Virus record (IMG/VR): IMGVR_UViG_3300050011_000542
Location: 31,217 to 95,216 of that record
DNA: 64,000 nt
Source of the DNA: a virus
Direction: 5' to 3' (one strand)
The first letter of the stretch is position 1; the number at the start of each line of letters is the position of its first letter. This document shows, piece after piece, positions 1 through 64,000 of this stretch. The translations under genes and the position numbers were made by a program. A model generated the notes under the pieces. That model ran no database searches. It was not told where the DNA came from and saw only the letters and a list, made by a program, of their open reading frames with translations.

Positions 1-127
1 GGCGTGCTGTATGATGTCCACCAGGTAGCTCATCACCTGGCGGGGCGGTTGTCGACTCGTGAAGTTATGCCGGCGTACTGCAGACGCCCTTCTACCGTGT
101 GGTTGCGACACACAAGCAAAATCTAAT

Positions 128-141
128 TGCAATCAATTGCA
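128..141 (+). promoter_or_regulatory. palindromic site, perfect copy (TCAA form)
   Basis: TGCAATCAATTGCA. It lies 46 bp upstream of the signal-peptide gene starting at 188, in a leader with no other recognisable element. It is the leftmost copy of the family; see findings for the whole set. Confidence 0.75.
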
Positions 142-187
142 CTGAGTTTTACGCTCGCCCAGAGGTTTCTTGTGGGAGGGCGTAGTT

Positions 188-589
188 ATGCGTAAGGTCG
201 CTATTTTAATCTGCTGTTTTGCTATTTTCAGCTCAGCGAAAGCTGCCGATAAGATCATGAGAGATCACGATGCTGATAAATTCATCACATCTGACTTCAC
301 AGTGCTGTGTGAATCGGCATTTTCACTGACTGAAGCCACTAAAGCTGCATCTAAAAGAGATAGTAATTGGCTCAAGCAGCTAAATTGTGTTAAGGCCGAC
401 GCGGGTCTAGAAGTTACATTGGTAGAACCAGTTACCTGGTTCTTAAGCGATTTAACAATTCCATGGAAAGTCCGGGCTCCCACAAAAGACGGTAAAGGAG
501 TTACGGTTTACGTCGATCATTCTGAACTTAGATGGCCTGACGGTAATTACATACACCCAAGCGCAAGCGAAGCTACTAAGCCTCAATGA
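188..589 (+). CDS. small secreted protein, unknown
   Basis: Not recognised; 133 aa. Residues 1-20 are a basic MRK start, a hydrophobic run (ILICCFAIF) and an AKA-A cleavage-type sequence, so the product should be exported by Sec to the periplasm or envelope. The mature part has two cysteines (in LCES and LNCV) that could form a disulphide. I chose ATG 188 over ATG 170 because GGGAGGG (174-180) is well spaced from it and because it gives a clean signal peptide. The gene stands alone, followed immediately by a convergent minus-strand gene. Function unknown. Confidence 0.7.
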   Translation: MRKVAILICCFAIFSSAKAADKIMRDHDADKFITSDFTVLCESAFSLTEATKAASKRDSNWLKQLNCVKADAGLEVTLVEPVTWFLSDLTIPWKVRAPTKDGKGVTVYVDHSELRWPDGNYIHPSASEATKPQ

Positions 590-596
590 AATTGAA

Positions 597-965
597 TTAA
601 ATAAGTCGATTAGAGATCACGTATTTATGGGCTATCTCGAACGAAGCCTCGTCTCCAATAATGATAAGGTTGTGTATTAGACGGGTTTCTAAATAGACAT
701 TTTTGCGAGCCTTGAAATTAAGTACGAGCATTTTCGGGGTACTGCGAACGATAGTTGCCTTAACGGCAATGCGCGGCTCAATCTTCTTTTGACGTGCCTG
801 GGGCCGCCACGGCGTATTTTCAGAACTGGCTCTCATAAGGCGCAGGCCCCGTCTATCTTCTCGGCCATCGTTATCTGTCAACCATCGCCATAGATGTACG
901 CTGTATCCGACGATAAAAACCATGGCTACTACGGCCAGGGCGTACCACGTGAAGAAGTCGTCCAC
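597..965 (-). CDS. membrane-anchored protein with C-terminal RKxVYLE domain
   Basis: One of only two convincing minus-strand genes. 122 aa from GTG 965, which has GGGGGAGG about 7 nt upstream; a TTG at 992 would add nine residues but has no ribosome site. Residues 5-25 (WYALAVVAMVFIVGYSVHLW) form one membrane segment, followed by a charged linker. Residues 68-122 (VKATIVRS ... YVISNRLI) match the C-terminal domain of the RuvB at 47793-48950 and of the protein at 53538-54035 (RKNVYLE, then YVISN). The shared domain makes a real gene much more likely than a shadow. Function unknown; possibly it tethers the domain to the membrane. Confidence 0.7.
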   Translation of the reverse strand: MDDFFTWYALAVVAMVFIVGYSVHLWRWLTDNDGREDRRGLRLMRASSENTPWRPQARQKKIEPRIAVKATIVRSTPKMLVLNFKARKNVYLETRLIHNLIIIGDEASFEIAHKYVISNRLI

Positions 966-1084
966 AGCCTTGCCTCCCCCTGCTGTGGCCAAGCCTATAG
1001 GTTGTGGTGGTAGGTTGCAAAGTGCCTTCGACGACTTTAGTAATCACATGACATGCACACAGAACACTAATGCTATAACCTAAC

Positions 1085-1112
1085 TATACTGCTCACGTAC
1101 TCCAGATACGAT
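1085..1112 (+). promoter_or_regulatory. weak promoter candidate (TATACT-N16-TACGAT)
   Basis: TACGAT at 1107-1112 is the same -10-like hexamer seen in many other spacers. The element 16 bp upstream (TATACT) is a poor -35. It lies in the spacer between the minus-strand gene and the + strand gene at 1149, so it could serve the latter. Confidence 0.35.
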
Positions 1113-1148
1113 CGGTTTGGTCAAAACAAACCAACTGGAGTAAGTAAG

Positions 1149-1331
1149 ATGTCTGTAGGAGAATTGATCGACAGCCTCTCCATGATCGGAGATCAGTCTT
1201 TACCAGTTTTCTTAGACAGTGGGTGTGACTGCTCTGTAGTCTTAACCGACCGGGGCGTGTTGCTGGAGGATGACAGCCCTGAATGGATGGGAGCTTGCTC
1301 CAAGTCCATGTTCTTTGCTCTTCACGCTTAG
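1149..1331 (+). CDS. hypothetical protein
   Basis: 60 aa, not recognised. Acidic, with several cysteines (SGCDCS, GACS), no membrane segment. ATG 1149 is preceded by CTGGAG at 1134-1139. It ends 9 bp before the next gene, so the two are probably co-transcribed from a promoter near 1107. Confidence 0.6.
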   Translation: MSVGELIDSLSMIGDQSLPVFLDSGCDCSVVLTDRGVLLEDDSPEWMGACSKSMFFALHA

Positions 1332-1340
1332 GAGGGCGAT

Positions 1341-1859
1341 GTGAAAAAGCAAAAATGGATTGATCGCCTAGGCGAGCTGGTGAAGCTACAGCATCAGGTA
1401 TACCTGGACATGGGCGAAGCTCTCAAAGAGGTGAGGGCGAGAACCTCGTCTTATGAGTACGCTGAAATCCTGACTCGGTTGGGGCTCAGCTATCGGCGAG
1501 CCAGATATTTTATCATCCTGTATGAGACGGCTGAGCGGCTTGAGATCACCCGAGAGGACAGCCTGCAACTAGGCTGGACCAAGTTCTCTATCATCGCCCC
1601 GATCCTGACGGCTAGTAACAAGGATGCTTGGGTCGAGACTGCCAGGGCCACAACCGTATTAGAACTTCGAGCCTTGGTACGTAAAGCTCTCGGGGAAATC
1701 GACGGTGGTGAGATAGGCGTCTCCTTCGTGCTCACGAAAAATCAGGAAGCTCGCTTGTTTAATGCCTTGGTACAGGCCGGAGCGGTGCAGCACGGCTGCG
1801 GTCTGCTGTTCAAAGGGGAGGCTTTGGACGTTATTATCTCTGACTGGCTAGGGACGTAG
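1341..1859 (+). CDS. DUF3102-like helical protein, paralogue of C-terminal region of 38906-40207
   Basis: 172 aa from GTG 1341, with GGAGGG at 1332-1337. Residues about 25-118 align by eye with the middle of the 433-aa protein at 38906: both have S-YRxARY followed by a helix, then GWxK, a P-x-L-x-x-x-N segment, WVxxA and an ELxxLV tail. This pattern resembles helical domains of unknown function found beside ParB/KorB-type HTH segments in bacterial and phage proteins (recalled, not searched). A DNA-binding or regulatory role is possible but unproven. The C-terminal 50 residues are unique to this copy. Confidence 0.7.
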   Translation: MKKQKWIDRLGELVKLQHQVYLDMGEALKEVRARTSSYEYAEILTRLGLSYRRARYFIILYETAERLEITREDSLQLGWTKFSIIAPILTASNKDAWVETARATTVLELRALVRKALGEIDGGEIGVSFVLTKNQEARLFNALVQAGAVQHGCGLLFKGEALDVIISDWLGT

Positions 1860-1863
1860 GCGT

Positions 1864-1877
1864 TGCACTTGATTGCA
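1864..1877 (-). promoter_or_regulatory. palindromic site, degenerate
   Basis: TGCACTTGATTGCA, one mismatch from the TTGA form. It sits between the stop of the 1341 gene and the CCACGGAGGG ribosome site of the tail gene at 1900. Confidence 0.55.
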
Positions 1878-1899
1878 ATGAACACGACCACGGAGGGTT

Positions 1900-2538
1900 G
1901 TGTTGCGGGACGTAGTGCTCCACGGATTCCTTAAGGATAAGTACGGTGGACCGTTTCGCTTAAATGCGAATACGCCACGACAAGTTGTGTCTTTGCTGTC
2001 GGCCAATTTCCCAGAGTTCGACCAAGACATCAGGCAGGGCCACTATCGAGTGGTTCGAGGCGATTTCGACACCGGCATGGAACTGACTGTCGACTTGCTT
2101 GGTATGAGCCTGGGCAACGCTACGTTGCACCTCGAACCCATTATCGAAGGCGCGGCCTCGGGGTCAGGCAAGGGCATCGCCAAGGCTGTGATCGGCGTAG
2201 CGCTTATTGCTGCAGCGGTCTTTCAGCCAGAATTTCTCGGGTTCGGAGCAAGTGGCCTAAGTGTCTTTGGAACAGGGCTATCGATCCCAGCTGCCAGCAT
2301 CGGCATGTTTGGCCTTGCCTTGGCGGTTAGCGGCGTGGCCCAGGCCATCTCACCGACCCCGACAGGTAAGGTAGACCCCCACGCCTCATTCCTGTTTGGT
2401 TCGATCCAAAACATAACCCAGCAGGGCAGCTCAATCCCCCTGACCTACGGTCGTATCCGAGTGGGCTCTATCATGATTTCGGCTGACATCCAGACCACTG
2501 ACGACATTCAAGACACCCCTGGGTTCACCACGAAATGA
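1900..2538 (+). CDS. tail tip assembly protein, lambda gpI-like
   Basis: 212 aa. The order (ubiquitin-like N-terminal half with a R-x-V-x-G turn, Gly/Ala-rich hydrophobic middle at about 85-150, conserved segment with G-x-x-P-LTYGR-x-RVGS near 180) fits the lambda tail assembly protein I family, which acts with K and L in building the tail tip. Its overlap with the J-like gene (ATGA at 2535-2538) supports this. The start is either GTG 1900 or TTG 1903; the second has better spacing from GGAGG at 1892-1896. The hydrophobic centre may help membrane passage of tip components, which is inference. Confidence 0.85.
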   Translation: MLRDVVLHGFLKDKYGGPFRLNANTPRQVVSLLSANFPEFDQDIRQGHYRVVRGDFDTGMELTVDLLGMSLGNATLHLEPIIEGAASGSGKGIAKAVIGVALIAAAVFQPEFLGFGASGLSVFGTGLSIPAASIGMFGLALAVSGVAQAISPTPTGKVDPHASFLFGSIQNITQQGSSIPLTYGRIRVGSIMISADIQTTDDIQDTPGFTTK

Positions 2539-5500
2539 CCTCGAAAATCATCGACTTTACCGAGGTCGACGGCGTATTTGTCGAAGGCAGCAAGGGCAGC
2601 AGCAAGAGCGGCGGCGGTAATTCCCCAGGTGTGTCTTCGAGTGGCGGTATCGAAGCCCCGAATACGCTGCAGAACAATACTTTTGCTGTTTGCGTAGACC
2701 TTATCGGGGAAGGCCCTATCCTGGGCTTGTACGACTCTGTGATTACGGCCCTGGGGGGTGGTAACGGAAGCGGGGCCAAGTCGGTTTACTTTAACAATGT
2801 GCCGTTTGTATCGCCCATCGGGGATCAGAATTTCTTCGGGGCAATCTTTGGCTTTCGTAATGGCGTGCCCGGCCAGGACGTAATGCCTGGAGTGGTGACC
2901 GCCTCTAATGAGGTTTCGGTCAATACCAACGTCACTCAGACGGTCGGCCCGATTGTCAGGACGGTCACGGATAGCACCGTCACGGCGGTACGGGTTACGA
3001 TTGAAATTCCGGCGCTTTATCATTTGGTTACAGGCACTGGCGATGTCACAGGCACAGACCTAGAAATCACCGTCGAAATCCAGACCGGAGGCGGTGCCTA
3101 CGCCAACGTCATTACCGACTCGATAGTTAATCAGAAATGTACCAGTCCTTATGAGCGCAGCTATACGATCGCTCTGGGAGACGGGTCGGTAGGCAGTGGC
3201 CCTTGGAACATCAGGGTTACTCGCATCACCCCAGACAGCACCGACAGCAACCTGGTCAATGCTTTTGCCTGGGCCGGCTACACCGAAATAACTTCTGGAA
3301 ATTTCCCGTACCCTAATTGCGCTGTCATAGCCACCAGCTTTAATGCTCAGTTGTTCGGTACGCAGGTGCCTACCCGTAGTTTTGACGTGCTAGGTTTGAT
3401 CGTCGATATACCGTCCAATTATGATCCGGTTGCTCATGTCTATACGGGTGTTTGGGATGGTACATTTATTCAAGGTTGGACGAACAACCCTGTCTGGGTG
3501 CTGCTAGACCTCTTGCTGAATCCTCGCTACGGCCTGGGCCAGCGGGTGTCGCTAGACAACATCGACATCGGTAGCTTCTACTTGGCGGCGCAATACTGCG
3601 ATGTGCAAATTCCAGACGGTAAAGGTGGCCTGGAGTTTCGCTACACCTTCAATGGTCAGATCACCCAGCAGAACGACGCTTACAAAGTGCTGCAATCGGT
3701 TGCATCGAGTTTCCGGGGCATTTTGTTTTGGACCAACGGCACGGTTTACCTCAAGGCGGATATGCCGACCCTGCCAGTTGCCCTGGTCGCCCCGGCCAAT
3801 GTTATAGACGGCAAATTCACTTATAGTGGTTCGGCCCTGAAGTCGCGCCATACCGCCGCCCTGGTGACTTTCAAAGACCCGCTCAACAACTACGATGACA
3901 CGGTAGAGTTTGTCGTCGATAACCCAGGCATTCAAGAACTAGGCTATCGCCAGATTAACATCGTTGCTTTCGGTTGTACCTCGCGGGGCCAAGCTCATCG
4001 CTTCGGGGCCTGGATACTCGATACTGAAAGAACCCAGACTGAGACTGTCGTTTATCAGGCGTCTTTCGATCAGTGCTTCTTAAAGCCTGGTGATGTTGTT
4101 TACATTGCTGACCCAGCTTATTCCGGGGCGCGCTACGGCGGCCGTATCGTCAACTACGTGAATAGCGGTGGCACCGACCTAGTAACCATCGACCAGACCC
4201 TGAACCTCGACGGAAATCAGACCTATCAGCTGCAATTCGTTAAGCAGGATCAAACTATGATCCCGCTAACCACCATTCTCAATCCTGGTGGTACGTGGAA
4301 CGTAATGACGATTGCTGCCCAGGGCCTGTCGCCTCTAAAGAACGCGATGTGGATGATCACATCGTCCAATCTACAGCCCCGGCAGTTCCAGGTACAAAGC
4401 CTGCGTGAAGTTTCGCGTGGCATCATCGAAATCACGGCCCTGTTCTATGACCCTAACAAGTTTGCTCGTGTCGAAGAAGGCGTCACTGTTACTACGCCGG
4501 TTTATACGAATTTCCCGGTTACGCCTCCGGTGCCGCCTTCAAACCTCTCTGTCATAGAGTCAGACTACATCGCCAATGGCGTAGCGGTAAGCCGACTCAC
4601 TTTTGGCTGGTCGCCTTCGACAGACGTGCTGGCCTTCAAATACGGCGTGTACTACGAAGACCCGAGCCATCAGGTTGTAAACCTACCTCTGACTTCACAA
4701 TTTGCTATTTCGGTCGATCCGGCTCAGCTCGGTCCGTACACATTCAATGTGTTCTGCTTGACCACGGACGGCAGGCAGTCGATCGTCTCTGCAATCACAG
4801 TTACCTGCACGGGAAAGTCGACGGCCCCGGCCCCGCCAAGCGGTATTACGCTATTCGGAGGATCACACCAGATCACCATCAAGTGGGTGATCCCGCCTAA
4901 CCTGGATTATGCCTATACCGAAGTCTGGGCTTCCCAGACTAATGACATCGCAACTGTTACATTGATAGGACTGGCGGCTGCCGGATCGTTCATTTTCACT
5001 GGCCTGGCCAATAGTGCGACTTGGTATTTCTGGTTGAAGTCGGTTGACCAGTCCGGCAATCATAGTGCGTTTACCTCGCCGTCAGTTCATGCGACCACGG
5101 TTTACCTGATCGCCGACGATATTGCTGACGCCTTGCTAACTACGGCGGCCTTCGCCCAAAGCATTAAAGCCCCGGCAGTTGTAAACGGTCTGCCAAATCC
5201 GCTAACCTGGGGCGGTAATACCTTCGTCTACAACACCTTGGACGGTAAGCTCTATAACCTGATATCGGGGGCTTGGGTTAAGATCTACTCGGACAATAAC
5301 TCGACCACTATGACCAACCTCAATGCTGCGTTCTTCAGCTTGGGAATCAACATTCCGGCAGTGGTAACCAGCCTTCCTGTGACCGGCACTGAAGGCCAGA
5401 CAGTTACTCTGACCACAGATGGCAAGCTTTATCGCTGGCATAGCGGAGCTTGGACGGTTACCACTGACGGCGTTGATATAGCTGCCAGGTCGATCGCAGC

Positions 5501-6374
5501 AAACAAGCTTATTGTTGGCACAATCACTGCTAATGAGATTGCTGCGAACACGATTACAGCTGGCCTCATCGCAGCCAATACCATTACCGCAGGTCAGATC
5601 GCTGCCGGTGCAATCGGGGCGGCCCAGATTGCCGCCGGGTCGATTAGAGGCACAAACATAGCCTCGAATACCATCACTGGCGATTTGATAGAAGCCAATA
5701 CGATTGATTGTATCTCGCTAAAGAGTTCAACCATATCGTCGGTAGATATATTTGTAGGTAACCCTAATGGATCTGCGTATATCAAGCTACATGCCCTGGA
5801 CGACGGCAACGGCTGGGGTCCATATATGGAAGTTGTCGATGCCAATAGCATTGTAAGAGTAGCAATCGGGCGTATCGCGGGAGACTACGGTATCTTTATT
5901 GCTGACCATTTTGGTAGCCCAGTCCTCTTGGAGACTGGCGTTTTAGGAAACGACATCGTTGGTTTCGGTCAAATCATCAACGGTAACGTCAATACCAATC
6001 ATCTAGCTATCTCTACTGTTACCAATGTAGCTTCTGATGTCAGTGCTAGTGGTGTCACTACGTCGTCTTGGGTGTCTTTCTCCAGTGTAACACTGAGTTT
6101 TTCTGGGCAAAACGCCCTCGTTATGTTTTCCGCTATAAGTGATTACAACAATAATGGATCGGCAATATATCTTCTTAATGGGCGTATTGTGTTGGACGGA
6201 AGCACTGTAGTTTGGTCAGGGGTTGTTACATCCGGATCTCCTATTGTCGGGTCAGTTAGTGTGCCTGGTATTTCTGGCAGTCATACTTTCGATTTTGAAC
6301 TGCAGAACGGCTCTACAGGTATAGCTATCGTCGTACATACCGTCAGCATGATTGTTATGGATGCAAAACGATGA
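2535..6374 (+). CDS. tail tip / host specificity protein J-like
   Basis: 1279 aa, close to the length of lambda J (about 1130 aa). Residues 1-600 carry the usual tail-tip hub features. Two fibronectin type III-like modules follow at about 665-760 and 762-855, then short degenerate repeats (ANTITAG, AAGQIAAG) at about 983-1058, typical of the central region of J proteins. The last ~115 residues form a Ser/Thr/Gly-rich beta domain that is probably the receptor-binding part. The protein forms the central fibre under the tail tube and determines host range. The start overlaps gene I by ATGA; its own stop overlaps the next gene by ATGA. Confidence 0.92.
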   Translation: MTSKIIDFTEVDGVFVEGSKGSSKSGGGNSPGVSSSGGIEAPNTLQNNTFAVCVDLIGEGPILGLYDSVITALGGGNGSGAKSVYFNNVPFVSPIGDQNFFGAIFGFRNGVPGQDVMPGVVTASNEVSVNTNVTQTVGPIVRTVTDSTVTAVRVTIEIPALYHLVTGTGDVTGTDLEITVEIQTGGGAYANVITDSIVNQKCTSPYERSYTIALGDGSVGSGPWNIRVTRITPDSTDSNLVNAFAWAGYTEITSGNFPYPNCAVIATSFNAQLFGTQVPTRSFDVLGLIVDIPSNYDPVAHVYTGVWDGTFIQGWTNNPVWVLLDLLLNPRYGLGQRVSLDNIDIGSFYLAAQYCDVQIPDGKGGLEFRYTFNGQITQQNDAYKVLQSVASSFRGILFWTNGTVYLKADMPTLPVALVAPANVIDGKFTYSGSALKSRHTAALVTFKDPLNNYDDTVEFVVDNPGIQELGYRQINIVAFGCTSRGQAHRFGAWILDTERTQTETVVYQASFDQCFLKPGDVVYIADPAYSGARYGGRIVNYVNSGGTDLVTIDQTLNLDGNQTYQLQFVKQDQTMIPLTTILNPGGTWNVMTIAAQGLSPLKNAMWMITSSNLQPRQFQVQSLREVSRGIIEITALFYDPNKFARVEEGVTVTTPVYTNFPVTPPVPPSNLSVIESDYIANGVAVSRLTFGWSPSTDVLAFKYGVYYEDPSHQVVNLPLTSQFAISVDPAQLGPYTFNVFCLTTDGRQSIVSAITVTCTGKSTAPAPPSGITLFGGSHQITIKWVIPPNLDYAYTEVWASQTNDIATVTLIGLAAAGSFIFTGLANSATWYFWLKSVDQSGNHSAFTSPSVHATTVYLIADDIADALLTTAAFAQSIKAPAVVNGLPNPLTWGGNTFVYNTLDGKLYNLISGAWVKIYSDNNSTTMTNLNAAFFSLGINIPAVVTSLPVTGTEGQTVTLTTDGKLYRWHSGAWTVTTDGVDIAARSIAANKLIVGTITANEIAANTITAGLIAANTITAGQIAAGAIGAAQIAAGSIRGTNIASNTITGDLIEANTIDCISLKSSTISSVDIFVGNPNGSAYIKLHALDDGNGWGPYMEVVDANSIVRVAIGRIAGDYGIFIADHFGSPVLLETGVLGNDIVGFGQIINGNVNTNHLAISTVTNVASDVSASGVTTSSWVSFSSVTLSFSGQNALVMFSAISDYNNNGSAIYLLNGRIVLDGSTVVWSGVVTSGSPIVGSVSVPGISGSHTFDFELQNGSTGIAIVVHTVSMIVMDAKR

Positions 6375-6586
6375 GTAATGAAATGCCACCTGTTGTTAAG
6401 CAGGTTAATTATGTGTTGGTTGACGGCTCTGGAGCAATCACTCGGGCCGGGCACTGTCTGGAAAGTAATTTAGAGCTAAAGCCTATACCAGCGGGGCTGT
6501 CTCTGATCCAGACAGACCAGATGCTGCACCCGCCGTCTTGGTCACAGTACCAGGCCGTAGACGGAGTTATCACCAAGATCGCCTAA
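6371..6586 (+). CDS. small protein downstream of J
   Basis: 71 aa, not recognised. It overlaps J (ATGA), so it is translationally coupled to it. The sequence contains NYVLVDGSGAITRAGHC, reminiscent of short beta modules in fibre-associated proteins. A tail-fibre accessory or chaperone is plausible from position only. Confidence 0.6.
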   Translation: MSNEMPPVVKQVNYVLVDGSGAITRAGHCLESNLELKPIPAGLSLIQTDQMLHPPSWSQYQAVDGVITKIA

Positions 6587-6627
6587 ATCGCCGCCGTTTT
6601 AAGGATGTGAGCACGGGATAGCCCCGT

Positions 6628-6641
6628 TGCAACTGATTGCA
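6628..6641 (+). promoter_or_regulatory. palindromic site, degenerate
   Basis: TGCAACTGATTGCA, close to the reverse complement of a TCAG variant. It is followed within 3 nt by CGGAGG and the ATG at 6659. Confidence 0.55.
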
Positions 6642-6658
6642 GCTCGGAGGCCCTCATC

Positions 6659-7096
6659 ATGGCGGATAACAATCCGAAGGAAGTCCCCCCGCGTTATTGG
6701 GTAGACCCCGGAGCTCCGGTAGAACACGAGCGCCCAGATCATAGAAATGAAATGAAGCGAGATTGGGTTGGTTATGTCATCCAGTCTGTAGCTATCTGTT
6801 TTACCGTCGTCGCAGCTATTTTTGTTTACTCCTGGCACATCGATGCACGGTTCGATGACCTGTCTCATAAATGGGACAACAGATTTGGCGAACACACTGG
6901 TTTGATTTCTTCTCTGCAGACGCAACAGGCCACGCTGCAGGCCCAGCAACTCGGGTTACAGCATCAGTTCGAAACTGCCGAAACCAGGCACAATAGCTTT
7001 GAAGGCGAAGTATCGCGCAAGCTTGATTCAGGCATGAACCAACTGGGTACGATTGCCACGGATCTGGCGCTTCTCCGCAAGGAGATTAAACATTGA
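6659..7096 (+). CDS. membrane protein with coiled coil, i-spanin-like
   Basis: 145 aa. A hydrophilic N-terminus of about 38 residues is followed by one membrane segment (about 39-60, VIQSVAICFTVVAAIFVYSW) and a Gln-rich coiled coil (about 85-125). It overlaps a lipoprotein gene by TTGA at 7093. An inner-membrane protein with periplasmic coiled coil followed by an overlapping lipoprotein is the arrangement of two-component spanins, which fuse inner and outer membranes at lysis. The cytoplasmic tail is longer than in classical i-spanins, and a tail-associated membrane role is the alternative. Confidence 0.55.
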   Translation: MADNNPKEVPPRYWVDPGAPVEHERPDHRNEMKRDWVGYVIQSVAICFTVVAAIFVYSWHIDARFDDLSHKWDNRFGEHTGLISSLQTQQATLQAQQLGLQHQFETAETRHNSFEGEVSRKLDSGMNQLGTIATDLALLRKEIKH

Positions 7097-7335
7097 AAAT
7101 TTTCCTAGCGCCGGTCCTTGTCGGGCTCTTGCTAGGAGCCTGCGCCGCCGACCGGCCCCGGCCTATCGAAATTAAAGGCCCTCTCGTAGATGGCCCAGTT
7201 GCCGACGCTTCACCTGCGCGCCGAACTGCCCCGTCAAATACCACCGAAACTGATTATCGAATTGATAAGCTTGAGAATTCCGTTCAGCAATTGAAAGACA
7301 CGTTGTCGGCGCCCCCAGCGCCACAAGGCCACTGA
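7093..7335 (+). CDS. lipoprotein, possible o-spanin partner
   Basis: 80 aa from TTG 7093, overlapping the stop of the previous gene. The lipobox LLLGAC puts the lipidated cysteine at 17; the mature part is Pro-rich with a short predicted helix (DKLENSVQQLKDTL). Small size and pairing with the 6659 membrane protein suit an outer-membrane spanin subunit. The lipoprotein assignment is firm; the spanin role is inference. Confidence 0.65.
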   Translation: MKIFLAPVLVGLLLGACAADRPRPIEIKGPLVDGPVADASPARRTAPSNTTETDYRIDKLENSVQQLKDTLSAPPAPQGH

Positions 7336-7351
7336 CCAATGAGGGTCTACC

Positions 7352-8644
7352 TTGCGAGATTTCAAAACTGTAGCTGAAGCCGAGGCGTTTCTTCAGGTCG
7401 CCTCCGAATTCCCCTCCAAGGCTGAATTCGCCAGGCACTTAGGCAAGTCAGTCACTACCGTAAAAGACACGCTGACTAGAGCAAAGCGCCTAGTACAAAA
7501 AGGTGACGAGCCAATCAGGCCGATGCCTGAAGTGCCAGAGGAAGCCGAAGAGCCCAAAATAGACCCTGCTGAACATGAGCGCTTGCGCCGGGCCAATGTT
7601 CGCCTCGAAACCCAGCAGCGCCATCTCACCACTAGGCTGCGCGAGCTCGACCAAGACAATCTGTCGGCCGAGCATGTGCGTGAGGCCATTTTCCATCTCA
7701 AAGCCGAAAGCTCGCTGCCCCCCGATTGGCTGATCGACGACCGTCCCGGTAAGGGTGTGTCTGGAGTTCCTTGCACCATCTGGAGTGACTGGCATCTCGG
7801 GGAAGTAGTCTCTCGGGCCGAGACCAACGGCATCAACGAATTCAACCTGTCGATCGCCGACACACGAATTCGCCGCCTAGTTAGCAGGACGATCGACCTT
7901 TGTTTTAACCACATGACCGGCACTGACTATCCGGGGCTGGTTGTAAACTTGATTGGCGACATCGTTTCCGGCTCGATCCACGACGAGCTGACCCGTACCA
8001 ATGAGATTACTTCTCTGCAGGTGGTTGTCTGGGCCAGGGACCGGATCTGCTGGGCACTGTCACAAATGGCCGACAAGTTCGGCAAAGTGTTCGTGATCGG
8101 CGTCCCCGGAAACCATGGTCGTACCACCAAGCGCATCGAGTCCAAGACCTTCGTCTACCAGAACTACGACTGGCTGATCTACACGCTGTGTGAAGCCTAC
8201 TTCAAAGAGGCCGGAGACGAGCGCGTGCGCTTCTATGTGCCGGTGTCAGGTGACGCTTATTACAATGTCTACTCGCATCGCTACCTGGCGATCCACGGCC
8301 ATGATCTGGGCGTTAAAGGCGGGGACGGCATTATCGGTGCGCTAGGCCCCATCCAACGCGGGGCCATTAAGACGCAGCATAGCTCGTCTCAAGTGCAGCG
8401 TGATTTCGATACCTTGCTGCTGGGCCATTGGCATCAAGAACTATGGCTTCCCAAGGTTTTCGTGAACAATACTCTCAAGGGATTCGACGAATTTGCCCTG
8501 AAATTCCTGCGCGCCCCGGCATCTGCACCGAGCCAATCCCTGTGGTTCACTCACCCTAAGCATGGAATCACCGCCAGGTGGTCCGTTTTCCTTGAGGATC
8601 GTCAGCGCGTAGATAACCCAGAATGGGTGTCCTGGGCGTCCTGA
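7352..8644 (+). CDS. calcineurin-like metallophosphoesterase with N-terminal HTH
   Basis: 430 aa from TTG 7352 (GAGGG upstream). Residues about 20-45 look like an HTH (EFARHLGKSVTTVKDTLTRA), followed by a charged helical linker (70-110). The catalytic region shows all five metallophosphoesterase motifs: SDWH 145-148, GD 202-203, GNH 253-255, HGH 315-317 and GHWH 358-361. These bind two metal ions in SbcD/Mre11 nucleases and related phosphatases. The complete set argues for an active enzyme, probably a DNA nuclease or phosphodiesterase. Its place between tail genes is unusual for a DNA-processing enzyme. Confidence 0.88.
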   Translation: MRDFKTVAEAEAFLQVASEFPSKAEFARHLGKSVTTVKDTLTRAKRLVQKGDEPIRPMPEVPEEAEEPKIDPAEHERLRRANVRLETQQRHLTTRLRELDQDNLSAEHVREAIFHLKAESSLPPDWLIDDRPGKGVSGVPCTIWSDWHLGEVVSRAETNGINEFNLSIADTRIRRLVSRTIDLCFNHMTGTDYPGLVVNLIGDIVSGSIHDELTRTNEITSLQVVVWARDRICWALSQMADKFGKVFVIGVPGNHGRTTKRIESKTFVYQNYDWLIYTLCEAYFKEAGDERVRFYVPVSGDAYYNVYSHRYLAIHGHDLGVKGGDGIIGALGPIQRGAIKTQHSSSQVQRDFDTLLLGHWHQELWLPKVFVNNTLKGFDEFALKFLRAPASAPSQSLWFTHPKHGITARWSVFLEDRQRVDNPEWVSWAS

Positions 8645-8667
8645 TCTGCTGAACAGGAACGCACCCC

Positions 8668-9093
8668 ATGGCGTTAGATGTTGCCGGCACACAAGCCCAG
8701 AAATGGATGGCCGGTGACGGGACCGGGGCCAGTGTTGGCGACCCGCTTATCCAGTCGATCGAAATTAATGGCGTAACCGACCAGGACGGCCTGGCGATTA
8801 AAGCCAGCTCGATCAACATCATCGATTTCAGTTTCACTTGCAACGGCAGCTGGCAGCACATCCTGACGGCCCAGGCCACCCGCAAGTATATGAAGATCCA
8901 GAACATCGGCACGGCCCTGATTGGCTGGGCCATTAACGATCTTACCAGTGCCAAGACGCCGCCTTGCCTCAGTGCAGTGACGCTTTATCCGGGTGGCTCC
9001 GAGAACAGCGACGGCTCGTCTTTCCATCACGGCGATGTGTGGATTAAAGGGCCGAGCGGCACCCCGGTCACCGTATTTTCGGATGTCGCCTAA
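8668..9093 (+). CDS. probable virion structural protein
   Basis: 141 aa, mainly beta in appearance, without signal peptide or membrane segment. It overlaps the tail-fibre gene by TAATG (9091-9095), so the two are made together. Size and position suit a fibre-base or decoration protein, but I do not recognise the family. Confidence 0.6.
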   Translation: MALDVAGTQAQKWMAGDGTGASVGDPLIQSIEINGVTDQDGLAIKASSINIIDFSFTCNGSWQHILTAQATRKYMKIQNIGTALIGWAINDLTSAKTPPCLSAVTLYPGGSENSDGSSFHHGDVWIKGPSGTPVTVFSDVA

Positions 9094-10892
9094 TGGGGAC
9101 ATTCAATCCGTATGTGCCGTTACCTGAAACCACGGTAACCGCAACCAAAGCACTTGCTGCCGGCACGATTGGCTCGGTGTTTGTTAATAACACCTCTGGG
9201 TCTGGCATTACGATTACCTTGCCGCCGAACCCATACGACAATCTTGTCATTGATGCTTTCGATGTTGCCGGTACGGCAGGTGCTCATACGATTACCTGGG
9301 TCGGAGCTGCCGGGGCCACTATCGGCGGTTCTTCCAGCTACCTTATGTCGGTTAATTTCGCCGCCATCAAGTTTTACTATTCGACGGCGGCAGGCGGTTG
9401 GTTTGTTGATCTAACAGCTTCTACCTATGCGTCTAATGCCGCAACGTCGGCGACGGCTGCAGCATCTTCAGCTACTGCAGCGGCAGGGTCTGCAACCACG
9501 GCGACTACACAGGCAGGCAATGCCGCGACTTCGGCTACCGCTGCTGCCTCTAGCGCGACTGCTGCAGCATCGAGCGCAACAGGAGCTGCAACTTCTGCTA
9601 CCACAGCTACGACGCAAGCTACCACAGCTACGACGCAAGCCACCACAGCTACGACGCAAGCGGGTATAGCGACTACCCAGGCAGGCAATGCCGCGACTTC
9701 AGCCACAGCCGCAGCAAGTTCTGCCACGGCCGCTGCTGCAAGTGCTACCGCTGCAGCGGGGTCGGCTACGGCTGCAGCGGGGTCAGCTGCCACTGCCCTG
9801 ACAACTATAGCCGGCGCTATTAATGGCGTGTCGGTAGCCAAAACAGCAGCCTACACAGTAGCAAATTCCGATAAACGGCTTACGCTTAGTTTCGGAGGCA
9901 GCACTGGCTACACTGTTACTGTTCCTTCAGCAGCGGGCTTTGACTCCGACTTCCAGGTACGGCTCTTTAATGCAGATGCAGGTCGTGCCAAAACGATAGC
10001 TATAACCGGGTATTCTAATTTCTTTCTGTGGCCATTGCAGTCGGTAATTGTTCATAACATCGGTGGCACTTGGGAAATGTACCCACGTACCCAACGCTGG
10101 ATACTACCTGGCGGCGGCATTCCTATGTATGTAGATCCAAGTGGCGGCCCGACTAATGACGGTCTGACGCTAGGATCAGCCAAGGCTACGATATTAGATG
10201 CTTGGAATACTATTAGGGATCAAACCGATGGTCCTCTATTTATTCAGCTTACGCCAGGGGTTACTTACTCAGTTATTGCTGGGGGAGGGGCTGTTTCAGG
10301 AGAGCTAGACGGGGACACAACTTCATCGTTTGGTAGACTAATACAGATTGTCGGAGATCCTACTCTAGTAAACCCGCCTATTTTGATTTGTGGTAGTGGC
10401 CAGTCGTGCATTGTTCTTAGAGACGGTGCTTGGAGCATCATCCATGGCATTTCTTTCAAGACAGTTGGCAATAGTAGCACCGGAGTTAATATTCAACAAA
10501 AAGCTCTTGGGGATATACAAGATTGTACTTGGGATATTTTTCCGCTTGGCTATCATATAATTGTTGATGATGATGGCGATGCTAATATGGCTGGCGCTAT
10601 GAAATTTGTTGGCAGCACTTCTATGCTTGCTCACATTTATGTTGGTCATAAAGGTAAGGTACTTTCTGGAGCAAGCTTCGATGGTACGGGTCAAACCGTA
10701 GCCTTTACAGTTGGTTTTATACAGTTGGATTTACATGCGGAAGCAACCTTCAACGGCTCGTCATTCGCTAATTTTGGCTCCTTTACCGGCCCCAAATACT
10801 TTATCACACACAGCAGTTTTTTAACTCAAGGGGGCCTTACTTTTCCAGGAAATGCCTCCGGCTCGGCTGATGGCACGAGCTTGGCATTCTAG
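9093..10892 (+). CDS. tail fibre with Ala/Ser/Thr repeat shaft
   Basis: 599 aa. Residues about 111-240 are low-complexity Ala-Thr-Ser heptad-like repeats (ATSATAAASSATAAA, TTATTQA), as in lambda Stf and other side-tail fibres, where they form a trimeric shaft. The C-terminal ~350 residues contain a beta-helix-like module (GGPTNDGLTLGSAKATILDAW) found in appendages that bind or cut surface polysaccharide. TAATG coupling to the upstream gene. No chaperone gene is obvious next to it. Confidence 0.85.
   Translation: MGTFNPYVPLPETTVTATKALAAGTIGSVFVNNTSGSGITITLPPNPYDNLVIDAFDVAGTAGAHTITWVGAAGATIGGSSSYLMSVNFAAIKFYYSTAAGGWFVDLTASTYASNAATSATAAASSATAAAGSATTATTQAGNAATSATAAASSATAAASSATGAATSATTATTQATTATTQATTATTQAGIATTQAGNAATSATAAASSATAAAASATAAAGSATAAAGSAATALTTIAGAINGVSVAKTAAYTVANSDKRLTLSFGGSTGYTVTVPSAAGFDSDFQVRLFNADAGRAKTIAITGYSNFFLWPLQSVIVHNIGGTWEMYPRTQRWILPGGGIPMYVDPSGGPTNDGLTLGSAKATILDAWNTIRDQTDGPLFIQLTPGVTYSVIAGGGAVSGELDGDTTSSFGRLIQIVGDPTLVNPPILICGSGQSCIVLRDGAWSIIHGISFKTVGNSSTGVNIQQKALGDIQDCTWDIFPLGYHIIVDDDGDANMAGAMKFVGSTSMLAHIYVGHKGKVLSGASFDGTGQTVAFTVGFIQLDLHAEATFNGSSFANFGSFTGPKYFITHSSFLTQGGLTFPGNASGSADGTSLAF
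9427..9810 (+). repeat. Ala/Thr/Ser codon repeat inside the fibre gene
   Basis: Imperfect tandem copies of short units such as gctaccacagctacgacgca, encoding the fibre shaft. The reverse strand also stays open here, giving spurious Ala/Val- and Arg/Cys-rich ORFs that are not genes. Confidence 0.75.
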
Positions 10893-10900
10893 GTGTAACC

Positions 10901-11497
10901 ATGGATACCACCTTGACTACCATCACATTGTCTGCCCCGCCTGGAGTTACGCGAGTTCCTTACGGTAATTTCTTTATTATCGTCGAGCCGGACGGGACGA
11001 TCCAAATACCTCCTGTCGCAGTGCCCACAATGCTTGCCGAAGGCTGTTCTCTGGTTAATGGAGTAGGGGGAGTACCTTCCACGTCTGACCTGGCCGCAGC
11101 AGCTATAGTCCCTGCCAGCCATGTGGCCACTGCTTCTCAGGACGAACTTTCTTACTACCTGGGCATTCACGGAGTCGCCAGTAGTGTTCTACAGCTTATG
11201 GCGCTACCCCAGATGAGGACTCAAGCGGTCACGATTGCTGAAGCGCAGGCATTGAAAGCCCTGGTGATTAGTAAAGCCGCGTTTATCAATCTGTTTACGG
11301 ACGCAGAATTTCTCGCCATTGCCACAGCGGCCCCGACGAATCCAAGGATCAATGTCTGGCTGATTAAAGCCCAGGCCAGGGATCAAATCGATCTTACCGA
11401 CCCTCTGGCCAAGCAGGGTCTGGATGCCTTGGTAGCTGCTTCTCTCCTGTCTGGGCCGCGCGAGACCGCGATCCTCGCAAATCAGAAACCAAGCTAA
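10901..11497 (+). CDS. hypothetical protein of tail-fibre operon
   Basis: 198 aa, not recognised. The N-terminal 45 residues look beta-rich (VPYGNFFIIVEPDGTIQIPP) and could attach to a fibre; the C-terminal part is helical. It starts 8 bp after the fibre gene, suggesting a fibre-linked or assembly role. Confidence 0.6.
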   Translation: MDTTLTTITLSAPPGVTRVPYGNFFIIVEPDGTIQIPPVAVPTMLAEGCSLVNGVGGVPSTSDLAAAAIVPASHVATASQDELSYYLGIHGVASSVLQLMALPQMRTQAVTIAEAQALKALVISKAAFINLFTDAEFLAIATAAPTNPRINVWLIKAQARDQIDLTDPLAKQGLDALVAASLLSGPRETAILANQKPS

Positions 11498-11522
11498 AAA
11501 CCGTTTAGGGGATGAATGAGGC

Positions 11523-11536
11523 TGCAATCGATTGCA
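11523..11536. promoter_or_regulatory. palindromic site, perfect copy (TCGA form)
   Basis: TGCAATCGATTGCA, fully symmetric. It lies 20 bp upstream of ATG 11557, which supports that start over ATG 11512. Confidence 0.7.
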
Positions 11537-11556
11537 GCGCCCTGGACGAGAGCACC

Positions 11557-11919
11557 ATGAACAACAACCCAAAGATCGTTTTTGTAGCGTCCCTGTTCAC
11601 GTCCAAGATTTTCTGGGCGCAGGTCGTAGCCATTGTTGCAACCTTGGCGACCATGAGTGGCTTTCATCCGGGCTGGGCGACTGAAGCTAACCAGGCCGAG
11701 CTCGTCGGTATGATCGACATGTTTGCGACCACGGCGCTTCGTATCTGGGGATTTAGTGGCCCGGTCTCCCTGACCGCCCCGATCTCGGCCCTGGCTCCGC
11801 AAGAGCTTACTGCTGGCGTGCATACGGTAACTGTCACGCCGCCAGTGCCTGTACCGGCTCCGGTGCCCGTCCTCACCATCTCTTCGGCGCCGCTTCCGGG
11901 GCTGGCCCCGGTCGCCTAA
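11557..11919 (+). CDS. holin-like membrane protein
   Basis: 120 aa from ATG 11557. A short polar start is followed by a membrane segment (about 11-32, SKIFWAQVVAIVATLATMSG), an amphipathic helix (40-70) and a Pro/Val-rich tail. The SKxxW-x-x-V-x-x-V pattern is common in short phage membrane proteins annotated as holins. An upstream ATG at 11512 would place the palindromic site inside the gene and lacks a good ribosome site. Holin function is a position-based guess. Confidence 0.5.
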   Translation: MNNNPKIVFVASLFTSKIFWAQVVAIVATLATMSGFHPGWATEANQAELVGMIDMFATTALRIWGFSGPVSLTAPISALAPQELTAGVHTVTVTPPVPVPAPVPVLTISSAPLPGLAPVA

Positions 11920-11946
11920 TCAAGTTCAACCACGGAGGGTTTATCT

Positions 11947-12375
11947 ATGAGTAAAAGTATCATTGCTGCACTGGGTCTCACTGTCGCTCTCGGGGCTTGT
12001 GCCCCGGTTGCACCGAACGGTGTTAACCCGGTTGCCAGTCTGGAAACCACGCTGTCTTCGCCGGCAGGGCAGGCGTTCGTAACCAACCTGGTGGGTACGG
12101 CTTTCCCGCAGCTGAACACGATCGTTGCCAAGGGCTCGGCGGCTTCGGCTGCTGACCTTCAAAAGGTTGCCTATTGGCTGCCTTGGGTTCAGGGCGCTGT
12201 CGTGCTGTTCGGCCCGACCATCATGACGCCTGACGAGGTTACCAAGGTCAGTCAGGGCATTTCGCAGGTGTCGGCGCTGGTCGCCAATCCGCCTGCTGAT
12301 GTGAGCTCGGTGATGGTTACGGTTGGCCAGCTGGTCACCACGGTGCAGGCCGACCTCAAGCCGGCCCTGAAGTAA
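11947..12375 (+). CDS. lipoprotein
   Basis: 142 aa, ribosome site CCACGGAGGG at 11930-11939. MSKSIIAALGLTVALGAC is a lipoprotein signal with lipidation at Cys 18. The mature protein is helical, Val/Ala-rich and has no further hydrophobic anchor. Stop and the next start overlap as TAATG, so it is coupled to a second lipoprotein. Role unknown; cell-surface or lysis-related. Confidence 0.65.
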   Translation: MSKSIIAALGLTVALGACAPVAPNGVNPVASLETTLSSPAGQAFVTNLVGTAFPQLNTIVAKGSAASAADLQKVAYWLPWVQGAVVLFGPTIMTPDEVTKVSQGISQVSALVANPPADVSSVMVTVGQLVTTVQADLKPALK

Positions 12376-12680
12376 TGCCTATCCGTACCTGGCTTCTAGT
12401 GAGCCTAGCTTGCCTCGGGGCTTGTCAACCGCTCACTGGGAGTCAGGTTCAGGATACGGAGATTATACGACAAAGAATTGTCGGGGCTTGTCTGCTAACG
12501 CCGCTGTTTAAGCCGGTTGACACCGCCCTGACCGCTGCTATCCCAGCCGCCACTATCCCTGTCGACTTGAAGAACCTTGGTGTGGACATCGTGTGCAAGA
12601 ACCCGGCGTTCTTCGCTGCGCAAAACGCCACGACGGCTGATTGGGTAATGGCCCAGCTAAAGCCCTATTTCAGAGACTGA
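12375..12680 (+). CDS. small lipoprotein
   Basis: 101 aa, overlapping the previous lipoprotein gene by TAATG. The lipobox ACLGAC gives lipidation at about Cys 17. Two further cysteines (VGAC, IVCK) may form a disulphide in the periplasm. Not recognised. Confidence 0.65.
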   Translation: MPIRTWLLVSLACLGACQPLTGSQVQDTEIIRQRIVGACLLTPLFKPVDTALTAAIPAATIPVDLKNLGVDIVCKNPAFFAAQNATTADWVMAQLKPYFRD

Positions 12681-12682
12681 TC

Positions 12683-13333
12683 ATGCTCGATCTTGTAATC
12701 ATCAATACCTCGGTGAAATTCAGCAGTTCGCTTATTGCTGCGATGATCCCGGCTTTGCAGCGCCAGGTTAGCGGGGACTTTGCCCCGCTGTGGGGTATCG
12801 ACGCGACCCTGCATTTCGATACCCAAGATCCTGGCAATGTGCCGTATCGGGTGATCCTCAAAGACCAGACCGATGATCCCAAGGATCTGGGCTTCCATCT
12901 GCTCGACAACGGATGCCCCGAAGCCCGTGTTTTCTGTGACACGCTGCCAGAAAACCAGGCGGCAAGCGTTCTCGGGCACGAAATCATGGAGATGTTAGCC
13001 GACCCGCTAACCAATCGTATGGCCAAGGACGGTCGGCACATCATCGAAGTCTGCGACCCGTGTGAAGAGAATGGCTACATGATCGATGGCGAGTTTGTCA
13101 GCGATTTTGTGACGCCCAGCTATTTCGGTTTCGATTCCGGTACTCGATACGATTTCAACAGGCAGCTTGCTGGGCCGTGCCCGCTCTTGATGCCCGGTGG
13201 ATACATTATGGAGCTTGTCAACAATCAGTGGACGAGCCACTTCGGACGTCGAGCTGACGGTACTATAAACCCACGCGCGCTTGAGTCCGGTCGCAGCCAA
13301 TGGCGGGCAGCTCAGGGCATTTCGACCAAATAA
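12683..13333 (+). CDS. HExxE-type metalloprotease-like protein
   Basis: 216 aa from ATG 12683, two bases after the previous stop; an in-frame ATG at 12641 would run into the lipoprotein gene. The segment VLGHEIMEMLADP carries H99-E100-x-x-E103, and E-V-C-D-P-C-E follows 18 residues later. Helix plus downstream acidic motif resembles Zn proteases with HExxExxxDP and EiGDxC signatures (recalled from family knowledge). There is no signal peptide. It could process virion proteins or attack the host surface together with the adjacent lipase-like protein. Confidence 0.6.
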   Translation: MLDLVIINTSVKFSSSLIAAMIPALQRQVSGDFAPLWGIDATLHFDTQDPGNVPYRVILKDQTDDPKDLGFHLLDNGCPEARVFCDTLPENQAASVLGHEIMEMLADPLTNRMAKDGRHIIEVCDPCEENGYMIDGEFVSDFVTPSYFGFDSGTRYDFNRQLAGPCPLLMPGGYIMELVNNQWTSHFGRRADGTINPRALESGRSQWRAAQGISTK

Positions 13334-13360
13334 TTCTCTACCTCACCACGGATGGTGACC

Positions 13361-14041
13361 ATGCTTACCGATCTCGACCTAGTAAAGCTGCAGCTTGCTG
13401 CTTACGAATATGACGGCATGCCATTTGCCTGGGATTGGTCGGCCCAGATAAAGAGCGATAACATCGTCCTGGGCGGTATCAAGAATGTCGGTGACGATCA
13501 GGTTTTGATCTTCCCTGGCACGCGCACGCTCGACGAGTGGCGCATGAACTTTCAGGCTTTGCCAGAGAGCACGGACCACCCGGTGTTCGGGCCAGTGCAT
13601 CGGGGCTTTTTCACTGGGCTTGAGCCTTTCGTTACCATGGCCCAGACTCATCTGAATCCCAATAAGACGATCTATGTAGTCGGCCATTCTCGGGGCGCTG
13701 CAGAAGCACCACTGGCAGCTGCATTGCTGCGTATGGCCGGGCTCCTGGTCACTCGCATCGTGATGTTCGCGCCCCCCAAGACCGGCGAAGCCAAGTTCGT
13801 CGCTTTCATGGCCCCGGTCGACAAGGTACTGTATCGAAACTCAGGCCCAGACGGGCATGACTATGTTACCGATGTCCCTGCTTACATTCCTGGACTTGCC
13901 CCGTATGTGCATCTGGCAGGTCTAACCGATGTAAGAGGGGAGCCCGATCCCCTAGATGCCTGGGGGCTTTTCCGGTTCCACCACATTCAGTATTATTTAC
14001 AAGGACTTAGCAGTCTTTACGCTCTCAAAGGTGTCCAGTAA
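13361..14041 (+). CDS. class 3 lipase-like alpha/beta hydrolase
   Basis: 226 aa from ATG 13361; GGATG ribosome site in ACCACGGATGGT, and ATG 13352 overlaps that site. The nucleophile elbow VVGHSRG has Ser 110 in GxSxG. An oxyanion-region FPGTR at 51-55, a later Asp (DVPAYIPG) and a His in FHHIQYY could complete the triad, as in PF01764 lipases. No signal peptide. A virion-borne or lysis-stage esterase is possible. It is followed by an inserted homing endonuclease gene (TAATG). Confidence 0.75.
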   Translation: MLTDLDLVKLQLAAYEYDGMPFAWDWSAQIKSDNIVLGGIKNVGDDQVLIFPGTRTLDEWRMNFQALPESTDHPVFGPVHRGFFTGLEPFVTMAQTHLNPNKTIYVVGHSRGAAEAPLAAALLRMAGLLVTRIVMFAPPKTGEAKFVAFMAPVDKVLYRNSGPDGHDYVTDVPAYIPGLAPYVHLAGLTDVRGEPDPLDAWGLFRFHHIQYYLQGLSSLYALKGVQ

Positions 14042-14559
14042 TGGACATCTACGACCTTATGTGGCTTGTCGGCTATTTAGAAGGAGAAGGCACTTTTATC
14101 TGCTCTATTATGAAAGGAGGCAGATACGCCAGTATCCAAATATCAGGATCATCAACTGATGAGGACATAGCAGCAAGAGCCAGCGCCCTTCTTGGCAAGC
14201 CCTCAATAGGCCCTTATACAAACAAAGGATCGCTTGGTAAAAAACCTTATTGGATATTTGCCATATCAGGAGAGCGGGCAGCCAGATTAATGGTAAAATT
14301 ACCACCATTTATGGGCATTCACCGTCAAGCCCAGATAGATAAATCTTTAGCTCTCTGGGAAGCACGGCCTACGAGACATCGTGAAACTGGGCTCCCTCCT
14401 GATTGCCACCCCGATAAAGTCCACTATGCTCGGGGCCTGTGCCGGCCTTGCCATTACAAGTTCTTTCGGTACGATATCCATAAATTAAGCGAGGAAGCGA
14501 TAACTGATCGCTTAGCTCAGCGGCCAATGTCACTTTATGCAAGGGCACTAGGAGCCTAG
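14041..14559 (+). CDS. free-standing LAGLIDADG homing endonuclease
   Basis: 172 aa. W-LVGYLEGEGTF at 8-19 is a single LAGLIDADG helix, so it would act as a homodimer. The C-terminal part has CHPDKVHYARGLCRPCHYK, a C-x-H / C-x-x-C zinc-binding knuckle. The gene overlaps the lipase stop (TAATG) and its codon use is more A/T-rich than the neighbours, as expected of a mobile endonuclease gene. The residues expected for metal binding (the E-G-E in the motif) are present. Confidence 0.85.
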   Translation: MDIYDLMWLVGYLEGEGTFICSIMKGGRYASIQISGSSTDEDIAARASALLGKPSIGPYTNKGSLGKKPYWIFAISGERAARLMVKLPPFMGIHRQAQIDKSLALWEARPTRHRETGLPPDCHPDKVHYARGLCRPCHYKFFRYDIHKLSEEAITDRLAQRPMSLYARALGA

Positions 14560-14565
14560 CTGCTC

Positions 14566-14579
14566 TGCAATCAATTGCA
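14566..14579 (+). promoter_or_regulatory. palindromic site, perfect copy (TCAA form)
   Basis: TGCAATCAATTGCA, 6 bp after the endonuclease stop and about 100 bp before the first secreted-protein gene (14679). The leader that follows also holds a small TCGAGG/CCTCGA hairpin near 14632-14649. Confidence 0.7.
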
Positions 14580-14678
14580 GCGGTGTGTCACTGGCTCCAG
14601 TAGCTATTCAAACCTCTCGTTATGGCTTTAGTCGAGGTGTGAGCCTCGAACCAGGATGGTTTGAGAGGCTACGTTGCC

Positions 14679-15068
14679 ATGAAGAGGTTGTTGGCTCTTC
14701 TTTGTGTAGTCGCTCTGGCGGGTTTTCCGATCAGCCGGGCTTATGCTGACACGGTTGTAAACACCGGCCCCAGCGGGCTTGATCACAGCGGAAATCCTCC
14801 TTCGCTCAGCGGTCTTACTCTGCTGGCGACGATTGCCCCGAACAACAATCGCAAAGGGTACTTCGTTCAGGCCCAATGCACGGCCGGACTCACTGTTGTA
14901 TTCGATGACGCAGCGGGTTCGACCACCGCAACTGTAGTGGTACTCGGAGGAGCGGCGTCTAACGGAGCCCAGGGTGGCTCTGTAAATATGGCGGGTATGC
15001 CTCACCAGGGTCGTATCAGGATCTACTCCAGCTCGGCTGGGTGTCAGATGGCTTCGCGTGTCTGGTAA
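14679..15068 (+). CDS. secreted protein, unknown
   Basis: 129 aa from ATG 14679; TTG 14661 would mask the signal peptide. Residues 1-23 (MKRLLALLCVVALAGFPISRAYA) are a textbook Sec signal with AYA-D cleavage. The mature ~105 residues look like a small beta sandwich with two cysteines. First of a run of exported proteins; coupled to the next gene by TAATG. Not recognised. Confidence 0.65.
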   Translation: MKRLLALLCVVALAGFPISRAYADTVVNTGPSGLDHSGNPPSLSGLTLLATIAPNNNRKGYFVQAQCTAGLTVVFDDAAGSTTATVVVLGGAASNGAQGGSVNMAGMPHQGRIRIYSSSAGCQMASRVW

Positions 15069-15313
15069 TGAAAAGTCGGACCCGTATAGCTGTAGTTGCG
15101 GCGGCCTTAATAGTTGTCGCTGCTCTCAGCTCAGTCGCAAACGCTTGTATCGACCAGACTTTTGGTAGCACCGAAAACGACCCCGGTTCCTGTTCTGGGC
15201 TAGGTATCGGATTTCCTTTTACCGCAGCAGCACCACCGTCTGGATGCTCGGCTATTCAGCTAGATCAGACGGTTTCTTGCAACGCGGCGTCATTACCAAT
15301 TTTGGGGATGTAA
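15068..15313 (+). CDS. small secreted Cys-rich protein
   Basis: 81 aa from ATG 15068 (TAATG). Signal peptide with long hydrophobic core (RIAVVAAALIVVAALSSVANA). The mature ~55 residues have four cysteines, suggesting two disulphides in the periplasm or outside the cell. Not recognised. Confidence 0.6.
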   Translation: MKSRTRIAVVAAALIVVAALSSVANACIDQTFGSTENDPGSCSGLGIGFPFTAAAPPSGCSAIQLDQTVSCNAASLPILGM

Positions 15314-15316
15314 ATC

Positions 15317-15616
15317 GTGAAGAAACGCTCAATCATTGTAGGTTTATTTACGCTGCTTTCAGTTAGCCCGGCGATGGCCTGGGAGCCGTCCAAGGACGCC
15401 CCGGCCTGGGCCAGAAGTTTACCAGCGGTACACGGCGCTCTGCAGGCTTGTCGTGACCTGGAAGACTCGGTCCAGACGGCAATGCTCACTGCTCGCGCAC
15501 AATTAAATGCAGCACTTGCTGAGAATTCAGATCTAAAAAGCGCGTTATCCGATGCCATGGCTGATCGCGACAAAGCAGTAGCGCGAGTAAAAGAACTAGA
15601 GTCAGGAGCTCCGTAA
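15317..15616 (+). CDS. secreted coiled-coil protein
   Basis: 99 aa from GTG 15317. Signal peptide MKKRSIIVGLFTLLSVSPAMA, then an N-terminal PAW-rich part and a predicted coiled coil at about 55-97 (AQLNAALAENSDLKSALSD). Could be a spanin-like or oligomerising envelope protein. Same transcription unit as neighbours. Confidence 0.6.
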   Translation: MKKRSIIVGLFTLLSVSPAMAWEPSKDAPAWARSLPAVHGALQACRDLEDSVQTAMLTARAQLNAALAENSDLKSALSDAMADRDKAVARVKELESGAP

Positions 15617-15617
15617 C

Positions 15618-17720
15618 ATGAAAAGGCTCGTAATCGCAGCCGTTGTCGGCGCATTGCTGCATGGCCCTGCGTTTGCGGGGTCGAGCACGATCTCAGTTAA
15701 GGATGCTGGTGGATCTACGATCACTTTCGGAGCCACCACAGACGGGTCTACTAATCTTTATAGCAACTTCGCCATCGTTGACGGCTCAGCTGCCGCCAAT
15801 AAGGCGGGAGTTACGGCGCGCGGTGCGCTCCAGATCGAAGGTGTAGCGAGCGGTACTGCGATTCCGGTCAGTGCGGCTTCGCTGCCGCTTCCGACTGGAG
15901 CCTCGACCAGTGCCAAGCAGCCCGCCTTGGGGACTGCCGGCTCTGCATCAACCGACGTTCTGACCATTCAGGGCGCTGCCAGCATGACCAAGCTACTGGT
16001 CACTGCTGATCCGATCACCGGCACGGTCACGGCCAATGCAGGAACCAACCTCAATACTTCTGCGCTGGCTTTGGAGAGTGGCGGCAACCTCGCAACGATC
16101 GCAGGCAGTATTGTCTCTGGAGGTACGGCCCTTGGGTCGATTAAAAACAGCCTTACTGGTGGCTCGGTAACAACTGCTGCCCCGACCTACACCACTGGTC
16201 AGATTGATCCGCTAAGTCTCAATACATCGGGTGGCTTGCGAGTCGATGGTTCTGGGGTAACCCAGCCGGTCAGCGCGGCCTCCCTCCCGCTTCCCACGGG
16301 GGCCGCCACCTCGGCAATCCAAACTGGTGGCAGCCAGAAGACCCAGATTGTCGACGGCTCTGGCAATGTTATCGCCTCGACCAGCAACAACCTCAACGTC
16401 CAGTGTGCGAACTGTTCTGGCTCTGGGGTGAGCGCGGCGGATGAAGCCTCGTTCACCGCTGGGGCTTCGGTGTTCGCTTCTGGAGGTGGGTTCTTCCAGA
16501 CGACCGCGACCAGCAATCCCCTCACGACCGGCCAGCAGGGCGCCTTCCAGCTGACCGCCAACCGCGCGCTCTTTACCAATCTGCGCAATGCGGCCGGTAC
16601 AGAGGTGGGAACCTCCTCGACACCCCTGCAAGTGAGCCTGGCGAACACCGCAGGCAATGCGACCGCAGTTAAAGTCGATGGCTCGGCGGTGACGCAGCCG
16701 GTTTCCATCTCCGGTAATCAGGCGGTTAACGAGGCACAGATCAACGGCGTCACGCCGCTAATGGGCAACGGCGTTAGCGGCACCGGCTCTCAGCGCGTAA
16801 ACATCGCGTCTGACAACACCGCGTTTTCGGTCAATGCCAATGCTGGCACCAACCTTAATACCTCAGCCCTCGCGCTTGAGTCAGGGGGCAACCTGGCGAC
16901 GATCGCAGGCAATATCGTTTCGCAAGGGACGGCGCTAGGCGCGATAAAAAACGAGCTTATGGGTGCCTCGGTCACGACCGCATCCCCCACCTACACGACG
17001 GGACAGATCAATCCGCTCAGCATGGATACTTCGGGTTCTCTGCGGGTCAATGTCGTCACCGGAGGCACGTCAGGTACGGTAGCGCAAGGTTCGACTACTT
17101 CTGGGCAGTCGGGCATGATGATCCAGGGTGCGGTTACGACCGCAGCCCCGTCATATACTACAGCGCAGACGAGCCCGCTCAGTCTCAATACATCTGGTCA
17201 ACTGCGAGTATCGGTCGAAGCCATAACCAATTCGACGGGCGCTGCGACCGGCGCGAGCGTTCCCTCGAACGCCGGATATGCCGGGGTGCGTGCTACCACG
17301 TCGGAGCCCACGGCCGTTTCGGACGGCCAGCTAGCCGGCGTCATGGCCGATGTCCGTGGCGCCCAGGTGATGCTGCTGGGGGCGGTGCCGCAGAACTACG
17401 TCTCCGGGCTGATCAGCTCGGCCATGACCGGAACCACCAGCACCCAGCTTCTCGCCGCGCCGGCCGCGGGTTTGCGCAATTACGTGACGACCCTGGTCTG
17501 CTCAAACTCGCACGCCACGGTGAGTACGGATGTCGATATCAAGGACGGCAACGCAGGCACCTCGATTTTCACGATCCCGGCAGCCGCAGTCTACGGCGGC
17601 ACGGCGATTTCCTTCCCGGTCCCGCTCAAACAGCCGACGACTGCAACCCGCCTCGACGCCGCTGACGTGACGACCGGCGCTAACGTCCGCTGTGCCGCCG
17701 TAGGGTACAAGGGGGCCTAG
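15618..17720 (+). CDS. large repeat protein with signal peptide
   Basis: 700 aa. Residues 1-20 form a Sec signal (MKRLVIAAVVGALLHGPAFA). The body is beta-rich and low-complexity, with recurring SLPLPTGA elements and at least two long copies (about 142-205 and 410-475) of a unit reading TNLNTSALALESGGNLATIAG and then TTGQI-PLS. SLPLPTGA-type repeats occur in phage structural proteins. A signal peptide on such a protein is odd, because virion proteins normally stay in the cytoplasm, so a cell-surface role in the infected cell or lysogen is possible. Confidence 0.65.
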   Translation: MKRLVIAAVVGALLHGPAFAGSSTISVKDAGGSTITFGATTDGSTNLYSNFAIVDGSAAANKAGVTARGALQIEGVASGTAIPVSAASLPLPTGASTSAKQPALGTAGSASTDVLTIQGAASMTKLLVTADPITGTVTANAGTNLNTSALALESGGNLATIAGSIVSGGTALGSIKNSLTGGSVTTAAPTYTTGQIDPLSLNTSGGLRVDGSGVTQPVSAASLPLPTGAATSAIQTGGSQKTQIVDGSGNVIASTSNNLNVQCANCSGSGVSAADEASFTAGASVFASGGGFFQTTATSNPLTTGQQGAFQLTANRALFTNLRNAAGTEVGTSSTPLQVSLANTAGNATAVKVDGSAVTQPVSISGNQAVNEAQINGVTPLMGNGVSGTGSQRVNIASDNTAFSVNANAGTNLNTSALALESGGNLATIAGNIVSQGTALGAIKNELMGASVTTASPTYTTGQINPLSMDTSGSLRVNVVTGGTSGTVAQGSTTSGQSGMMIQGAVTTAAPSYTTAQTSPLSLNTSGQLRVSVEAITNSTGAATGASVPSNAGYAGVRATTSEPTAVSDGQLAGVMADVRGAQVMLLGAVPQNYVSGLISSAMTGTTSTQLLAAPAAGLRNYVTTLVCSNSHATVSTDVDIKDGNAGTSIFTIPAAAVYGGTAISFPVPLKQPTTATRLDAADVTTGANVRCAAVGYKGA
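16042..17040 (+). repeat. long diverged internal duplication
   Basis: Two copies of a unit of about 200 bp at about 16042-16245 and 16848-17040, encoding near-parallel ~65-residue segments (SALALESGGNLATIAG ... PLS-TSG-LRV). A shortened third copy of the end occurs near 17137-17215. Confidence 0.6.
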
Positions 17721-17723
17721 CCG

Positions 17724-18128
17724 ATGCAACGGACTTTCAAGGGTGAGTGGAGCCTCGGCGAGCTTCACGGTTATCCGTTTACGCTCGACGGGCGCGGAGC
17801 CTACACGCAGCTTCATGCCCACGATAAGGGCCATGTCATGCAGGCGACCCGGCGGGTTGGCGTCTATGCTGTGCTGCCGAGTGGTTTCGAGCACGTCGAG
17901 ACCGTGCCGCAGGGCGAGACACGTTACATCAAGGCGCACATACCGCATATCGTCTTTGCGGTCGAGGATGGGTTGACTGAATGTCAGTGCCTGTTCTCCC
18001 GCTACGGCGCTGAGGGAGAGTTTCGCGCCGATCCGAAAGAAGGATCGCGGCAACCCTACGTCGAGACTTGCGACCTCACGCAGTTGCCCGATCTTGTTCA
18101 AAAATGGCTTACCGATGAAGCGGCGTAG
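17724..18128 (+). CDS. hypothetical protein, cytoplasmic
   Basis: 134 aa, no signal peptide, unlike most of the cluster. A cupin-like segment LHAHDKGHVMQ at about 29-39 could bind metal. It overlaps the next gene by 14 bp. Not recognised; perhaps an assembly or modifying factor for the exported neighbours. Confidence 0.55.
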   Translation: MQRTFKGEWSLGELHGYPFTLDGRGAYTQLHAHDKGHVMQATRRVGVYAVLPSGFEHVETVPQGETRYIKAHIPHIVFAVEDGLTECQCLFSRYGAEGEFRADPKEGSRQPYVETCDLTQLPDLVQKWLTDEAA

Positions 18129-18567
18129 CGTCCTCCTTGCCGCGCTCGGTGCGCTATTCATTCCCGCATTTCGGCTGAAGGCTGCGGACGTGCCAAAACC
18201 AAGACTTTGCGTGTGGGCGAGCACCCGCAACACTGGGCTGCCGGGCCGACCGCAGCGCGGGGATGTGATCGACATCCTCGACACGACGCAGCACCCCGGC
18301 CGTAGCGTCTATGGACATCCCGACTTCCGCATCGTCGATGTCAACATGCAGTGCGACAATCCGAAGCGCGAGCTGGCTAAGTGGATCGCCCGCGACGATG
18401 CGCCGGAAGGTTTCCTGTCCTGGCATCGCAAGTTCACCCTCGACCTCGATGCGATTGAGCGAGCCGAACGCCGCCGCCTTGCGGTCGATGATGTGATCGT
18501 GACGCTGCCGGGCAATCTCTTGGTTAAGCCTAAGCTGATGCTGCCCGATCCGAGGATCATCGGATGA
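18115..18567 (+). CDS. exported protein with Tat/Sec-type signal
   Basis: 150 aa from ATG 18115, inside the end of the previous gene. MKRRSVLLAALGALFIPAFRLKAA has a twin-arginine-like start, hydrophobic core and AXA-like cleavage site. The mature region is charged and not recognised. It ends in an ATGA overlap with the beta-helix-like gene. Confidence 0.55.
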   Translation: MKRRSVLLAALGALFIPAFRLKAADVPKPRLCVWASTRNTGLPGRPQRGDVIDILDTTQHPGRSVYGHPDFRIVDVNMQCDNPKRELAKWIARDDAPEGFLSWHRKFTLDLDAIERAERRRLAVDDVIVTLPGNLLVKPKLMLPDPRIIG

Positions 18568-19574
18568 CGGTCACAAAGATCATCGGGCCAAATGTGGGGG
18601 CGGATTTTGCAACGCCTGCGCTGTGGTTTGCGTCTTTCCCTTCGACATTGATCGATAACGAGGTCGGCAACTTTCAAAATGCCGAGGTGGTGGCCTCGGC
18701 TTCTCAAGCGCTGACCGGCGTGACGGCGGGATCGTTTACCGTGACGATGCAGGCTGGTGCGGGAAATAGCTTCGCCGACAATGCCGGTAAACTGACTAAC
18801 GCCCTGGCCTATAACGCGAGCAACGGTGCGGCGTTGCGGGTGACGGCGTCGAGCAGCAGTCCGGCACTCGACATCCAGTGTAGCAATTTCGCTCTGATCG
18901 GCATTCAAGTCGAGAAGACCGACGCCTACGGTTCCGTCATCAGCTTCGGCAATAGTTCGTTTAGCGGGCGATCGATCAATCAAGTTATCGCTCAGCACAC
19001 CAATAATACGACCGTTACCGGCGATGTCTGCCTTGGAGTGAATGACGCCACCGGGCCGGTCAAGAATGTGCTGTGCCTTTCAGCCCCCAGTTCTGGCGCA
19101 GGGGTCGGCGGGATCAACAACATCAACCAGAACTGCGTTTATCAGGACATCACCATCGTCAATCTCGGGACTGGCGTGGGTCGAATAGGCTTTCAGGCAC
19201 CGTATGGCGCGCCGCTGCTGAATAACGTGGTCGTTGCTGGCTTTGCCACTGACTACAGCGGCACGGCTGGTACTTGCGCCAACAATGCGACCGACAAGGG
19301 TACGTTTGGCGGGACGAACTACGGTACGTCGGGGCAGGTCTCGGTGCCGCTTTCGACGGCGACATGGCAGAATATCACGCCCGCGACCGCCGATCTTCGG
19401 GCCAAGTCGTCGGGTACGAAACTTCCAGCCAACGGCACGAACACCGGCACGCCCTCGACCGATATTGTCGGCACGACCCGCGCCAGCCCGACAACGATAG
19501 GGGCGTGGGAAGCAAGCGCTGGTGGTGGCGGTGGTGCCAAGCCGCATGGCTTGCTGTTGCGAGGGGCGGGCTGA
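18564..19574 (+). CDS. parallel beta-helix-like protein
   Basis: 336 aa, Asn/Ser/Thr/Gly-rich with regularly spaced short hydrophobic strands (VCLGVNDATG, VLCLSAPSS, CVYQDITIVNLG), the look of a pectate-lyase-type beta helix in spikes and polysaccharide lyases. No signal peptide. The Gly-rich tail ends HGLLLRGAG. It lies directly upstream of a lyase-like protein (TGATG overlap), so the two probably work on the same glycan. Confidence 0.55.
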   Translation: MTVTKIIGPNVGADFATPALWFASFPSTLIDNEVGNFQNAEVVASASQALTGVTAGSFTVTMQAGAGNSFADNAGKLTNALAYNASNGAALRVTASSSSPALDIQCSNFALIGIQVEKTDAYGSVISFGNSSFSGRSINQVIAQHTNNTTVTGDVCLGVNDATGPVKNVLCLSAPSSGAGVGGINNINQNCVYQDITIVNLGTGVGRIGFQAPYGAPLLNNVVVAGFATDYSGTAGTCANNATDKGTFGGTNYGTSGQVSVPLSTATWQNITPATADLRAKSSGTKLPANGTNTGTPSTDIVGTTRASPTTIGAWEASAGGGGGAKPHGLLLRGAG

Positions 19575-22500
19575 TGCAGCGCATAAGCCGCCGCAGCTTG
19601 CTTGCAGGGAGTACTAGCGGCATAGCCTTGATGCGAGGGTTCGGGGGCGGCTTCATTGGCATCGGTGCCGGCACCAGCAGTAGCTGCGCGATCACGTCGG
19701 TCTTGCTCAACGGCAACTCAAGCACAGGAACGGTTTTATCAGGAAGTTCCGGGGCTACTGTGGGCACACTCACCAGCACCACGACGGGAAGCTGCGGCGC
19801 GGATAGCTGGACAAAAAGCGGCACGGATGCCGCCTCGTTTACAATAACCGGCGCAGTGGTAACGGCAGCTTCGTCGCTCAGTCCGGGCACCTATAGCGTC
19901 AATTTCATTGATACGATTGCTGGGGCAACGGGTTCCGGGGCAACGCACGCATTTACGATTACGGCCGCGGCCTCCACAACCCTAGCCACGCTGACCGTGA
20001 ACAACGTCAGCGGCAGCGCCATGCCGGCCTCGGCGTTCTGGGAGTTCGGCCAGCCCTTCGGCGACGGCGATGTGCCGACTGGCAGCATCGTTACGGCGAC
20101 GCTCAACGGCACGAGCGTACCGCTTCAAGCCATCGCCAGAAGCACCCACGGCAGCGGCGCGGCTTCGTCCGGATCGCTGAAATGGGGCCTGCTCCAGGCC
20201 GATCTATCCGGCGTGGCTATTAGTGCGGGCTCAAGTCAGGCGCTTGTCCTTTCATCGACCGCGGGTTCTTGGAGTTCAACGACCGGACGCACCAATGCCG
20301 ATTGGACGGGTCTGGTGGATACGGTCGAGTTGACGAACCTGACGACGACCGGAACATCATCAAGCACGATGAACAAGGCCGGGACGTGGATCGCCGCGTT
20401 CGATAATGGCGCGAGCAATACTCTCGAAACCGTTGGCACCAGCCCGCTCGGTCTGCGGGTCAAGGTCTACGCCAATTTTGTCAACACCGGCACGACCCAC
20501 CGCTATCTGCGCGCGTATATGGAATATTGGGTGACGCAGCTTGCCGGCGGCGGTCTGGGGCCAATAGCTTCGTTCGGGCCGATGATCGACAACACCCGGA
20601 TGCTCGTCACCAGCGGCACCGATACGCCGAGCCAGTTCACCTACGATATCAATTGGAAGCGCAACGGCGCGTCGCAGCGCTCGATCACCGGCATCCCAGG
20701 CATTGCAGGGACGCTCCTGCCGTTCTGCCGGGGGGATGGACAGTACGATTGGACGGCAAGCGAGCCGGTCGTTGTCGTCACGCGTGACATCACGGAGCTG
20801 CGCAAGACCAAGAAGGTTCCGCCCTTCATCTCAGGGCTGACGACCTATTCGTTCTCGACCGAAGGGCAGATCAGCTCTCTCGGCGCGACCATGACGATGA
20901 TAAATACGGGAGTCGCCAATCCGCTGTGGGGCAGCCAGAACACGACAAACCCCGTAGCCGTGAGCTTCCGAACGACGGGCGCGTTTCCGACCGGGATAGT
21001 CTCTGGCACGACCTACTGGGCAGCGTTCCTCAGTTCGACGACGTTCTCCTTTTACGACACCCTGGCTCATGCGGTCTCGGCCGGTGCAACGGGCAAGGTG
21101 ACGCCATCGGGCGGGAGCGGAACGCTCTTTGTGCGCCTCGACACAGCGCCGACCAGCCCAGGCCCGCTGTGCCAAGGTTTGGAGGCGGCGGGCAATCGGC
21201 CGGACATCAGTATTTTCACCGAATGGGCTGTGGCACCCCTTTTCGCGGCCAGCGTCTCGGTTGCCGCCGCTCAAGCTGCCCAGCGTATGGCGCGCGCCAC
21301 GGCGATGGCGATGTCTGGCGTGCCGTATCACTACCTCGACAACACGACGAATAAGATCATCTCGCTCTTGCCGACCGCGCAAACGCCCGCAGGGATGCAG
21401 GGGGCCGCCGATTACAGCGCCGCCTACTGGACGGGGAGCCTCTACAGCAGCGTAATCAATGGCGGCTCGGGGCCAACGGGAAGTCAAAACGGCTGGGATG
21501 CTAACACCACCTACGGGAACAGCAGTCACATCCCCTCGCCGATCTATCTGACGTGGCTGCTTGAGGGCAAAATCTATTTCCGGGATTTGCTATTCAATCT
21601 CGGCAACCGGGCTATCGTTGGCGCGGGCGGAGCCTATGGTCCGCAGATGAATTATGTGGACTCAGCGGTTGGTAGTGGCACTACCTATTATAGAAACTGG
21701 ATATTGGACAGCGGCGAGTCGATCCGCGCCTGCGCATGGTCGATGCGTGATGTCGCCAATGCCGCGATGGCCGCCTCGGATGGGTCAGACGAGCGAACCT
21801 ATTTCGTGCAATCGCTGCGGGATAACCTCGATCTCTACGCGGCGTTCCGCACCTACAAGAGCACCAATTACTCCAACTTGGGGATTTTCTATTACGATAC
21901 GGGCGACTGGCCGGCATCGACGCATAACCTGGCTCCTAGCGTCGTTGAAGGGTTTATGGCGGTCTATTACGTCAACGCGGCGCAGTTCGCGGCGATGCTG
22001 CACACGGACAACGCCAGCGTCGGAACTGATCTGAATACCTGCGCCAATAACTGGGCGACGTGGCTGATAAATTTCTACAATCAGTGGGGCTTTGCTAGCA
22101 CCGGGTACTCGATCAACCCGCGCACAACGGCGATGGGGCAAGCAACAACCGGGGCGGCTTATGCCTCTGGCGTTGCCAATGTCGGACAGGGGCCGGGGTC
22201 GAATATCTTTTTCAGCTACTCGGGTACCACCATTACATGGAGCGGCGTCGATCCGTGGTGGACGCTGGCGGTGGGGGACAAGTTCCAGCCAACCAATTGG
22301 TTCTCCCTCGACACTGCCTCGGGTTCGACGCCGAGCTGCGCTGATCCTCCAGCATCGCTCACAATTGGGACGATCTATACGATCCTCACGGTCAATGTTG
22401 GGGCCAAGACCTTCACTCTAAATAACGGCAGCGGTTCGCCGATATCGTTCGCCACCTCGCCAAGCAATCTCGGTGGCTTCCTGCTCCCGAGCGGGCAGTC

Positions 22501-22711
22501 CTTCGCGTCTACCGGCTATATCAGCGACGCCAATGGTGCGGGTGGCGCTGACGGTTACGGCGCGCATGTAATATCTGGTCTGGGGATGGCGGCTGTCCGG
22601 GGCGTAAGTGGGGCATCTGCCGCCTTCACGAGCGCCAACAACCGCTATGTCCTGGGGACGCCGCTCGCCTATAACACCGAGGCGATGTGGTACATGCAGA
22701 GTTCGGTTTAG
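19574..22711 (+). CDS. large PcRGLX/YetA-like polysaccharide lyase candidate with Tat-like signal
   Basis: 1045 aa from ATG 19574, in a TGATG overlap; the reading frame stays open 300 bp upstream but inside the beta-helix gene. Residues 4-11 (ISRRSLLA) resemble a Tat motif. From about 140 the segment FGQPFGDGDVP (about 158) and then GSLKWGLL (about 199) resembles the first domain of exo-rhamnogalacturonan-lyase-like (PcRGLX/YetA) proteins, whose consensus has P-F-x-x-G-x-x and GS-x-KW. A Trp/Tyr-rich region (about 600-830) could be an alpha/alpha toroid. I infer surface-polysaccharide cleavage. It converges on the minus-strand methyltransferase, overlapping by 4 bp. Confidence 0.55.
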   Translation: MQRISRRSLLAGSTSGIALMRGFGGGFIGIGAGTSSSCAITSVLLNGNSSTGTVLSGSSGATVGTLTSTTTGSCGADSWTKSGTDAASFTITGAVVTAASSLSPGTYSVNFIDTIAGATGSGATHAFTITAAASTTLATLTVNNVSGSAMPASAFWEFGQPFGDGDVPTGSIVTATLNGTSVPLQAIARSTHGSGAASSGSLKWGLLQADLSGVAISAGSSQALVLSSTAGSWSSTTGRTNADWTGLVDTVELTNLTTTGTSSSTMNKAGTWIAAFDNGASNTLETVGTSPLGLRVKVYANFVNTGTTHRYLRAYMEYWVTQLAGGGLGPIASFGPMIDNTRMLVTSGTDTPSQFTYDINWKRNGASQRSITGIPGIAGTLLPFCRGDGQYDWTASEPVVVVTRDITELRKTKKVPPFISGLTTYSFSTEGQISSLGATMTMINTGVANPLWGSQNTTNPVAVSFRTTGAFPTGIVSGTTYWAAFLSSTTFSFYDTLAHAVSAGATGKVTPSGGSGTLFVRLDTAPTSPGPLCQGLEAAGNRPDISIFTEWAVAPLFAASVSVAAAQAAQRMARATAMAMSGVPYHYLDNTTNKIISLLPTAQTPAGMQGAADYSAAYWTGSLYSSVINGGSGPTGSQNGWDANTTYGNSSHIPSPIYLTWLLEGKIYFRDLLFNLGNRAIVGAGGAYGPQMNYVDSAVGSGTTYYRNWILDSGESIRACAWSMRDVANAAMAASDGSDERTYFVQSLRDNLDLYAAFRTYKSTNYSNLGIFYYDTGDWPASTHNLAPSVVEGFMAVYYVNAAQFAAMLHTDNASVGTDLNTCANNWATWLINFYNQWGFASTGYSINPRTTAMGQATTGAAYASGVANVGQGPGSNIFFSYSGTTITWSGVDPWWTLAVGDKFQPTNWFSLDTASGSTPSCADPPASLTIGTIYTILTVNVGAKTFTLNNGSGSPISFATSPSNLGGFLLPSGQSFASTGYISDANGAGGADGYGAHVISGLGMAAVRGVSGASAAFTSANNRYVLGTPLAYNTEAMWYMQSSV

Positions 22712-23445
22712 GGTGACGCAACGGCGATAAGTACGTCGCCCCGCTCGCCATTGGAAAGATACCCGATAAGCGATGCGAGCAGCGACATTTTCCACCATCC
22801 CTCAGCGGAGGCCGTACCGGCGGAAGTCATCTTCTCCACGGCAAACCCGGTTTCAGTGAGCGCCTGATTGAGACAAGTGCTGGAGAGCGGAGTGATGTGG
22901 CCGCTTTCGGTATAGTCATTCGCGGCGAACCAGCGATAAACCCCGGATTGACAGAACATTGCCTTGGACAGCGGGCTTTCAATGTTGGGGGTCGAGAGGA
23001 TCAGGAACCCAGTCGGTTTGAGCAATAGGCGGGTTTGGCGCAGAAAGTGCCTCGGGTTTTCCAGATGCTCGATGATCTCGCTGGCGATCACGCAATCGAA
23101 GCTGCGATTAAAACGGTGGTAAAAATCCTCGTTTAGATTGGCCTCAACGAAGTCAACCCCGTCTCGGTATTGCAGTTTGTCAGGGATGAAGTCGCAGGCC
23201 GTAACCTGATATCCGGCATCCGCAAGGCGGCGCGATAGAGCGCCGGCACCGCAAGCGAGATCGAGGACGGCACCCGCCGGCAGTTTGGTTTTGAGGATGT
23301 TCAGCAACTCGGCATGAACGCCGGGAACGCCATGTACCCGCAAGCCTGCGTATTTTTCGAGGCTGTCGCTATCGACCTGATCTTCGACCCGGTATCGACC
23401 CACGATTGTCATGCGCGCGCTCGATAGCAGATTTGCGGTTTTCAC
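22708..23445 (-). CDS. class I SAM-dependent methyltransferase
   Basis: 245 aa from GTG 23445, minus strand. VLDLACGAGALS is motif I, the SAM-binding G-loop, with the acidic motif II in VTACDF and FDCVIASEIIEHLE as post-motif; this is the UbiG / Methyltransf_23 type. Target unknown: small molecule, glycan or peptide are all possible. The opposite orientation and a spacer of its own suggest independent expression, for example in a lysogen, and a moron-like origin. Confidence 0.8.
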   Translation of the reverse strand: MKTANLLSSARMTIVGRYRVEDQVDSDSLEKYAGLRVHGVPGVHAELLNILKTKLPAGAVLDLACGAGALSRRLADAGYQVTACDFIPDKLQYRDGVDFVEANLNEDFYHRFNRSFDCVIASEIIEHLENPRHFLRQTRLLLKPTGFLILSTPNIESPLSKAMFCQSGVYRWFAANDYTESGHITPLSSTCLNQALTETGFAVEKMTSAGTASAEGWWKMSLLASLIGYLSNGERGDVLIAVASP

Positions 23446-23500
23446 TCAACCCTGAGTCTCGGCAGGTCTCCGGGACGGCTCAAAGCAACAGATAGACTAC

Positions 23501-23514
23501 TGCAATCAATTGCA
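23501..23514 (+). promoter_or_regulatory. palindromic site, perfect copy (TCAA form)
   Basis: TGCAATCAATTGCA in the divergent spacer between the methyltransferase and the AAA ATPase gene, 20 bp upstream of the -35 candidate at 23535. It could control either direction. Confidence 0.75.
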
Positions 23515-23534
23515 GCAACACAATCGACTTTTTC

Positions 23535-23563
23535 TTTACCCATAGCTGACTGGCCCATACACT
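23535..23563 (+). promoter_or_regulatory. promoter candidate TTTACC-N17-TACACT
   Basis: T-rich tract, then TTTACC (23535-23540), 17 bp, TACACT (23558-23563). Upstream of the first gene of the replication region. Confidence 0.5.
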
Positions 23564-23603
23564 CCCTTCATACCCTAATTAAACAGGGCCATGGAGGGCT
23601 GTT

Positions 23604-24779
23604 ATGTTGCAATTGGCTGCTAAAGCCAGGCTTCCCCTGATCTTTGCCAGGTCTCAGGAGAGTTCGTCTTACCTCGGGGCCGTGCTGTCCGAGACGATCG
23701 GAGAAGAAGCGCTTAAATTTACCAAAACTCCACTCGAATCCGACCGTGTGTATTACTCCCGCACGGTTAAAGATTTTCCCAGCCGGCGAGCTTTGTTCGA
23801 TTTATTCGAAGCAGCTGGGTCGTCTCTTATCACGGTCGACGCGGACGATAGCTTCCCCGGTGCTGTGGAGGTCGGGGAAGTTGCGACCCCGACAGATCTT
23901 CTGGTTAAGGCGATCGAGGAAGCCCACGGCAAGCCCGATAGCCTGCTTAGGGCCGTGAAGGGCTGCACCGTCATCGAAACCATCAACCTCTTGAAGATGA
24001 CTCAGGTGCGTGAAGGCAAGCTGGACTTCGAGGGCATATCGAAAATGCGCCGAGATCTGGTGCAGCCGACCCAGGGCCTTACGGTGATCGATACCAAGGA
24101 TGCGGTCTATGTCGCACCCAAGCGTATAGCCGAGTGGGAAGACCGTGAGAGGCACTTCTTCGGTAAGGTCGACCACAGGCTGGCCCCGCGCGGTCTGCTG
24201 CTCTACGGGCCTCCAGGCACCGGCAAAACCGCTGCCTCGAAGTGGCTGGCCCAGAAGTGGGGACTGCCCCTGTTCAGATTAGACATCGGTGGCACCAAGA
24301 ACATGTTTGTTGGTAACTCGGAGAAGTTTCTGCGCGAGGCAATCTTCCGGGTCGAGCAAGCTGCGCCCTGCATCGTGCTGCTCGACGAAATCGAGAAGAT
24401 GTTCACCGGCAGCTACCAAGACTCAACCACCATGTCGATGGCCAGCTACCTACTGTGGTGGCTGTCTGAGCATCGAGCCCAGGTGCTTACCGTAATGACC
24501 TGCAACAACAAAGACGTTCTTCGCCCCGAGCTCTACCGAGAAGGCCGCCTGGACGGTCAGATTGAATTCCCGAACCTCGAGTCCATGACGGCCGTGGTGG
24601 AGTTCGCCAAGCTGATCTTTGCCTCCTACGATATGAATACACCGCCTGATATCTTGGCCTGGGCAACTAAACTGAAGTCAGGAGCAACCGAAACCTGGTC
24701 TCATGCCAAGGTTATCGAGACGGTTAAACAGCGAGTCAAAAGCAACATGCTAAATCTCTTGACCCAGGAGGCCAATTAG
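23604..24779 (+). CDS. AAA+ ATPase, Ycf46-like
   Basis: 391 aa, ribosome site CCATGGAGGG. Walker A GPPGTGKT at 202-209 and Walker B CIVLLDEIE ending at about 263, then sensor-1 Asn (TCNNKDVL) and an R-finger-like REGRLDGQIEF. The whole ATPase part resembles Ycf46-type AAA proteins (LPLFRLDIG, GNSEKFLREAI). The N-terminal 180 residues match no domain I recognise but contain the DLLVKAIEEAHGK and LLKMTQ features of that family. It would remodel a protein partner using ATP; the next gene is a natural candidate. Confidence 0.85.
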   Translation: MLQLAAKARLPLIFARSQESSSYLGAVLSETIGEEALKFTKTPLESDRVYYSRTVKDFPSRRALFDLFEAAGSSLITVDADDSFPGAVEVGEVATPTDLLVKAIEEAHGKPDSLLRAVKGCTVIETINLLKMTQVREGKLDFEGISKMRRDLVQPTQGLTVIDTKDAVYVAPKRIAEWEDRERHFFGKVDHRLAPRGLLLYGPPGTGKTAASKWLAQKWGLPLFRLDIGGTKNMFVGNSEKFLREAIFRVEQAAPCIVLLDEIEKMFTGSYQDSTTMSMASYLLWWLSEHRAQVLTVMTCNNKDVLRPELYREGRLDGQIEFPNLESMTAVVEFAKLIFASYDMNTPPDILAWATKLKSGATETWSHAKVIETVKQRVKSNMLNLLTQEAN

Positions 24780-24827
24780 GCAAAAGTTACTGTATCTTTA
24801 TTTCCCTAATCACGGAGGAACAGGGAC

Positions 24828-25439
24828 ATGTCTGAACGACAGTTTATGAGAGGCACGACAGGTAGTAGTGATTACCTGATGATCGCCAAAAACGGCGATA
24901 TCGGCCTGGGCGTTAAGCCCCTGTTCGAAAGCCATTACCTCACAATCGACGGTAAACACGGCACTGTCGGTGTGTTTGCAGTACGCCTGCGTTCGGCGCC
25001 GCTCGATCATGCCGCAGTACCTAAGCATGTTATCGTCGAGACCTGGCCAGAAATTAAGTTTAAGGCTGTAGATTCACGGAGGGCTTCGGCAATTATTGGT
25101 GGTCCAGTCTGGGGCAAGAAACGGAGCTCGGAGCTATTAGCCGGTTTCGCTCTACAGAATGTAGACGCGGCGTTGACGGCCAAAATTTTAGCGCTGCTGG
25201 GGGACCAGGTTGCCCTCGCCCCGGCCGATGAGATAAAAGCTTTCTTGCTTGAGAGCTTCATCGAGAAACTTGGCCCAGACCGCGCCGGTCCGCTCGATGG
25301 CACACCGTTAGATTTTGCTTCCTACCTCAATAAGACCCATCACTCAGTGTACGATATTGTTGCTCAGTACGATCATGTCGACGACCCGTATGACGAAGAA
25401 TTAATGGACGACGAGGAATTAGCCGACGAAGAAGACTAG
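24828..25439 (+). CDS. hypothetical protein with acidic tail
   Basis: 203 aa, ribosome site TCACGGAGG. The last ~25 residues are almost all Asp/Glu (DDPYDEELMDDEELADEED), like tails that mimic DNA or bind basic partners. No motif recognised. It follows the AAA ATPase and precedes a strong terminator, so the two form a short unit. Confidence 0.65.
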   Translation: MSERQFMRGTTGSSDYLMIAKNGDIGLGVKPLFESHYLTIDGKHGTVGVFAVRLRSAPLDHAAVPKHVIVETWPEIKFKAVDSRRASAIIGGPVWGKKRSSELLAGFALQNVDAALTAKILALLGDQVALAPADEIKAFLLESFIEKLGPDRAGPLDGTPLDFASYLNKTHHSVYDIVAQYDHVDDPYDEELMDDEELADEED

Positions 25440-25453
25440 ACCGCTCGGTTAGC

Positions 25454-25488
25454 ACCCGGCAGGCTCGTTAGGGGCTTGCCGGGTTTTT
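25454..25488 (+). terminator. Rho-independent terminator
   Basis: An 11-bp stem (25454-25464 with 25474-25484, one G-T pair), loop of 9, followed by TTTTT at 25484-25488. The best terminator in the window; it separates the AAA unit from the winged-helix pair. Confidence 0.88.
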
Positions 25489-25511
25489 CTGTATCGACCA
25501 TGGAGGGTTCG

Positions 25512-25865
25512 GTGTATCTGGGCAAGGGGGAGCTTGTAAGAATCTCGTTCTGTCGGGGCATTACCAGGACGGTAAATGCGGGGCTGTTGCTTTTCGTAAT
25601 TTCAGAAACAATTAGGCATGACAAGAAATTGCATAAGAACTTGGGCTGGAATTCTACACCGAAATGGCTTTGGGAAGCCCTGTCAGGGTTAAGCCTGTCT
25701 CAGTTTAATCGAGCTTTCAAAGAACTCAGGGATGAGCTATGTCTCATTGAGACGGATACCAAATTAATTGGTAGTGTTAGGGCGCATTACACTCGCATTA
25801 CCGAAATAGGATGGCGACAACTTGAAATTAGACCTGACGTAGTTACTGCCCGCTTCCCGAAATAA
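25512..25865 (+). CDS. winged-helix-like protein 1
   Basis: 117 aa from GTG 25512, ribosome site CCATGGAGGG. The region WEALSGLSLSQFNRAFKELRDELCLIET reads as a winged helix and parallels the same region of the next gene. It lies just before replication genes and may help origin recognition. The start lies only 24 bp after the terminator, so its promoter must overlap that region or readthrough occurs. Confidence 0.6.
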   Translation: MYLGKGELVRISFCRGITRTVNAGLLLFVISETIRHDKKLHKNLGWNSTPKWLWEALSGLSLSQFNRAFKELRDELCLIETDTKLIGSVRAHYTRITEIGWRQLEIRPDVVTARFPK

Positions 25866-25889
25866 TCTCTTTAGACCATGGAGGGTCTG

Positions 25890-26828
25890 TTGAGTTCCGT
25901 GTCTATTATTACGAAATGCCGTAATTTAACCAAATCGGGTGACGCGGCAATCCTATACAACAGGGTTCAGTGGTGGTGTCAGTGGTCGCTCATTAAACGC
26001 CGGGGCGTTTTTTGGTATGCGAAAACCAGAAAAGACTGGTTAGCAGATACGGGCTTGAGCCTAAATCAGTACAACCGATCGCTGGCCCGTCTTAAAGCTC
26101 TGGGTCTCGTCGAGACTCGCCAGATGAAATATCACGGCGAGTTTATCACTCATATCCGGATATGTGAAAGTGCGGCAGAATTGCCGATAACTGCCACCGA
26201 GTCTCACATTGGAGACTCCACCGAGTCTCACATTGGAGACTCGCTTATCTATATGGGAGATAAGTCTAAGGAGATAACAGCGCCCAAGAGCGCTGAACCT
26301 CTAGCGGAGGAAATTAAGGAAGACTTTTCCGGAAAAGGGAAAGAGGAAAAAGCTAGACCCGAATTGCAATTGATTGCGGGAGGGCTCACGGAGGAGTCGA
26401 TGAACGCCAAGGATTACATCCTGAAAGCTCAGGCAAAAGATAGACCCGTTCCTAAAAGCTCAGCGGAGGCGCTACGAGAGGCTTGGAGAGCCGGAGTACA
26501 CCAACACCATAAGACATTCGTTCCTGCCCTCACGGGGCAGCAGATGGGGCAATTGAAGCATTTTGAGAATAGGACTCCACCGGGGCGGGCTGTGGAGATC
26601 CTTTCCTGGGCTTTGGAACACTGGGACAGGTTCCGAAATCTCACTGAGGAAGAGGCCGGGGCCTTCAATACGCCCACGGCGCCCATGCTGGGATTTCTGC
26701 TCAAGCACGTCCAGCTGGCGATCAAGGGGGAGGCCGAGGTATCGGCCCCGGAGAATGAATACAAATCCAAGGTCAAGATTGGTGGCCCTAAGCCCAATAT
26801 GGGGCTCAAGAGCGTCGCCAATGGATAA
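25890..26828 (+). CDS. replication-initiator-like winged-helix protein 2
   Basis: 312 aa from TTG 25890 (GGAGG 5 nt upstream; ATG 25878 overlaps that site). N-terminal winged-helix segment (LADTGLSLNQYNRSLARLKALGLVET) homologous to the preceding protein. A tandem duplication inside encodes ESHIGDS twice. The C-terminal ~110 residues form a helical domain with W-R-AG-HQH, reminiscent of DnaD/phage O-type proteins that recruit helicase. A palindromic site and a second ribosome site before an internal ATG (26401) suggest a separate C-terminal product. Helicase and loader genes follow directly. Confidence 0.65.
   Translation: MSSVSIITKCRNLTKSGDAAILYNRVQWWCQWSLIKRRGVFWYAKTRKDWLADTGLSLNQYNRSLARLKALGLVETRQMKYHGEFITHIRICESAAELPITATESHIGDSTESHIGDSLIYMGDKSKEITAPKSAEPLAEEIKEDFSGKGKEEKARPELQLIAGGLTEESMNAKDYILKAQAKDRPVPKSSAEALREAWRAGVHQHHKTFVPALTGQQMGQLKHFENRTPPGRAVEILSWALEHWDRFRNLTEEEAGAFNTPTAPMLGFLLKHVQLAIKGEAEVSAPENEYKSKVKIGGPKPNMGLKSVANG
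26198..26241 (+). repeat. tandem 21-bp duplication
   Basis: CCGAGTCTCACATTGGAGAC occurs twice in tandem within the initiator-like gene, encoding the doubled TESHIGDS. Probably a replication-slippage event in a linker. Confidence 0.75.
26365..26378 (-). promoter_or_regulatory. palindromic site, degenerate, within gene
   Basis: TGCAATTGATTGCG, one mismatch at the last base. It is followed by CACGGAGGAG and ATG 26401 in frame with the host gene, the same operator plus ribosome-site plan as in true leaders. Confidence 0.5.
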
Positions 26829-27384
26829 GCTGCTCCCGGGCATCCTGGATGATGCGGTTCATGATCGCTTGTGGCTGGGCCGTGACGAGTTCTGCAATGA
26901 TGCCGGTATCCCGGTCGAGCATCTGCACACCAGCATGGTTGGAGTTTGCTCCGAAGCTGAATTGGCCTATTTCCTGCGCGGTTCGAAGACACTGATAACC
27001 GAAGATCACTGCTGGGGCCTCTACTACACTGGCACTGGCTATAAGCCTCCTGTAGCCCTGCGCATGTCATATCTAGCCGGCGGCTATCTCAGAAACTTTA
27101 TCCGGGCCAGGGTGATTGTGCTTAACGACCTGATGGCCCAGATCGAGGCCAACAACCCGCCTGATATCTCGGTGGTGCTGATCCCCGATTTTTACACTGG
27201 CAAAACCGACAAGAAGGCCATGCCAGCCTGGAAAGTGAGGCAGCTGTATAGCTGGCTGCTCCAGAGATGGCAGAGGTCACAGCACACGATTATCGCGGTT
27301 TCGAACCTCAAGGATTTGTCTTCGGAATGGGGGCCGCACGTTGGCGAGCATATTTCTGAGTTCTTCGCGGAGGTGACGCCGTGA
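26821..27384 (+). CDS. possible helicase loader
   Basis: 187 aa from ATG 26821, overlapping the previous stop by 8 bp; its own end overlaps the helicase start (GTGA). A Walker-B-like ISVVLIPDFY and a sensor-like TIIAVSNLKDLSSEWG suggest a P-loop ATPase fold of DnaC/loader type, but I see no Walker A. It may be a degenerate AAA protein. The position between a winged-helix initiator and a DnaB-like helicase is the strongest argument. Confidence 0.5.
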   Translation: MDKLLPGILDDAVHDRLWLGRDEFCNDAGIPVEHLHTSMVGVCSEAELAYFLRGSKTLITEDHCWGLYYTGTGYKPPVALRMSYLAGGYLRNFIRARVIVLNDLMAQIEANNPPDISVVLIPDFYTGKTDKKAMPAWKVRQLYSWLLQRWQRSQHTIIAVSNLKDLSSEWGPHVGEHISEFFAEVTP

Positions 27385-28622
27385 AGACCGCTGGTTTCAT
27401 GTTTATGTCGGCGCTACTTACGAGCGGCAACAAGGCCGACAACTTGTCGCATGGGGCGCTAGGCCACCTGTTTACCGAGCTCGAACAGCCGGCCTACGCA
27501 TGGGTAAACCAGTTCTCCAAGAACTACGGTGACCTGCCTACGGTCGATACCTTTGAAGACGCGACCAAAGTCGAGCTGCCGATCGCCCCGGAGCCGGTAG
27601 CCTATTACCTAGACCTGCTTCGTCAGAGATATACGCACGACAGCCTGCTGGCAGGCATGGAGTCCGCTCGTAAGATCTTGGGCGACACTCACGACCAGGA
27701 AAAAGCCCTGGCTGGCTTAACCGACCTGGTAATGCAATTGGTTGCAGAGAAACACGGAGGCGTGTTGCGAGATTTCCGCGAGGCTTATGATTTGGTGATG
27801 TCGAGTTACTTAGCCAAAAAAAGCGGCGCCGAAGCGGGTATTAAATTTGGTTGGCCTACTCTGGATAAGATGACCGGAGGTATGGTTACGGGGGATGTGG
27901 TCAGTCTGATCGGAAAACCGGCAGCGGGTAAGTCGTGGCAGCTTTGCTATAACGCTTATCACGCTTGGTCTGAGCAGGATAAAGTGCCTCTGATTGTCTC
28001 GACGGAAATGGCTATGTTGGCCATAACCCAGCGCCTTGCCTCTCTGCATGCGAAAAAGAATTTCGGACAGATTAAAGACGGCACATTGACCAGCGTGGGG
28101 GAAAAACAAGTGTCGGACCGCCTCGGTACTTTGGCCGGAGCCCCGGTGCCTCTGTGGGTGCTGGACGGAAACCTGTCGAGTTCAGTCGAAGACATTTACG
28201 CCATTGCCCGTCAGGTAAAGCCTGACTGCATCTACATTGACGGGGCCTATTTGCTTACGCACCCTAAAGAGCACGACAGGTACAAGCGCGTGGCTGAAAA
28301 CACCAGCTTGATCAAAAAAGAGCTGGCCAGTTTATGCCCCGTGGTGTGCTCCTGGCAGTTCTCCCGAGAGGCTGCCAAAAAGAAGAAGATCGAAGAGGTT
28401 GGCCTTGACGAAATTGGTTATAGCAATGCCATTGGAGAAATTTCCAGCATCGCCTTGGGGCTCTTTCAGGAAGAGAGCGTTGAGACAGTGAAGGGTAGGG
28501 TGGTAAATATCTTGAAAGGTAGAAACGGAGAGACTGGTCGGTTTACGACCAACTGGAATTTTTCCCTGATGGATTTCAGTGAGAGGGTCGAAGTGGCCTT
28601 CGAAAAAATCCAATACCCATAG
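27381..28622 (+). CDS. replicative DNA helicase, DnaB-like
   Basis: 413 aa from GTG 27381, overlapping the loader. An N-terminal helical domain is followed by a RecA-fold motor: Walker A GKPAAGKS 178-185, Walker B (DCIYIDGAYLL), and a later Q/W-rich strand (VVCSWQFSRE). FGWPTLDKMTGGM before the Walker A is typical of DnaB (G-x-x-x-LD-x-x-x-GG). It would unwind the phage replication fork. Shorter than cellular DnaB (~470 aa), as usual in phages. Confidence 0.85.
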   Translation: MKTAGFMFMSALLTSGNKADNLSHGALGHLFTELEQPAYAWVNQFSKNYGDLPTVDTFEDATKVELPIAPEPVAYYLDLLRQRYTHDSLLAGMESARKILGDTHDQEKALAGLTDLVMQLVAEKHGGVLRDFREAYDLVMSSYLAKKSGAEAGIKFGWPTLDKMTGGMVTGDVVSLIGKPAAGKSWQLCYNAYHAWSEQDKVPLIVSTEMAMLAITQRLASLHAKKNFGQIKDGTLTSVGEKQVSDRLGTLAGAPVPLWVLDGNLSSSVEDIYAIARQVKPDCIYIDGAYLLTHPKEHDRYKRVAENTSLIKKELASLCPVVCSWQFSREAAKKKKIEEVGLDEIGYSNAIGEISSIALGLFQEESVETVKGRVVNILKGRNGETGRFTTNWNFSLMDFSERVEVAFEKIQYP

Positions 28623-28632
28623 CCATTTTTCC

Positions 28633-28660
28633 TTGTCTTTCGTCCGGTCACCGCTACGAT
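28633..28660 (+). promoter_or_regulatory. promoter TTGTCT-N16-TACGAT
   Basis: TTGTCT 28633-28638 and TACGAT 28655-28660, 16 bp apart, preceded by ATTTTT. Just after the helicase gene; would drive the gene at 28699 and the ECF sigma gene. Confidence 0.6.
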
Positions 28661-28698
28661 ACCCTTACTCAAATTCTCTTATTCCCACGGAGGGGAAA

Positions 28699-29142
28699 AT
28701 GGCTAAATCAGCAGTCCAGATGTTAAAGGACGAGGTTAATCCGGAGACGGAGATGACCGGCCTTATCGACAGCCTGGGCGCTCGCGCAGCGGAGTTCGAG
28801 AAAGCCAAAAAGCTGGTCCGCGAGTTTCAGAACGACCAGACCCGGTTGCGTGCCCTGATCGATGAAAAGAACAAGCCAGACGAGACGGGTTCGGCTGTTG
28901 GCTCCAATTTCATCGTCGATTTCGGGGCCAAGGGCAAAGAGCGCAAGATCGTCGACATGAAGCCGATCGTAGAGCGGCTCGGCGCTAAGGTGTTTCTCAC
29001 CGTGTGCAGCTTTCCTCTGGGTCAGGTTGACGACCTGTTTACCAAGGCAGAGCGCGACAAGTTCGTGACCGAGTCTCAGAATGGTTCGCGCAGCCTGGAG
29101 TTTAAGCCGGCTCGGGTATCCCTGGCAGAAGCCGCCGAGTAG
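28699..29142 (+). CDS. hypothetical protein
   Basis: 147 aa from ATG 28699 (CCACGGAGGGG), the start chosen over an in-frame ATG at 28579 inside the helicase gene. The N-terminal half is helical (AAEFEKAKKLVREFQNDQ), the C-terminal half beta. Not recognised. Between helicase and sigma factor genes, so likely early and replication-linked. Confidence 0.65.
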   Translation: MAKSAVQMLKDEVNPETEMTGLIDSLGARAAEFEKAKKLVREFQNDQTRLRALIDEKNKPDETGSAVGSNFIVDFGAKGKERKIVDMKPIVERLGAKVFLTVCSFPLGQVDDLFTKAERDKFVTESQNGSRSLEFKPARVSLAEAAE

Positions 29143-29171
29143 GATCAAAACACCACGGATGGTGTCGTGTC

Positions 29172-29648
29172 ATGAGCTTCACCGACAAAGAACTTTCGGA
29201 TTGTGTGCCGGGCTTGCTCCGCTACGCACGGTCTCTTACCCGTAACCCTGATAAGGCTGAAGACTTATTAAACGACACGATCTGTCGGGCTTTAAAGAAG
29301 CGACATCTTTATACCGAAGACGCCAAGCTGAAACAGTGGCTTGGTGTGATTATGCACAGCCAGTACGTGAATTATGTTCGTAGAATTGCCCGCGAAGGAA
29401 AGTCTGTAGAGGTTCGAGATACTGATCCGGCTCTGACTTATCAGGCTGATCAAGATTGTGGTCTTAGAATGCGCGATCTTGCTAGGGCTTTCGGCCAGCT
29501 TTCAGAAGATCAGCAGCAGGTTATTATGCTTATCGGCGTTGAAGGAAAACGCTACGATACAGCTGCAGAGATTGTGGGCATCCCGGTAGGCACTATCCGA
29601 AGTCGTTTAAGCCGGGGCCGAGTTAATCTGAAAGAATTAGTTGGTTAA
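29172..29648 (+). CDS. ECF-type sigma factor 1
   Basis: 158 aa, ribosome site ACCACGGATGG. Region 2: residues about 10-70 (LLRYARSLTRNPDKAEDLLNDT, helix with WLGVIMHSQYVNYVRR). Region 4: about 105-155, AFGQLSEDQQQVIML, then an HTH ending GTIRSRLSRGRVNL. The size and lack of regions 1 and 3 are those of extracytoplasmic-function sigma factors. It should direct host RNA polymerase to a set of promoters. No anti-sigma gene is evident. Confidence 0.88.
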   Translation: MSFTDKELSDCVPGLLRYARSLTRNPDKAEDLLNDTICRALKKRHLYTEDAKLKQWLGVIMHSQYVNYVRRIAREGKSVEVRDTDPALTYQADQDCGLRMRDLARAFGQLSEDQQQVIMLIGVEGKRYDTAAEIVGIPVGTIRSRLSRGRVNLKELVG

Positions 29649-29664
29649 ACCACGGAGGTTAACC

Positions 29665-30057
29665 TTGCCTGTACCCATCACGCCTAAGTATCTGGACGAT
29701 CTTCGGTCAGAAGCTAAAAGTCAGCAGCGTCGAGGCCGGCAGTATTTCAACAATGAACTGACGCCGCTGCAATTGATTGCACTGCTCGACGAGCTATATC
29801 GCCTTGAAGGCCGAGAGCATGACTTGCTGCAGTCGAACAATCATTATCTGGAGCGGGCGCGTGTTGCCGAAGCCCAAGTCAGGGTCGTGCAGGAGGGTGT
29901 TTTCAAGCGTATTTCAGAAATGGTGATGCACGCTGCCTCCCCGACTATCCTTGTGTACGACGGTGTTATACCGGAAGACGTAAAGAACAAGCTGTCGAGC
30001 AACTGGAAGGGTCTAGCCGATAGCTATTACGGTCAGTTCAAGAAGGCGGGTTCGTGA
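29665..30057 (+). CDS. hypothetical protein, helical
   Basis: 130 aa from TTG 29665 (CCACGGAGG upstream). Contains an internal palindromic site at 29768. Mostly helical (LIALLDELYRLEGREHDLLQSNNHYLERARVAEAQ). It overlaps the primase start by GTGA. Not recognised. Confidence 0.6.
   Translation: MPVPITPKYLDDLRSEAKSQQRRGRQYFNNELTPLQLIALLDELYRLEGREHDLLQSNNHYLERARVAEAQVRVVQEGVFKRISEMVMHAASPTILVYDGVIPEDVKNKLSSNWKGLADSYYGQFKKAGS
29768..29781 (-). promoter_or_regulatory. palindromic site, perfect copy (TTGA form), within gene
   Basis: TGCAATTGATTGCA inside the 29665 gene, encoding QLIAL. Opposite orientation to the leader copies. Confidence 0.6.
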
Positions 30058-30989
30058 CAGAAGACGAAATCCGTGAGTTTGTAGGGCTGCTTGGGCAGAA
30101 GACCGGAGAGTTTCGAGCCGGATGGGTGACGTGTACTTGCGCTCTTGCCCCCTGGACACACACTCACGGTGGTAAAGACAAGTCCCCTACCTTCGGGATC
30201 AAGATCGAAGAAGGCTTGCCCTTCGTATCGTGCTTTGCCTGTGATTTCCACGGCAAGCTGTGTGATCTGATCGTCGAGCTGCATTATCTGGGCTCTGAAC
30301 TGCCGCTGGGCGCTTTGCTGGCAAAGCTGGACGGCCTCGATATCGAAATCGAGAAGCCGATCGCCAACTGGGAGGAGCAAGCCTGGCGGCATGAGGAAGC
30401 AATCTTCCCAGAGTGGCTGCGCGAAGCACTGGAGCCTGCTTGGTGTGACGGAGAGGTTCATCCATATCTGGGGGATAGAGGCGTGCCAGTGGTCACGGCC
30501 CAGGCCCTGGATATCTGTTGGGATGACTTCCGACAACGCATCGTGTTCCCGGTAAGAGATTTTAAGGGCCGTCTGCGCGGTTTACACGGCCGCTCCATCT
30601 ATCCCCACGTCGAGCCCAGATACCGCATGTACCCGTTCGAGAAGAAAACTAACCCCCATGTCTGGCTAGGTGAGCATTGGGTAGACTTCGAGAAGACGGT
30701 TGTCGTGACTGAAAGCGTGTTCGATCTCGCCAGGGTCCATCAGGTCTACGAGAACACCGTGACACCGTTGCGAGCTAGCCTGAGCGTTGAGCAGGTTAAG
30801 CGCATGCTTGGTGCTCGTAAGATAATCACCCTATTCGATAATGACAAAGCCGGGGAGAAGGCTCGCTCGAAGATGTCCCTGGTCCTACGCAGCCAAGAAA
30901 TAGTCCACTTGCTGCCTCCCGAAGAATTTGGAGATGCCGGGGCCACGCCTCTTGATCAGCTTGGTATGATTTTAGAACCGCACCTGTAA
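30054..30989 (+). CDS. DnaG-like primase
   Basis: 311 aa from GTG 30054. The N-terminal zinc region has C-x-C (TCTCAL), H (HTHGG) and C-x-x-C (SCFACDFHG), a CHC2-type finger that recognises the template. The toprim domain follows: VVVTESVFD with the catalytic Glu, and TLFDNDKAGEKA giving the DxD pair. It lacks the helicase-interaction domain of cellular DnaG, and is short like several phage primases. It works with the helicase encoded 1.4 kb upstream. Confidence 0.82.
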   Translation: MTEDEIREFVGLLGQKTGEFRAGWVTCTCALAPWTHTHGGKDKSPTFGIKIEEGLPFVSCFACDFHGKLCDLIVELHYLGSELPLGALLAKLDGLDIEIEKPIANWEEQAWRHEEAIFPEWLREALEPAWCDGEVHPYLGDRGVPVVTAQALDICWDDFRQRIVFPVRDFKGRLRGLHGRSIYPHVEPRYRMYPFEKKTNPHVWLGEHWVDFEKTVVVTESVFDLARVHQVYENTVTPLRASLSVEQVKRMLGARKIITLFDNDKAGEKARSKMSLVLRSQEIVHLLPPEEFGDAGATPLDQLGMILEPHL

Positions 30990-30996
30990 TAGACGA

Positions 30997-31024
30997 TTGA
31001 CTGTGTAAGTGTGGCGGCTAGACT
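30997..31024 (+). promoter_or_regulatory. promoter candidate TTGACT-N16-TAGACT
   Basis: TTGACT (30997-31002), 16 bp, TAGACT (31019-31024), 50 bp before the SSB gene. A dedicated promoter would suit an abundant ssDNA-binding protein. Confidence 0.5.
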
Positions 31025-31073
31025 ACACGAATCACTGGATGTGATTTTCTGATCTCACGGAGGAGATTGAAAC

Positions 31074-31940
31074 ATGGGTATCAAATTTACTGGTAAAGCC
31101 GCTGCTGCGGTAGCTGCCCAGCCTGATGAAGGCACCCAAGACAATACGGGACAGGCCGGGGCGCACGGAGTTCAGCCAGCCCCTCTTAGCTTCGTAAAGC
31201 CCGGCGTTGCTATTGCAACTGCCCAGGCGGCTCCCAAGTCCACAGTAAGCTGGATGAAGAAGGGTCTCGCCCTCCAGTCAGCTCTCCAGAAAGACGAAAC
31301 TATTGCGGCCGAGCGCAAGGCCGACCGTGAGAAGCTCTGGCGCTTTCGCATGAAAGCCGGCCAGGAGCGGACAGTCACCTTTCTCGACGGCAACCTCGAC
31401 GCTAACGGCATGCTGAACGCAGTTGCTTTCCGCGAGCATCGTGTACCGTTCCAGGGCGGCTATCAGAACTACATCTGCACCGAAGACAATGAACCGTGCC
31501 CGATCTGCCAGGGCGGTGATCAGTCTTCGTTGGTGTTCGCTTTCACGATCATCGACCACACGCCCTATACGTACACCAGTGGCCAGAATGCCGGTAAGAC
31601 GGTGAGTGACCGGGTGAGATTGTTTGCCTGCAAACGAACCTCCTACCTGATGCTGCAGAAGCATGCGACGGCCCAGGGCGGTCTAGCAGGTGTCACGTTT
31701 GAGATTACCCGCACCACCGATAAGTCCCCAGGTGTTGGCGATGTTTTCGTGCCGACCATGAAGAACAGTATCGCCGATATCCAAGCCCAGCTGCCAGATG
31801 CCAAGGTAGCCAATTACGAAGAAGAATTGATCTACCGTGATGCCGCTACCCTGTCTGCTATGGGGCTGGGCAAGACGGTTACGACGATCGGCGCCAAGTC
31901 TTCGTCTGCAACCATGCAGCAGGCTGAAGATTTGTTATAG
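31074..31940 (+). CDS. single-stranded DNA-binding protein, gp32-type
   Basis: 288 aa. A charged/Ala-rich N-terminus is followed by a region with KAGQERTVTFLDG, FREHRVPFQGGYQNYIC and a zinc motif C-x6-CPICQGG with later residues. It matches the T4 gp32-like layout (EHRV, FTC, CPLC). It coats template strands for helicase, RecA and primase. Ends 11 bp before the tRNA. Confidence 0.75.
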   Translation: MGIKFTGKAAAAVAAQPDEGTQDNTGQAGAHGVQPAPLSFVKPGVAIATAQAAPKSTVSWMKKGLALQSALQKDETIAAERKADREKLWRFRMKAGQERTVTFLDGNLDANGMLNAVAFREHRVPFQGGYQNYICTEDNEPCPICQGGDQSSLVFAFTIIDHTPYTYTSGQNAGKTVSDRVRLFACKRTSYLMLQKHATAQGGLAGVTFEITRTTDKSPGVGDVFVPTMKNSIADIQAQLPDAKVANYEEELIYRDAATLSAMGLGKTVTTIGAKSSSATMQQAEDLL

Positions 31941-31951
31941 GACGATCTGAG

Positions 31952-32027
31952 GCCGGGTTAGCTCAGTTGATAGAGCACCGCCTTTGTAAGGCGTGGGTCG
32001 GAGGTTTGAGTCCTTCACCCGGCACCA
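31952..32027 (+). tRNA. tRNA-Thr(TGT)
   Basis: 76 nt with encoded CCA (32025-32027). Acceptor GCCGGGT pairs with ACCCGGC (32017-32023). The anticodon loop TTTGTAA gives TGT. D arm GCTC/GAGC and T arm GGAGGTTTGAGTCCTTC-like (weaker) are present. Threonine tRNA may serve ACA codons. Confidence 0.9.
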
Positions 32028-32053
32028 GACCCCACCACGGATGGTAATCGGGC

Positions 32054-32191
32054 ATGGAAGCTTTCCATAGAATTCTGTCTGGGCAAGCCCTGACAAAGAG
32101 ACAGCTGACGTGGTGCGGTCGGGTTGTTCTCGTCTGGATGACAATGGATGTGATCCAGTTTGCTGATATGGTTGTCGGGTGGTTTAAGTGA
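32054..32191 (+). CDS. 45-aa protein coupled to SF2 helicase
   Basis: Not in most gene finders because it is short. ATG 32054 has CCACGGATGG 9 nt upstream, the phage's usual leader. It ends in a GTGA overlap with the helicase start (32188-32191), so it is translationally coupled. Sequence begins MEAFHRILSGQALTKRQLTW, with a hydrophobic centre (VVLVWMTMDVIQFADMVVGW). Function unknown. Confidence 0.6.
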   Translation: MEAFHRILSGQALTKRQLTWCGRVVLVWMTMDVIQFADMVVGWFK

Positions 32192-33531
32192 CATCTGTCG
32201 CTGACTTGCTTATGTCAGAACCACCGATGATGACCGGGGCCAGTGCTGTTTACGAATACAGCGAAGCTCTGGAAAAGCGCTTCGAGGCAGTGTCTCGCTT
32301 CGGCGATCCGTTTTCGATGTCTAAGGTAGTAGGCAAGCATCTGCATCTGCCCCGAGCGGTATGCCCTATGGGGCTGGACCTCCGGGTAGACGGCGTTGCA
32401 ATTGATTTCACTTCCAGCTTCGTGCCTAGGTCGGTAGAGCAAGCCCGTGTCGTCTCCGAGGTAGTCGCCTGTCTGAAAGCCGGCCACAGCGGGGTTTTAC
32501 AGGCCCCGACAGGATTCGGGAAAACCGCTGTTTTTTCTGAAGTAATTGCTCAGCTTGGTATTAAGCCGTTAATCATCGTTACGAAGGACGATTTACAAAA
32601 TCAATGGATAGATGCCGCCCAGAAGATGCTAGGACTAAAGCCAAAAGAAATAGGTCTTATCCGGCAAGATACATGTCAAGTAGAAGGCCGTAAATTTGTA
32701 ATTGGCATGATACATTCTCTTTCCATACCGGGGAGATATCCGCAATGGATACTTGATGAGTTCGGACTCGTATGCTGGGACGAGGTACACCATATTTCCG
32801 CAGAGAGTTTTAGCAACACTGCTCAATTGTTTCCTAGCAAGCTTCGGTGGGGGCTGTCTGCCACGGTAGACCGTGTGGACGGAAAAGAAGTTCTGATTTT
32901 CGCTAACATCGGCCCGATCAGAGTAAAAGCTCATGACCTGCCGATGACGCCCAGGATTGTCCAGGTGATGACCAACTGGATGTGTCCCCGTGTCAGGAAG
33001 ATTGACGAGGAAGGAAGGCAGAAGGTCGTAAGACTGCCGCACTCGCCAGGTAAGTGCGGCCATATCACTAAGATAATATCAAAAGATATAGGTCGTAACA
33101 CTAGATTGGCTGCTATCACGATGGCTTGTCATGCCAAGGGGCGCAGGATCGTTGTTTTCTCCGATCTACTCGAACACCTGGATCGCTTTAAGGGCATGCT
33201 GTCGGGGCTGCCCAGCAAGGATATCGGCTATTACGTCGGTGGCATGAAGCAGTCTGAGCTCGACAAGTCGAAAGCTTGTCGGATCATTCTGGCAACCTAC
33301 CACATGATGAGCGAAGGCAGTGACATCCCCTGGCTCGATACCGCTGTGCTGCTAACGCCACGATCGGATGTTAGGCAAGTGGTCGGCCGTATTCTGAGAG
33401 AGCATCCAGACAAGCAAGAGCCTTTGGTAATCGACCCTGTTGATGACGACAGCCCAGTGTATGCCGGCTATGCCAAGCGTCGTAGGCACTGGTATCGGGC
33501 TATCGGCGCCGTCGTGGCCCAGGCCAGCTAA
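32188..33531 (+). CDS. SF2 helicase, UvsW-like
   Basis: 447 aa from GTG 32188. APTGFGKT (106-113) is motif I and WDEVHH (DEVH 198-201) motif II, with GLSATVDR as motif III. The second RecA domain has a YVGGMKQ region and ends in VVGRILREHPD (motif VI, Q/R-rich). Layout like T4 UvsW, which drives branch migration and resolves stalled forks. It would cooperate with RecA, RuvB and the RuvC-like protein. Confidence 0.85.
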   Translation: MTSVADLLMSEPPMMTGASAVYEYSEALEKRFEAVSRFGDPFSMSKVVGKHLHLPRAVCPMGLDLRVDGVAIDFTSSFVPRSVEQARVVSEVVACLKAGHSGVLQAPTGFGKTAVFSEVIAQLGIKPLIIVTKDDLQNQWIDAAQKMLGLKPKEIGLIRQDTCQVEGRKFVIGMIHSLSIPGRYPQWILDEFGLVCWDEVHHISAESFSNTAQLFPSKLRWGLSATVDRVDGKEVLIFANIGPIRVKAHDLPMTPRIVQVMTNWMCPRVRKIDEEGRQKVVRLPHSPGKCGHITKIISKDIGRNTRLAAITMACHAKGRRIVVFSDLLEHLDRFKGMLSGLPSKDIGYYVGGMKQSELDKSKACRIILATYHMMSEGSDIPWLDTAVLLTPRSDVRQVVGRILREHPDKQEPLVIDPVDDDSPVYAGYAKRRRHWYRAIGAVVAQAS

Positions 33532-33921
33532 ATGCCCTACCGAGAGATAAATGGACAGAAAGTTAGAGTGTTTCGCGTAGGCGAGGTTGCTCGACGTTTA
33601 GGAGTCTGCCGGCGAACACTATTCAACTGGGAGCAACGCGGTTGGGTGCCTAAATTCAATGACTTCCCCAAGCATCGAGTATATACTGAGTATCAGCTAC
33701 GACTTCTCCGACAATTGAGTGTCGTGTTGAAGCGCTGGTATCGTCTGAAGCACTTGCCAATACCTGCCGCCCAAATCGATCGAAGCATTACGATTGTTAA
33801 AACCCGATGGGATCGCGTGCCTGGAGTGACCGATGCAATCGAAGACTCTAAAAGGGCAGCTATGGCTAAAGCACGAGAACAGCGCGGAAGAGTCTTTCGA
33901 GGAGGAGATCGGCATGTCTGA
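33532..33921 (+). CDS. MerR-family HTH protein
   Basis: 129 aa, ATG directly after the helicase stop. FRVGEVARRLGVCRRTLFNWEQRGWVP is a MerR-type HTH; R-V-Y-TEYQLRLLRQLS is the adjacent wing and linker. A DNA-binding transcription regulator without an obvious effector domain. A candidate binder of the palindromic sites, but so are other HTH genes here. Confidence 0.7.
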   Translation: MPYREINGQKVRVFRVGEVARRLGVCRRTLFNWEQRGWVPKFNDFPKHRVYTEYQLRLLRQLSVVLKRWYRLKHLPIPAAQIDRSITIVKTRWDRVPGVTDAIEDSKRAAMAKAREQRGRVFRGGDRHV

Positions 33922-34126
33922 GTCGACGACCGTAGGCCCTAAAGTAGCTGTCGCTGTCGAGGCCAGTATGACCTTGAACATGGGCAACTACAACTCGGGT
34001 AAGTGCGGGGTTAGCGTGTCTATCCCCTGCGAAATTCACGAGCTCGAAGATATCTATTCATTTGCCCGTGATTGGGTAGATGGTAAAATGGAAGAATTGG
34101 TCACTCGACTGCAATCGTCGAAGTAA
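33914..34126 (+). CDS. hypothetical protein
   Basis: 70 aa from ATG 33914, GAGGAGGAGA upstream; overlaps the MerR-like stop by 8 bp. Beta-rich (VAVAVEASMTLNMGNYNSGKCGVSVSIPC). Not recognised. Confidence 0.6.
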   Translation: MSESTTVGPKVAVAVEASMTLNMGNYNSGKCGVSVSIPCEIHELEDIYSFARDWVDGKMEELVTRLQSSK

Positions 34127-34153
34127 CCAGGGCAGGCCCACGGAGGGGCGTAT

Positions 34154-36229
34154 ATGGCAACCACAGCCGAGTTGTTTACGGGATTTTGTAAGGCTCACGG
34201 CGACGATGTAGGAAGCTTCGGGGGAACGCTTATGGAGGTGCCCCGTATCCCTACCGGGTTCTTTGCTTTCGATCTTGCTTCCGGAGGTGGTTTGCCGAAA
34301 GGTCGAGTGTCGATCATTGTAGGGCCAGAGAGCAGCTGTAAGTCCAATTTGGCCCTGCGAGCTATCGCTAATCATCAGCGCTTGTGGCCTGACCAGACGA
34401 ACGTGTTCTTTGACCTAGAGCATACGCTTGATCCGGGCTGGGCCAGGGCACTAGGGGTCGATACCGATAAGCTGTTGGTGCTTGAGCCTTCTTATGCTGA
34501 GCAGTGTGTCGACATGATCGACGGCCTATTGGAGACCGACGATATCGGCATGGTAGTTCTCGACAGCGTAGCTGCAATGGCGTCCACGGCCGAGATCGAG
34601 AAGGAAACCGAGAAATCGAATATGGGTGTTTCCGGCAACGTGATGTCGAAGCTGGTCAAGAAGTCCACGCACACGATGGGACAGGCTAGGAAGAAGGGTG
34701 GCTCAGGCACCCTGATCTATGTGAACCAGGTTAGAACCAAGCTGGGAGTGGTGTTTGGAGATCCAGAGTGTCTTCATGGTGATACGCCTATCAACTTCGT
34801 TGACGGTCGTCACCTGACGATCAGGGAAGTTGTCGAACAGAAATTAGACGGCCCAATTTGGGCGTTCGACGAAACCAACGGAAGTTTCGTGCAAGCTCGT
34901 ATCCTAAGTCACCATTACAATGGACAAGCTAAGGACGGAGAGTTTCTCACCGTTACCTCGGAGGCTCTGGACACCAAGAACGGTGTTCTATCCGCTACCG
35001 TGAGTGTAACTCATAAGTTTTTCACTGACAGCGGATGGAAACAAGCGAGAGAGCTGACGACGGAAGATAAACTTCTTACTCGATACCGTAGCGTCATAGG
35101 CGGTTCTTTGAGAAAGTTTCTGACCGGGGCTTTGTGCGGTGATACCTCCATCGAGCGTCAAGGAGATCGAGCTCGTCGAGTAGGATTGCGGTTTAGTGAC
35201 CGTAATGACCCGGACTACGCTATGTGGAAATGGAAATTACTGGCTCCGTACTTTGGAGGTAGGAGTGACGTATCAGGGCTGCGCATTCCAGCAGCAACAG
35301 AGTTGTCTTACTTTGTAGAAAACTTCGGTGGTTGTCGTCATCCGGCTCCGTTGTTCGCTGATTTTTCATGGTTAGCATTTGCAATATGGATGCTTGACGA
35401 CGGCAATTATTGTCGAGGCAGATACACGCTCGCCATCGGCAGGTTTAGAACTAAGCCGGATGTGCGCGCTTGGATATCAGCTAGACTGAATGACTTAGGT
35501 CTGAGTCACCGATGGCATCAAGATAAGAATGTGGTATTTTCCACGGCTGTTAGTGCCTATATCGCAGAGAAAATCGCTGAGTTTGTTCCGCCTTGTATGC
35601 ACCGTAAACTTCCTGAACACCTTAGAGGTGTAGGACTGACGGAATTGCAAGGGAAAGACAGTCAGGTGCCAAGTTGGGTCACGATTACGTCTATCGTTCA
35701 GTCTTCTCCTAGAAAGTACCGAGAGAGAGGCTTGTACGATATTCATGTTGAAGGGCATCACAACTACCTGGCGGGTAACGTAGACAACGGTTTCGTCGTG
35801 CATAACACCATGCCCGGAGGAATGGCCCAGAAGTTTCAAGCATCAATGATTGTTCGCCTGTACGGCAAGAACATCGTGGACCCCAAAATCCACAAGACCA
35901 TGCCAATCGCAAAGAACGTAAAGGCTGTTATCAAGAAGTGGAAGGTGCCCATCTTAGCGGTCGGGGCCGAGTTCGAAATGGTCACTTACCCGCACAAGGG
36001 CCTTGGCGTAGGCGAGACAGATGATTGGTCAGTGGTGTCCGAATACCTCAAGACCTTCGGTCAGATAGAGAAGCAGAAAGACGGATACCTGATGTTGGGT
36101 GAGTCTTATCCGACTCAGAAGGCCATGCAGGAGCGCTTCTATACCGATCACAAGTTCTCTGACGATATTCGCTCGGCTTTGATCCAGCGGCTTCTGGAAG
36201 ATCCCAATTTGGTGCTAGAGCTCAAATAA
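34154..36229 (+). CDS. recA: RecA/UvsX recombinase interrupted by an intein
   Basis: 691 aa, ribosome site CCACGGAGGGG. Extein halves: residues 1-205 and 552-691, giving a 345-aa recombinase. Walker A is GPESSCKS (57-64): Cys 62 replaces the usual Gly of GPESSGKT, as T4 UvsX also departs from it (GPSKSFKS). Walker B is MVVLDSVA. NQVRTKLGVVFGDPE precedes the intein and TMPGG...KFQAS resumes after it, so the insertion is in the conserved L2/ssDNA-binding region. The mature protein is active only after splicing. It performs strand exchange with the gp32-like SSB. Confidence 0.9.
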   Translation: MATTAELFTGFCKAHGDDVGSFGGTLMEVPRIPTGFFAFDLASGGGLPKGRVSIIVGPESSCKSNLALRAIANHQRLWPDQTNVFFDLEHTLDPGWARALGVDTDKLLVLEPSYAEQCVDMIDGLLETDDIGMVVLDSVAAMASTAEIEKETEKSNMGVSGNVMSKLVKKSTHTMGQARKKGGSGTLIYVNQVRTKLGVVFGDPECLHGDTPINFVDGRHLTIREVVEQKLDGPIWAFDETNGSFVQARILSHHYNGQAKDGEFLTVTSEALDTKNGVLSATVSVTHKFFTDSGWKQARELTTEDKLLTRYRSVIGGSLRKFLTGALCGDTSIERQGDRARRVGLRFSDRNDPDYAMWKWKLLAPYFGGRSDVSGLRIPAATELSYFVENFGGCRHPAPLFADFSWLAFAIWMLDDGNYCRGRYTLAIGRFRTKPDVRAWISARLNDLGLSHRWHQDKNVVFSTAVSAYIAEKIAEFVPPCMHRKLPEHLRGVGLTELQGKDSQVPSWVTITSIVQSSPRKYRERGLYDIHVEGHHNYLAGNVDNGFVVHNTMPGGMAQKFQASMIVRLYGKNIVDPKIHKTMPIAKNVKAVIKKWKVPILAVGAEFEMVTYPHKGLGVGETDDWSVVSEYLKTFGQIEKQKDGYLMLGESYPTQKAMQERFYTDHKFSDDIRSALIQRLLEDPNLVLELK
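34769..35806 (+). mobile_element. intein with LAGLIDADG endonuclease in recA
   Basis: 346 residues, 206-551 of the precursor. Begins with Cys (CLHGDTPI, block A) and ends with VVHN (block G) before extein Thr 552. Block B His is in SVTHKFFT; block F is near GLYDIHVEGHHNYLAGN. Two LAGLIDADG-like helices are visible: LTGALCGDTS and FAIWMLDDGNY. All splicing residues appear present, so both splicing and homing look possible. Confidence 0.88.
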
Positions 36230-36244
36230 CCCACGGAGGGGTGA

Positions 36245-36667
36245 ATGGATCGTATCTATTTTGCACACGCGATGTGTGACTACGACACGGCCCGAGAGGG
36301 CTTCGCCATCATGAATATCGAGCGGGCATTTCCTCGCTGCGAGATTGTAAATCCCAATACGCCTAAGTTCTCGGAAGCCTATGAGAGATCGGGGAAAGAT
36401 TTCACCTACTGGCTGAAGCTGGCCCTGTCCTGTGATCGACTGGTGTTCATGGCCATGCCCGGTAAGGGCCGGCTGATCAGCTCTGGGGTGGCCAAGGAAG
36501 CCATGCTTTTCGACGGCAATCGCAAGCCAGTGTATGAAATCGACCGCAAGACCTTCCAGCTGCTGACTACAGTAGTGCCCAGGCCGGGGCCGTGGGAAAG
36601 GGTAATGTCCGAGGAAGACACCCGTAAGATTGTCGACATGATCAATGACTGGAGAGCTGTAGCTTGA
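36245..36667 (+). CDS. nucleoside deoxyribosyltransferase-like protein
   Basis: 140 aa, CCACGGAGGGG upstream. N-terminal IYFAHAM and the central SCDRLVFMAMPGKG region are typical of nucleoside 2-deoxyribosyltransferase-like (DUF4406) proteins, with a helix containing a putative catalytic Glu. Would act on nucleotide or base metabolism, or as a binding protein. It overlaps the next gene by TTGA. Confidence 0.6.
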   Translation: MDRIYFAHAMCDYDTAREGFAIMNIERAFPRCEIVNPNTPKFSEAYERSGKDFTYWLKLALSCDRLVFMAMPGKGRLISSGVAKEAMLFDGNRKPVYEIDRKTFQLLTTVVPRPGPWERVMSEEDTRKIVDMINDWRAVA

Positions 36668-37020
36668 ACAGGTGGATTGACCGTCAGAGTGGTATCGGCA
36701 AGGCAGGCCGGCGATCGGAGAAGCATGACGCCAAGCGCCTAGGGGCCAGACTAACGCCCGGTTCTGGCATGTTGCCCGGCGCCAAAGGGGATATGACCAA
36801 AGGCCAGTTCCTGGTCGAGTCCAAGTCGACGATTAACGGTAGCCTGGGCTTGAAGCTGGATTGGCTGCTCAAGATTGGCGGCGAAGCCAGGGCACTTGGT
36901 AAGACTCCGGCCATGCTCCTAAATTTCACGACCGGAGACGGCACTGCACGAGAGAGTTGGGCTCTGGTCCCGCTCTGGGTATTCAAAGAGTGCTGCAATC
37001 AATTGCAGGAGGAACAATGA
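36664..37020 (+). CDS. PD-(D/E)xK resolvase-like nuclease
   Basis: 118 aa from TTG 36664. GAKGDMTKGQFLVESKST has G-D ... E-x-K spacing of the PD-(D/E)xK core, and the surrounding LKLDWLLKI recalls phage Holliday-junction resolvases. It probably cuts branched recombination intermediates. Coupled by overlap to the next nuclease-like gene; a palindromic site lies at the junction. Confidence 0.65.
   Translation: MNRWIDRQSGIGKAGRRSEKHDAKRLGARLTPGSGMLPGAKGDMTKGQFLVESKSTINGSLGLKLDWLLKIGGEARALGKTPAMLLNFTTGDGTARESWALVPLWVFKECCNQLQEEQ
36994..37007 (+). promoter_or_regulatory. palindromic site, perfect copy (TCAA form)
   Basis: TGCAATCAATTGCA at the end of the resolvase-like gene. Its last bases run into GGAGGAACA and ATG 37017, so it overlaps the ribosome-site region of the Cas4-like gene. 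Confidence 0.75.
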
Positions 37021-37910
37021 AATTCTTAAAGACCGTGCAGAAGGCCCTGCCGGAAAATTCTATTAGGTTTTTGCTTCACCGCGAGCTCACCAAGCCGGGG
37101 CAGGGGCGTAGCCATCGTGTTCTGCACGCCTCCGATATGACTCATGACGAGAAGGAGTTCTGCCCGCGTGAGTTCGCCCTGAAAGACATCTTACATGCCA
37201 CGGCTGAGACGCAGCGCGAGACCGCTGCAATGGCTATGGTCTACATGCACGGTCACATGATCCAGGCAGAGATATGCACGATCTTGTCGAAGTCAGGTCG
37301 TGGCATAGGAGATTGGCGATGCCAGAATTGCTACACCATGATCCAGTTCGCATTGTTGCCCGTGCTTTGCAACGCCTGCGGCTGCAAAAGTTTCGACTAC
37401 GAAGAAATGCGGTTCGAATCGCCCGCAACCGGGGCGAGCTGCGGGATCGACTTGCTGATCAAAACAGCGGCCCAGAAGCTACGAATTCTGGAGATAAAGT
37501 CGATTAAGGAAGACTTCTTCAAGAAGCTAGTGGCCCCGAAGGCTGAACACAGGGTACGCACAAATCTCTATATGCGCCTTGTCGAAGACAGCGGCCGGCA
37601 CGGCCTGATCAATGTTGAAGAGGCTACTGTCCTATATGTCTCCAAAGGCTATGGAGTGAAGGAAGACAGCGTAGCAGCCTGGGGTTTCAACGAAGAAGGC
37701 TGGAGCCCATTCAAGGAATACACCGTCACGCGCAATGACGCCGAGACCGAGGAATACTGGCAACGCGCCAAGATGCTCAACACCTTTCGCAAGGAAGGCA
37801 AGATGCCCTTGGGGGTGTGTCCGACCAGTTTTGGTCAGAGGGCGAAAGACTGCTCGATGGTGCATCAGTGCTTTAGTGGCAAGTACCCTGCCTGGGACGG
37901 CTGGCTTTGA
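37017..37910 (+). CDS. Cas4/RecB-like nuclease
   Basis: 297 aa from ATG 37017 (ATGA overlap). FCPREFALKD near residue 43, the CGIDLLIKTAAQKLRILEIKS stretch (D ... E-x-K) and cysteines at the end (VCPTS, DCSMVHQC) give the Cas4-like plan: Fe-S cluster Cys plus PD-(D/E)xK core. The extra CQNC and CNAC-GC knuckle (about 103-125) may bind zinc. Predicted exonuclease in recombination or end-resection. No CRISPR array or Cas1 in the window. Confidence 0.7.
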   Translation: MKFLKTVQKALPENSIRFLLHRELTKPGQGRSHRVLHASDMTHDEKEFCPREFALKDILHATAETQRETAAMAMVYMHGHMIQAEICTILSKSGRGIGDWRCQNCYTMIQFALLPVLCNACGCKSFDYEEMRFESPATGASCGIDLLIKTAAQKLRILEIKSIKEDFFKKLVAPKAEHRVRTNLYMRLVEDSGRHGLINVEEATVLYVSKGYGVKEDSVAAWGFNEEGWSPFKEYTVTRNDAETEEYWQRAKMLNTFRKEGKMPLGVCPTSFGQRAKDCSMVHQCFSGKYPAWDGWL

Positions 37911-37956
37911 CGCTATCTTGCCACGCCCGCAGACCTTTTGTAGTAGGAGAAGGGCG

Positions 37957-38259
37957 ATGACACAGGAAGCGGACGGCATCGCGAGAGCCTTTCGCGACGG
38001 CAAGAAATGCAGTCGCACACGGACGGAAACCGATGGTAATGAGGTCTATCTGCATGGAAGTCGGATTGCTTGGCGTGATCGCACCAATGGCACGGTCTAC
38101 ATGACCTTGGCCGGCTGGGACACGGTGATAGCTCGCGATCGGTTGAATGCTATCTGTTCGGCGTTCGGTAGGTCGTCTTGGCGGTTCCGCCGGGCGAAGA
38201 TAGGGCAGGCTTTCAACGATCACCCAATAGGCAATAGGGACGTGGTGACCCTGGGCTGA
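37957..38259 (+). CDS. hypothetical protein
   Basis: 100 aa from ATG 37957 (AGGAGAAGGG upstream); an in-frame ATG at 37735 lies inside the Cas4-like gene. Basic, with a YLHGSRIAWRDR-like strand and Trp/Arg-rich end. Not recognised. DNA binding is possible. Confidence 0.6.
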   Translation: MTQEADGIARAFRDGKKCSRTRTETDGNEVYLHGSRIAWRDRTNGTVYMTLAGWDTVIARDRLNAICSAFGRSSWRFRRAKIGQAFNDHPIGNRDVVTLG

Positions 38260-38317
38260 CAGTGGCGTAAGATTCGCGAATGCCAACCAATTGAAAGCTC
38301 CACGGAGGGAGTTTCAC

Positions 38318-38833
38318 ATGATAGTAGCAGGGCTTGACCTATCGGCGACTGCTACAGGAATTGCCATCCTGCAGACTTTTGGAGACGGCAAGGTCAATAA
38401 GCTCTATGAGGAAGAGATATCGGTAAAGGGTAAGGGATTGGACCGGGCGCTGGCGATAGCCGATCGGATAGGGGATGCTCTGGATCAGTTCAAGCCCGAG
38501 AAAGTGGCCCTGGAAGGCTACGGGTTTGGCAACGCATTTACCTTGGCGATCCTGGTTGAAGTCGGTACGGTTGTACGTCTCCGGTTGAAGCTGATGGGTT
38601 TAAGTTACCTGGAAGTACCTCCGAATAGTATCAAGCTATTCGTGACCGGGGCTGGCAATGCCCAGAAGGATAAAGTGCTGCTAGAACTGTATAAGCGCTG
38701 GGGCTTAGACATGAAGACTAATAACACTGGCGATGCGGCCGGGGTTGCCCTTGTGCAGCTTGGCGTGGCCAACCAGGTCGTCCTGACCGAGTTCCAGAAA
38801 AAAGCGATCAGCAAGCTGTCTTCCTGCAATTGA
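38318..38833 (+). CDS. RuvC-like Holliday junction resolvase
   Basis: 171 aa from ATG 38318, CCACGGAGGG upstream. VAGLDLSATATGIAI gives the first catalytic Asp (7) of the RNase H fold; VALEGYGF a central Glu; GDAAGVALVQLG a later Asp. This is the RuvC layout, although I see no typical tail. With RuvB at 47793 it could process branched DNA during replication and packaging. Confidence 0.75.
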   Translation: MIVAGLDLSATATGIAILQTFGDGKVNKLYEEEISVKGKGLDRALAIADRIGDALDQFKPEKVALEGYGFGNAFTLAILVEVGTVVRLRLKLMGLSYLEVPPNSIKLFVTGAGNAQKDKVLLELYKRWGLDMKTNNTGDAAGVALVQLGVANQVVLTEFQKKAISKLSSCN

Positions 38834-38838
38834 TTGCA
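38825..38838 (-). promoter_or_regulatory. palindromic site, perfect copy (TTGA form)
   Basis: TGCAATTGATTGCA across the RuvC-like stop and 8 bp upstream of the -35 at 38847. Unlike most leader copies it is far from the next ribosome site. Confidence 0.65.
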
Positions 38839-38846
38839 ATTTTCTC

Positions 38847-38874
38847 TTGATCTTTGCAGGTAGCTAGATACACT
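38847..38874 (+). promoter_or_regulatory. promoter TTGATC-N16-TACACT
   Basis: TTGATC (38847-38852), 16 bp, TACACT (38869-38874). A palindromic site lies immediately upstream. Confidence 0.55.
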
Positions 38875-38905
38875 CTGTTTTATCAAACACCGAGGAGGGT
38901 GGGAA

Positions 38906-40207
38906 ATGAGTGATAAGCCGTCAACGCTCGATCTGCTCAAGGCAGCTACCAACAAGGCCGCAGCGCCAGGACCGGAGGCGGTTCCTGTTAATGCCGAGGC
39001 CCTGTTGGAGCAAGAGGTAGCCGCAGATCCTCCCGAGGAACCTCCGTTTGATCTGGAGCCGCAAGTCGAGCATATTCAGACTGTGACTGGGGAAGTTATC
39101 ACTGTGGTGACAAACCCGGTTGCTCTTTCGGCTGAAGAGGGGACAGAGGAAGTGGCAGAGACGGCGCAGCCCACCTTTACCCCGATTAAGCTGACTGCCG
39201 GTCAGATCGACACCCTGACAGCCGCCCAGCTTAACAAGACTGCCCACGAGCATAATATCGTGATCGAGGGCTGGCCCGGCATGAAGGTCGAGGAAAAGAA
39301 GGCGACCCTCAAGAACCTGATCCACCCCGAGTATGTGGACAAGGAAACGCCGGAACAGGAAATCCTGCCGCCGGCAAAGCCGGCCGGGGCTGATAAGCCC
39401 GTCGCCAAGATCAAGAACACGACCAAGGTAGGGGTGAACACCGATCCCCTGGTCAAGATGTCGTTCGAAATCGAGAACATGGACGAAGCCCAGCTGCACA
39501 CCGCAGTTAAGAGTTGGGTACAGCGTCAGTCGCTCGATTTCTTTGCTCTGGGCGGTTATCTCACCCAGATGCAGATGAACGCCTGGTTTGGCCAATACAA
39601 GAACATGGAAGAGTTCTGCAAGGCCGAGCTGGAGCTCAGCTACCGCACCGCGCGGTACATGATGGTCTGCTATGAGGGCATCCTCGAAGCCGGCCTGACG
39701 GCTGACCAGGTTCAGCAAATGGGCTGGTCGAAGTTGAAGGACGTAGTGCCTCTGCTGAACAAGGATAACGTCGAGGATTGGGTGCAGAAGGCCCTGACCC
39801 ACAATGTGTCCGATTTCCAAGAGCTGGTGAAGGCCGAGAAGGGCGACGACAACAGCAGCGGAGCCGGCCCCGACACTGCCACCGACAAGGTTATCAAGAC
39901 AGCCAGCTTTAAGCTGCTTAATGACCAGATCGACACGGTGAAGCAAGCTCTCGATAAGGCCAAGGCCGAAGGCAACACGGAGAGTGACTCTGTGGCCCTG
40001 GAGTACCTGGCTCTATCGTATTTGAACGGGGGCGGAATCGTACAGCAAGCCGGCCCAGCAGACCTATCGACGATCGACGCTACCGAACTACCAGTAGATA
40101 AGATCATGGCCTGGATGAAGAATGCAGGCGCCCAGATCTCGCTTGAGATTATCGGGGAAGTGTTCCCTGACCTGGCGATCGAGTGTAGCGAACTGCCTAG
40201 TACATAG
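38906..40207 (+). CDS. large helical protein, possible DNA-binding regulator
   Basis: 433 aa. Residues 1-75 are acidic and Pro-rich; a SAP-like helical segment (about 95-145, LTAAQLNKTAHEHNI) follows, then a long linker. The ~110 residues centred on 240 match the protein at 1341-1859 (SYRTARY, GWSKLKD, P-LLNKDN, WVQKA). The C-terminal part is helical. SAP-like plus RTARY helices suggest DNA or chromatin contact; no known family recognised. One of the largest unannotated proteins of the middle region. Confidence 0.65.
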   Translation: MSDKPSTLDLLKAATNKAAAPGPEAVPVNAEALLEQEVAADPPEEPPFDLEPQVEHIQTVTGEVITVVTNPVALSAEEGTEEVAETAQPTFTPIKLTAGQIDTLTAAQLNKTAHEHNIVIEGWPGMKVEEKKATLKNLIHPEYVDKETPEQEILPPAKPAGADKPVAKIKNTTKVGVNTDPLVKMSFEIENMDEAQLHTAVKSWVQRQSLDFFALGGYLTQMQMNAWFGQYKNMEEFCKAELELSYRTARYMMVCYEGILEAGLTADQVQQMGWSKLKDVVPLLNKDNVEDWVQKALTHNVSDFQELVKAEKGDDNSSGAGPDTATDKVIKTASFKLLNDQIDTVKQALDKAKAEGNTESDSVALEYLALSYLNGGGIVQQAGPADLSTIDATELPVDKIMAWMKNAGAQISLEIIGEVFPDLAIECSELPST

Positions 40208-40237
40208 GGGGTAGTCTAGGTCTAGGTAGATACGGAG

Positions 40238-40266
40238 AGCGCGTCTAAGTCGGCGCGCTTTTCTTT
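40238..40266 (+). terminator. Rho-independent terminator
   Basis: AGCGCG (38-43) pairs with CGCGCT (54-59), loop of 10, followed by TTTTCTTT. Just after the 38906 gene; directly followed by the palindromic site at 40269. Confidence 0.75.
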
Positions 40267-40268
40267 AG

Positions 40269-40282
40269 TGCAATCGATTGCA
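40269..40282. promoter_or_regulatory. palindromic site, perfect copy (TCGA form)
   Basis: TGCAATCGATTGCA joined to CCAGGAGGGTGCT and the GTG at 40296: the clearest combined operator/ribosome-site unit. Confidence 0.8.
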
Positions 40283-40295
40283 CCAGGAGGGTGCT

Positions 40296-40487
40296 GTGTC
40301 CAAGTGCGATGTCATCGTCGACCTTATTAATGGTGTGTCTTGTGAGGCACCGGGGCGATGGCAAAGCCCGCAGCTGCCCGGCCCAGCAGGAGAACGCACA
40401 AGATGTAATGACCATAAACAGCCCGGTGATGAGCTAACCCAGGCTGAAAAAGACGCTGACATGGAAGCACTAGCAGGGTTGTACTAG
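40296..40487 (+). CDS. hypothetical protein
   Basis: 63 aa from GTG 40296, seven bases after GGAGG. A small Cys-containing N-terminal region and an acidic C-terminus (ELTQAEKDADMEAL). Not recognised. Precedes thyX by 10 bp. Confidence 0.6.
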   Translation: MSKCDVIVDLINGVSCEAPGRWQSPQLPGPAGERTRCNDHKQPGDELTQAEKDADMEALAGLY

Positions 40488-40497
40488 GAGGGTGCGA

Positions 40498-41391
40498 ATG
40501 TCTCAGATCGACGCTAAGGTTATCGCCCACAGCATTTCAGAGGCCGGCAAGCAAGTGGCCTCCATCCAGGTGACGGCTCACAGGTTTATCTTGGCCGAAA
40601 TCAACACGCACCGAGTGTTGTCTCGCAATTACCGAAGTTCCCGAGCGGTTCCGACAGCCAAGCTGATCGACGAAGTTGCGACGGCTCCGGCGATGCCTGT
40701 TTATTGGGGCAAGAGCCAGCCAGGTATGCAGGCCGAAGAAGAGCTGACAGGCGTAGAGCTAGAAGCAATGAAAAGACAGTGGGGGTACGCTGCCTACGAA
40801 GCTGCTCTTAGAGCTCGGATAATGCTTGGTAGAAATGGTCACAAGCAAATCGTTAATCGCGTTCTCGAACCTTATTTATACGTCCACGGTATCATCACGT
40901 CGACGGAGTGGGATAACTTCTTCAAGCTGCGCCGAGATGCAACAGCCCAGCCAGAGTTTAAGGCCCTGGCCGATGCCATGTACGATGTACTGCAAGCAAG
41001 TCAGCCTAACTTCTTAAAAGAAGGGGCTTGGCACTTGCCTTATGTGTCTTCTGCTGATGCAGATCAGTTTGATGCTGAAATATGTCTTGGTGAGTATGAA
41101 GAGGTATTAGCGGGGCTACGAAAGATATCGACGGCGCGATGCGCTAGGGTGACGTACAAAGTTTTCGACGAAGATCGCCCGTCTAGGTTAGACGAAGATA
41201 TTCAGCTTCACGACAGGCTAATGGCTCAAGGTCACTGGTCGCCTTTTGAGCATGCCTGCACGCCTGACGGGGCACTCCGTAAAGAAGGCCCAGTAAAGCC
41301 ATGGTACGACTGGTATAACTCGAATGAGCACGGTAATTTTGTAGGATGGCGTCAGTACCGACGCCAAATCCCCGAAGGCTGTACGCCTTAA
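40498..41391 (+). CDS. thyX: flavin-dependent thymidylate synthase ThyX
   Basis: 297 aa from ATG 40498 (AGGAGGGTG). THRVLSRNYRSSRAVP carries the phage-type ThyX motif (H-R-x-x-S-R-N-x-x-S-S-R), where substrate and FAD meet; a second conserved part (GHWSPFEHACTP, FVGWRQYRRQIP) binds dUMP. It makes dTMP from dUMP using methylene-THF and NADPH. dUTPase (61016) and dCMP deaminase (61510) in the same genome supply dUMP. A promoter follows at 41402. Confidence 0.88.
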   Translation: MSQIDAKVIAHSISEAGKQVASIQVTAHRFILAEINTHRVLSRNYRSSRAVPTAKLIDEVATAPAMPVYWGKSQPGMQAEEELTGVELEAMKRQWGYAAYEAALRARIMLGRNGHKQIVNRVLEPYLYVHGIITSTEWDNFFKLRRDATAQPEFKALADAMYDVLQASQPNFLKEGAWHLPYVSSADADQFDAEICLGEYEEVLAGLRKISTARCARVTYKVFDEDRPSRLDEDIQLHDRLMAQGHWSPFEHACTPDGALRKEGPVKPWYDWYNSNEHGNFVGWRQYRRQIPEGCTP

Positions 41392-41401
41392 CGCTTTTTA
41401 C

Positions 41402-41429
41402 TTGTCTGTAGACAGGTCTAGGCTACGGT
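41402..41429 (+). promoter_or_regulatory. promoter TTGTCT-N16-TACGGT
   Basis: TTTTTAC, then TTGTCT (41402-41407), 16 bp, TACGGT (41424-41429). Starts the small-gene region. Confidence 0.6.
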
Positions 41430-41459
41430 ATAGGTATATCAAAGCCCAAGGAGGGGCAG

Positions 41460-41660
41460 GTGAAGATTAGCAACACAATGTCGAAGACCGACTGGAAGCT
41501 TCTGTCTCAGCAAAAGCTGACTTTGGTCACGCTGTTGAGCATGCCTAATCGTCTCATTGACAGTGAGAAAGAACCTCTTGAAGGGTTGCTTAATTGGATC
41601 GATAGCGTCCAGGACGCCGCCGAAGAAGACGGCTTTCCAGTTGTTTGGTTGGAGGGGTAG
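41460..41660 (+). CDS. hypothetical protein
   Basis: 66 aa from GTG 41460 (CCAAGGAGGGG). Helical, no motif recognised. Abuts the next gene (41661) with no gap. Confidence 0.55.
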   Translation: MKISNTMSKTDWKLLSQQKLTLVTLLSMPNRLIDSEKEPLEGLLNWIDSVQDAAEEDGFPVVWLEG

Positions 41661-42140
41661 ATGCCCAAGTATGATGTCCACCTGTATGTTCAGGTTCGTG
41701 TGAAATTCGCCGATATAGAAGGAGAGTCGCACGAAGAAGCTGTTGAGAAGGCTCTCGTGAATTATAGCCGCACAGGCATGGACAACTTCTACGCCCCCAC
41801 GCCGGCTGCTTGGTCCGAAGGCGTTGTTGATATTGAAGACAGCGACAACGGCCCGATAGAGGCCCTGGTCGATGTTGTGGGCGACGAAGAATACGAAGAT
41901 ACCAGAAATTACTATATTCGGCACGAGTATGACGGCAGCCTGGTGTTGGTAGATATGGACAAGCGTGACTCGGAAATCGTCCAGAAACTACTAGACGAAA
42001 TGAAGCCTGGAGCTATCAAAGAGCAATCACCAGAAGCCCAGAAGCTTATCCATGAAGTAGCAGAGATTACAGAGAACATGTCCGCAGACGAGCTCGACGA
42101 GCTTGAACGGACTCACGTCGTAGGAAGGGAGAAGGGCTGA
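41661..42140 (+). CDS. hypothetical protein with ferredoxin-like start
   Basis: 159 aa. The first ~40 residues (KYDVHLYVQVRVKFADIEGESHEEAVEKAL) have the VxVxxxxVxAxs.EEA pattern seen in many small phage and host proteins, and again at 50586 and 54852. The C-terminal part is acidic and helical. Function unknown. Confidence 0.6.
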   Translation: MPKYDVHLYVQVRVKFADIEGESHEEAVEKALVNYSRTGMDNFYAPTPAAWSEGVVDIEDSDNGPIEALVDVVGDEEYEDTRNYYIRHEYDGSLVLVDMDKRDSEIVQKLLDEMKPGAIKEQSPEAQKLIHEVAEITENMSADELDELERTHVVGREKG

Positions 42141-42326
42141 CCGGGTGAGTAGCAGCATCGGGTCTTTACCAGAGTGATCTGGTCGACCTTCAACAAGCCC
42201 CGATCCCTCTTCTCCGCTAGTTCAGACTAGCTCATGCAGGGCAATCAGGGCAACTGCTACAGGGCATATAGCGAGGGTCAGCGGGGAATTAGCTACCGCG
42301 CCTCGTGCTCTGCCACGGAGGGCAAA
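42141..42326 (+). other. 186-bp non-coding leader
   Basis: No credible gene. It contains the small inverted repeat CCAGA-gtga-TCTGG, a longer-range match between ATCGGG and CCCCGAT, and CTAGttcagaCTAG, so a structured 5' leader of the RapZ-like gene is possible. An in-frame ATG at 42234 has no ribosome site. Confidence 0.4.
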
Positions 42327-42683
42327 ATGGCTTTGAAGAAGCTAGTTAGTTTTGGTTTTAAGCATTCTGCATCCGGGGCTGAGCCAGCCGCGCCGATAGG
42401 CTATATTGATGTTCGCCAATGGGGTCTTGCTAACCCACACAGTCACCACTTCTTGAAGAACATGACCGGCAAGGCGAAAGCTGTAGCTGAGTACATAGAG
42501 GATCACAAAGGTTTCTCGGCTGTTTGGGAGATGTATTTAGAAGTTGTTCTCGACCGAGCCCAGAAGGGCTATGAAACAGTATATGTAGGCTGTGTAGGTG
42601 GTAAGCATCGTAGTGTGTATCTAGTAGAGCGCCTGGGCAAGGAACTTGGCATCGAGGTAGAACACAGGGACATAGACAAATAG
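42327..42683 (+). CDS. RapZ C-terminal-domain-like protein
   Basis: 118 aa from ATG 42327 (CCACGGAGGG). YVGCVGGKHRSVYLVERLGKEL is the phosphate-binding signature of the RapZ (YvcJ) C-terminal domain (GCTGGxHRSV). In RapZ this domain binds glucosamine-6-phosphate and guides RNase E to sRNA. The P-loop N-domain is missing here. A phage could use it to alter host sRNA or amino-sugar control, or for an unrelated small-molecule purpose. Confidence 0.75.
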   Translation: MALKKLVSFGFKHSASGAEPAAPIGYIDVRQWGLANPHSHHFLKNMTGKAKAVAEYIEDHKGFSAVWEMYLEVVLDRAQKGYETVYVGCVGGKHRSVYLVERLGKELGIEVEHRDIDK

Positions 42684-42686
42684 CAC

Positions 42687-42700
42687 TGCAATCAATTGCA
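42687..42700 (+). promoter_or_regulatory. palindromic site, perfect copy (TCAA form)
   Basis: TGCAATCAATTGCA, three bases after the RapZ-like stop, followed by TAGGAG of the next small gene. Confidence 0.75.
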
Positions 42701-42716
42701 TTAGGAGTATCGGGGC

Positions 42717-42785
42717 ATGGCTAAGGAGTCGTATCTGGTCGATGTTGAAGCTGAGCTCGTCCACCAGACTGAGCTTGGTCCTTAA
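42717..42785 (+). CDS. 22-aa micro-gene
   Basis: ATG 42717 to TAA 42785, with TTAGGAG 8-14 nt upstream and a palindromic site before it, so it has the layout of a real leader and gene. It reads MAKESYLVDVEAELVHQTEL plus GP. A leader peptide is the alternative. Confidence 0.4.
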   Translation: MAKESYLVDVEAELVHQTELGP

Positions 42786-42807
42786 CCGTATAATTATGTA
42801 TTTTCCC

Positions 42808-42835
42808 TTGTCATAGTCAGGTCTTACGTTACGAT
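42808..42835 (+). promoter_or_regulatory. promoter TTGTCA-N16-TACGAT
   Basis: ATTTTCCC, then TTGTCA (42808-42813), 16 bp, TACGAT (42830-42835). Among the best matches to the window's consensus. Confidence 0.65.
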
Positions 42836-42874
42836 CGTTCGGCGTCAACAAACACATAACCAGGATGGTTGGTG

Positions 42875-43036
42875 ATGCCCTCGGAACTGAAGATGCAAGT
42901 GGAAGAGCTGGGCGCTTACCTGATCGACAATGGCAGCCAAAAAGTCTGGGTGCCAAAGGCAGCAGTAGAGTACGATGAATTAGACGGCGTGTTCACGTTG
43001 CCTCGGGCAATGGCCCAGGACAAAGGACTGATCTAA
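42875..43036 (+). CDS. small protein, 53 aa
   Basis: ATG 42875 after ACCAGGATGGTTGG. The ending KVWVPKAAVEYDELDGVFTL, then PRAMAQDKGLI, resembles short phage proteins with WlPKs and LALEKGLI signatures (recalled). Function unknown. Confidence 0.6.
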   Translation: MPSELKMQVEELGAYLIDNGSQKVWVPKAAVEYDELDGVFTLPRAMAQDKGLI

Positions 43037-43086
43037 TCGGTTTTACCCACGTTTAGCCGGTTGTCACACACAGGAGCTAGATATTG

Positions 43087-43509
43087 ATGGCTGAGCCAGT
43101 AAGGCGCGATTGGTGCGAAGAACATAATCGAGGCTCGCTCGCTGCGTCGGAGGGCCTTTGTCCAGAATGCCAGCAGCGGACGATTGAGCGTCTTCGCAAT
43201 GAAATTGATAGCCGCACCGAGAACGATCTCGCGACTACGCGGGTCAACACGGAGTTGATCGCCGAGCGAGACGCGCTCCAAGCACGAACGAAGGACCGCG
43301 AGGGTTTCATCCTCAACATGATCTGGAATGAGGCGGACAAGCGCGAAGCTCTTGAGAAAGAGTTGGATCAGCGCACCCGCGAGCGTGACGGAGAACGCGA
43401 GGCGCGGGAGAAGATCGAATTGGCTTACCGTAAACAAGATGCAGTGATGGGCGTCTTATTTGAGAGATTGAATAAAGCCGGCGTCGACTGCTCCGACCTG
43501 ATTTCATAG
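43087..43509 (+). CDS. coiled-coil protein with N-terminal CxxC
   Basis: 140 aa from ATG 43087 (AGGAGC upstream). WCEEHNRG and CPECQQ could form a small zinc site. Residues about 30-120 are a strongly charged coiled coil. Base composition and codon use are richer in GCG/CGC than the neighbours, suggesting separate origin. Not recognised. Confidence 0.6.
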   Translation: MAEPVRRDWCEEHNRGSLAASEGLCPECQQRTIERLRNEIDSRTENDLATTRVNTELIAERDALQARTKDREGFILNMIWNEADKREALEKELDQRTRERDGEREAREKIELAYRKQDAVMGVLFERLNKAGVDCSDLIS

Positions 43510-43527
43510 ATAGTAGCTGTGTGTCCT

Positions 43528-43920
43528 ATGAAAAGGCCGGATGTTAGAGCAAAGAACGCAGCCAGCCAGAGGGCTAGAGCGGCTGCTCGGGGGTATGTGC
43601 CAAAAATAGCACTGAAGAAGGGATCGCCAGAGTATCGAGCAATGATGTCAATTGCAGTTAAGGCTAGAGACCCAGAGTACCGTGTGTCGATATCGAAAGC
43701 CTTAACCGGGGTAACAAAATCCAGTAGCCACCGCGAGGCATTGAGAGATTCCTATCGGAAGCGTTCGTTTTTGTTGTTATACGGCCGCGCAGCCACACTT
43801 AACGAAATATCACAAGTGTTGAGTGTTGATAGAAAGACGATACGAGACCGTGCTAAGCGGTATGATGTGCCTTTGCAAGAGGCAGTAGATTTCTATGCGG
43901 TTCTGAAATCCGCAAATTAG
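43528..43920 (+). CDS. HTH protein with NUMOD3-like basic repeats
   Basis: 130 aa from ATG 43528; GTG 43519 is an in-frame alternative and no strong ribosome site is seen. Two basic segments (SPEYRAMMSIAVKARDPEYRVSISKALTG) resemble NUMOD3 modules of homing endonucleases. The C-terminus (LNEISQVLSVDRKTIRDRAKRYDV) is an HTH. No nuclease motif is present, so this may be a remnant or a regulator derived from one. Confidence 0.5.
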   Translation: MKRPDVRAKNAASQRARAAARGYVPKIALKKGSPEYRAMMSIAVKARDPEYRVSISKALTGVTKSSSHREALRDSYRKRSFLLLYGRAATLNEISQVLSVDRKTIRDRAKRYDVPLQEAVDFYAVLKSAN

Positions 43921-43934
43921 TCTTTTTATTTGCT

Positions 43935-43962
43935 CTTTTATCGGTGTATGTCACAATACGAA
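43935..43962 (+). promoter_or_regulatory. weak promoter CTTTTA-N16-TACGAA
   Basis: CTTTTTATTTG precedes it. TACGAA at 43957-43962 lies 35 bp before ATG 43997. Confidence 0.35.
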
Positions 43963-43996
43963 ATGTCAAAACCTACTTCACCAAGAAGGCTGGGCC

Positions 43997-44179
43997 ATGA
44001 ACTTACCTGATGACGATATAGAGGTGTTGACTCTTACTATCGATCAGGCGAGGAAAGTTGACCGTGTCGGTGAACATGAATTGCTTGATCAGATTTTCGA
44101 AGCCATAGACAAGGCCCAGGCCGCTGTTTTCTCGGGAGAAAAGAAAAGGACTTATGTCCTGATCGAGATCGAAGCCTAG
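43997..44179 (+). CDS. hypothetical protein
   Basis: 60 aa, AAGAAGG upstream. Acidic, helix-rich (DQARKVDRVGEHELLDQIFEA). Not recognised. Confidence 0.55.
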   Translation: MNLPDDDIEVLTLTIDQARKVDRVGEHELLDQIFEAIDKAQAAVFSGEKKRTYVLIEIEA

Positions 44180-44180
44180 C

Positions 44181-44194
44181 TGCAATCAGTTTCA
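44181..44194 (+). promoter_or_regulatory. palindromic site, degenerate (TTTCA end)
   Basis: TGCAATCAGTTTCA. The left half is intact and the right half altered; directly followed by CCAAGGAGGGTG. Confidence 0.6.
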
Positions 44195-44208
44195 CCAAGG
44201 AGGGTGTT

Positions 44209-44469
44209 GTGTACCAGGTTCGAGAGCGTGTTCCAGTGCTTATGGATATGACCCAGGCCCAGTCAGAGGCAGCTTACGGTCATCCGACCCCGGCTGACAA
44301 TTGGATGAGGCCCATGAAGTGGGATCATTTCTCACTGCTGCCTTCTCTGGCTAGTCGGAGCTTTGTCGATCCGGGGCGAGCCCTGCTTGTCGAGGAAGCC
44401 CGTCAGATCAAGCGTACTCTCAAGGCCGCAGGCGTACCTGTGAAGGTAAGCCGGCGCCGGGCCGCGTGA
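44209..44469 (+). CDS. hypothetical protein
   Basis: 86 aa from GTG 44209 (CCAAGGAGGGTG). Contains QAQSEAAYGHPTPADNWMRPMKW; C-terminus basic. Overlaps the next gene by TGATG. Not recognised. Confidence 0.55.
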   Translation: MYQVRERVPVLMDMTQAQSEAAYGHPTPADNWMRPMKWDHFSLLPSLASRSFVDPGRALLVEEARQIKRTLKAAGVPVKVSRRRAA

Positions 44470-44642
44470 TGGAGAGGTTCCGTACCTGGTGGAGCAGACC
44501 GTGGCGAGTAGGGTCGCTCGACAGTGGCCTCTCGTATCACGTATGGCAGGTCAACACCATTTTCCGCGACCCTGATCCTTTGCGGCCAGGGAAGAAGATC
44601 AGCTGGCGTCACTATTGCCACGGCTTTTATATCACTCCATGA
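44469..44642 (+). CDS. 57-aa Trp-rich protein
   Basis: ATG 44469 overlaps the previous stop (TGATG), so translation is coupled; stop 44640-44642. Five Trp in 57 residues (FRTWWSRPW, YHVWQV, KISWRHY) with basic charge. Too short for usual ORF cut-offs, but the coupling supports it. Function unknown. Confidence 0.5.
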   Translation: MERFRTWWSRPWRVGSLDSGLSYHVWQVNTIFRDPDPLRPGKKISWRHYCHGFYITP

Positions 44643-44654
44643 CGGTAGCCTAGC

Positions 44655-44668
44655 TGCAATCGATTTCA
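44655..44668. promoter_or_regulatory. palindromic site, degenerate (TTTCA end)
   Basis: TGCAATCGATTTCA then CCAGGAGGAG and ATG 44687. Confidence 0.6.
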
Positions 44669-44686
44669 CCAGGAGGAGAGTGTACG

Positions 44687-44992
44687 ATGGGACAAGTGCG
44701 AGACGTGCTTACGAGTGACGGCCCAGCCCTAACAGAATGGGTAGCTCGTAAGCTGCATAATCATAATCCAATGCGGCAGCGTTCTAAGGGCCGGGGCGAG
44801 GTCATGTCGACCAAGCTGGCCCTGGACATCGACAAGCAGACTGTCCACTACGTGAGTGCAGACGGGCAGGCTTTCGATATCACGGTAACTGCTCGGGGCC
44901 ATGTCGCTGAGCTGGCCCCGGCTGAACAAGAAACCCTAGAGCTACGAAAATATAAGTACGCTGACTGGGTTAATGAACGGGCTGTAGGGTAA
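44687..44992 (+). CDS. hypothetical protein
   Basis: 101 aa, CCAGGAGGAG upstream. N-terminal basic stretch and a C-terminal beta segment (VHYVSADGQAFDITV). Not recognised. The following 164 bp hold no convincing gene. Confidence 0.55.
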   Translation: MGQVRDVLTSDGPALTEWVARKLHNHNPMRQRSKGRGEVMSTKLALDIDKQTVHYVSADGQAFDITVTARGHVAELAPAEQETLELRKYKYADWVNERAVG

Positions 44993-45156
44993 GCTCGAAG
45001 AGGCAGCGGGTAAACGTCCTCACCCAGCATGAGGCCCGAAAACTGCAAACGGGCGCCCGTCTTGGCGGTCGGTACGGTCGAGCAACAGTGCAAAAACGCG
45101 GGCGTGACGGTTGTAGGTGACGAGAGTGGAACCTTCGATTCACCAAGGAGGGTGAT

Positions 45157-45456
45157 TTGGCAACGTATTTGTTTCCCCTGACTAAAGATGAGTTCGGGGC
45201 TTGGCTGAGCAAGCAAGATCCCAAGGCTATTGTTGGCACCGCCTGTGACGGTGATGACTGCCCGATAGCCAAGTGCTTACAAGCCCAGGGCCATAGACAA
45301 GCCTGGATCGGCGAGAAGGTGTACTGCCTGAGCGAGCTGGGCAGTTATTCAAATAACCTTATGCTGCCTGACTGGGCCGTGAAATTCGCCGAAGACCTGG
45401 ATCTGAAGTTCATGACCAAGGACGTAACAGCGGCCCAGGCACTAGGACTGCTTTAA
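45157..45456 (+). CDS. hypothetical protein
   Basis: 99 aa from TTG 45157 (CCAAGGAGGGTG). Asp-rich with ACDGDDCPIAKCLQ, which could bind a metal; the rest looks like a small alpha/beta fold. Not recognised. Confidence 0.6.
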   Translation: MATYLFPLTKDEFGAWLSKQDPKAIVGTACDGDDCPIAKCLQAQGHRQAWIGEKVYCLSELGSYSNNLMLPDWAVKFAEDLDLKFMTKDVTAAQALGLL

Positions 45457-45467
45457 TCGTCTTTTTA

Positions 45468-45495
45468 TTGACCTGGGCCAGTCTGTGGGTACGAT
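45468..45495 (+). promoter_or_regulatory. promoter TTGACC-N16-TACGAT
   Basis: CTTTTTA, then TTGACC (45468-45473), 16 bp, TACGAT (45490-45495). Full consensus. Confidence 0.65.
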
Positions 45496-45530
45496 CATCG
45501 CAGTTAATTCCTTTTCACCAGGAGGGTGTC

Positions 45531-46124
45531 GTGAGCTTGTTTCAGATAAAGTCACGGTTTTCAGAAGAATTGCTGTTCGAGCTTGAGTGCGGCTCTATGA
45601 AACTATGTGTGCAGGCTGCTATTGGTAAAAGCGCTAACCTGTACGGCGCTGACCTGTACGGCGCTGACCTGCGCAGCGCTGACCTGCGCGGCGCTGACCT
45701 GCGCAGCGCTGACCTGTACGGCGCTGACCTTGGCGGCGCTAACCTGCGCAGCGCTGACCTTGGCGGCGCTAACCTGCGCAGCGCTAACCTGTACGGCGCT
45801 GACCTTGGCGGCGCTAACCTGCGCAGCGCTAACCTGTACGGCGCTGACCTTGGCGGCGCTAACTTCGGTGACGGGTTCACCGTAGACGGTAAGATTGGAT
45901 TGATCTTTGCAGGTATGCCCAACAGCTATTCTGCTTTTGGGTATGTCGACGAAAAGACCAAACAACTTCGTGTGAAGGTGGGCTGTCAGCACAAATCGAT
46001 CAATGACGGTCGTGATTATTGGTCAAGTGAAAGCCACCCCGATCTAAGCAATAGGCGTGAAGTGCTTGCCGCGCTAGATTATATCGAAGCCATTGCTAAG
46101 CTGCGTGGTTGGAGAGTCGAGTAA
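45531..46124 (+). CDS. pentapeptide-repeat protein
   Basis: 197 aa from GTG 45531 (CCAGGAGGGTG). Residues about 35-112 hold about 16 tandem pentapeptides of A(D/N)LxG type, which fold into a square beta-helix. The C-terminal ~80 residues are a separate non-repeat domain. Related host proteins such as Qnr and MfpA mimic DNA and protect gyrase; the phage copy may target gyrase or another DNA-binding enzyme, which is speculation. The near-identical DNA repeats imply recent expansion. Confidence 0.8.
45634..45864 (+). repeat. 15-bp tandem repeats encoding pentapeptides
   Basis: About 16 units such as GGCGCTGACCTGTAC, GGCGCTAACCTGCGC, nearly identical at nucleotide level, so slippage or homogenisation is recent. 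The antisense frame also stays open; those ORFs are artefacts. Confidence 0.85.
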
Positions 46125-46378
46125 TGACCCAGCTTTATACGCTTGTTCGACATTCGGCTTTTTCTCTGGGCCATCAGCAGTTTGAAAATGCTGTCGAGCC
46201 CAGGCCGATCGACTCTACCGCAGCCAAGAAAGTGGTAAAGCTAGGCGGTTACCTGTTCGATAATTTCGCCGCCGCTTATCAGCGTTCAGACGACGAGAAC
46301 GGCGATATCGAGCCACCGAAAGTGCCAGGTGCCTTTGTCAAGAAGAGCTTCGGTGATCTGTATCTGCCAGCAGCATAG
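46124..46378 (+). CDS. hypothetical protein
   Basis: 84 aa, TAATG overlap with the pentapeptide gene. Contains RHSAFSLGHQQFE and a C-terminal KSFGDLYLP. Not recognised; coupled to its neighbour. Confidence 0.55.
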   Translation: MTQLYTLVRHSAFSLGHQQFENAVEPRPIDSTAAKKVVKLGGYLFDNFAAAYQRSDDENGDIEPPKVPGAFVKKSFGDLYLPAA

Positions 46379-46389
46379 AGAGGTTTTTG

Positions 46390-46578
46390 ATGCCAGATGA
46401 ACCGGCCATGTTGTCCAGGTGGAAGCACCACAGCGGTAGAGAATACACGGTGTTGTTTCTCACCAATGAGCCAGACGGTGAGAAGTGTCCCCGGACAGTG
46501 GTGTATGAGGGCGATAACGGGAAGTTATGGTCTGGGCCGCTAAATGATTGGCATCGCAGGATGACGCTAATCGATTAG
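46390..46578 (+). CDS. DUF1653-like small protein
   Basis: 62 aa from ATG 46390 (GAGAGG upstream). W-KHHSGREYTVLFL, TVVYEGDNGKLWSGPLNDW resembles the small DUF1653 family (KhxkG..Y.v, vvY....g..WvRp). Function of the family unknown. Confidence 0.55.
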   Translation: MPDEPAMLSRWKHHSGREYTVLFLTNEPDGEKCPRTVVYEGDNGKLWSGPLNDWHRRMTLID

Positions 46579-46579
46579 T

Positions 46580-46593
46580 TGCAATCAATTGCA
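46580..46593 (+). promoter_or_regulatory. palindromic site, perfect copy (TCAA form)
   Basis: TGCAATCAATTGCA fused to CCAATGAGGGTGTT and ATG 46608. Confidence 0.8.
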
Positions 46594-46607
46594 CCAATGA
46601 GGGTGTT

Positions 46608-46721
46608 ATGTTTTATCTCGGAATTGTCTTTGTGGCCGCAGCTATTGTTGCCTTGAGTGTCGGTATAGGGTGGCTTATTCGCATAGCTTGCATTTTGCAC
46701 GACGAGGTGCACGGCAAGTGA
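46608..46721 (+). CDS. 37-aa membrane protein
   Basis: ATG 46608 with ATGAGGGTGTT upstream and a palindromic site before it. One membrane segment (LGIVFVAAAIVALSVGIGWLI). It overlaps the next gene (GTGA at 46718-46721). Function unknown; perhaps a partner of the next membrane protein. Confidence 0.6.
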   Translation: MFYLGIVFVAAAIVALSVGIGWLIRIACILHDEVHGK

Positions 46722-46993
46722 TTAGCCCAGATATTCCTAATGCTATTTTCGAGGTAGCAGGTATCGGGGCGATTGCAGCCAACATTGCCCAGGTGCTTAA
46801 AGACAAGAAGGTACATGGTGTATCGCCCTGGGCAGTAGGCTTGTTCATGCTATGGGGTTGGTGGAATCTGTATTTCTACAGCGCCCTGGCCCAGGTATTC
46901 AGCTTTTATGTTTGCCTGTTAGGTTGTGTGTTATACGCTACCTATATCGGATTATTGCTCTATTACAGGGCTCGCCAGAACCAGGAGGGTTAA
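46718..46993 (+). CDS. PQ-loop/SemiSWEET-like membrane protein
   Basis: 91 aa from GTG 46718. Three membrane segments; the first ends NIAQVLKDKKVHGVSPW, similar to the PQ-loop of SemiSWEET-like transporters (PQ...r.ks..gvS). Three helices would fit a half-transporter that dimerises. A host-surface or lysis-related role is an alternative. Confidence 0.45.
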   Translation: MISPDIPNAIFEVAGIGAIAANIAQVLKDKKVHGVSPWAVGLFMLWGWWNLYFYSALAQVFSFYVCLLGCVLYATYIGLLLYYRARQNQEG

Positions 46994-46994
46994 G

Positions 46995-47210
46995 GTGTCT
47001 ATTTCAGAAGTCAGCTTGCTCAGGGCAAGAGAGTTTCGTCGCCGGCAGCTTAGGTCGGGAGATACTGACTGGCACGAGGTCGCCCAGACCTTAGACATTG
47101 CCCAGAGAGAAGGCTACGACAGCGGGGTTAGCTGCGGATTTCAGTGGGGTGTGGTCATCGGGACTGTTGTCTGTCTGGGCGTGTATCTGCTCTATCATTT
47201 GGTGACATAG
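46995..47210 (+). CDS. small protein with C-terminal membrane segment
   Basis: 71 aa from GTG 46995 (CCAGGAGGGT). The last ~20 residues (WGVVIGTVVCLGVYLLYHLV) are a tail anchor; the N-terminus is charged. Not recognised. Confidence 0.55.
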   Translation: MSISEVSLLRAREFRRRQLRSGDTDWHEVAQTLDIAQREGYDSGVSCGFQWGVVIGTVVCLGVYLLYHLVT

Positions 47211-47211
47211 C

Positions 47212-47481
47212 ATGGCCAGGTACATGATATCGGGGCGATGGGCACACCTGCTGTTTACGCCTACCGAGAAAGACCCAGAGAGGGGCCTGGGCAGCATGTC
47301 CAAGCTATACACGGCTGACACGCCTCTGGACGCGGCCAGGCTGTTCTACGAGGATATGCAGGCCAGCTTCGAGGCCAAGACCACCAGGCTAAACCCCGGC
47401 AAGATGTTCGCAGCCATCGTAACCGAGTATGGTGTGCTGCCTCGAACCCCTGTCACGATACCGATAGCGGAGCTTGTTTAA
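47212..47481 (+). CDS. hypothetical protein
   Basis: 89 aa, one base after the previous stop. Basic N-terminus (YMISGRWAHLLFTP), coupled to the next gene by TAATG. Not recognised. Confidence 0.55.
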   Translation: MARYMISGRWAHLLFTPTEKDPERGLGSMSKLYTADTPLDAARLFYEDMQASFEAKTTRLNPGKMFAAIVTEYGVLPRTPVTIPIAELV

Positions 47482-47720
47482 TGGCAACGCTATTCAAGGT
47501 AGTCTGGGCTGATAGCAAGCTAGAAGTTTCTCACTTGCAGCTTCGTGAAATCGCCCTGAATCAGAAATGGGCTCAAGGACTATTGTACTGTGATATTGAC
47601 GGCTTCGCAGTAGATAAAGACGGCGTGCTTATGCTCTGTGACGACTGTGGCGTTGTCAGATATCCGCCAGAAGGCTTGTTCGAGATTATCTGGGCAAATG
47701 CAATCAATTGCACTGACTGA
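47481..47720 (+). CDS. hypothetical protein
   Basis: 79 aa, overlap TAATG. CDDCGVVRYPPEG near the end suggests a small metal site. A palindromic site lies in its last codons (47699). Not recognised. Confidence 0.55.
   Translation: MATLFKVVWADSKLEVSHLQLREIALNQKWAQGLLYCDIDGFAVDKDGVLMLCDDCGVVRYPPEGLFEIIWANAINCTD
47699..47712 (+). promoter_or_regulatory. palindromic site, perfect copy (TCAA form)
   Basis: TGCAATCAATTGCA across the end of the preceding gene, 18 bp upstream of the -35 of the ruvB promoter. Confidence 0.75.
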
Positions 47721-47730
47721 CGCTTTTCTA

Positions 47731-47758
47731 TTGTCACTGCCCCGGCATGATCTACGAT
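47731..47758 (+). promoter_or_regulatory. promoter TTGTCA-N16-TACGAT
   Basis: CTTTTCTA, TTGTCA (47731-47736), 16 bp, TACGAT (47753-47758), 35 bp before the ruvB start. Confidence 0.65.
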
Positions 47759-47792
47759 AACCCTCGTAAACAAACCAATGAGGGTTGTAACC

Positions 47793-48950
47793 ATGACAGC
47801 ACCGAGGCCCACCTCTCTCGACACGTTCGCGGGGCAGGGCCACTTCATTCCAAACTTGCAGATCTTTGTTAAGTCTGCACGGATGCGCAAGAAAGCATTG
47901 GCGCATGTCCTATTGTCTGGGCCTCCGGGGCTGGGCAAGACCACGCTCGCAGCCATCATAGCCAATGAGCTGGGCGTGAAGATGCACAGCGTCATGGCCC
48001 CGAGCATTAAGAAGATCGATGATCTGATCTTCCAGCTGGGCAAGGTGCATGACCGTGACGTGCTGTTTATCGACGAGATCCACAGATTGCCAGCAGCTGT
48101 GTTTGAAATGCTGTTCGGGGCGATGGAGGATTTCCGGGTCGATGTAGCGCCAAGCGGCGAAGCAGGCGCCCAGGAGACCAATGTTCCACTGCCTCACTTT
48201 ACCCTGATCGGAGCTACCACGAGGTCAGGCGCCCTGCCCCAGCCAATGCGTGATCGCTTTGGCATTCAATTGCAGATGCAATTGTACGAGCTCGATGACC
48301 TGTGCAAGGTCGTGGTCCATGCAGCCCATGAAATGGGCGTGGTACTGGCCCCGGATGGTGTGGTCGAGGTAGCCCGGCGAGCTCGTGGCACGCCCCGCAT
48401 TGCCATCCAGCTTATCGATCGCCTGTTAGATTTCGCTATCGTGAAAGACTGGAAGATCGTGACCAGTGAGCATGTCGAGGAAACTACGACAGCCCTGGGC
48501 ATCGACGGCATCGGCCTCAACGCCATGGATAGGCGCTATCTGGCTTCCATGATCGAGTATTATCGGGGTGGCCCAGTCGGGCTTGAGACCATGGCCACAG
48601 TGCTCGGTGAACACAGGGATGTGGTCGAGTACACGATCGAGCCTTATCTGGTGCTGTCAGGGCTGCTAGGACGCGGCCCAGCGGGCCGACAGGTCACAGA
48701 GCATGGTTATGCTCACATGGGCCTGCAGGCCCCGGAAAACGCAACACAGCCCACAAAGACCCGGCTAGACGATCTAGTTATGCTCGAAGCCCAGGTAGTT
48801 AAGACCACAGCCAGCATGTTGGTGTTAGATTTCCCGATGAGAAAGGGTGTCTACCTGGAGAAATCCAAGCTTAAAGATCTGAAGATCGAGGGCGGCATCG
48901 CCCAGTTTGGATTAGCCAAGCAATATGTAAAGAGCAACCAGCTGCACTAG
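47793..48950 (+). CDS. ruvB: RuvB Holliday-junction ATPase with extra C-terminal domain
   Basis: 385 aa from ATG 47793 (ATGAGGGTTG upstream). Walker A GPPGLGKT (43-50), DEIH (94-97), and GATTRSGALPQPMRDRFGI covering sensor and R-finger are those of RuvB; the winged-helix part follows to about 310. Cellular RuvB is 330-350 aa; residues 330-385 form an added module (RKGVYLE, then YVKSNQ) also found at 597-965 and 53538-54035. RuvA is not in the window, so it may use host RuvA or act differently. Confidence 0.9.
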   Translation: MTAPRPTSLDTFAGQGHFIPNLQIFVKSARMRKKALAHVLLSGPPGLGKTTLAAIIANELGVKMHSVMAPSIKKIDDLIFQLGKVHDRDVLFIDEIHRLPAAVFEMLFGAMEDFRVDVAPSGEAGAQETNVPLPHFTLIGATTRSGALPQPMRDRFGIQLQMQLYELDDLCKVVVHAAHEMGVVLAPDGVVEVARRARGTPRIAIQLIDRLLDFAIVKDWKIVTSEHVEETTTALGIDGIGLNAMDRRYLASMIEYYRGGPVGLETMATVLGEHRDVVEYTIEPYLVLSGLLGRGPAGRQVTEHGYAHMGLQAPENATQPTKTRLDDLVMLEAQVVKTTASMLVLDFPMRKGVYLEKSKLKDLKIEGGIAQFGLAKQYVKSNQLH

Positions 48951-48960
48951 GGGGGGTGTG

Positions 48961-49152
48961 ATGTCTTGGATGAGGCACCCTAAGACCACGCAAGAGCGTC
49001 GTCGATGGTATGCTGATCTGGGCTTGGCTAAGCTGCGTCGAGCCAGGAGTAGCTGTGCTCTACCGGAAGCCTGGGACGATATGTTTCGGAGAGTACAGAG
49101 GTCTTGGAAAGAACAGCGGCGCTTGAAGTGGAGACGCATTAAGAAGATGTGA
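48961..49152 (+). CDS. small basic protein
   Basis: 63 aa from ATG 48961 (GGGGGGGT upstream; GTG 48958 also possible). Very basic (RRWYADLGLAKLRRARSS, KEQRRLKWRRIKKM), suited to nucleic-acid contact. Immediately downstream of ruvB. Confidence 0.55.
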   Translation: MSWMRHPKTTQERRRWYADLGLAKLRRARSSCALPEAWDDMFRRVQRSWKEQRRLKWRRIKKM

Positions 49153-49155
49153 TTT

Positions 49156-49169
49156 TGCAATCAATTGCA
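49156..49169 (+). promoter_or_regulatory. palindromic site, perfect copy, overlapping a -35
   Basis: TGCAATCAATTGCA. Its right end forms most of the TTGCAA -35 element of the promoter at 49165-49192, so a bound protein would block RNA polymerase. Confidence 0.8.
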
Positions 49170-49192
49170 ATCGCCCCGGTCTATGTTATTAT
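49165..49192 (+). promoter_or_regulatory. promoter TTGCAA-N16-TATTAT
   Basis: TTGCAA (49165-49170), 16 bp, TATTAT (49187-49192), 25 bp before the small gene at 49217. Overlaps a palindromic site. Confidence 0.6.
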
Positions 49193-49216
49193 AAGTAAGT
49201 AACCAAGGAGGGTGTT

Positions 49217-49333
49217 ATGAAGAACTTGTTCAAGTTAAATTCAGTATGGGTTATAGGCTTAGGTAGCCTGGGCATGTGGTATCTGATGTTTAAGGCCGGG
49301 CAAGCTGTGTTCCAGGCCATCCACGGAGGCTGA
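49217..49333 (+). CDS. 38-aa membrane-associated protein
   Basis: ATG 49217 with CCAAGGAGGGTGTT upstream. Mostly hydrophobic (VWVIGLGSLGMWYLMF). The next gene starts 2 bp after its stop with its own CGGAGG site. Function unknown. Confidence 0.6.
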   Translation: MKNLFKLNSVWVIGLGSLGMWYLMFKAGQAVFQAIHGG

Positions 49334-49334
49334 T

Positions 49335-49601
49335 ATGAAAGTACAATGGGACGAAAACGATGTCCTGCCTGGGCGACAGGTAAGAAAGCCAGGGACGCAC
49401 GAGGTCTGCATCATTGGTTTTAATCCGTGTGTGACCGCAGGCTCTTATCAGAAATGGGCTGTGATTAGCCTTGCTGATGGTATGATTATCCGCAACAATT
49501 GCACTAAGACTCAGCTTGTCGAGTACCTGAACGAGAATGTTTCGATGCCAGTTGAACTGCTTGATGAGAAGGGAAGGATCAAAGGCCACGAGCAGGAGTA
49601 A
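49335..49601 (+). CDS. hypothetical protein
   Basis: 88 aa, CACGGAGGC upstream within the previous gene's end. Small beta-barrel look with an acidic C-terminus. Not recognised. Confidence 0.55.
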   Translation: MKVQWDENDVLPGRQVRKPGTHEVCIIGFNPCVTAGSYQKWAVISLADGMIIRNNCTKTQLVEYLNENVSMPVELLDEKGRIKGHEQE

Positions 49602-49606
49602 AGAAT

Positions 49607-49846
49607 ATGCCCCGATTTAATAGCCTTCAAGAAATAATAAGCCATATAGAAGGCAAGTACACTGACATGATCTATGTCGGTAAGGACTATACGATTGCTG
49701 ATCTGGTCGGGGATTTGCAATCAATTGCAGCAAAGATAGGTACACCGATTGGCCATCAGGGCATTTGGCAACGTATACGCCCGACCAAGGTAGTTCCAGT
49801 ATCAAGCCAGTCTGCATGGCCCAGGTACGTCCCCATTAAAGAATGA
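49607..49846 (+). CDS. hypothetical protein
   Basis: 79 aa, GAGTAAAG upstream. A palindromic site lies within it (49716), encoding LQSIAA. The N-terminal half is helical and the end is Pro/Val-rich. Not recognised. Confidence 0.5.
   Translation: MPRFNSLQEIISHIEGKYTDMIYVGKDYTIADLVGDLQSIAAKIGTPIGHQGIWQRIRPTKVVPVSSQSAWPRYVPIKE
49716..49729 (+). promoter_or_regulatory. palindromic site, perfect copy, within gene
   Basis: TGCAATCAATTGCA inside the 49607 gene, far from a ribosome site. Confidence 0.6.
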
Positions 49847-49874
49847 CAGTATGCACGTAGGGTAGTCTATTTCC

Positions 49875-49903
49875 CTGTCCTGGCCCCGGCTCTCTGTTAC
49901 GAT
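49875..49903 (+). promoter_or_regulatory. promoter candidate CTGTCC-N17-TACGAT
   Basis: CTGTCC (49875-49880), 17 bp, TACGAT (49898-49903), 40 bp before the 49944 gene. One bp more spacing than the others. Confidence 0.45.
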
Positions 49904-49943
49904 CGTAACTGTTAAACAAATTCTCTCACCAAGGATGGTTGCT

Positions 49944-50318
49944 ATGACCCACACCAGCCCAGAAGATGTTGCTCGCTACCTGGAACGCGAAGTCACGGGA
50001 TTGCAAGCCCAGCTAGACAAGTGGGCAGCGGAGTTTGCCACGAACCCGGCTTATGCCCTGCGCTGGTCAGACAGCATGTTCATGATTGCGGCAGAGGTCG
50101 AGCTTAAAAGCGGCTTGGCCAAGTTTTTGAAGGGCGAAGTTGTCCCAGCCTTCAAAGGCGATCGTCTTGCTTGTGTTCGTGAAGAGCTGACCAAGGATGT
50201 CATGCGGGCTGCTCTGTATCAGAAATGGTCTTCGACATCGGTCGGGGCCAATCTCATGGAAGAATGCCAGAGAGTAGCAAAAGCCCAGCTGCTCGAACTG
50301 CTCGACCGCAAGCTTTAG
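49944..50318 (+). CDS. hypothetical protein
   Basis: 124 aa from ATG 49944 (CCAAGGATGG). Helical throughout, with amphipathic segments near the start and end (LERE, LLELLDRKL). Not recognised. Confidence 0.55.
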   Translation: MTHTSPEDVARYLEREVTGLQAQLDKWAAEFATNPAYALRWSDSMFMIAAEVELKSGLAKFLKGEVVPAFKGDRLACVREELTKDVMRAALYQKWSSTSVGANLMEECQRVAKAQLLELLDRKL

Positions 50319-50319
50319 C

Positions 50320-50333
50320 TGCAATCAGTTTCA
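50320..50333 (+). promoter_or_regulatory. palindromic site, degenerate (TTTCA end)
   Basis: TGCAATCAGTTTCA followed by TCAAGGAAGG and ATG 50349. Confidence 0.6.
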
Positions 50334-50348
50334 TCAAGGAAGGCTGCC

Positions 50349-50552
50349 ATGTCTAAGAAGATGCACTACCGAGCAATGATCACCTGGTCAAATGGTCAGA
50401 AGGACATTATTGACGACAGCTGGCCGGATATGGAGTCGGCTGTCCTAGGCGTGCAGAAGTACATATCCGGCCAGGTACTGAAACTGTGCTGTACCAACCT
50501 GCAAGGAGAAATCTACACAGTGACTGGCTTAGAGGTGTTCCAGCAGGTTTAG
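50349..50552 (+). CDS. hypothetical protein
   Basis: 67 aa, TCAAGGAAGG upstream. Beta-rich with W-SNGQKDIIDDSW. Not recognised. Confidence 0.55.
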   Translation: MSKKMHYRAMITWSNGQKDIIDDSWPDMESAVLGVQKYISGQVLKLCCTNLQGEIYTVTGLEVFQQV

Positions 50553-50556
50553 TTTT

Positions 50557-50570
50557 TGCAATCAATTGCA
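50557..50570 (+). promoter_or_regulatory. palindromic site, perfect copy (TCAA form)
   Basis: TGCAATCAATTGCA, next to the CGGAG ribosome site of the 50586 gene. Confidence 0.75.
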
Positions 50571-50585
50571 ACGGAGTGCAGTAAG

Positions 50586-50768
50586 ATGAAATTCCTGGTC
50601 AGGGCCACTGTCGAATGTGAAATCGAGGCCGATAGCCTTGAAGCAGCTTACGACAAGATCCACGAAATGACCGTGTTCGATATGCTCGACATCAATGGTT
50701 CATATGTCTACGGCGAGCACGTCGCTGACCCAGACACAGGCAATGAGATTCCTGATCCGAAGGCGTAG
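50586..50768 (+). CDS. small ferredoxin-like protein
   Basis: 60 aa from ATG 50586, after ACGGAG. The VxVxxxxVxAxSLEAA start also seen at 41661 and 54852. Acidic. Not recognised. Confidence 0.55.
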   Translation: MKFLVRATVECEIEADSLEAAYDKIHEMTVFDMLDINGSYVYGEHVADPDTGNEIPDPKA

Positions 50769-50770
50769 TC

Positions 50771-50926
50771 ATGGACAAGCCCAGACCTAAAAAGCCCTGG
50801 CGTGGTATACAAGAAAATAACCTTGTCTATAAGCACCCTGTCAGACAAGTCGAGGATCAAGCCCAGTATGCCCGTGAGCGTATGCTCTGGGAGACTCACT
50901 GGTCTGCAATCGCCCCGAGGAAGTAA
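50771..50926 (+). CDS. 51-aa basic protein
   Basis: ATG 50771 to TAA 50926, two bases after the previous stop. Arg/Lys/Pro-rich start (MDKPRPKKPWRG). The next gene starts 1 bp later. Too small to identify. Confidence 0.45.
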   Translation: MDKPRPKKPWRGIQENNLVYKHPVRQVEDQAQYARERMLWETHWSAIAPRK

Positions 50927-50927
50927 T

Positions 50928-51194
50928 ATGGCCCACGGCATTATCAAGGTTCAGAAGCAGCGATGCTCTACCTGCATATACCGCAAGGACAGCACGCTCG
51001 ACCTCGCCCAGTTAGAAGATCAAGTCAGAGACAAGCATATGGGCTTCGAAGGCTATCGCGCCTGCCACCATGCCCAAAAGGGTGATGTGTGTTGTCGAGG
51101 TTTCTGGGAAAAGCACCGTGATGAATTTGCCCTGGGCCAGATCGCCCAGAGACTGAACATGGTTGAGTTCGTAACAGTGGATGACCTGACGTGA
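50928..51194 (+). CDS. Cys/His zinc-binding-type protein
   Basis: 88 aa from ATG 50928. CSTCIYR, CHH and VCCRGFW make a Cys/His set of a small zinc-binding fold, similar to short phage proteins I have seen annotated as hypothetical. Overlaps the next gene by GTGA. Confidence 0.6.
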   Translation: MAHGIIKVQKQRCSTCIYRKDSTLDLAQLEDQVRDKHMGFEGYRACHHAQKGDVCCRGFWEKHRDEFALGQIAQRLNMVEFVTVDDLT

Positions 51195-51379
51195 ACAACG
51201 AACGTCGTAAGCAGCTACGCGAAGCCACGCGCTTTATTGCCGAGGCCAGACAGCTACTCGAAACCGCCCAGGCAGAAGAAAGCAATGATGACGCTGTAGA
51301 CTTCCTAGAGAGAGCCATCGACTCTCTTGAAGAAGCAGTTATGTCTATCGAGGATGCCAGTAAGATCGGCCAGAAGTAG
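51191..51379 (+). CDS. helical hypothetical protein
   Basis: 62 aa from GTG 51191. Acidic amphipathic helices (REATRFIAEARQLLETA, LERAIDSLEEAVMSIEDA), perhaps a coiled coil. Not recognised. Confidence 0.5.
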   Translation: MNNERRKQLREATRFIAEARQLLETAQAEESNDDAVDFLERAIDSLEEAVMSIEDASKIGQK

Positions 51380-51388
51380 AGCCCAGGC

Positions 51389-51625
51389 ATGCTGACGATG
51401 TTTCACTTTGTCGGGTTCAGAGGTGAAGAGTATTGGTCAGCTGTAAAGGTCTGGGGCTTGCCAGATTTTTATCATCGTGTCTGGGACATGCGAGCCCAGC
51501 GAGAAATCGCCGATCATGATACAGTGGTCTTTGCCAAGTATGACCCCGATAAGCCATCACGATTTAACTACGATGACAGCAATGAAGATGACGATCCAGC
51601 AGCCCAGGAAAGGCGAGCATCATGA
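51389..51625 (+). CDS. hypothetical protein
   Basis: 78 aa, acidic C-terminus (SNEDDD). Overlaps the next gene by ATGA. The FHFVGFRGEEYWSA start looks like a small alpha/beta fold. Not recognised. Confidence 0.5.
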   Translation: MLTMFHFVGFRGEEYWSAVKVWGLPDFYHRVWDMRAQREIADHDTVVFAKYDPDKPSRFNYDDSNEDDDPAAQERRAS

Positions 51626-51876
51626 ATGACGCCCAGGTTAAGAGAGCCCAGGAGATAGCTGTAAAGGTACAGCTACTGCATCTCGAACTGTTTGCTATGG
51701 GCTTGCCAGCAACAGCAAGGCGTATGGCCTTGGTCAATGAGAGACTGGGTTACGAGCTCGCTGAAAAAATGGCCCAGAGTGGTCTAGTAGGTAAGGAAGA
51801 AAAGAAACGCAGAGAGCGTCATGCCAAGTTCGACGAGCGTGAAGCCGATCGCTTAGCGGAGATAAGCAATGCCTAA
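51622..51876 (+). CDS. helical hypothetical protein
   Basis: 84 aa. Helical and charged with KEEKKRRERH near the end. Overlaps both neighbours. Not recognised. Confidence 0.5.
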   Translation: MNDAQVKRAQEIAVKVQLLHLELFAMGLPATARRMALVNERLGYELAEKMAQSGLVGKEEKKRRERHAKFDEREADRLAEISNA

Positions 51877-52099
51877 GTTCACGTTTGCGGTCGGGGTTTG
51901 GCAAACACGTCACGTCACTGTGTTTGCAGCCAGCTACGAAACATCAGTGATGAATGCTCGCAGGGAGCTAGATAACCGAGCTCATAGATCGGGGCGAGAA
52001 GCTCCGGTTGCTTGGGATCTAACCCTGACTCATGTTGACGGCAAGCCCTGTACCAAGACCGAGTATCTAGCGCGTGTAGAGGACCAGCAATGCCCGTAG
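51869..52099 (+). CDS. hypothetical protein
   Basis: 76 aa, overlapping by 8 bp. VTVFAASYETSVMNARREL is the beta-strand plus helix pattern shared with several neighbours, but I cannot name a family. Confidence 0.5.
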   Translation: MPKFTFAVGVWQTRHVTVFAASYETSVMNARRELDNRAHRSGREAPVAWDLTLTHVDGKPCTKTEYLARVEDQQCP

Positions 52100-52287
52100 A
52101 TAGCCCAGGCACTACCGACACCCTCCTGTCTAAACCATGTCTATGCAAGCTGTCTAAGCTGTCTATAGACGGGTTAGTTGTCCCGGCCTATATCCTTATC
52201 GGCCCAGGCCAGGGCTATGTTCATAGTTTCCTTGGCTATAAGCCTGTAATATCAGGGCGCGTAACCGTGTATCCTGACCCAGCCTAA
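52090..52287 (+). CDS. hypothetical protein
   Basis: 65 aa, overlapping by 10 bp. The last gene before the long non-coding region. Contains C-x-C (PCLCKL). Not recognised; lower confidence because of composition. Confidence 0.4.
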   Translation: MPVDSPGTTDTLLSKPCLCKLSKLSIDGLVVPAYILIGPGQGYVHSFLGYKPVISGRVTVYPDPA

Positions 52288-52379
52288 AAAGCCCAGGTGT
52301 CCTGCCCAGCCCAGACACTATGAAACGCATGACCTGACCAGATAGAAGGCAGTAAGACGACATTAGACAAAAACCTTTT

Positions 52380-52393
52380 TGCAACCACTTGCA
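52380..52393 (+). promoter_or_regulatory. palindromic site, degenerate
   Basis: TGCAACCACTTGCA; outer half-sites kept, centre altered. Confidence 0.45.
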
Positions 52394-52654
52394 CTGGCCC
52401 AGCCCAGCCCAGATTATATGAACTGATGTTATGGACCTGGCCCCGGAAGCTATCCGATCAAGAAGGGTATAAGCACCTATAAGCCCTACTTCCAGATAAG
52501 GAAGAAGGATTATGTAAGGAAGGATAGCTGCGTACTAGCTTAGTAGGGAGTAGCTGTATCCCGCTTCCTGTAGCCAAGAACCGCCCAGCCCGCCTCTTGT
52601 TATGCTGGAGCTCGCCGATTTCCCGCCGGCGCTTTAGACATAAGCCATCCAACA

Positions 52655-52685
52655 CCCTTGTAAGCCGCAGAAGATAAGGGTTTTT
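52655..52685 (+). terminator. weak terminator candidate
   Basis: CCCTT ... AAGGG with a loop of about 16, followed by TTTTT. Stem short, so a doubtful terminator. Confidence 0.3.
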
Positions 52686-52702
52686 CACATGTTTGAAGAC
52701 CC

Positions 52703-52716
52703 TGCAGATTTCTGCA
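52703..52716. promoter_or_regulatory. second-type palindrome, copy 1
   Basis: TGCAGATTTCTGCA, one mismatch from symmetry. Same length and outer TGCA ends as the main family, different centre. Confidence 0.5.
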
Positions 52717-52742
52717 TGACGCATGCATGTAGGCGATCACAC

Positions 52743-52756
52743 TGCAATTGATTGCA
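52743..52756 (-). promoter_or_regulatory. palindromic site, perfect copy (TTGA form)
   Basis: TGCAATTGATTGCA between the two second-type palindromes. Confidence 0.7.
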
Positions 52757-52831
52757 GCAGCTCGGTGATAGGACGCTCCTCGATCATCGTACCAGACTGA
52801 AAGCCGCTGCCGAAAGCTGCACCTATGCCTT

Positions 52832-52845
52832 GCAGAATTCTGCAC
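52832..52845. promoter_or_regulatory. second-type palindrome, copy 2
   Basis: TGCAGAATTCTGCA, fully symmetric. Confidence 0.5.
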
Positions 52846-52893
52846 ATGACTAAACAACATGACTCTTGGTGTCGGGGCGCGCTATAGTTTTAC

Positions 52894-52907
52894 TGCAATC
52901 AATTGCA
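52894..52907 (+). promoter_or_regulatory. palindromic site, perfect copy (TCAA form)
   Basis: TGCAATCAATTGCA joined to CCAAGGAGGGTGGTC and ATG 52923. It follows a TATAGT -10-like element at 52882-52887, so it may cover the transcription start. Confidence 0.8.
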
Positions 52908-52922
52908 CCAAGGAGGGTGGTC

Positions 52923-53216
52923 ATGTCCAGCTTTGATAGCTTGTACGAGGTCCAGCAGAAGTTCGAAGATCAGATCGAGGTATGTCTGACCGTGACCGAG
53001 GGTATGACCAGATGGCAAGCCCATCGGGTATGTGCCTGGGTGGTTGACCATTATGGTGATCTTGATGGGAAGTTTAACCCGAAGCTCCTGGGCGCCTATG
53101 TGACAGCCTGGCGCGAGCATGACGGTTATGCCCATGCCAGACTGGCGTGCCCCGAGATCGCCCCGGTCGCCAGCATGAACAACCAAGACCCCGGAGACCA
53201 GTGGTATAGGGCGTAG
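52923..53216 (+). CDS. hypothetical protein
   Basis: 97 aa from ATG 52923 (CCAAGGAGGGTG). Aromatic helix (MTRWQAHRVCAWVVDHYGD) and a PVASMNNQDPGDQW end. Not recognised. First gene after the control region, hence a candidate early gene. Confidence 0.6.
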   Translation: MSSFDSLYEVQQKFEDQIEVCLTVTEGMTRWQAHRVCAWVVDHYGDLDGKFNPKLLGAYVTAWREHDGYAHARLACPEIAPVASMNNQDPGDQWYRA

Positions 53217-53220
53217 TTAC

Positions 53221-53234
53221 TGCAATCAATTGCA
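53221..53234 (+). promoter_or_regulatory. palindromic site, perfect copy (TCAA form)
   Basis: TGCAATCAATTGCA joined to ACAAGGAGGTTGCT and ATG 53249. Confidence 0.8.
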
Positions 53235-53248
53235 ACAAGGAGGTTGCT

Positions 53249-53422
53249 ATGAAAACCGGATGGTATGTGCTGCTCCGAGAGCAAGAAGATGACTTCACGG
53301 CCTTGTCTGGGTGCTGGTCGAGCCGTGACATGGCCAGCGAGGAGAAGCGCCAGTACGATCTCGAAAGTCGTCGCAATATGATCGTTCGACGCTGGGACGG
53401 GGCAGGCTGGGTGACTGAGTAG
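53249..53422 (+). CDS. 57-aa hypothetical protein
   Basis: ATG 53249 to TAG 53422, with AAGGAGG upstream. Strong leader supports it despite small size. Sequence begins MKTGWYVLLREQEDDF, ends RRWDGAGWVTE; a small beta fold that could bind nucleic acid. Not recognised. Confidence 0.6.
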   Translation: MKTGWYVLLREQEDDFTALSGCWSSRDMASEEKRQYDLESRRNMIVRRWDGAGWVTE

Positions 53423-53471
53423 CATGCCCAGGGCATGATCGGTTAGCATGCTCCGCATGACAAACTAACAG

Positions 53472-53499
53472 TTCTCTGCCCCGAGCTTTCAGGTACGAT
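53472..53499 (+). promoter_or_regulatory. promoter TTCTCT-N16-TACGAT
   Basis: TTCTCT (53472-53477), 16 bp, TACGAT (53494-53499). Weak -35, consensus -10. Confidence 0.5.
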
Positions 53500-53537
53500 A
53501 GTAAGGGTCAAAACAAACACACACCACGGAGGGTGCT

Positions 53538-54035
53538 ATGACTGCCAACCAAGCTCAGACCAAGATGTACGCGACACAGGCCATTGCTCTGGGCCAGATG
53601 ACCAAGCTCACCAAGAAGACCGGCCTGATGCACGAAGTCGTGATGGGCACCCAGGTAGACGGAGCCAACTGGGAGGTTCGCCCCGTGTGCGAGAAAGCCC
53701 ACAACATCGGCCGAGCCCAGCTGCTTATGTCAGAGCCAGTGCAATCGATTGCACCAGCCTTCGAGTCGACAGAGCCACACCTGCAGTATGGCCCAGCCCA
53801 GCCCAGCCCAAGTCAGAGCAGCCGTGACAGGATGATCCAAGTCACCGGCACCGTGGTCAAGAACCTGACCAAAATGGTGGTTGTGGACTTCAGTGACAGA
53901 AAGGGTGTCTATCTGGAGCACCGCCTGATCGATGAGATCTGGGCGCCCTCCTGGCAGCCCAGTGAGCAGGTGTCATTCAAGCTCAAAGCTAAGTATGTCA
54001 AGTCCAATGGCCTCGTGAGCTTCCTGGCCGCATAA
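53538..54035 (+). CDS. protein with C-terminal RKxVYLE domain
   Basis: 165 aa, CCACGGAGGGTGCT upstream. Residues 1-80 are unique; 99-165 match the end of RuvB (47793) and the minus-strand protein (597-965): VKNLTKMVVVDF, RKGVYLE, YVKSNG. The linker is Pro/Gln/Ser-rich. A palindromic site lies inside (53740). Function unknown. It may bring the shared domain to another complex, for example by binding the same partner as RuvB. Confidence 0.7.
   Translation: MTANQAQTKMYATQAIALGQMTKLTKKTGLMHEVVMGTQVDGANWEVRPVCEKAHNIGRAQLLMSEPVQSIAPAFESTEPHLQYGPAQPSPSQSSRDRMIQVTGTVVKNLTKMVVVDFSDRKGVYLEHRLIDEIWAPSWQPSEQVSFKLKAKYVKSNGLVSFLAA
53740..53753. promoter_or_regulatory. palindromic site, perfect copy (TCGA form), within gene
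   Basis: TGCAATCGATTGCA inside the 53538 gene, encoding VQSIAP. Confidence 0.6.
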
Positions 54036-54314
54036 GCCCAGATAAGTCACAAGCATAAAGGCAAGGCCCAGCATGGAGGACTGGGCCATTTGCCATGTTT
54101 AGTCACCATGCTTGTTAGGCTGTTATGACACGGCCCAGAAAGCCCAGTTTGGGTCCGATCGTACACGTACGTAGTAGACCGACCAGGGCACCCTGATATA
54201 GCCTATCCACCATGTCATGTAAGTATGTCACTCATGTCATGGTAGCTATATACAGGCCCAGGCCCTCAGATAGACTCGTAACTGTCACCAATCACCCAGC
54301 CCAGGAGCCCAGCC
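54036..54314. other. 279-bp non-coding region
   Basis: No gene seen. Contains the hairpin at 54060, at least seven GCCCAG copies, and three ATGTCA-type repeats near 54213-54242. Confidence 0.4.
54060..54098 (+). terminator. GC-rich hairpin, possible terminator
   Basis: GGCAAGGCCCAG (54060-54071) pairs with CTGGGCC and TTTGCC (54081-54094), with a small bulge; followed by ATGTTT. Strong stem but weak T-run. Confidence 0.5.
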
Positions 54315-54512
54315 ATGACCAAGAATAAAGCCCCGATCCTGACCCCGGCCCAGGCAGAAGTTATCACTTACCTGCTCAAGGTAGGCATCAACAGTGACCA
54401 GGCTTGCCTCACTCCCTGCCAGCGCCAGCTCGCCATACAAGCACTAGAGGCTGTCGAGTACGCCTCTGACAGCAAGTCCGACGCTTGGTCGCCCACCCAC
54501 TCAAGCATATAA
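54315..54512 (+). CDS. small hypothetical protein
   Basis: 65 aa from ATG 54315 (CCCAGGAGC). Helix at residues 10-50 (LTPAQAEVITYLLKVG). Not recognised, moderate coding signal. Confidence 0.45.
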   Translation: MTKNKAPILTPAQAEVITYLLKVGINSDQACLTPCQRQLAIQALEAVEYASDSKSDAWSPTHSSI

Positions 54513-54611
54513 GACGAAGACGAAAGCACATAATCATAAGTAAAGCCCAGGCACCCCGCCTACGTATAAGCCATGCAATTTCGATCACTGCCTGACGCAA
54601 GGAGATCCGCT

Positions 54612-54680
54612 ATGTCGGGCGTACCGGCGGTTTTGTACCCGGTTTTAGACACCCCCAAAATTTTCGGATTTTTCGCCTAA
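54612..54680 (+). CDS. possible 22-aa micro-gene
   Basis: ATG 54612 follows AAGGAG by 7 nt and ends at TAA 54680. It reads MSGVPAVLYPVLDTPKIF and GFFA. The base composition is different from the rest of the region. Could be a leader peptide or spurious. Confidence 0.3.
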   Translation: MSGVPAVLYPVLDTPKIFGFFA

Positions 54681-54791
54681 CTTTTTTGAAGACAATTTTT
54701 ATGCGGAGACTAATGCCTGTATTATCCGCACTATCGCGTACCTGAGATACGAGATAGTCAGGACAGCACCCACGCCATATTCGCTTTTTAC

Positions 54792-54819
54792 TTTGTTTTA
54801 TAGCGGCCTCTGCTACCAT
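54792..54819 (+). promoter_or_regulatory. promoter TTTGTT-N16-TACCAT
   Basis: CTTTTTAC, then TTTGTT (54792-54797), 16 bp, TACCAT (54814-54819). Confidence 0.5.
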
Positions 54820-54851
54820 CGCCTTATGTAAATACCCACCAGGAGGGTGTA

Positions 54852-55103
54852 GTGCCTCTATACAGCATAGACATTAAGGTAGCTGCTACGGCCTATATAA
54901 AGGCCGACAGCAAGAAAGCGGCTCTTAAAAAAGCTAAGTGGCTGCGCCTACTGGCCCTAGAGCTTAAACCAGACGATAATCAGGAAGTGCCCATTTGCGG
55001 CCTAAAGTTCGATGACCACGACCTTCCCGAAGTGTCTCTGTCTCCCGCCATGACCTTGCATGGTCCCTTTAGGGGTAGCACCATCGAGCTGGTCGAGGAC
55101 TAA
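54852..55103 (+). CDS. hypothetical protein
   Basis: 83 aa from GTG 54852 (CCAGGAGGGTG). VAATAYIKADSKKAALKKA start is the same small ferredoxin-like pattern as 50586 and 41661. Not recognised. Confidence 0.55.
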   Translation: MPLYSIDIKVAATAYIKADSKKAALKKAKWLRLLALELKPDDNQEVPICGLKFDDHDLPEVSLSPAMTLHGPFRGSTIELVED

Positions 55104-55107
55104 CCGC

Positions 55108-55121
55108 TGCAATTCATTGCA
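55108..55121. promoter_or_regulatory. palindromic site, degenerate
   Basis: TGCAATTCATTGCA, one centre base changed; in the leader of the 55152 gene. Confidence 0.55.
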
Positions 55122-55151
55122 CTAAGCCGTAGCTTAACCAGGAGGGTATAG

Positions 55152-55448
55152 ATGACAACCCCAGACGCGACCCGCGCCGCACCTGACGCGAGCGACCGTG
55201 ACAAGGCGTTTTCGGTTGCTGTCGAGTTGGAGCGGTTAGGGCGGCATTATAGCGATGGTGAGGATATTTCGGTAATCGAGATTAGAATCGGACGCCTGAT
55301 AACCGTACTCGAATCCACCCTCGCCTCCGTCCGCACCACCTCCTATCGCGATGGCTACGACGCGGCGATCAAGACGCTGCGGGAGCGAGGCTGGCCGTCT
55401 GCCGCTGACTGCCTCGAAAGAAACCGCGACCACCAGGAGGGTAATTAA
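55152..55448 (+). CDS. hypothetical protein
   Basis: 98 aa, CCAGGAGGGTATAG upstream. Base composition is GCG-rich, unlike neighbours, suggesting recent gain. Charged helices (DGYDAAIKTLRERGWPSAADCLERN). Not recognised. Confidence 0.55.
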   Translation: MTTPDATRAAPDASDRDKAFSVAVELERLGRHYSDGEDISVIEIRIGRLITVLESTLASVRTTSYRDGYDAAIKTLRERGWPSAADCLERNRDHQEGN

Positions 55449-55449
55449 G

Positions 55450-55722
55450 ATGCTGTCAGTTTACAAATACCAAGTGCCCCTCGCAGACACTTTTTCGCTG
55501 GCCCTACCGCAGGGAGCTATCCCATTTTGCATGAAGGAGCAAAGGGGCTTGCTGATGCTGTGGTGCTTGGTAGATCCTGATATGCCAGGCTGGTGTAGAG
55601 CCTTTCGCCTTTCTGGCACTGGCCACACTATCGAGCAATCAGCCGACCAGCTAAAATACATAGACAGCGTGTCGCTGAACAATGGAGAGCTGGTGTTTCA
55701 TCTGTTCGAGATCGTAGCATGA
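55450..55722 (+). CDS. small DUF7352-like protein
   Basis: 90 aa from ATG 55450 (CCAGGAGGGT inside the previous gene's end). YKYQVPLADTFSLALPQGAIPF ... LWCLVDPDMPG ... GTGHTIE resembles a short phage/plasmid family seen as DUF7352 (recalled). Function unknown. Confidence 0.55.
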   Translation: MLSVYKYQVPLADTFSLALPQGAIPFCMKEQRGLLMLWCLVDPDMPGWCRAFRLSGTGHTIEQSADQLKYIDSVSLNNGELVFHLFEIVA

Positions 55723-55985
55723 CCGAAGTCGTGTACATCCGAGGCCCTAAGAGCAATGCCCAGTTCGATGGGTTTGCTAAAGGCTGGTACTGGCTAGATG
55801 ACGGGCATCCAACGGGGCCGTACCCCAACAAGCAAATCGCCGAAGACAAGGAGTTCTTGTACCGCAATCACTATGAGTGTAGCTGCGGCGAGACCTGGGC
55901 AGATGAGTGGTATTGTGGCTGCGACGACGAGTGCCCCGAGTGCGGCCTAGACATTTCTCCGCACCAGTCAGATAATTTGTTTTAG
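55719..55985 (+). CDS. zinc-ribbon protein
   Basis: 88 aa, ATGA overlap. C-terminal YECSCGETWADEWYCGCDDECPECG has four CxC/CxxC pairs for zinc. N-terminal half is a small fold (YIRGPKSNAQFDG). Its stop codon overlaps the tRNA start. Function unknown. Confidence 0.6.
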   Translation: MTEVVYIRGPKSNAQFDGFAKGWYWLDDGHPTGPYPNKQIAEDKEFLYRNHYECSCGETWADEWYCGCDDECPECGLDISPHQSDNLF

Positions 55986-56060
55986 GCCCGTAGTTCAGTT
56001 GGTTAGAACTCGCCGCTCATAACGGCGCTGTCGCAGGTTCGAGTCCTGCCGGGCCTACCA
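55984..56060 (+). tRNA. tRNA with CAT anticodon (Met or Ile2)
   Basis: 77 nt. Acceptor AGGCCCG (55984-55990) pairs with CGGGCCT (56050-56056), then A and CCA. The D arm GTTC/GAAC and anticodon stem CGCCG/CGGCG frame a loop CTCATAA. CAT could be elongator Met, or Ile2 if the C is modified to lysidine. The first base pair A-T rules out a classical initiator mismatch. It overlaps the preceding stop codon. Confidence 0.88.
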
Positions 56061-56079
56061 AACCAAGGAGGGTAAAGAC

Positions 56080-56501
56080 ATGGGGGATGGACTTAAGAGA
56101 GCTTCGATAATAGCAAAGGTAATATCAAAGCTACCTGTGACGAGTGTGGCTTTACAGAGTTTTTTCACATAAGCATGTTTAATGATGTTTTTGCCACCGA
56201 TAATTTAATCGGGGCGGTTATGAATAAGTCCGGTTGGACGAACTGGACATTGAACCCTCGTGACCTATGCCCTTCCTGTAATGAAGCTACCTGGGCCAGT
56301 CCTAAACATGGCCCCTATGGTAAGTTTAAGGACACGAGTGATTTTGGTAAGCTTTATGGAGTAAGCCTAGCAGAAAGTTTTGGGTTGTTCGATGAATTTT
56401 GGAAAAGTGGTGTGTTAGACAAAGCCAAACAGGCTTGTGAGAAGAAGCTGTTCAAAACACCTTTGTCAGATCTTCTGAACAAAACAGTTAAAAAGGGGTA
56501 A
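56080..56501 (+). CDS. zinc-ribbon protein, apparently frameshifted
   Basis: ATG 56080 has CCAAGGAGGGTAAAG upstream but the frame stops at 56172 after 30 aa. A second frame, open from 56097 to 56501, contains CDEC, then, after ATG 56175, LCPSC, the two halves of one zinc ribbon. The ribosome site thus belongs to a gene whose body is in the -1 frame. Either a -1 slip (AAAG at 56115-56118 or 56127-56130 would suit Lys tRNA) or an indel. Alternatively the gene starts at ATG 56175 and lacks the first knuckle. Confidence 0.55.
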
Positions 56502-56529
56502 TCGGTCTTTTCGATTATTCGTTGATTTA

Positions 56530-56557
56530 TTGAGTCTTTTCAGTCGCTTGGTACGGT
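56530..56557 (+). promoter_or_regulatory. promoter TTGAGT-N16-TACGGT
   Basis: TTGAGT (56530-56535), 16 bp, TACGGT (56552-56557). About 100 bp before the second ECF sigma gene. Confidence 0.6.
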
Positions 56558-56616
56558 TTTAAGTACCATTTTGCCATTCGTGGTATGAAATTAAGACCAG
56601 AGCACAAGATGTTGTG

Positions 56617-56630
56617 TGCAATCGATTGCA
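56617..56630. promoter_or_regulatory. palindromic site, perfect copy (TCGA form)
   Basis: TGCAATCGATTGCA in the leader of the second sigma-factor gene; suggests that sigma synthesis is itself controlled. Confidence 0.75.
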
Positions 56631-56652
56631 CCTGATGCTATGTGTTCTGGCC

Positions 56653-57309
56653 ATGACAACGGATTGTCGTGGGCAAGAGGCCCTGATAAAGCAAATAACG
56701 GGCATGCGCCCTTATCTGGTGGTGTATGGCCGGCGTCTGACAGGTAATCATGACCGGGCCGAAGACCTGGCCCAGGATACGATGCTTCGCGGTATTCAGA
56801 AGCTGGACATGTTTGTTGAAGGCACCAACCTGAAGTCCTGGCTGGGCAAGATGATGACCAATCTGCACATCGATTATGTGCGGGCCAGGAAGAACCAACC
56901 TCATGCCGACATCGAAGAGCTATCGGAAGAGTCACTGGTCGAAGAACCCAATCAGGACAAGTCGTCTCTGGTTCGCGATATAGAGAAGGTGTTGGCTCGA
57001 CTACCGGCGTTCCACGGCAAATGCTTTCGGCTTCACGCTGAAGGCTACACGCATAGCGAAATCGCCCACATGTTGCAGGTTAGGGTATCGATCGTGCGCC
57101 AGCGTGTGCATGAGGCGGTTCTAGCGGTCCAGCACGAGCTAGGCAAGGGCAGCTTTAGCCCGAAGCCGGCTTATCATCGCCCCCAGGGCTATTTCTCTCA
57201 GAGAATGGCTATCCGTGAGCGTAAAGAGAGTTTGGGAAAACTGGTCCTGGTAAAGGTATCGGGGCAGTTTCGGCTTATGCGCGTTGCTGCTGAGAAGGTC
57301 GCCGCCTGA
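56653..57309 (+). CDS. ECF-type sigma factor 2
   Basis: 218 aa from ATG 56653; GTG 56614 would overlap the palindromic site. Region 2: YGRRLTGNHDRAEDLAQDT with WLGKMMTNLHIDYVRARK. Region 4: VLARLPAFHGKCFRLHAEG then HSEIAHMLQVRVSIVRQRVHEA. A 60-residue C-terminal extension is unusual. Similar in kind to the sigma factor at 29172. No anti-sigma gene seen beside it. Overlaps the next gene by TGATG. Confidence 0.88.
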   Translation: MTTDCRGQEALIKQITGMRPYLVVYGRRLTGNHDRAEDLAQDTMLRGIQKLDMFVEGTNLKSWLGKMMTNLHIDYVRARKNQPHADIEELSEESLVEEPNQDKSSLVRDIEKVLARLPAFHGKCFRLHAEGYTHSEIAHMLQVRVSIVRQRVHEAVLAVQHELGKGSFSPKPAYHRPQGYFSQRMAIRERKESLGKLVLVKVSGQFRLMRVAAEKVAA

Positions 57310-57506
57310 TGCCTGATCTAAAAGACATGGTGTTCGATCTTATCGCCGAAGCCACAGTCGAAGTGGTCGACGAAAAACAGGTAAAGCTTACCCTCGATCT
57401 TCCTCAAGTTATTGCAATCGCCCAGGAAGCTGGAATGCCTTTAGACCAGATCGGGGCTTTGTTGGACATTGATATAGAAGTAGGGGACGACAATGGGGAA
57501 GCGTAA
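57309..57506 (+). CDS. small acidic protein
   Basis: 65 aa, TGATG overlap. Acidic, EVGDDNGEA end, with an LDLPQVIAIAQEAGMPLDQI helix-turn-like part. Right after the sigma gene, so an anti-sigma or partner role is possible but unproven. Confidence 0.55.
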   Translation: MPDLKDMVFDLIAEATVEVVDEKQVKLTLDLPQVIAIAQEAGMPLDQIGALLDIDIEVGDDNGEA

Positions 57507-57795
57507 ACGCGCCGAACAAGAGCAAGAGCAGGAAGAATTCCAGGGCTTCGACACCCCAGAGCCTACTAATGACGAAGTGCTCAAAGCCAAATGGGTATCT
57601 CTTCATGGAGAACTGCGCCGGTCTTACCTGTACAGCAACGGCATGCAGTTTGTTATCGAAATGCCTATTTCGATGAGCATGGTGAACGAGCACCGTATGA
57701 TTATCGTGGATGCTCGGGGCTCCAGCCATATCTTGCCGAGGCAGTATTTCCACCTGACCATTGAAACCTTGCCCGGAGTTCTAACCAGTGAGTGA
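57493..57795 (+). CDS. hypothetical protein, paralogue of next gene
   Basis: 100 aa, overlapping the previous gene. A Gln/Glu-rich start is followed by VIEMPISMSMVNEHRMIIVDARGSSHIL, which aligns with YVVRMPIKLAKHVTGGHVIVDALGFVHVL in the next protein. Not recognised. Confidence 0.55.
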   Translation: MGKRKRAEQEQEQEEFQGFDTPEPTNDEVLKAKWVSLHGELRRSYLYSNGMQFVIEMPISMSMVNEHRMIIVDARGSSHILPRQYFHLTIETLPGVLTSE

Positions 57796-58030
57796 CGACG
57801 CTCCCACAGAGGGGTTTGTCGAACAAACAACCCCCATGCAGTTTCAAGATCTGCAGGAGGAAAGTCGGGGCTACTATTACGGGGAAAACCTGGCCCAGGG
57901 CTACGTTGTGAGAATGCCTATCAAGCTCGCCAAGCACGTTACCGGGGGCCATGTCATCGTTGATGCTCTGGGGTTTGTCCACGTCTTAGAGCCTGGCTGG
58001 CGAGCGGTAAGATCCAAGCCGCTGCAGTAA
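57788..58030 (+). CDS. hypothetical protein, paralogue of previous gene
   Basis: 80 aa from GTG 57788. Its RMPIK and VDALGFVHVL segments match the previous gene, so the pair arose by tandem duplication and diverged. Not recognised. Confidence 0.55.
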   Translation: MSDDAPTEGFVEQTTPMQFQDLQEESRGYYYGENLAQGYVVRMPIKLAKHVTGGHVIVDALGFVHVLEPGWRAVRSKPLQ

Positions 58031-58044
58031 TGCAATCGATTGCA
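58031..58044. promoter_or_regulatory. palindromic site, perfect copy (TCGA form)
   Basis: TGCAATCGATTGCA joined to CCACGGAGGGTGTT and ATG 58059 of the endolysin. Confidence 0.8.
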
Positions 58045-58058
58045 CCACGGAGGGTGTT

Positions 58059-58916
58059 ATGGAATTTCAGGGTGAAGCGCTTCGTCTCGGCCCCGATGAT
58101 ATTTCGGCTGTCGCGGCCGAGCCCGGCGTTGGCCTTGAACCTGCCCTTATCCATGCTGTGTGCGACGTAGAGTCTGGCGGCTCAGGCTTTATCGCCCCTC
58201 CGGACAACCGCCCGATCATCCTTGGCGAGTCTCATGCTTTTCATACTGATACTTACGGCAAATGGGACGGCAGTCATCCTGGTATCTCTACGTCGAGCTG
58301 GGTGCGCAATTACGGCCCCGGCGGTGCCCACCAGTACGATCGACTGTCCGAGATGGTGTCGCTAGACCGTCAGGCTGGCCTGCGCTCCTGCAGCTGGGGC
58401 CGCTTTCAGATCATGGGATCCAATTTCTATATGTGCGGCTACAACGATGTCGAAACCTTCGTTGCTGCTATGGAGGCCAGCGAGAGGGCGCACCTCGATG
58501 CCTTTATCAAGTTCTGCCAGAAGTCTGGGGCTTTGCCTCGTCTAAAGGCTCACGACTTCGCCGGCTTCGCTCGTATTTACAATGGCCCCGGTTACGCCGA
58601 AAACGGCTACGACGTAAAGCTGGCAGCAGCCTATCGCAAGTGGGTTACCCAGCCTGAAGCCCAGCCCGGTAACACGGCACCGCGCACGCTGCCAGAACAC
58701 TACCATGCAGTGTTGTTTATGGGCATGCCTGGACCGAATGCAGAAGTCGCCCAGGTCCAGACCTTCCTGCACGCCAACGACAACCGCATCGTAGTCGATG
58801 GGCTTTTCGGAGCCCAGACTCAGAGCGAAGTCGAAGCAATACAACAAGCTCACGGCCTCGGTGTAGACGGTATTATCGGCCCAGCCACCAGGCCGTTTGT
58901 TGGGCTCGCAGCCTGA
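58059..58916 (+). CDS. endolysin: N-acetylmuramidase with peptidoglycan-binding domain
   Basis: 285 aa. Residues about 15-190 match the N-acetylmuramidase type (DUF3380): CDVESGGSGF with catalytic Glu, then ILGESHAFH, SWGRFQIMG, FARIYNGPGY. The last ~70 residues (VAQVQTFLHANDNRIVVDGLFG ... AIQQAHGLGVDGIIGPATR) are a PG_binding_1 repeat. It would cut host glycan strands at lysis. Overlaps the next small membrane gene by TGATG. Confidence 0.9.
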   Translation: MEFQGEALRLGPDDISAVAAEPGVGLEPALIHAVCDVESGGSGFIAPPDNRPIILGESHAFHTDTYGKWDGSHPGISTSSWVRNYGPGGAHQYDRLSEMVSLDRQAGLRSCSWGRFQIMGSNFYMCGYNDVETFVAAMEASERAHLDAFIKFCQKSGALPRLKAHDFAGFARIYNGPGYAENGYDVKLAAAYRKWVTQPEAQPGNTAPRTLPEHYHAVLFMGMPGPNAEVAQVQTFLHANDNRIVVDGLFGAQTQSEVEAIQQAHGLGVDGIIGPATRPFVGLAA

Positions 58917-59053
58917 TGCCAATCCTCATTATGTGGGGTGTGATTACGGCTACGGCATTTGTGCTGATGCTCGTCGTCACGGCGATGTGGCCGACCACGG
59001 AGGGGCAGAATGTGGGTCATCCTGTTTACCTTTCTGGCGACGGCTTCCATTAA
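58916..59053 (+). CDS. 45-aa membrane protein, holin candidate
   Basis: ATG 58916 overlaps the endolysin stop; TAA at 59053. One hydrophobic segment (ILIMWGVITATAFVLMLVVTAMW) and a short polar tail. A gene this small directly after the endolysin fits a holin or pinholin-like protein. It overlaps the 59010 gene. Evidence for function is positional. Confidence 0.5.
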   Translation: MPILIMWGVITATAFVLMLVVTAMWPTTEGQNVGHPVYLSGDGFH

Positions 59054-59237
59054 CCCGCTCAAGTCACCGTCGTACATGTTTCAGTGCAAGACCGAACGTT
59101 GTGTGGCCCGGATGGAAGAACAGGGTATGGCAGATCCCAAGGTAATCAGGATCAGGGTGTATCCACCGAAGACGTATTGGTCTTTCCCAGAAATAGGAAC
59201 AACCACTGACCCGATCAGGGATCATTGGAAGCAGTAA
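59010..59237 (+). CDS. small secreted protein, unknown
   Basis: 75 aa from ATG 59010 (CCACGGAGGGGC). MWVILFTFLATASIN is a short signal-like hydrophobic start; the mature part has two cysteines. Could be an accessory lysis protein. Not recognised. Confidence 0.5.
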   Translation: MWVILFTFLATASINPLKSPSYMFQCKTERCVARMEEQGMADPKVIRIRVYPPKTYWSFPEIGTTTDPIRDHWKQ

Positions 59238-59252
59238 CACCAGGAGGGTGCT

Positions 59253-59465
59253 TTGACGACCAAGGTGGTTATCAAGAACGAGGAGGGCCACGGAGAGCGG
59301 GTCCTTGTCCAGACCGAGTATCGCGGTAAAGGAGACGTAGGCTGGAGGCGGCTTTCCACTGAGAACATCCTACTGGCACCGGGGCAATCCCATGAGACTC
59401 ATGTCTGGTTTGGAAAGCGCCTCGTCGTGGTCGAAGTCTCTCCCAAGGAAGAGCATGACGGATGA
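59253..59465 (+). CDS. hypothetical protein
   Basis: 70 aa from TTG 59253 (CCAGGAGGGTGC). Beta-rich (VVIKNEEGHGERVLVQTEY). Overlaps the next gene by ATGA. Not recognised. Confidence 0.55.
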   Translation: MTTKVVIKNEEGHGERVLVQTEYRGKGDVGWRRLSTENILLAPGQSHETHVWFGKRLVVVEVSPKEEHDG

Positions 59466-59701
59466 GGTACGTTGCACTCAGCCTACTCGTCCTGATGACC
59501 AGCTGCACGAGCCTGATAGCCGACCCGAGCGATGGAAGTACGATGGCGAAGTGCCACGTCGGGGCATTTGTTAGCTTTTGCAAAGTGCGCAAGGACGCTG
59601 GCGAAGAGATCGTGACTGGCACCGGAGTTGTGCCTACGGTCAATTCCAGCGCGGGTATCGTCACCGAGGGCGGTGTTCTCGGCCATGGGTTGGTGAAGTA
59701 G
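59462..59701 (+). CDS. lipoprotein-like protein
   Basis: 79 aa from ATG 59462. MRYVALSLLVLMTSC is a lipoprotein-type start with Cys 15 in a slightly non-standard box. Could be the outer-membrane spanin of this lysis cluster. Its stop overlaps the methyltransferase start (TAGTG). Confidence 0.55.
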   Translation: MRYVALSLLVLMTSCTSLIADPSDGSTMAKCHVGAFVSFCKVRKDAGEEIVTGTGVVPTVNSSAGIVTEGGVLGHGLVK

Positions 59702-60285
59702 TGTCGGTTCTCTACACAGGCAATGCCTCAAAGGTCGTGTATCAGCCCCGTCAGGTGATCCTTTGCGATCCGCCCTGGCGCTTTACCGTCTATAAGGAAG
59801 GCTCTCCTAAGCTGCCCCAGGCCCAGTACAAGTGCATGAGCCTAGAAGACCTGATCGAGTACCGGGGCATGTTCGAACACCTGCTCGCCGACGACTGCGT
59901 GCTGGTAATGTGGACGACCTGGCCGATGCTGGCAGCAGGGCAGGCACACAAGGTTATGGAAGGCTGGGGCTTTACTCCGAAGACAGGCGGCTCCTGGCAG
60001 AAGACGACCAAGCACGGCAAGATGGGCTTTGGCACGGGCTATATCTATCGAGGCTCGACCGAGCCTTGGTTGCTGGGCACACGGGGCCACCCCAAGGTAA
60101 AGTCCAAGTCGGTACGCAATGGCATTATTGCCCCGTTGCGAGAGCATTCGCGCAAACCCGACCAGATGCACCAAGATCTTGAGAAGTTGTTTGCTGGGCC
60201 GTTTATGGAGCTATTTGCTAGATCGTACAGGCCGGGGTGGCTTTGTATAGGTGACGAAGTGGGTAAATTCCCCATGGCAGCTTAA
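59701..60285 (+). CDS. MT-A70 family DNA/RNA adenine methyltransferase
   Basis: 194 aa from GTG 59701. ILCDPPWRF contains the DPPW catalytic motif of the MT-A70 family; VLVMWTTWPML and TGYIYRGSTEPWLLGTRG are the usual later segments. Transfers methyl from SAM to N6 of adenine. In phages such enzymes often protect DNA from restriction. Its target sequence cannot be read from the protein. Confidence 0.85.
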   Translation: MSVLYTGNASKVVYQPRQVILCDPPWRFTVYKEGSPKLPQAQYKCMSLEDLIEYRGMFEHLLADDCVLVMWTTWPMLAAGQAHKVMEGWGFTPKTGGSWQKTTKHGKMGFGTGYIYRGSTEPWLLGTRGHPKVKSKSVRNGIIAPLREHSRKPDQMHQDLEKLFAGPFMELFARSYRPGWLCIGDEVGKFPMAA

Positions 60286-60291
60286 TTCTCT

Positions 60292-60319
60292 TTGACCAAG
60301 CTTCGGCCTATCTTATTAT
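60292..60319 (+). promoter_or_regulatory. promoter TTGACC-N16-TATTAT
   Basis: TTGACC (60292-60297), 16 bp, TATTAT (60314-60319), close to standard sigma-70 elements. Drives the 60347 gene group. Confidence 0.6.
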
Positions 60320-60346
60320 TCACCCACGAACCACGGATGGTCGACT

Positions 60347-60532
60347 ATGGATATGATTGAAGCTTATGACGGACGCAGAATCACCATAGGTGCTGCTCGT
60401 CCTTCCGGTGAAATCGAACTCGTCATCGAAGGTGTGTTGGAGAAGTCCAACAGCATTATTTCGCGCGAAAGCGCCGAGAAGATGTTCAATGCCCTGGCCG
60501 ATCGCCTCGGCTACGAAATCGAAAAGCAGTAG
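60347..60532 (+). CDS. hypothetical protein
   Basis: 61 aa, ACCACGGATGGTC upstream. Small alpha/beta fold (AYDGRRITIGAARPSGEIELVIEG). Not recognised. Confidence 0.55.
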   Translation: MDMIEAYDGRRITIGAARPSGEIELVIEGVLEKSNSIISRESAEKMFNALADRLGYEIEKQ

Positions 60533-60536
60533 ACCA

Positions 60537-61001
60537 ATGATCTGGGTGTGGCTCTCGCTTGCTTTTATAGCAGGCGCTATCAGCTTGTTGGCTATCGCCG
60601 CTGTCTTCTCTCCGAAGAAGGCCGCTGTACCGGCAGCATTGATAGAGCCAACCGCACCAGTATCAGCCGAGCTAAATTGCCTGGGCTGTAATTACGCCAA
60701 GCCCGGCGAGAGCACGCCCGGTTTTCCGGAAGCTGCCCAGGCTTGCTATTTTTGTGTTCGTAACAAAGACAGAGAGAACTGGCAGGGCTGGGCACTACGA
60801 GCCAACGGCGACCGCTTGTTGAGCTGGGGTAACGGCGCCCCGGCTGTCAGCTATCCGATGGACGCCTATCACTCAGTAGACATGGCCAAGCAGTATGCCC
60901 AGGAGCTTGACTGGGATCGGGGCTATTTCAACGAGCGCATCACGCGGCTGTCCAACGCCCTGCGTATCGCCAAAGCCACAGGGTATCGTCGCTACTTCTG
61001 A
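60537..61001 (+). CDS. membrane protein with CxxC pairs
   Basis: 154 aa from ATG 60537, 4 bp after the previous stop. One N-terminal membrane segment (VWLSLAFIAGAISLLAIAAVF), then CLGCNYA and CYFC, possibly a small zinc or disulphide site, and a Trp-rich domain (NWQGWALRANGDRLLSWGNG). Not recognised. Confidence 0.55.
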   Translation: MIWVWLSLAFIAGAISLLAIAAVFSPKKAAVPAALIEPTAPVSAELNCLGCNYAKPGESTPGFPEAAQACYFCVRNKDRENWQGWALRANGDRLLSWGNGAPAVSYPMDAYHSVDMAKQYAQELDWDRGYFNERITRLSNALRIAKATGYRRYF

Positions 61002-61015
61002 CCATGGAGGGTCTG

Positions 61016-61513
61016 ATGACAGGTTTTGCCAACCATCCCGAGTTCGAGCTCAAGATCTTAGATCCGCGTGTCGGCCGCGAGTGGAGCTTCGATTTCCAGA
61101 CCAAAGGAGCTGCCGGTATAGACCTGTTGGCTTGTCTCGATACCGAAATGATCATGTGGCCCAAGGAGCGCTACAAGTTCGACGCCGGCATTGCCCTGCA
61201 CATGAAAAACTCAGACTACGCCATGGTGATCTTGCCCAGATCGAGCATGGGTACGAAAGGATTGGTGCTACAGCACACGCTCGGTCTGGTCGACTCTGAC
61301 TATCAAGGCCAGATCATAATGCCGATGATGAATATCGGCGACGAGGCCATCGGCATTAGGCCGGGCGACCGCATTGCCCAGGCTATTTTTATCCCCGTCA
61401 TTCATCCTATCTTTCGGGTTGTGGGTAACTTCTCTGAGCAGTCGGAAAGAGGCGAGGGTGGCCGTGGCTCGACTGGCACAAATGCTGCAATCGATTGCAG
61501 GAAGCGCGCATGA
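61016..61513 (+). CDS. dut: dUTPase
   Basis: 165 aa from ATG 61016 (CCATGGAGGGT). Five motifs of trimeric dUTPase are readable: AGIDL, PRSSMGTKG, GLVDSDYQGQI, GDRIAQAIF, and RGEGGRGSTG at the C-terminus. It hydrolyses dUTP to dUMP, which feeds ThyX and prevents uracil in DNA. A palindromic site lies in the last codons. Confidence 0.92.
   Translation: MTGFANHPEFELKILDPRVGREWSFDFQTKGAAGIDLLACLDTEMIMWPKERYKFDAGIALHMKNSDYAMVILPRSSMGTKGLVLQHTLGLVDSDYQGQIIMPMMNIGDEAIGIRPGDRIAQAIFIPVIHPIFRVVGNFSEQSERGEGGRGSTGTNAAIDCRKRA
61486..61499. promoter_or_regulatory. palindromic site, perfect copy (TCGA form)
   Basis: TGCAATCGATTGCA at the end of the dUTPase gene, 11 bp before the deaminase start; the rightmost perfect copy. 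Confidence 0.7.
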
Positions 61514-61983
61514 GCGAGCGCTGGGACCGCCACTACCTGGAGCGGGCGTTGAAGTGTTCGGAGATGTCCAAAGACCCGAACACCAGGGTAGGAGCTGTCA
61601 TCATCGCGCCAGGGCGAGAGCCGGTCTCTGATGGCTTTAACGGACTGCCGCGAGGCATTGCAGACACACCAGAGCGTCTCAATGACTGGGAACTAAAGCT
61701 CCAGCTGATAGTTCACGCCGAGGTTAATGCTGTCATTAACGCTTCACGCATGGGCCGTGGAGTGATGGGTTGTACGCTCTATCTGGCAGCTACCGACGAC
61801 ACAGGGCTGGTATGGGGAGGTTGCCCTTGCACCCGCTGTACGGCCACGTTAATTCAAGCCGGCATCGCAGAGATTGTCGCCTACTCCCCTAAGCCTAACT
61901 GGAGCAAACGGCATGAAGATCTAGAGTTTGCGCGGAGGTTGGTAAACGAAGCTCATATCCTATATCGTGAGTTGTGTCCTTGA
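61510..61983 (+). CDS. dCMP/cytidine deaminase
   Basis: 157 aa from ATG 61510 (ATGA overlap). HAEVNAV and CPCTRC are the zinc-binding cytidine/dCMP deaminase motifs. It produces dUMP from dCMP, feeding ThyX. With dUTPase and ThyX this makes a complete route to dTMP. Confidence 0.9.
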   Translation: MSERWDRHYLERALKCSEMSKDPNTRVGAVIIAPGREPVSDGFNGLPRGIADTPERLNDWELKLQLIVHAEVNAVINASRMGRGVMGCTLYLAATDDTGLVWGGCPCTRCTATLIQAGIAEIVAYSPKPNWSKRHEDLEFARRLVNEAHILYRELCP

Positions 61984-62195
61984 CCGGACGGAGAATGTCT
62001 GTCTTAGTTAATTAATCTTGACTATCTCCCGTATTATCCTTTCCTCACTAAGACATACCTGTTACACACGGCCTCTATTCTAAGTACCTTGTAAGTATCT
62101 TGGAAAGTGGACGAGTAATGTAACTGGCAATGCCCAGAATTGTAGGGATACCCCTCATAGTATCTGCCTTACAATTTTTGTTTTAGAGGCATCTA
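61984..62195. other. 212-bp non-coding region
   Basis: A/T-rich. Contains GTACCTTGTAAGTATCTTGG, a short degenerate direct repeat. No gene or strong signal found. Confidence 0.4.
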
Positions 62196-62432
62196 ATGTT
62201 TGAGGTTATGGATATGCTCCCCCTTGATGAAGCTCATCAAGAGACGATTGCTCTCGAAGAATCTGCTGCAGCAGTGTTGAGGGCTATCCAACGCGGTGTT
62301 AGTCGGACGCATATCATGCCTTCGGCTCTGATCATGATCGGTCTCCATCTGATGGAGTCTGTCGTATCTCGACGTAGTATTGGTATTTGGTTGAGGGAAC
62401 TGTCTGACCGATATTTGCAGTTAGGTCACTAG
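62196..62432 (+). CDS. hypothetical protein
   Basis: 78 aa, TAGAGGCATCTA upstream. Helical with an acidic start; sits between the deaminase and the excisionase region. Not recognised. Confidence 0.5.
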   Translation: MFEVMDMLPLDEAHQETIALEESAAAVLRAIQRGVSRTHIMPSALIMIGLHLMESVVSRRSIGIWLRELSDRYLQLGH

Positions 62433-62495
62433 TTTTTACTCCACTTTTCCGTATGATTTTTCACTAAAACATAATCATAAAATAGTTGTTGCAAT

Positions 62496-62534
62496 CACCT
62501 AAGCAGGTGCTAAATATCTGACTCTGGGAGTCAG
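62496..62534 (+). repeat. two inverted repeats before excisionase gene
   Basis: CACCTAAGCAGGTG (62496-62509) and CTGACTC-TGG-GAGTCAG (62518-62534). Could be protein-binding sites for Int or Xis, or an attenuator. 25 bp before the GTG at 62559. Confidence 0.5.
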
Positions 62535-62558
62535 CGCATACAGAAAGAAGGTACTAGA

Positions 62559-63128
62559 GTGTACCGTATAAATCGGTACGGCTTGACAGTCGTATTGTCG
62601 TCTGTTGCCGGATTGAATGAAGTTTGGCTAATCGCGCCAGCAGGTCATTTCCTAATATGTCTTCGCCATATACCTCTTTTTTTAACATTATTCTTAATGT
62701 CGTCGGGCATTATCTTTGTCACTGTAGACGCAGCCTATGAGGCTATATTTTCGGAAGACCGAAAAATACAATCGGTTTCCAGTGTTTCTAAGCCCAAGCC
62801 AAAGATAACTGTTCCGCCCAAGGAGTGGCTGACACTGCGAGAGGTGGCAGAGCTCATGCAGTGTTCAGAACGCATGATGCAGGCCCTGGCCCAGGACGGT
62901 AAATTCCCCGCAAAGAAGGTCGGAAAACGGATGTGGCGTGTGCTAACGTCCGACTTTGATCGATACACGAGGGGCGAATGGAACGCGGAGCCGTCTACAG
63001 CCGCCTCGACACTATCAAGCTCTGGTGCTGGTACTACGACGAAAACGGAAAGCGAGTACGCTGCTCTACTGGCCAAGAAACCGAGAGGGAAGCCAAAGCT
63101 TTCCTTGCCAGTAAGCTCGCAAACGTAG
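62559..63128 (+). CDS. excisionase-like HTH protein
   Basis: 189 aa from GTG 62559 (AAGAAGG 9 nt upstream). Residues about 90-140 (WLTLREVAELMQCSERMMQALAQDGKFPAKKVGKRMWRV) are a MerR/excisionase-type HTH. The N-terminal ~60 residues contain an unusual hydrophobic stretch (FLICLRHIPLFLTLFLMSSGIIFV), so the protein may be membrane-bound or the true start may be later. The last 50 residues overlap the integrase start in another frame. Confidence 0.65.
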   Translation: MYRINRYGLTVVLSSVAGLNEVWLIAPAGHFLICLRHIPLFLTLFLMSSGIIFVTVDAAYEAIFSEDRKIQSVSSVSKPKPKITVPPKEWLTLREVAELMQCSERMMQALAQDGKFPAKKVGKRMWRVLTSDFDRYTRGEWNAEPSTAASTLSSSGAGTTTKTESEYAALLAKKPRGKPKLSLPVSSQT

Positions 63129-64000
63129 CCAGGATCGTCGCTAACCCGAACCGTATTTCTTACAAAGAAGCCTCGGTCGAGTTCCTCAATCATATTGGTG
63201 TGCCAAACACCAAGAAGATGTACCGCACGGCTGCCCGCACGCTAGACGCTTACATGTCCAAGCTCTATCTCGATGAAGAAGAGGACGTGCTCACAGCCCT
63301 GAGAAAGTATGTCAGGGACAGGAGATTAGAAGGTGTTACCGACTACACGATCATGTGTTACCTGGCGTATATCGCTTCTCTCTATAAGCACTTCGGGATA
63401 GACCTAAATCCTGTAAAGCGTCTGCAGAAAGTGCAGCAGCTGAATGCTAGGTCGCCAGGTGTGATGCGGATCTTGACCGTGAAGAACGAGGAACAGCTGC
63501 TGAGCCGCATGACCGACCCGGTGCTGCGATCGATGGTGGTCTTCGCCGTCGAGACGGGTCTGCGCCTGAGAGAGCAGCTTTTGTTGATGCCCGACCAGGT
63601 GGACCTTGACCGCAACGAGATTGTGTTGCGGCAGCATCAGACCAAAACCCAGCGCGGCCGAGTGGTGCCCCTCAGTCGTCGAGCCCTGGAAGCCTACACG
63701 GGTATCAGAGAGGCCAGGCCCTCCGACGCCTGGTGCTTTCCGCAGCGCAACGGTAAGCCCTATGTCGATTGCCCCACCGAGTGGGAGAAGGTGCGTGCCA
63801 CTCTCTCATTGCGGCCCCGGTGGCACGATTTGCGACATACCTTTGCCACGAGGTTTCTGACCGCGACCGGGGACATCTACGCGCTCTCCCGTTTGCTTGG
63901 TCATTCGCAAATCACTATGACGACGCGCTACTTGCATCTGGTGACCGGAGACCTCCACGCCCGCATGGAGCAGTTCTCTTTGGCGAGTTACCGATCATGA
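62978..64000 (+). CDS. int: tyrosine recombinase (integrase)
   Basis: 340 aa, ending exactly at the window edge with TGA. The N-terminal SAM-like part (YDENGKRVRCSTGQETEREAKAFL) is typical. Catalytic residues: Arg in GLRLREQ (about 196), HDLRH (about 283-287), His in LGHSQIT (about 309) and Tyr in TTRYLHL (about 317). It catalyses integration and excision by the lambda-Int mechanism. Overlaps the excisionase-like gene by 151 bp. Confidence 0.9.
   Translation: MERGAVYSRLDTIKLWCWYYDENGKRVRCSTGQETEREAKAFLASKLANVARIVANPNRISYKEASVEFLNHIGVPNTKKMYRTAARTLDAYMSKLYLDEEEDVLTALRKYVRDRRLEGVTDYTIMCYLAYIASLYKHFGIDLNPVKRLQKVQQLNARSPGVMRILTVKNEEQLLSRMTDPVLRSMVVFAVETGLRLREQLLLMPDQVDLDRNEIVLRQHQTKTQRGRVVPLSRRALEAYTGIREARPSDAWCFPQRNGKPYVDCPTEWEKVRATLSLRPRWHDLRHTFATRFLTATGDIYALSRLLGHSQITMTTRYLHLVTGDLHARMEQFSLASYRS

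What the first reader, a model, noticed from the sequence alone, without database searches (positions are those of the whole stretch)
14679..22711. Cassette of predicted secreted proteins in a phage
Six genes (14679, 15068, 15317, 15618, 18115, 19574) start with Sec- or Tat-like signal peptides, interleaved with two without (17724, 18564). Virion proteins usually have none. One reading is that the phage, or a lysogen, changes the cell surface or secretes glycan-active enzymes; another is that these are virion proteins whose hydrophobic starts have other roles, such as membrane insertion during DNA entry.
Basis: partly seen in the sequence, partly recalled or inferred. Interest (0 to 1): 0.7.

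Follow-up and report, generated by a model that had tools for sequence, protein, structure and literature searches.

The report
Exported fibre-like proteins in soil phages
This phage, and many uncultured relatives, carry gene cassettes encoding fibre-like and sugar-polymer-attacking proteins that bear signals for export from the infected cell. That is odd, because such phage proteins are normally built inside the cell, and it suggests the phage sends tools into the cell envelope or surroundings.

Summary
Five of the eight genes at 14679-22711 have clear Sec-type or Tat-type signals, and the sixth (19574) has a weak Tat-like one whose twin arginine is conserved. The same block (exported fibre, cupin-like, Tat protein, beta-helix, Tat lyase-like) recurs in the same order in two other viral contigs.

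Export looks real, and the pattern is wider than this phage. The 15618 protein ends in a jelly-roll domain found in 86 phage loci, with and without a signal. Eighteen of 20 signal-bearing members, and none of 66 signal-less ones, carry a cysteine pair on two strands. The pair sits at positions 78/146 or 80/144 and never in mixed register, as an antiparallel disulfide would require. A prediction written before a second scan held in direction: 4 of 6 against 0 of 7. Signal-bearing genes also cluster: 28% of neighbours against 3%.

Best reading: these are genuine exported proteins, made late, that act outside the cytoplasm on envelope or matrix glycans, probably released at lysis or displayed by lysogens. 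Assembly onto virions after export is not excluded. Host, enzyme activity and virion content are untested. The literature library searched described nothing like it.

The parts
14679..15068 (+). small exported protein (129 aa), Sec signal, 2 Cys in mature part
   Evidence: small signal-bearing proteins of similar size precede the fibre gene in L004 and L005
15068..15313 (+). small exported protein (81 aa), Sec signal, 4 Cys in mature part
15317..15616 (+). small exported protein (99 aa, GTG start), Sec signal, by eye helical/coiled-coil mature part; a similar one in L005
15618..17720 (+). exported fibre-like repeat protein (700 aa), Sec signal; C-terminal jelly-roll (residues about 590-700) with Cys pair
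17724..18128 (+). cupin-like protein (134 aa, my reading of conserved His), no signal; conserved in three phages; overlaps next gene
18115..18567 (+). small Tat-type exported protein (150 aa), 52-61% identical in two other phages, RR invariant
18564..19574 (+). protein that reads as a beta-helix (336 aa), no signal, 56-57% identical in two other phages; overlaps both neighbours
19574..22711 (+). large Tat-type exported protein (1045 aa), PcRGLX/lyase-like by homology of L005 member
11947..12375 (+). lipoprotein-type N-terminus (LGAC), upstream neighbour
12375..12680 (+). lipoprotein-type N-terminus (LGAC), upstream neighbour
13352..14041 (+). class 3 lipase, no signal; upstream neighbour

Best explanation
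Shown by sequence: in this probably temperate siphophage a late-region cassette behind the tail-fibre genes encodes proteins with Sec and Tat signals. Its core is five tightly packed genes (15618-22711), the last four overlapping, and it is shared in order with two other viral contigs. The terminal jelly-roll domain of the 15618 protein belongs to a phage family in which most signal-bearing members have a matched cysteine pair that signal-less members lack. Strongly supported inference: the proteins really are exported, and the domain is disulfide-bonded in an oxidising compartment (periplasm or beyond). Further inference: they are adhesins and glycan-active proteins (fibre/jelly-roll, PcRGLX-type lyase-like, possibly co-exported signal-less beta-helix and cupin partners) that act on envelope or matrix polysaccharide outside the cytoplasm. 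In a Gram-negative host they would wait in the periplasm and be freed at lysis, helping progeny leave debris and matrix, or would alter the surface of lysogens.
For: Cassette in the same order in L004 and L005, with 46-61% identity for three of the shared proteins and 23-27% for the lyase-like one, and Tat arginines invariant. The jelly-roll occurs with and without a signal. In two scans the Cys pair is in 18/20 signal-bearing and 0/66 signal-less members, Fisher p 1e-16, always 78/146 or 80/144, a constant sum as expected for antiparallel partners. The held-out set predicted gave 4/6 against 0/7, p 0.02. The tree needs 5 changes of the signal trait, at least 3 forced by supported branches. 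Signal genes cluster: 22/79 neighbours against 8/253; mature cysteine content 1.58 against 0.80 per 100 aa. Glycan links: PcRGLX_1st above cut-off in one homologue, a LamG/ConA lectin beside the exported domain in L079, weak tail-spike and pectate-lyase matches in another exported protein of the sister phage. Genes lie in the late structural region on the same strand.
Against: Signal calls come from a home-made rule, not SignalP, and start codons are inferred. Fisher tests ignore shared descent; on the tree only 3-5 independent contrasts exist (sign test p 0.25). Two signal-bearing members (L141, L147) lack the pair. The 19574 family diverges strongly (23-27%), its own member has no Pfam hit and its structure model failed (pLDDT 28). 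No host, no expression, no enzyme activity is known. Each exported-type phage tested that matches has only one copy of the domain, so the exported form may replace a virion component rather than be an extra secreted tool.
Confidence: 0.6

Rival explanations
1. Virion proteins that travel through the periplasm: signals are cleaved, the fibre/decoration domains fold with a disulfide outside the cytoplasm, and they attach to phage particles only when lysis mixes periplasm and cytoplasm.
For: The jelly-roll's best solved-structure match is a trimeric phage capsid cement protein (7dou, E 6e-4), then a cyanophage Pam1 capsid chain. Each exported-type phage tested with a match has exactly one copy of the domain, as if it replaced the cytoplasmic version. 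Genes sit among head and tail genes.
Against: No precedent found. TM-scores are modest (0.43-0.51). Jelly-rolls of this type are also found in secreted fibres (Ena, BclA).
Confidence: 0.15
2. Lysogenic conversion: the cassette is expressed from the prophage and changes the lysogen's surface, like lambda Lom/Bor, for superinfection exclusion or matrix remodelling.
For: The phage has an integrase. Position between tail genes and later genes resembles lambda lom between the J spike and the tail fibres (PMC12309495).
Against: No own promoter found above chance. Only 4 of 14 records searched show an integrase (contigs possibly incomplete). Late-operon position in several lineages.
Confidence: 0.2
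3. Hydrophobic N-termini are not export signals; they insert into membranes during DNA entry, or are chance.
For: Some phage virion proteins do insert into membranes (general knowledge). The rule also flags a holin-like and some cytoplasmic genes.
Against: Tat motifs invariant, A-x-A type cleavage sites, cysteine pair tied to the signal in 18/20 against 0/66, clustering of signal genes, shuffles give 0.2 of 8.
Confidence: 0.05

Closest known systems
lambda Lom and Bor (exported phage morons)
   Same: Phage genes with signal peptides near the tail-fibre genes (Lom position: PMC12309495; Bor from general knowledge).
   Different: Lom is one beta-barrel outer-membrane protein and Bor one lipoprotein; here whole runs of fibre-like and lyase-like soluble proteins are exported, two by Tat-type signals.
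Phage tailspike depolymerases, and Pantoea WceF (PMC7949094)
   Same: Beta-helix or lyase proteins acting on exopolysaccharide; WceF is a bacterial enzyme with a tailspike-like fold.
   Different: Tailspikes are virion-bound and normally have no signal peptide; WceF is bacterial.
PcRGLX / exo-rhamnogalacturonan lyase-like proteins (Pfam PF19501)
   Same: N-terminal domain in the L005 homologue above the cut-off; predicted strands followed by helices in the window protein (unreliable model).
   Different: The window protein itself has no Pfam match; substrate and activity unknown.
Phage capsid cement proteins (KHP40, Pam1) and C1q/BclA/Ena jelly-roll fibres
   Same: Fold of the C-terminal domain of the 15618 protein.
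   Different: Here the domain sits behind an export signal and carries a cysteine pair in the signal-bearing members.

Membership tests
Sec-exported phage protein | Positively charged n-region, hydrophobic core, small residues at -3/-1 | tested here: met
   14679, 15068, 15317, 15618
Sec-exported phage protein | Export and cleavage in cells | not testable with these tools
   needs reporter fusions or proteomics
Tat substrate | Twin arginine before a moderate hydrophobic core, conserved in homologues | tested here: met
   18115: R3R4 invariant; 19574: R6R7 invariant; TAT_signal only below cut-off
PcRGLX-like lyase (PF19501) | Match above the curated cut-off | tested here: inconclusive
   L005 homologue 29.3 against 22.1 bits; window and L004 members no match
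PcRGLX-like lyase (PF19501) | Lyase activity on a polysaccharide | not testable with these tools
   no assay
Virion tail fibre or decoration protein | Fold of virion decoration or fibre domains | tested here: met
   jelly-roll, best PDB hit phage cement protein 7dou; TM-scores modest
Virion tail fibre or decoration protein | Made in the cytoplasm without a signal peptide | tested here: not met
   signal present and tied to a Cys pair
Virion tail fibre or decoration protein | Presence in purified virions | not testable with these tools
   no virion proteome
lambda Lom-type moron | Outer-membrane beta-barrel | not tested
   no Lom-like family matched in Pfam or PHROGs; no barrel prediction was run
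Disulfide-bonded periplasmic protein | Paired cysteines at positions that can contact, absent in cytoplasmic homologues | tested here: met
   78/146 or 80/144 only, on strands 72-82 and 142-151; contact distance itself not measured

The most novel reading that the evidence does not exclude
A widespread class of environmental phages sends its fibre or decoration proteins through the host Sec/Tat pathways, disulfide-bonds them in the periplasm, and fits them onto virions only at lysis: a split assembly route for tailed phages.
Probability: 0.13. Interest if true: 0.92.

Novelty: new variant of a known kind. Interest (0 to 1): 0.7.

Why it matters
Exported phage genes are known singly (Lom, Bor, spanins), but conserved cassettes of exported fibre-like and lyase-like proteins, with a cysteine pair appearing together with the signal, are not described in the library searched. 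If real, tailed phages of uncultured soil and water bacteria routinely use the host export machinery late in infection. That would affect how virions leave matrix-coated cells, how lysogens look to other phages, and how such genes are annotated, since they would otherwise be filed as tail fibres or hypothetical proteins.

Tried and rejected
Protein scans of reference phages, viral contigs and genomes with the 19574 protein found only a 54-residue stretch shared with Leptospira phage fibres. Profile scans for the cassette's other members gave only L004/L005, and none in genomes or reference phages. AlphaFold of the 19574 family failed (pLDDT 28). PDB sequence searches were empty or chance. PHROG scans of fibre homologues were empty and of other exported proteins nearly so. 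A second family test using the sister phage's spike N-terminus found only itself. No promoter or terminator signal above shuffles. Bacterial contamination rejected: portal, tape measure, gpJ, endolysin and integrase lie on the same record. Literature searches gave no description of exported fibre-like cassettes.

Full report
The window is part of a 95,216-base IMG/VR record of a siphovirus: portal, tape measure, minor tail protein and a central tail fibre J (phrog_31, E 2e-233), plus an endolysin and an integrase. It is therefore probably temperate. The region in question follows the tail-fibre genes (9093, 10901), a holin-like gene (11557), two lipoprotein-type genes (11947, 12375), a lipase (13352) and a homing-type endonuclease (14041), all on the + strand.

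Observation. All eight ORFs are real and packed head to tail. Four have Sec-type N-termini (14679, 15068, 15317, 15618), two are Tat-like (18115, 19574) and two have no signal (17724, 18564). With a simple rule written here, 5 of the 8 are flagged against 9 of 117 other genes of the record (p 4e-4), and shuffled sequences give 0.2 of 8. The rule does not flag 19574; its case rests on homologues.

Conservation of the cassette. Two other viral contigs, L004 (55.6-kb record) and L005, carry the same five-gene core in the same order: exported fibre-like protein, cupin-like protein, Tat small protein, beta-helix, Tat large protein. Spacings are 3, -14, -4 and -1 bases in the window, with overlaps of the last four genes in the other two as well. 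Identities to the window are 61/52% (Tat small), 46/50% (cupin-like), 56/57% (beta-helix) and 27/23% (Tat large). The arginine pairs are invariant in both Tat families. In the window the core (15618-22711) has 61% G+C against 54% for the record, which suggests transfer from a richer genome; the other two contigs show no such step. The sister phage also has two tandem tailspike-like proteins and a beta-helix protein with Sec-type N-termini elsewhere in its genome; the last matches a tail-spike PHROG weakly (E 1e-3).

Are the signals functional? The C-terminal 146 residues of the 15618 protein are 58% identical to a signal-less protein of the podovirus ctMEh928. A scan with this pair found 74 viral loci. 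Most members have no signal; a minority begin with a good Sec signal. Every signal-bearing member of that scan has a cysteine pair on the first and last strands of the domain, and no signal-less member does. One apparent exception, L083, was a start-codon limit of the script; its signal is seen. Dereplicated at 85% the table is 11/0 against 1/33, p 1e-9, the single entry being L083. I then wrote down the prediction and ran a second scan. Of 13 new loci, 4 of 6 signal-bearing members have the pair and 0 of 7 signal-less ones. Overall it is 18/20 against 0/66. Two signal-bearing members, L141 and L147, lack it. The pair is always at domain positions 78/146 or 80/144. The sum is constant, which is what contacting positions on antiparallel strands require. 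In the predicted structure (core pLDDT about 95) both positions lie in strands, 72-82 and 142-151; I could not measure the distance. On a tree without these columns the signal trait changes 5 times, at least 3 of them forced by supported branches. So the result is not one inherited event, but the number of independent contrasts is small and the sign test alone is not significant.

Clusters. In loci whose jelly-roll protein has a signal, 22 of 79 other same-strand genes also have one; in loci whose copy has none, 8 of 253 (p 2e-7). Mature parts of signal-bearing proteins have twice the cysteine content of the rest. The loci include siphovirus-like ones (tape measure followed by exported genes in L072 and L084) and podovirus-like ones (between major capsid and tail nozzle genes in L020); these identities are my reading of the ORFs. 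So the cassette in the window is one case of a wider pattern of exported gene runs inside late structural regions. Each exported-type record tested with a match has only one copy of the domain.

What the proteins look like. The jelly-roll resembles a trimeric phage cement protein (7dou, E 6e-4), a Pam1 capsid chain, Ena spore appendages and BclA/C1q domains. The large Tat protein is lyase-like through the L005 homologue, which passes the PcRGLX_1st cut-off (29.3 against 22.1 bits); the window protein has no direct match and its model failed. A lectin domain (Laminin_G_3, 41 bits) lies in the exported neighbour in L079. The beta-helix and cupin readings of 18564 and 17724 are mine, from sequence appearance.

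Mechanism. Export is well supported. What follows is inference: in a Gram-negative host the proteins reach the periplasm, the jelly-roll forms a disulfide, and the adhesin and lyase activities act on envelope or matrix glycans when the cell lyses, or on the surface of lysogens. The alternation of signal-less and Tat genes in one overlapping operon would fit co-export of folded partners by the Tat system, a known route for some bacterial complexes (general knowledge), but this is untested. Late-region position and the lack of an integrase in most related contigs (contigs may be incomplete) argue mildly against lysogeny alone. Post-lysis assembly onto virions is the most novel reading not excluded.

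Known relatives. Lambda Lom is an exported protein encoded between the tail spike and tail fibres (PMC12309495); WceF is a bacterial exopolysaccharide enzyme with a tailspike fold (PMC7949094). No paper found describes exported fibre-like cassettes; the library holds only open-licence papers.

Limits. No SignalP, no host, no expression data, no enzyme assay, no virion proteome; all relatives but one are uncultured metagenome contigs, and the one named record is itself from an environmental sample.

Noticed in passing
window 188-589: A 133-aa gene with a clear Sec signal lies between the lambda-K-like and J-like tail genes, where a tail assembly gene would be expected.
   Followed up: no
window 7093-7335, 11947-12375, 12375-12680: Three genes with lipoprotein-type N-termini (LGAC) in the tail and fibre region; possible spanins or surface lipoproteins, no PHROG match.
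   Followed up: partly
window 15618-22711: G+C of 61% against 54% for the record: probable recent transfer of the five-gene core; not seen in the other two phages.
   Followed up: yes
L048 3484-4347 and L018 4313-5104: A second fibre domain (ADNVA.T.GSG...) occurs with a signal and two extra cysteines in L048 and without either in L018, which may repeat the signal-with-cysteines pattern.
   Followed up: partly
L018 7918-9645: Exported 575-aa protein that reads like a glycoside hydrolase barrel (GDEP motif), no Pfam or PDB match.
   Followed up: partly
window 19574 protein residues 463-516: Short stretch 55% identical to tail fibres of Leptospira phages LE3/LE4, probably a shared fibre module.
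   Followed up: no
L024: The jelly-roll has no signal here but four neighbouring genes do: an exception to the clustering worth reading.
   Followed up: no
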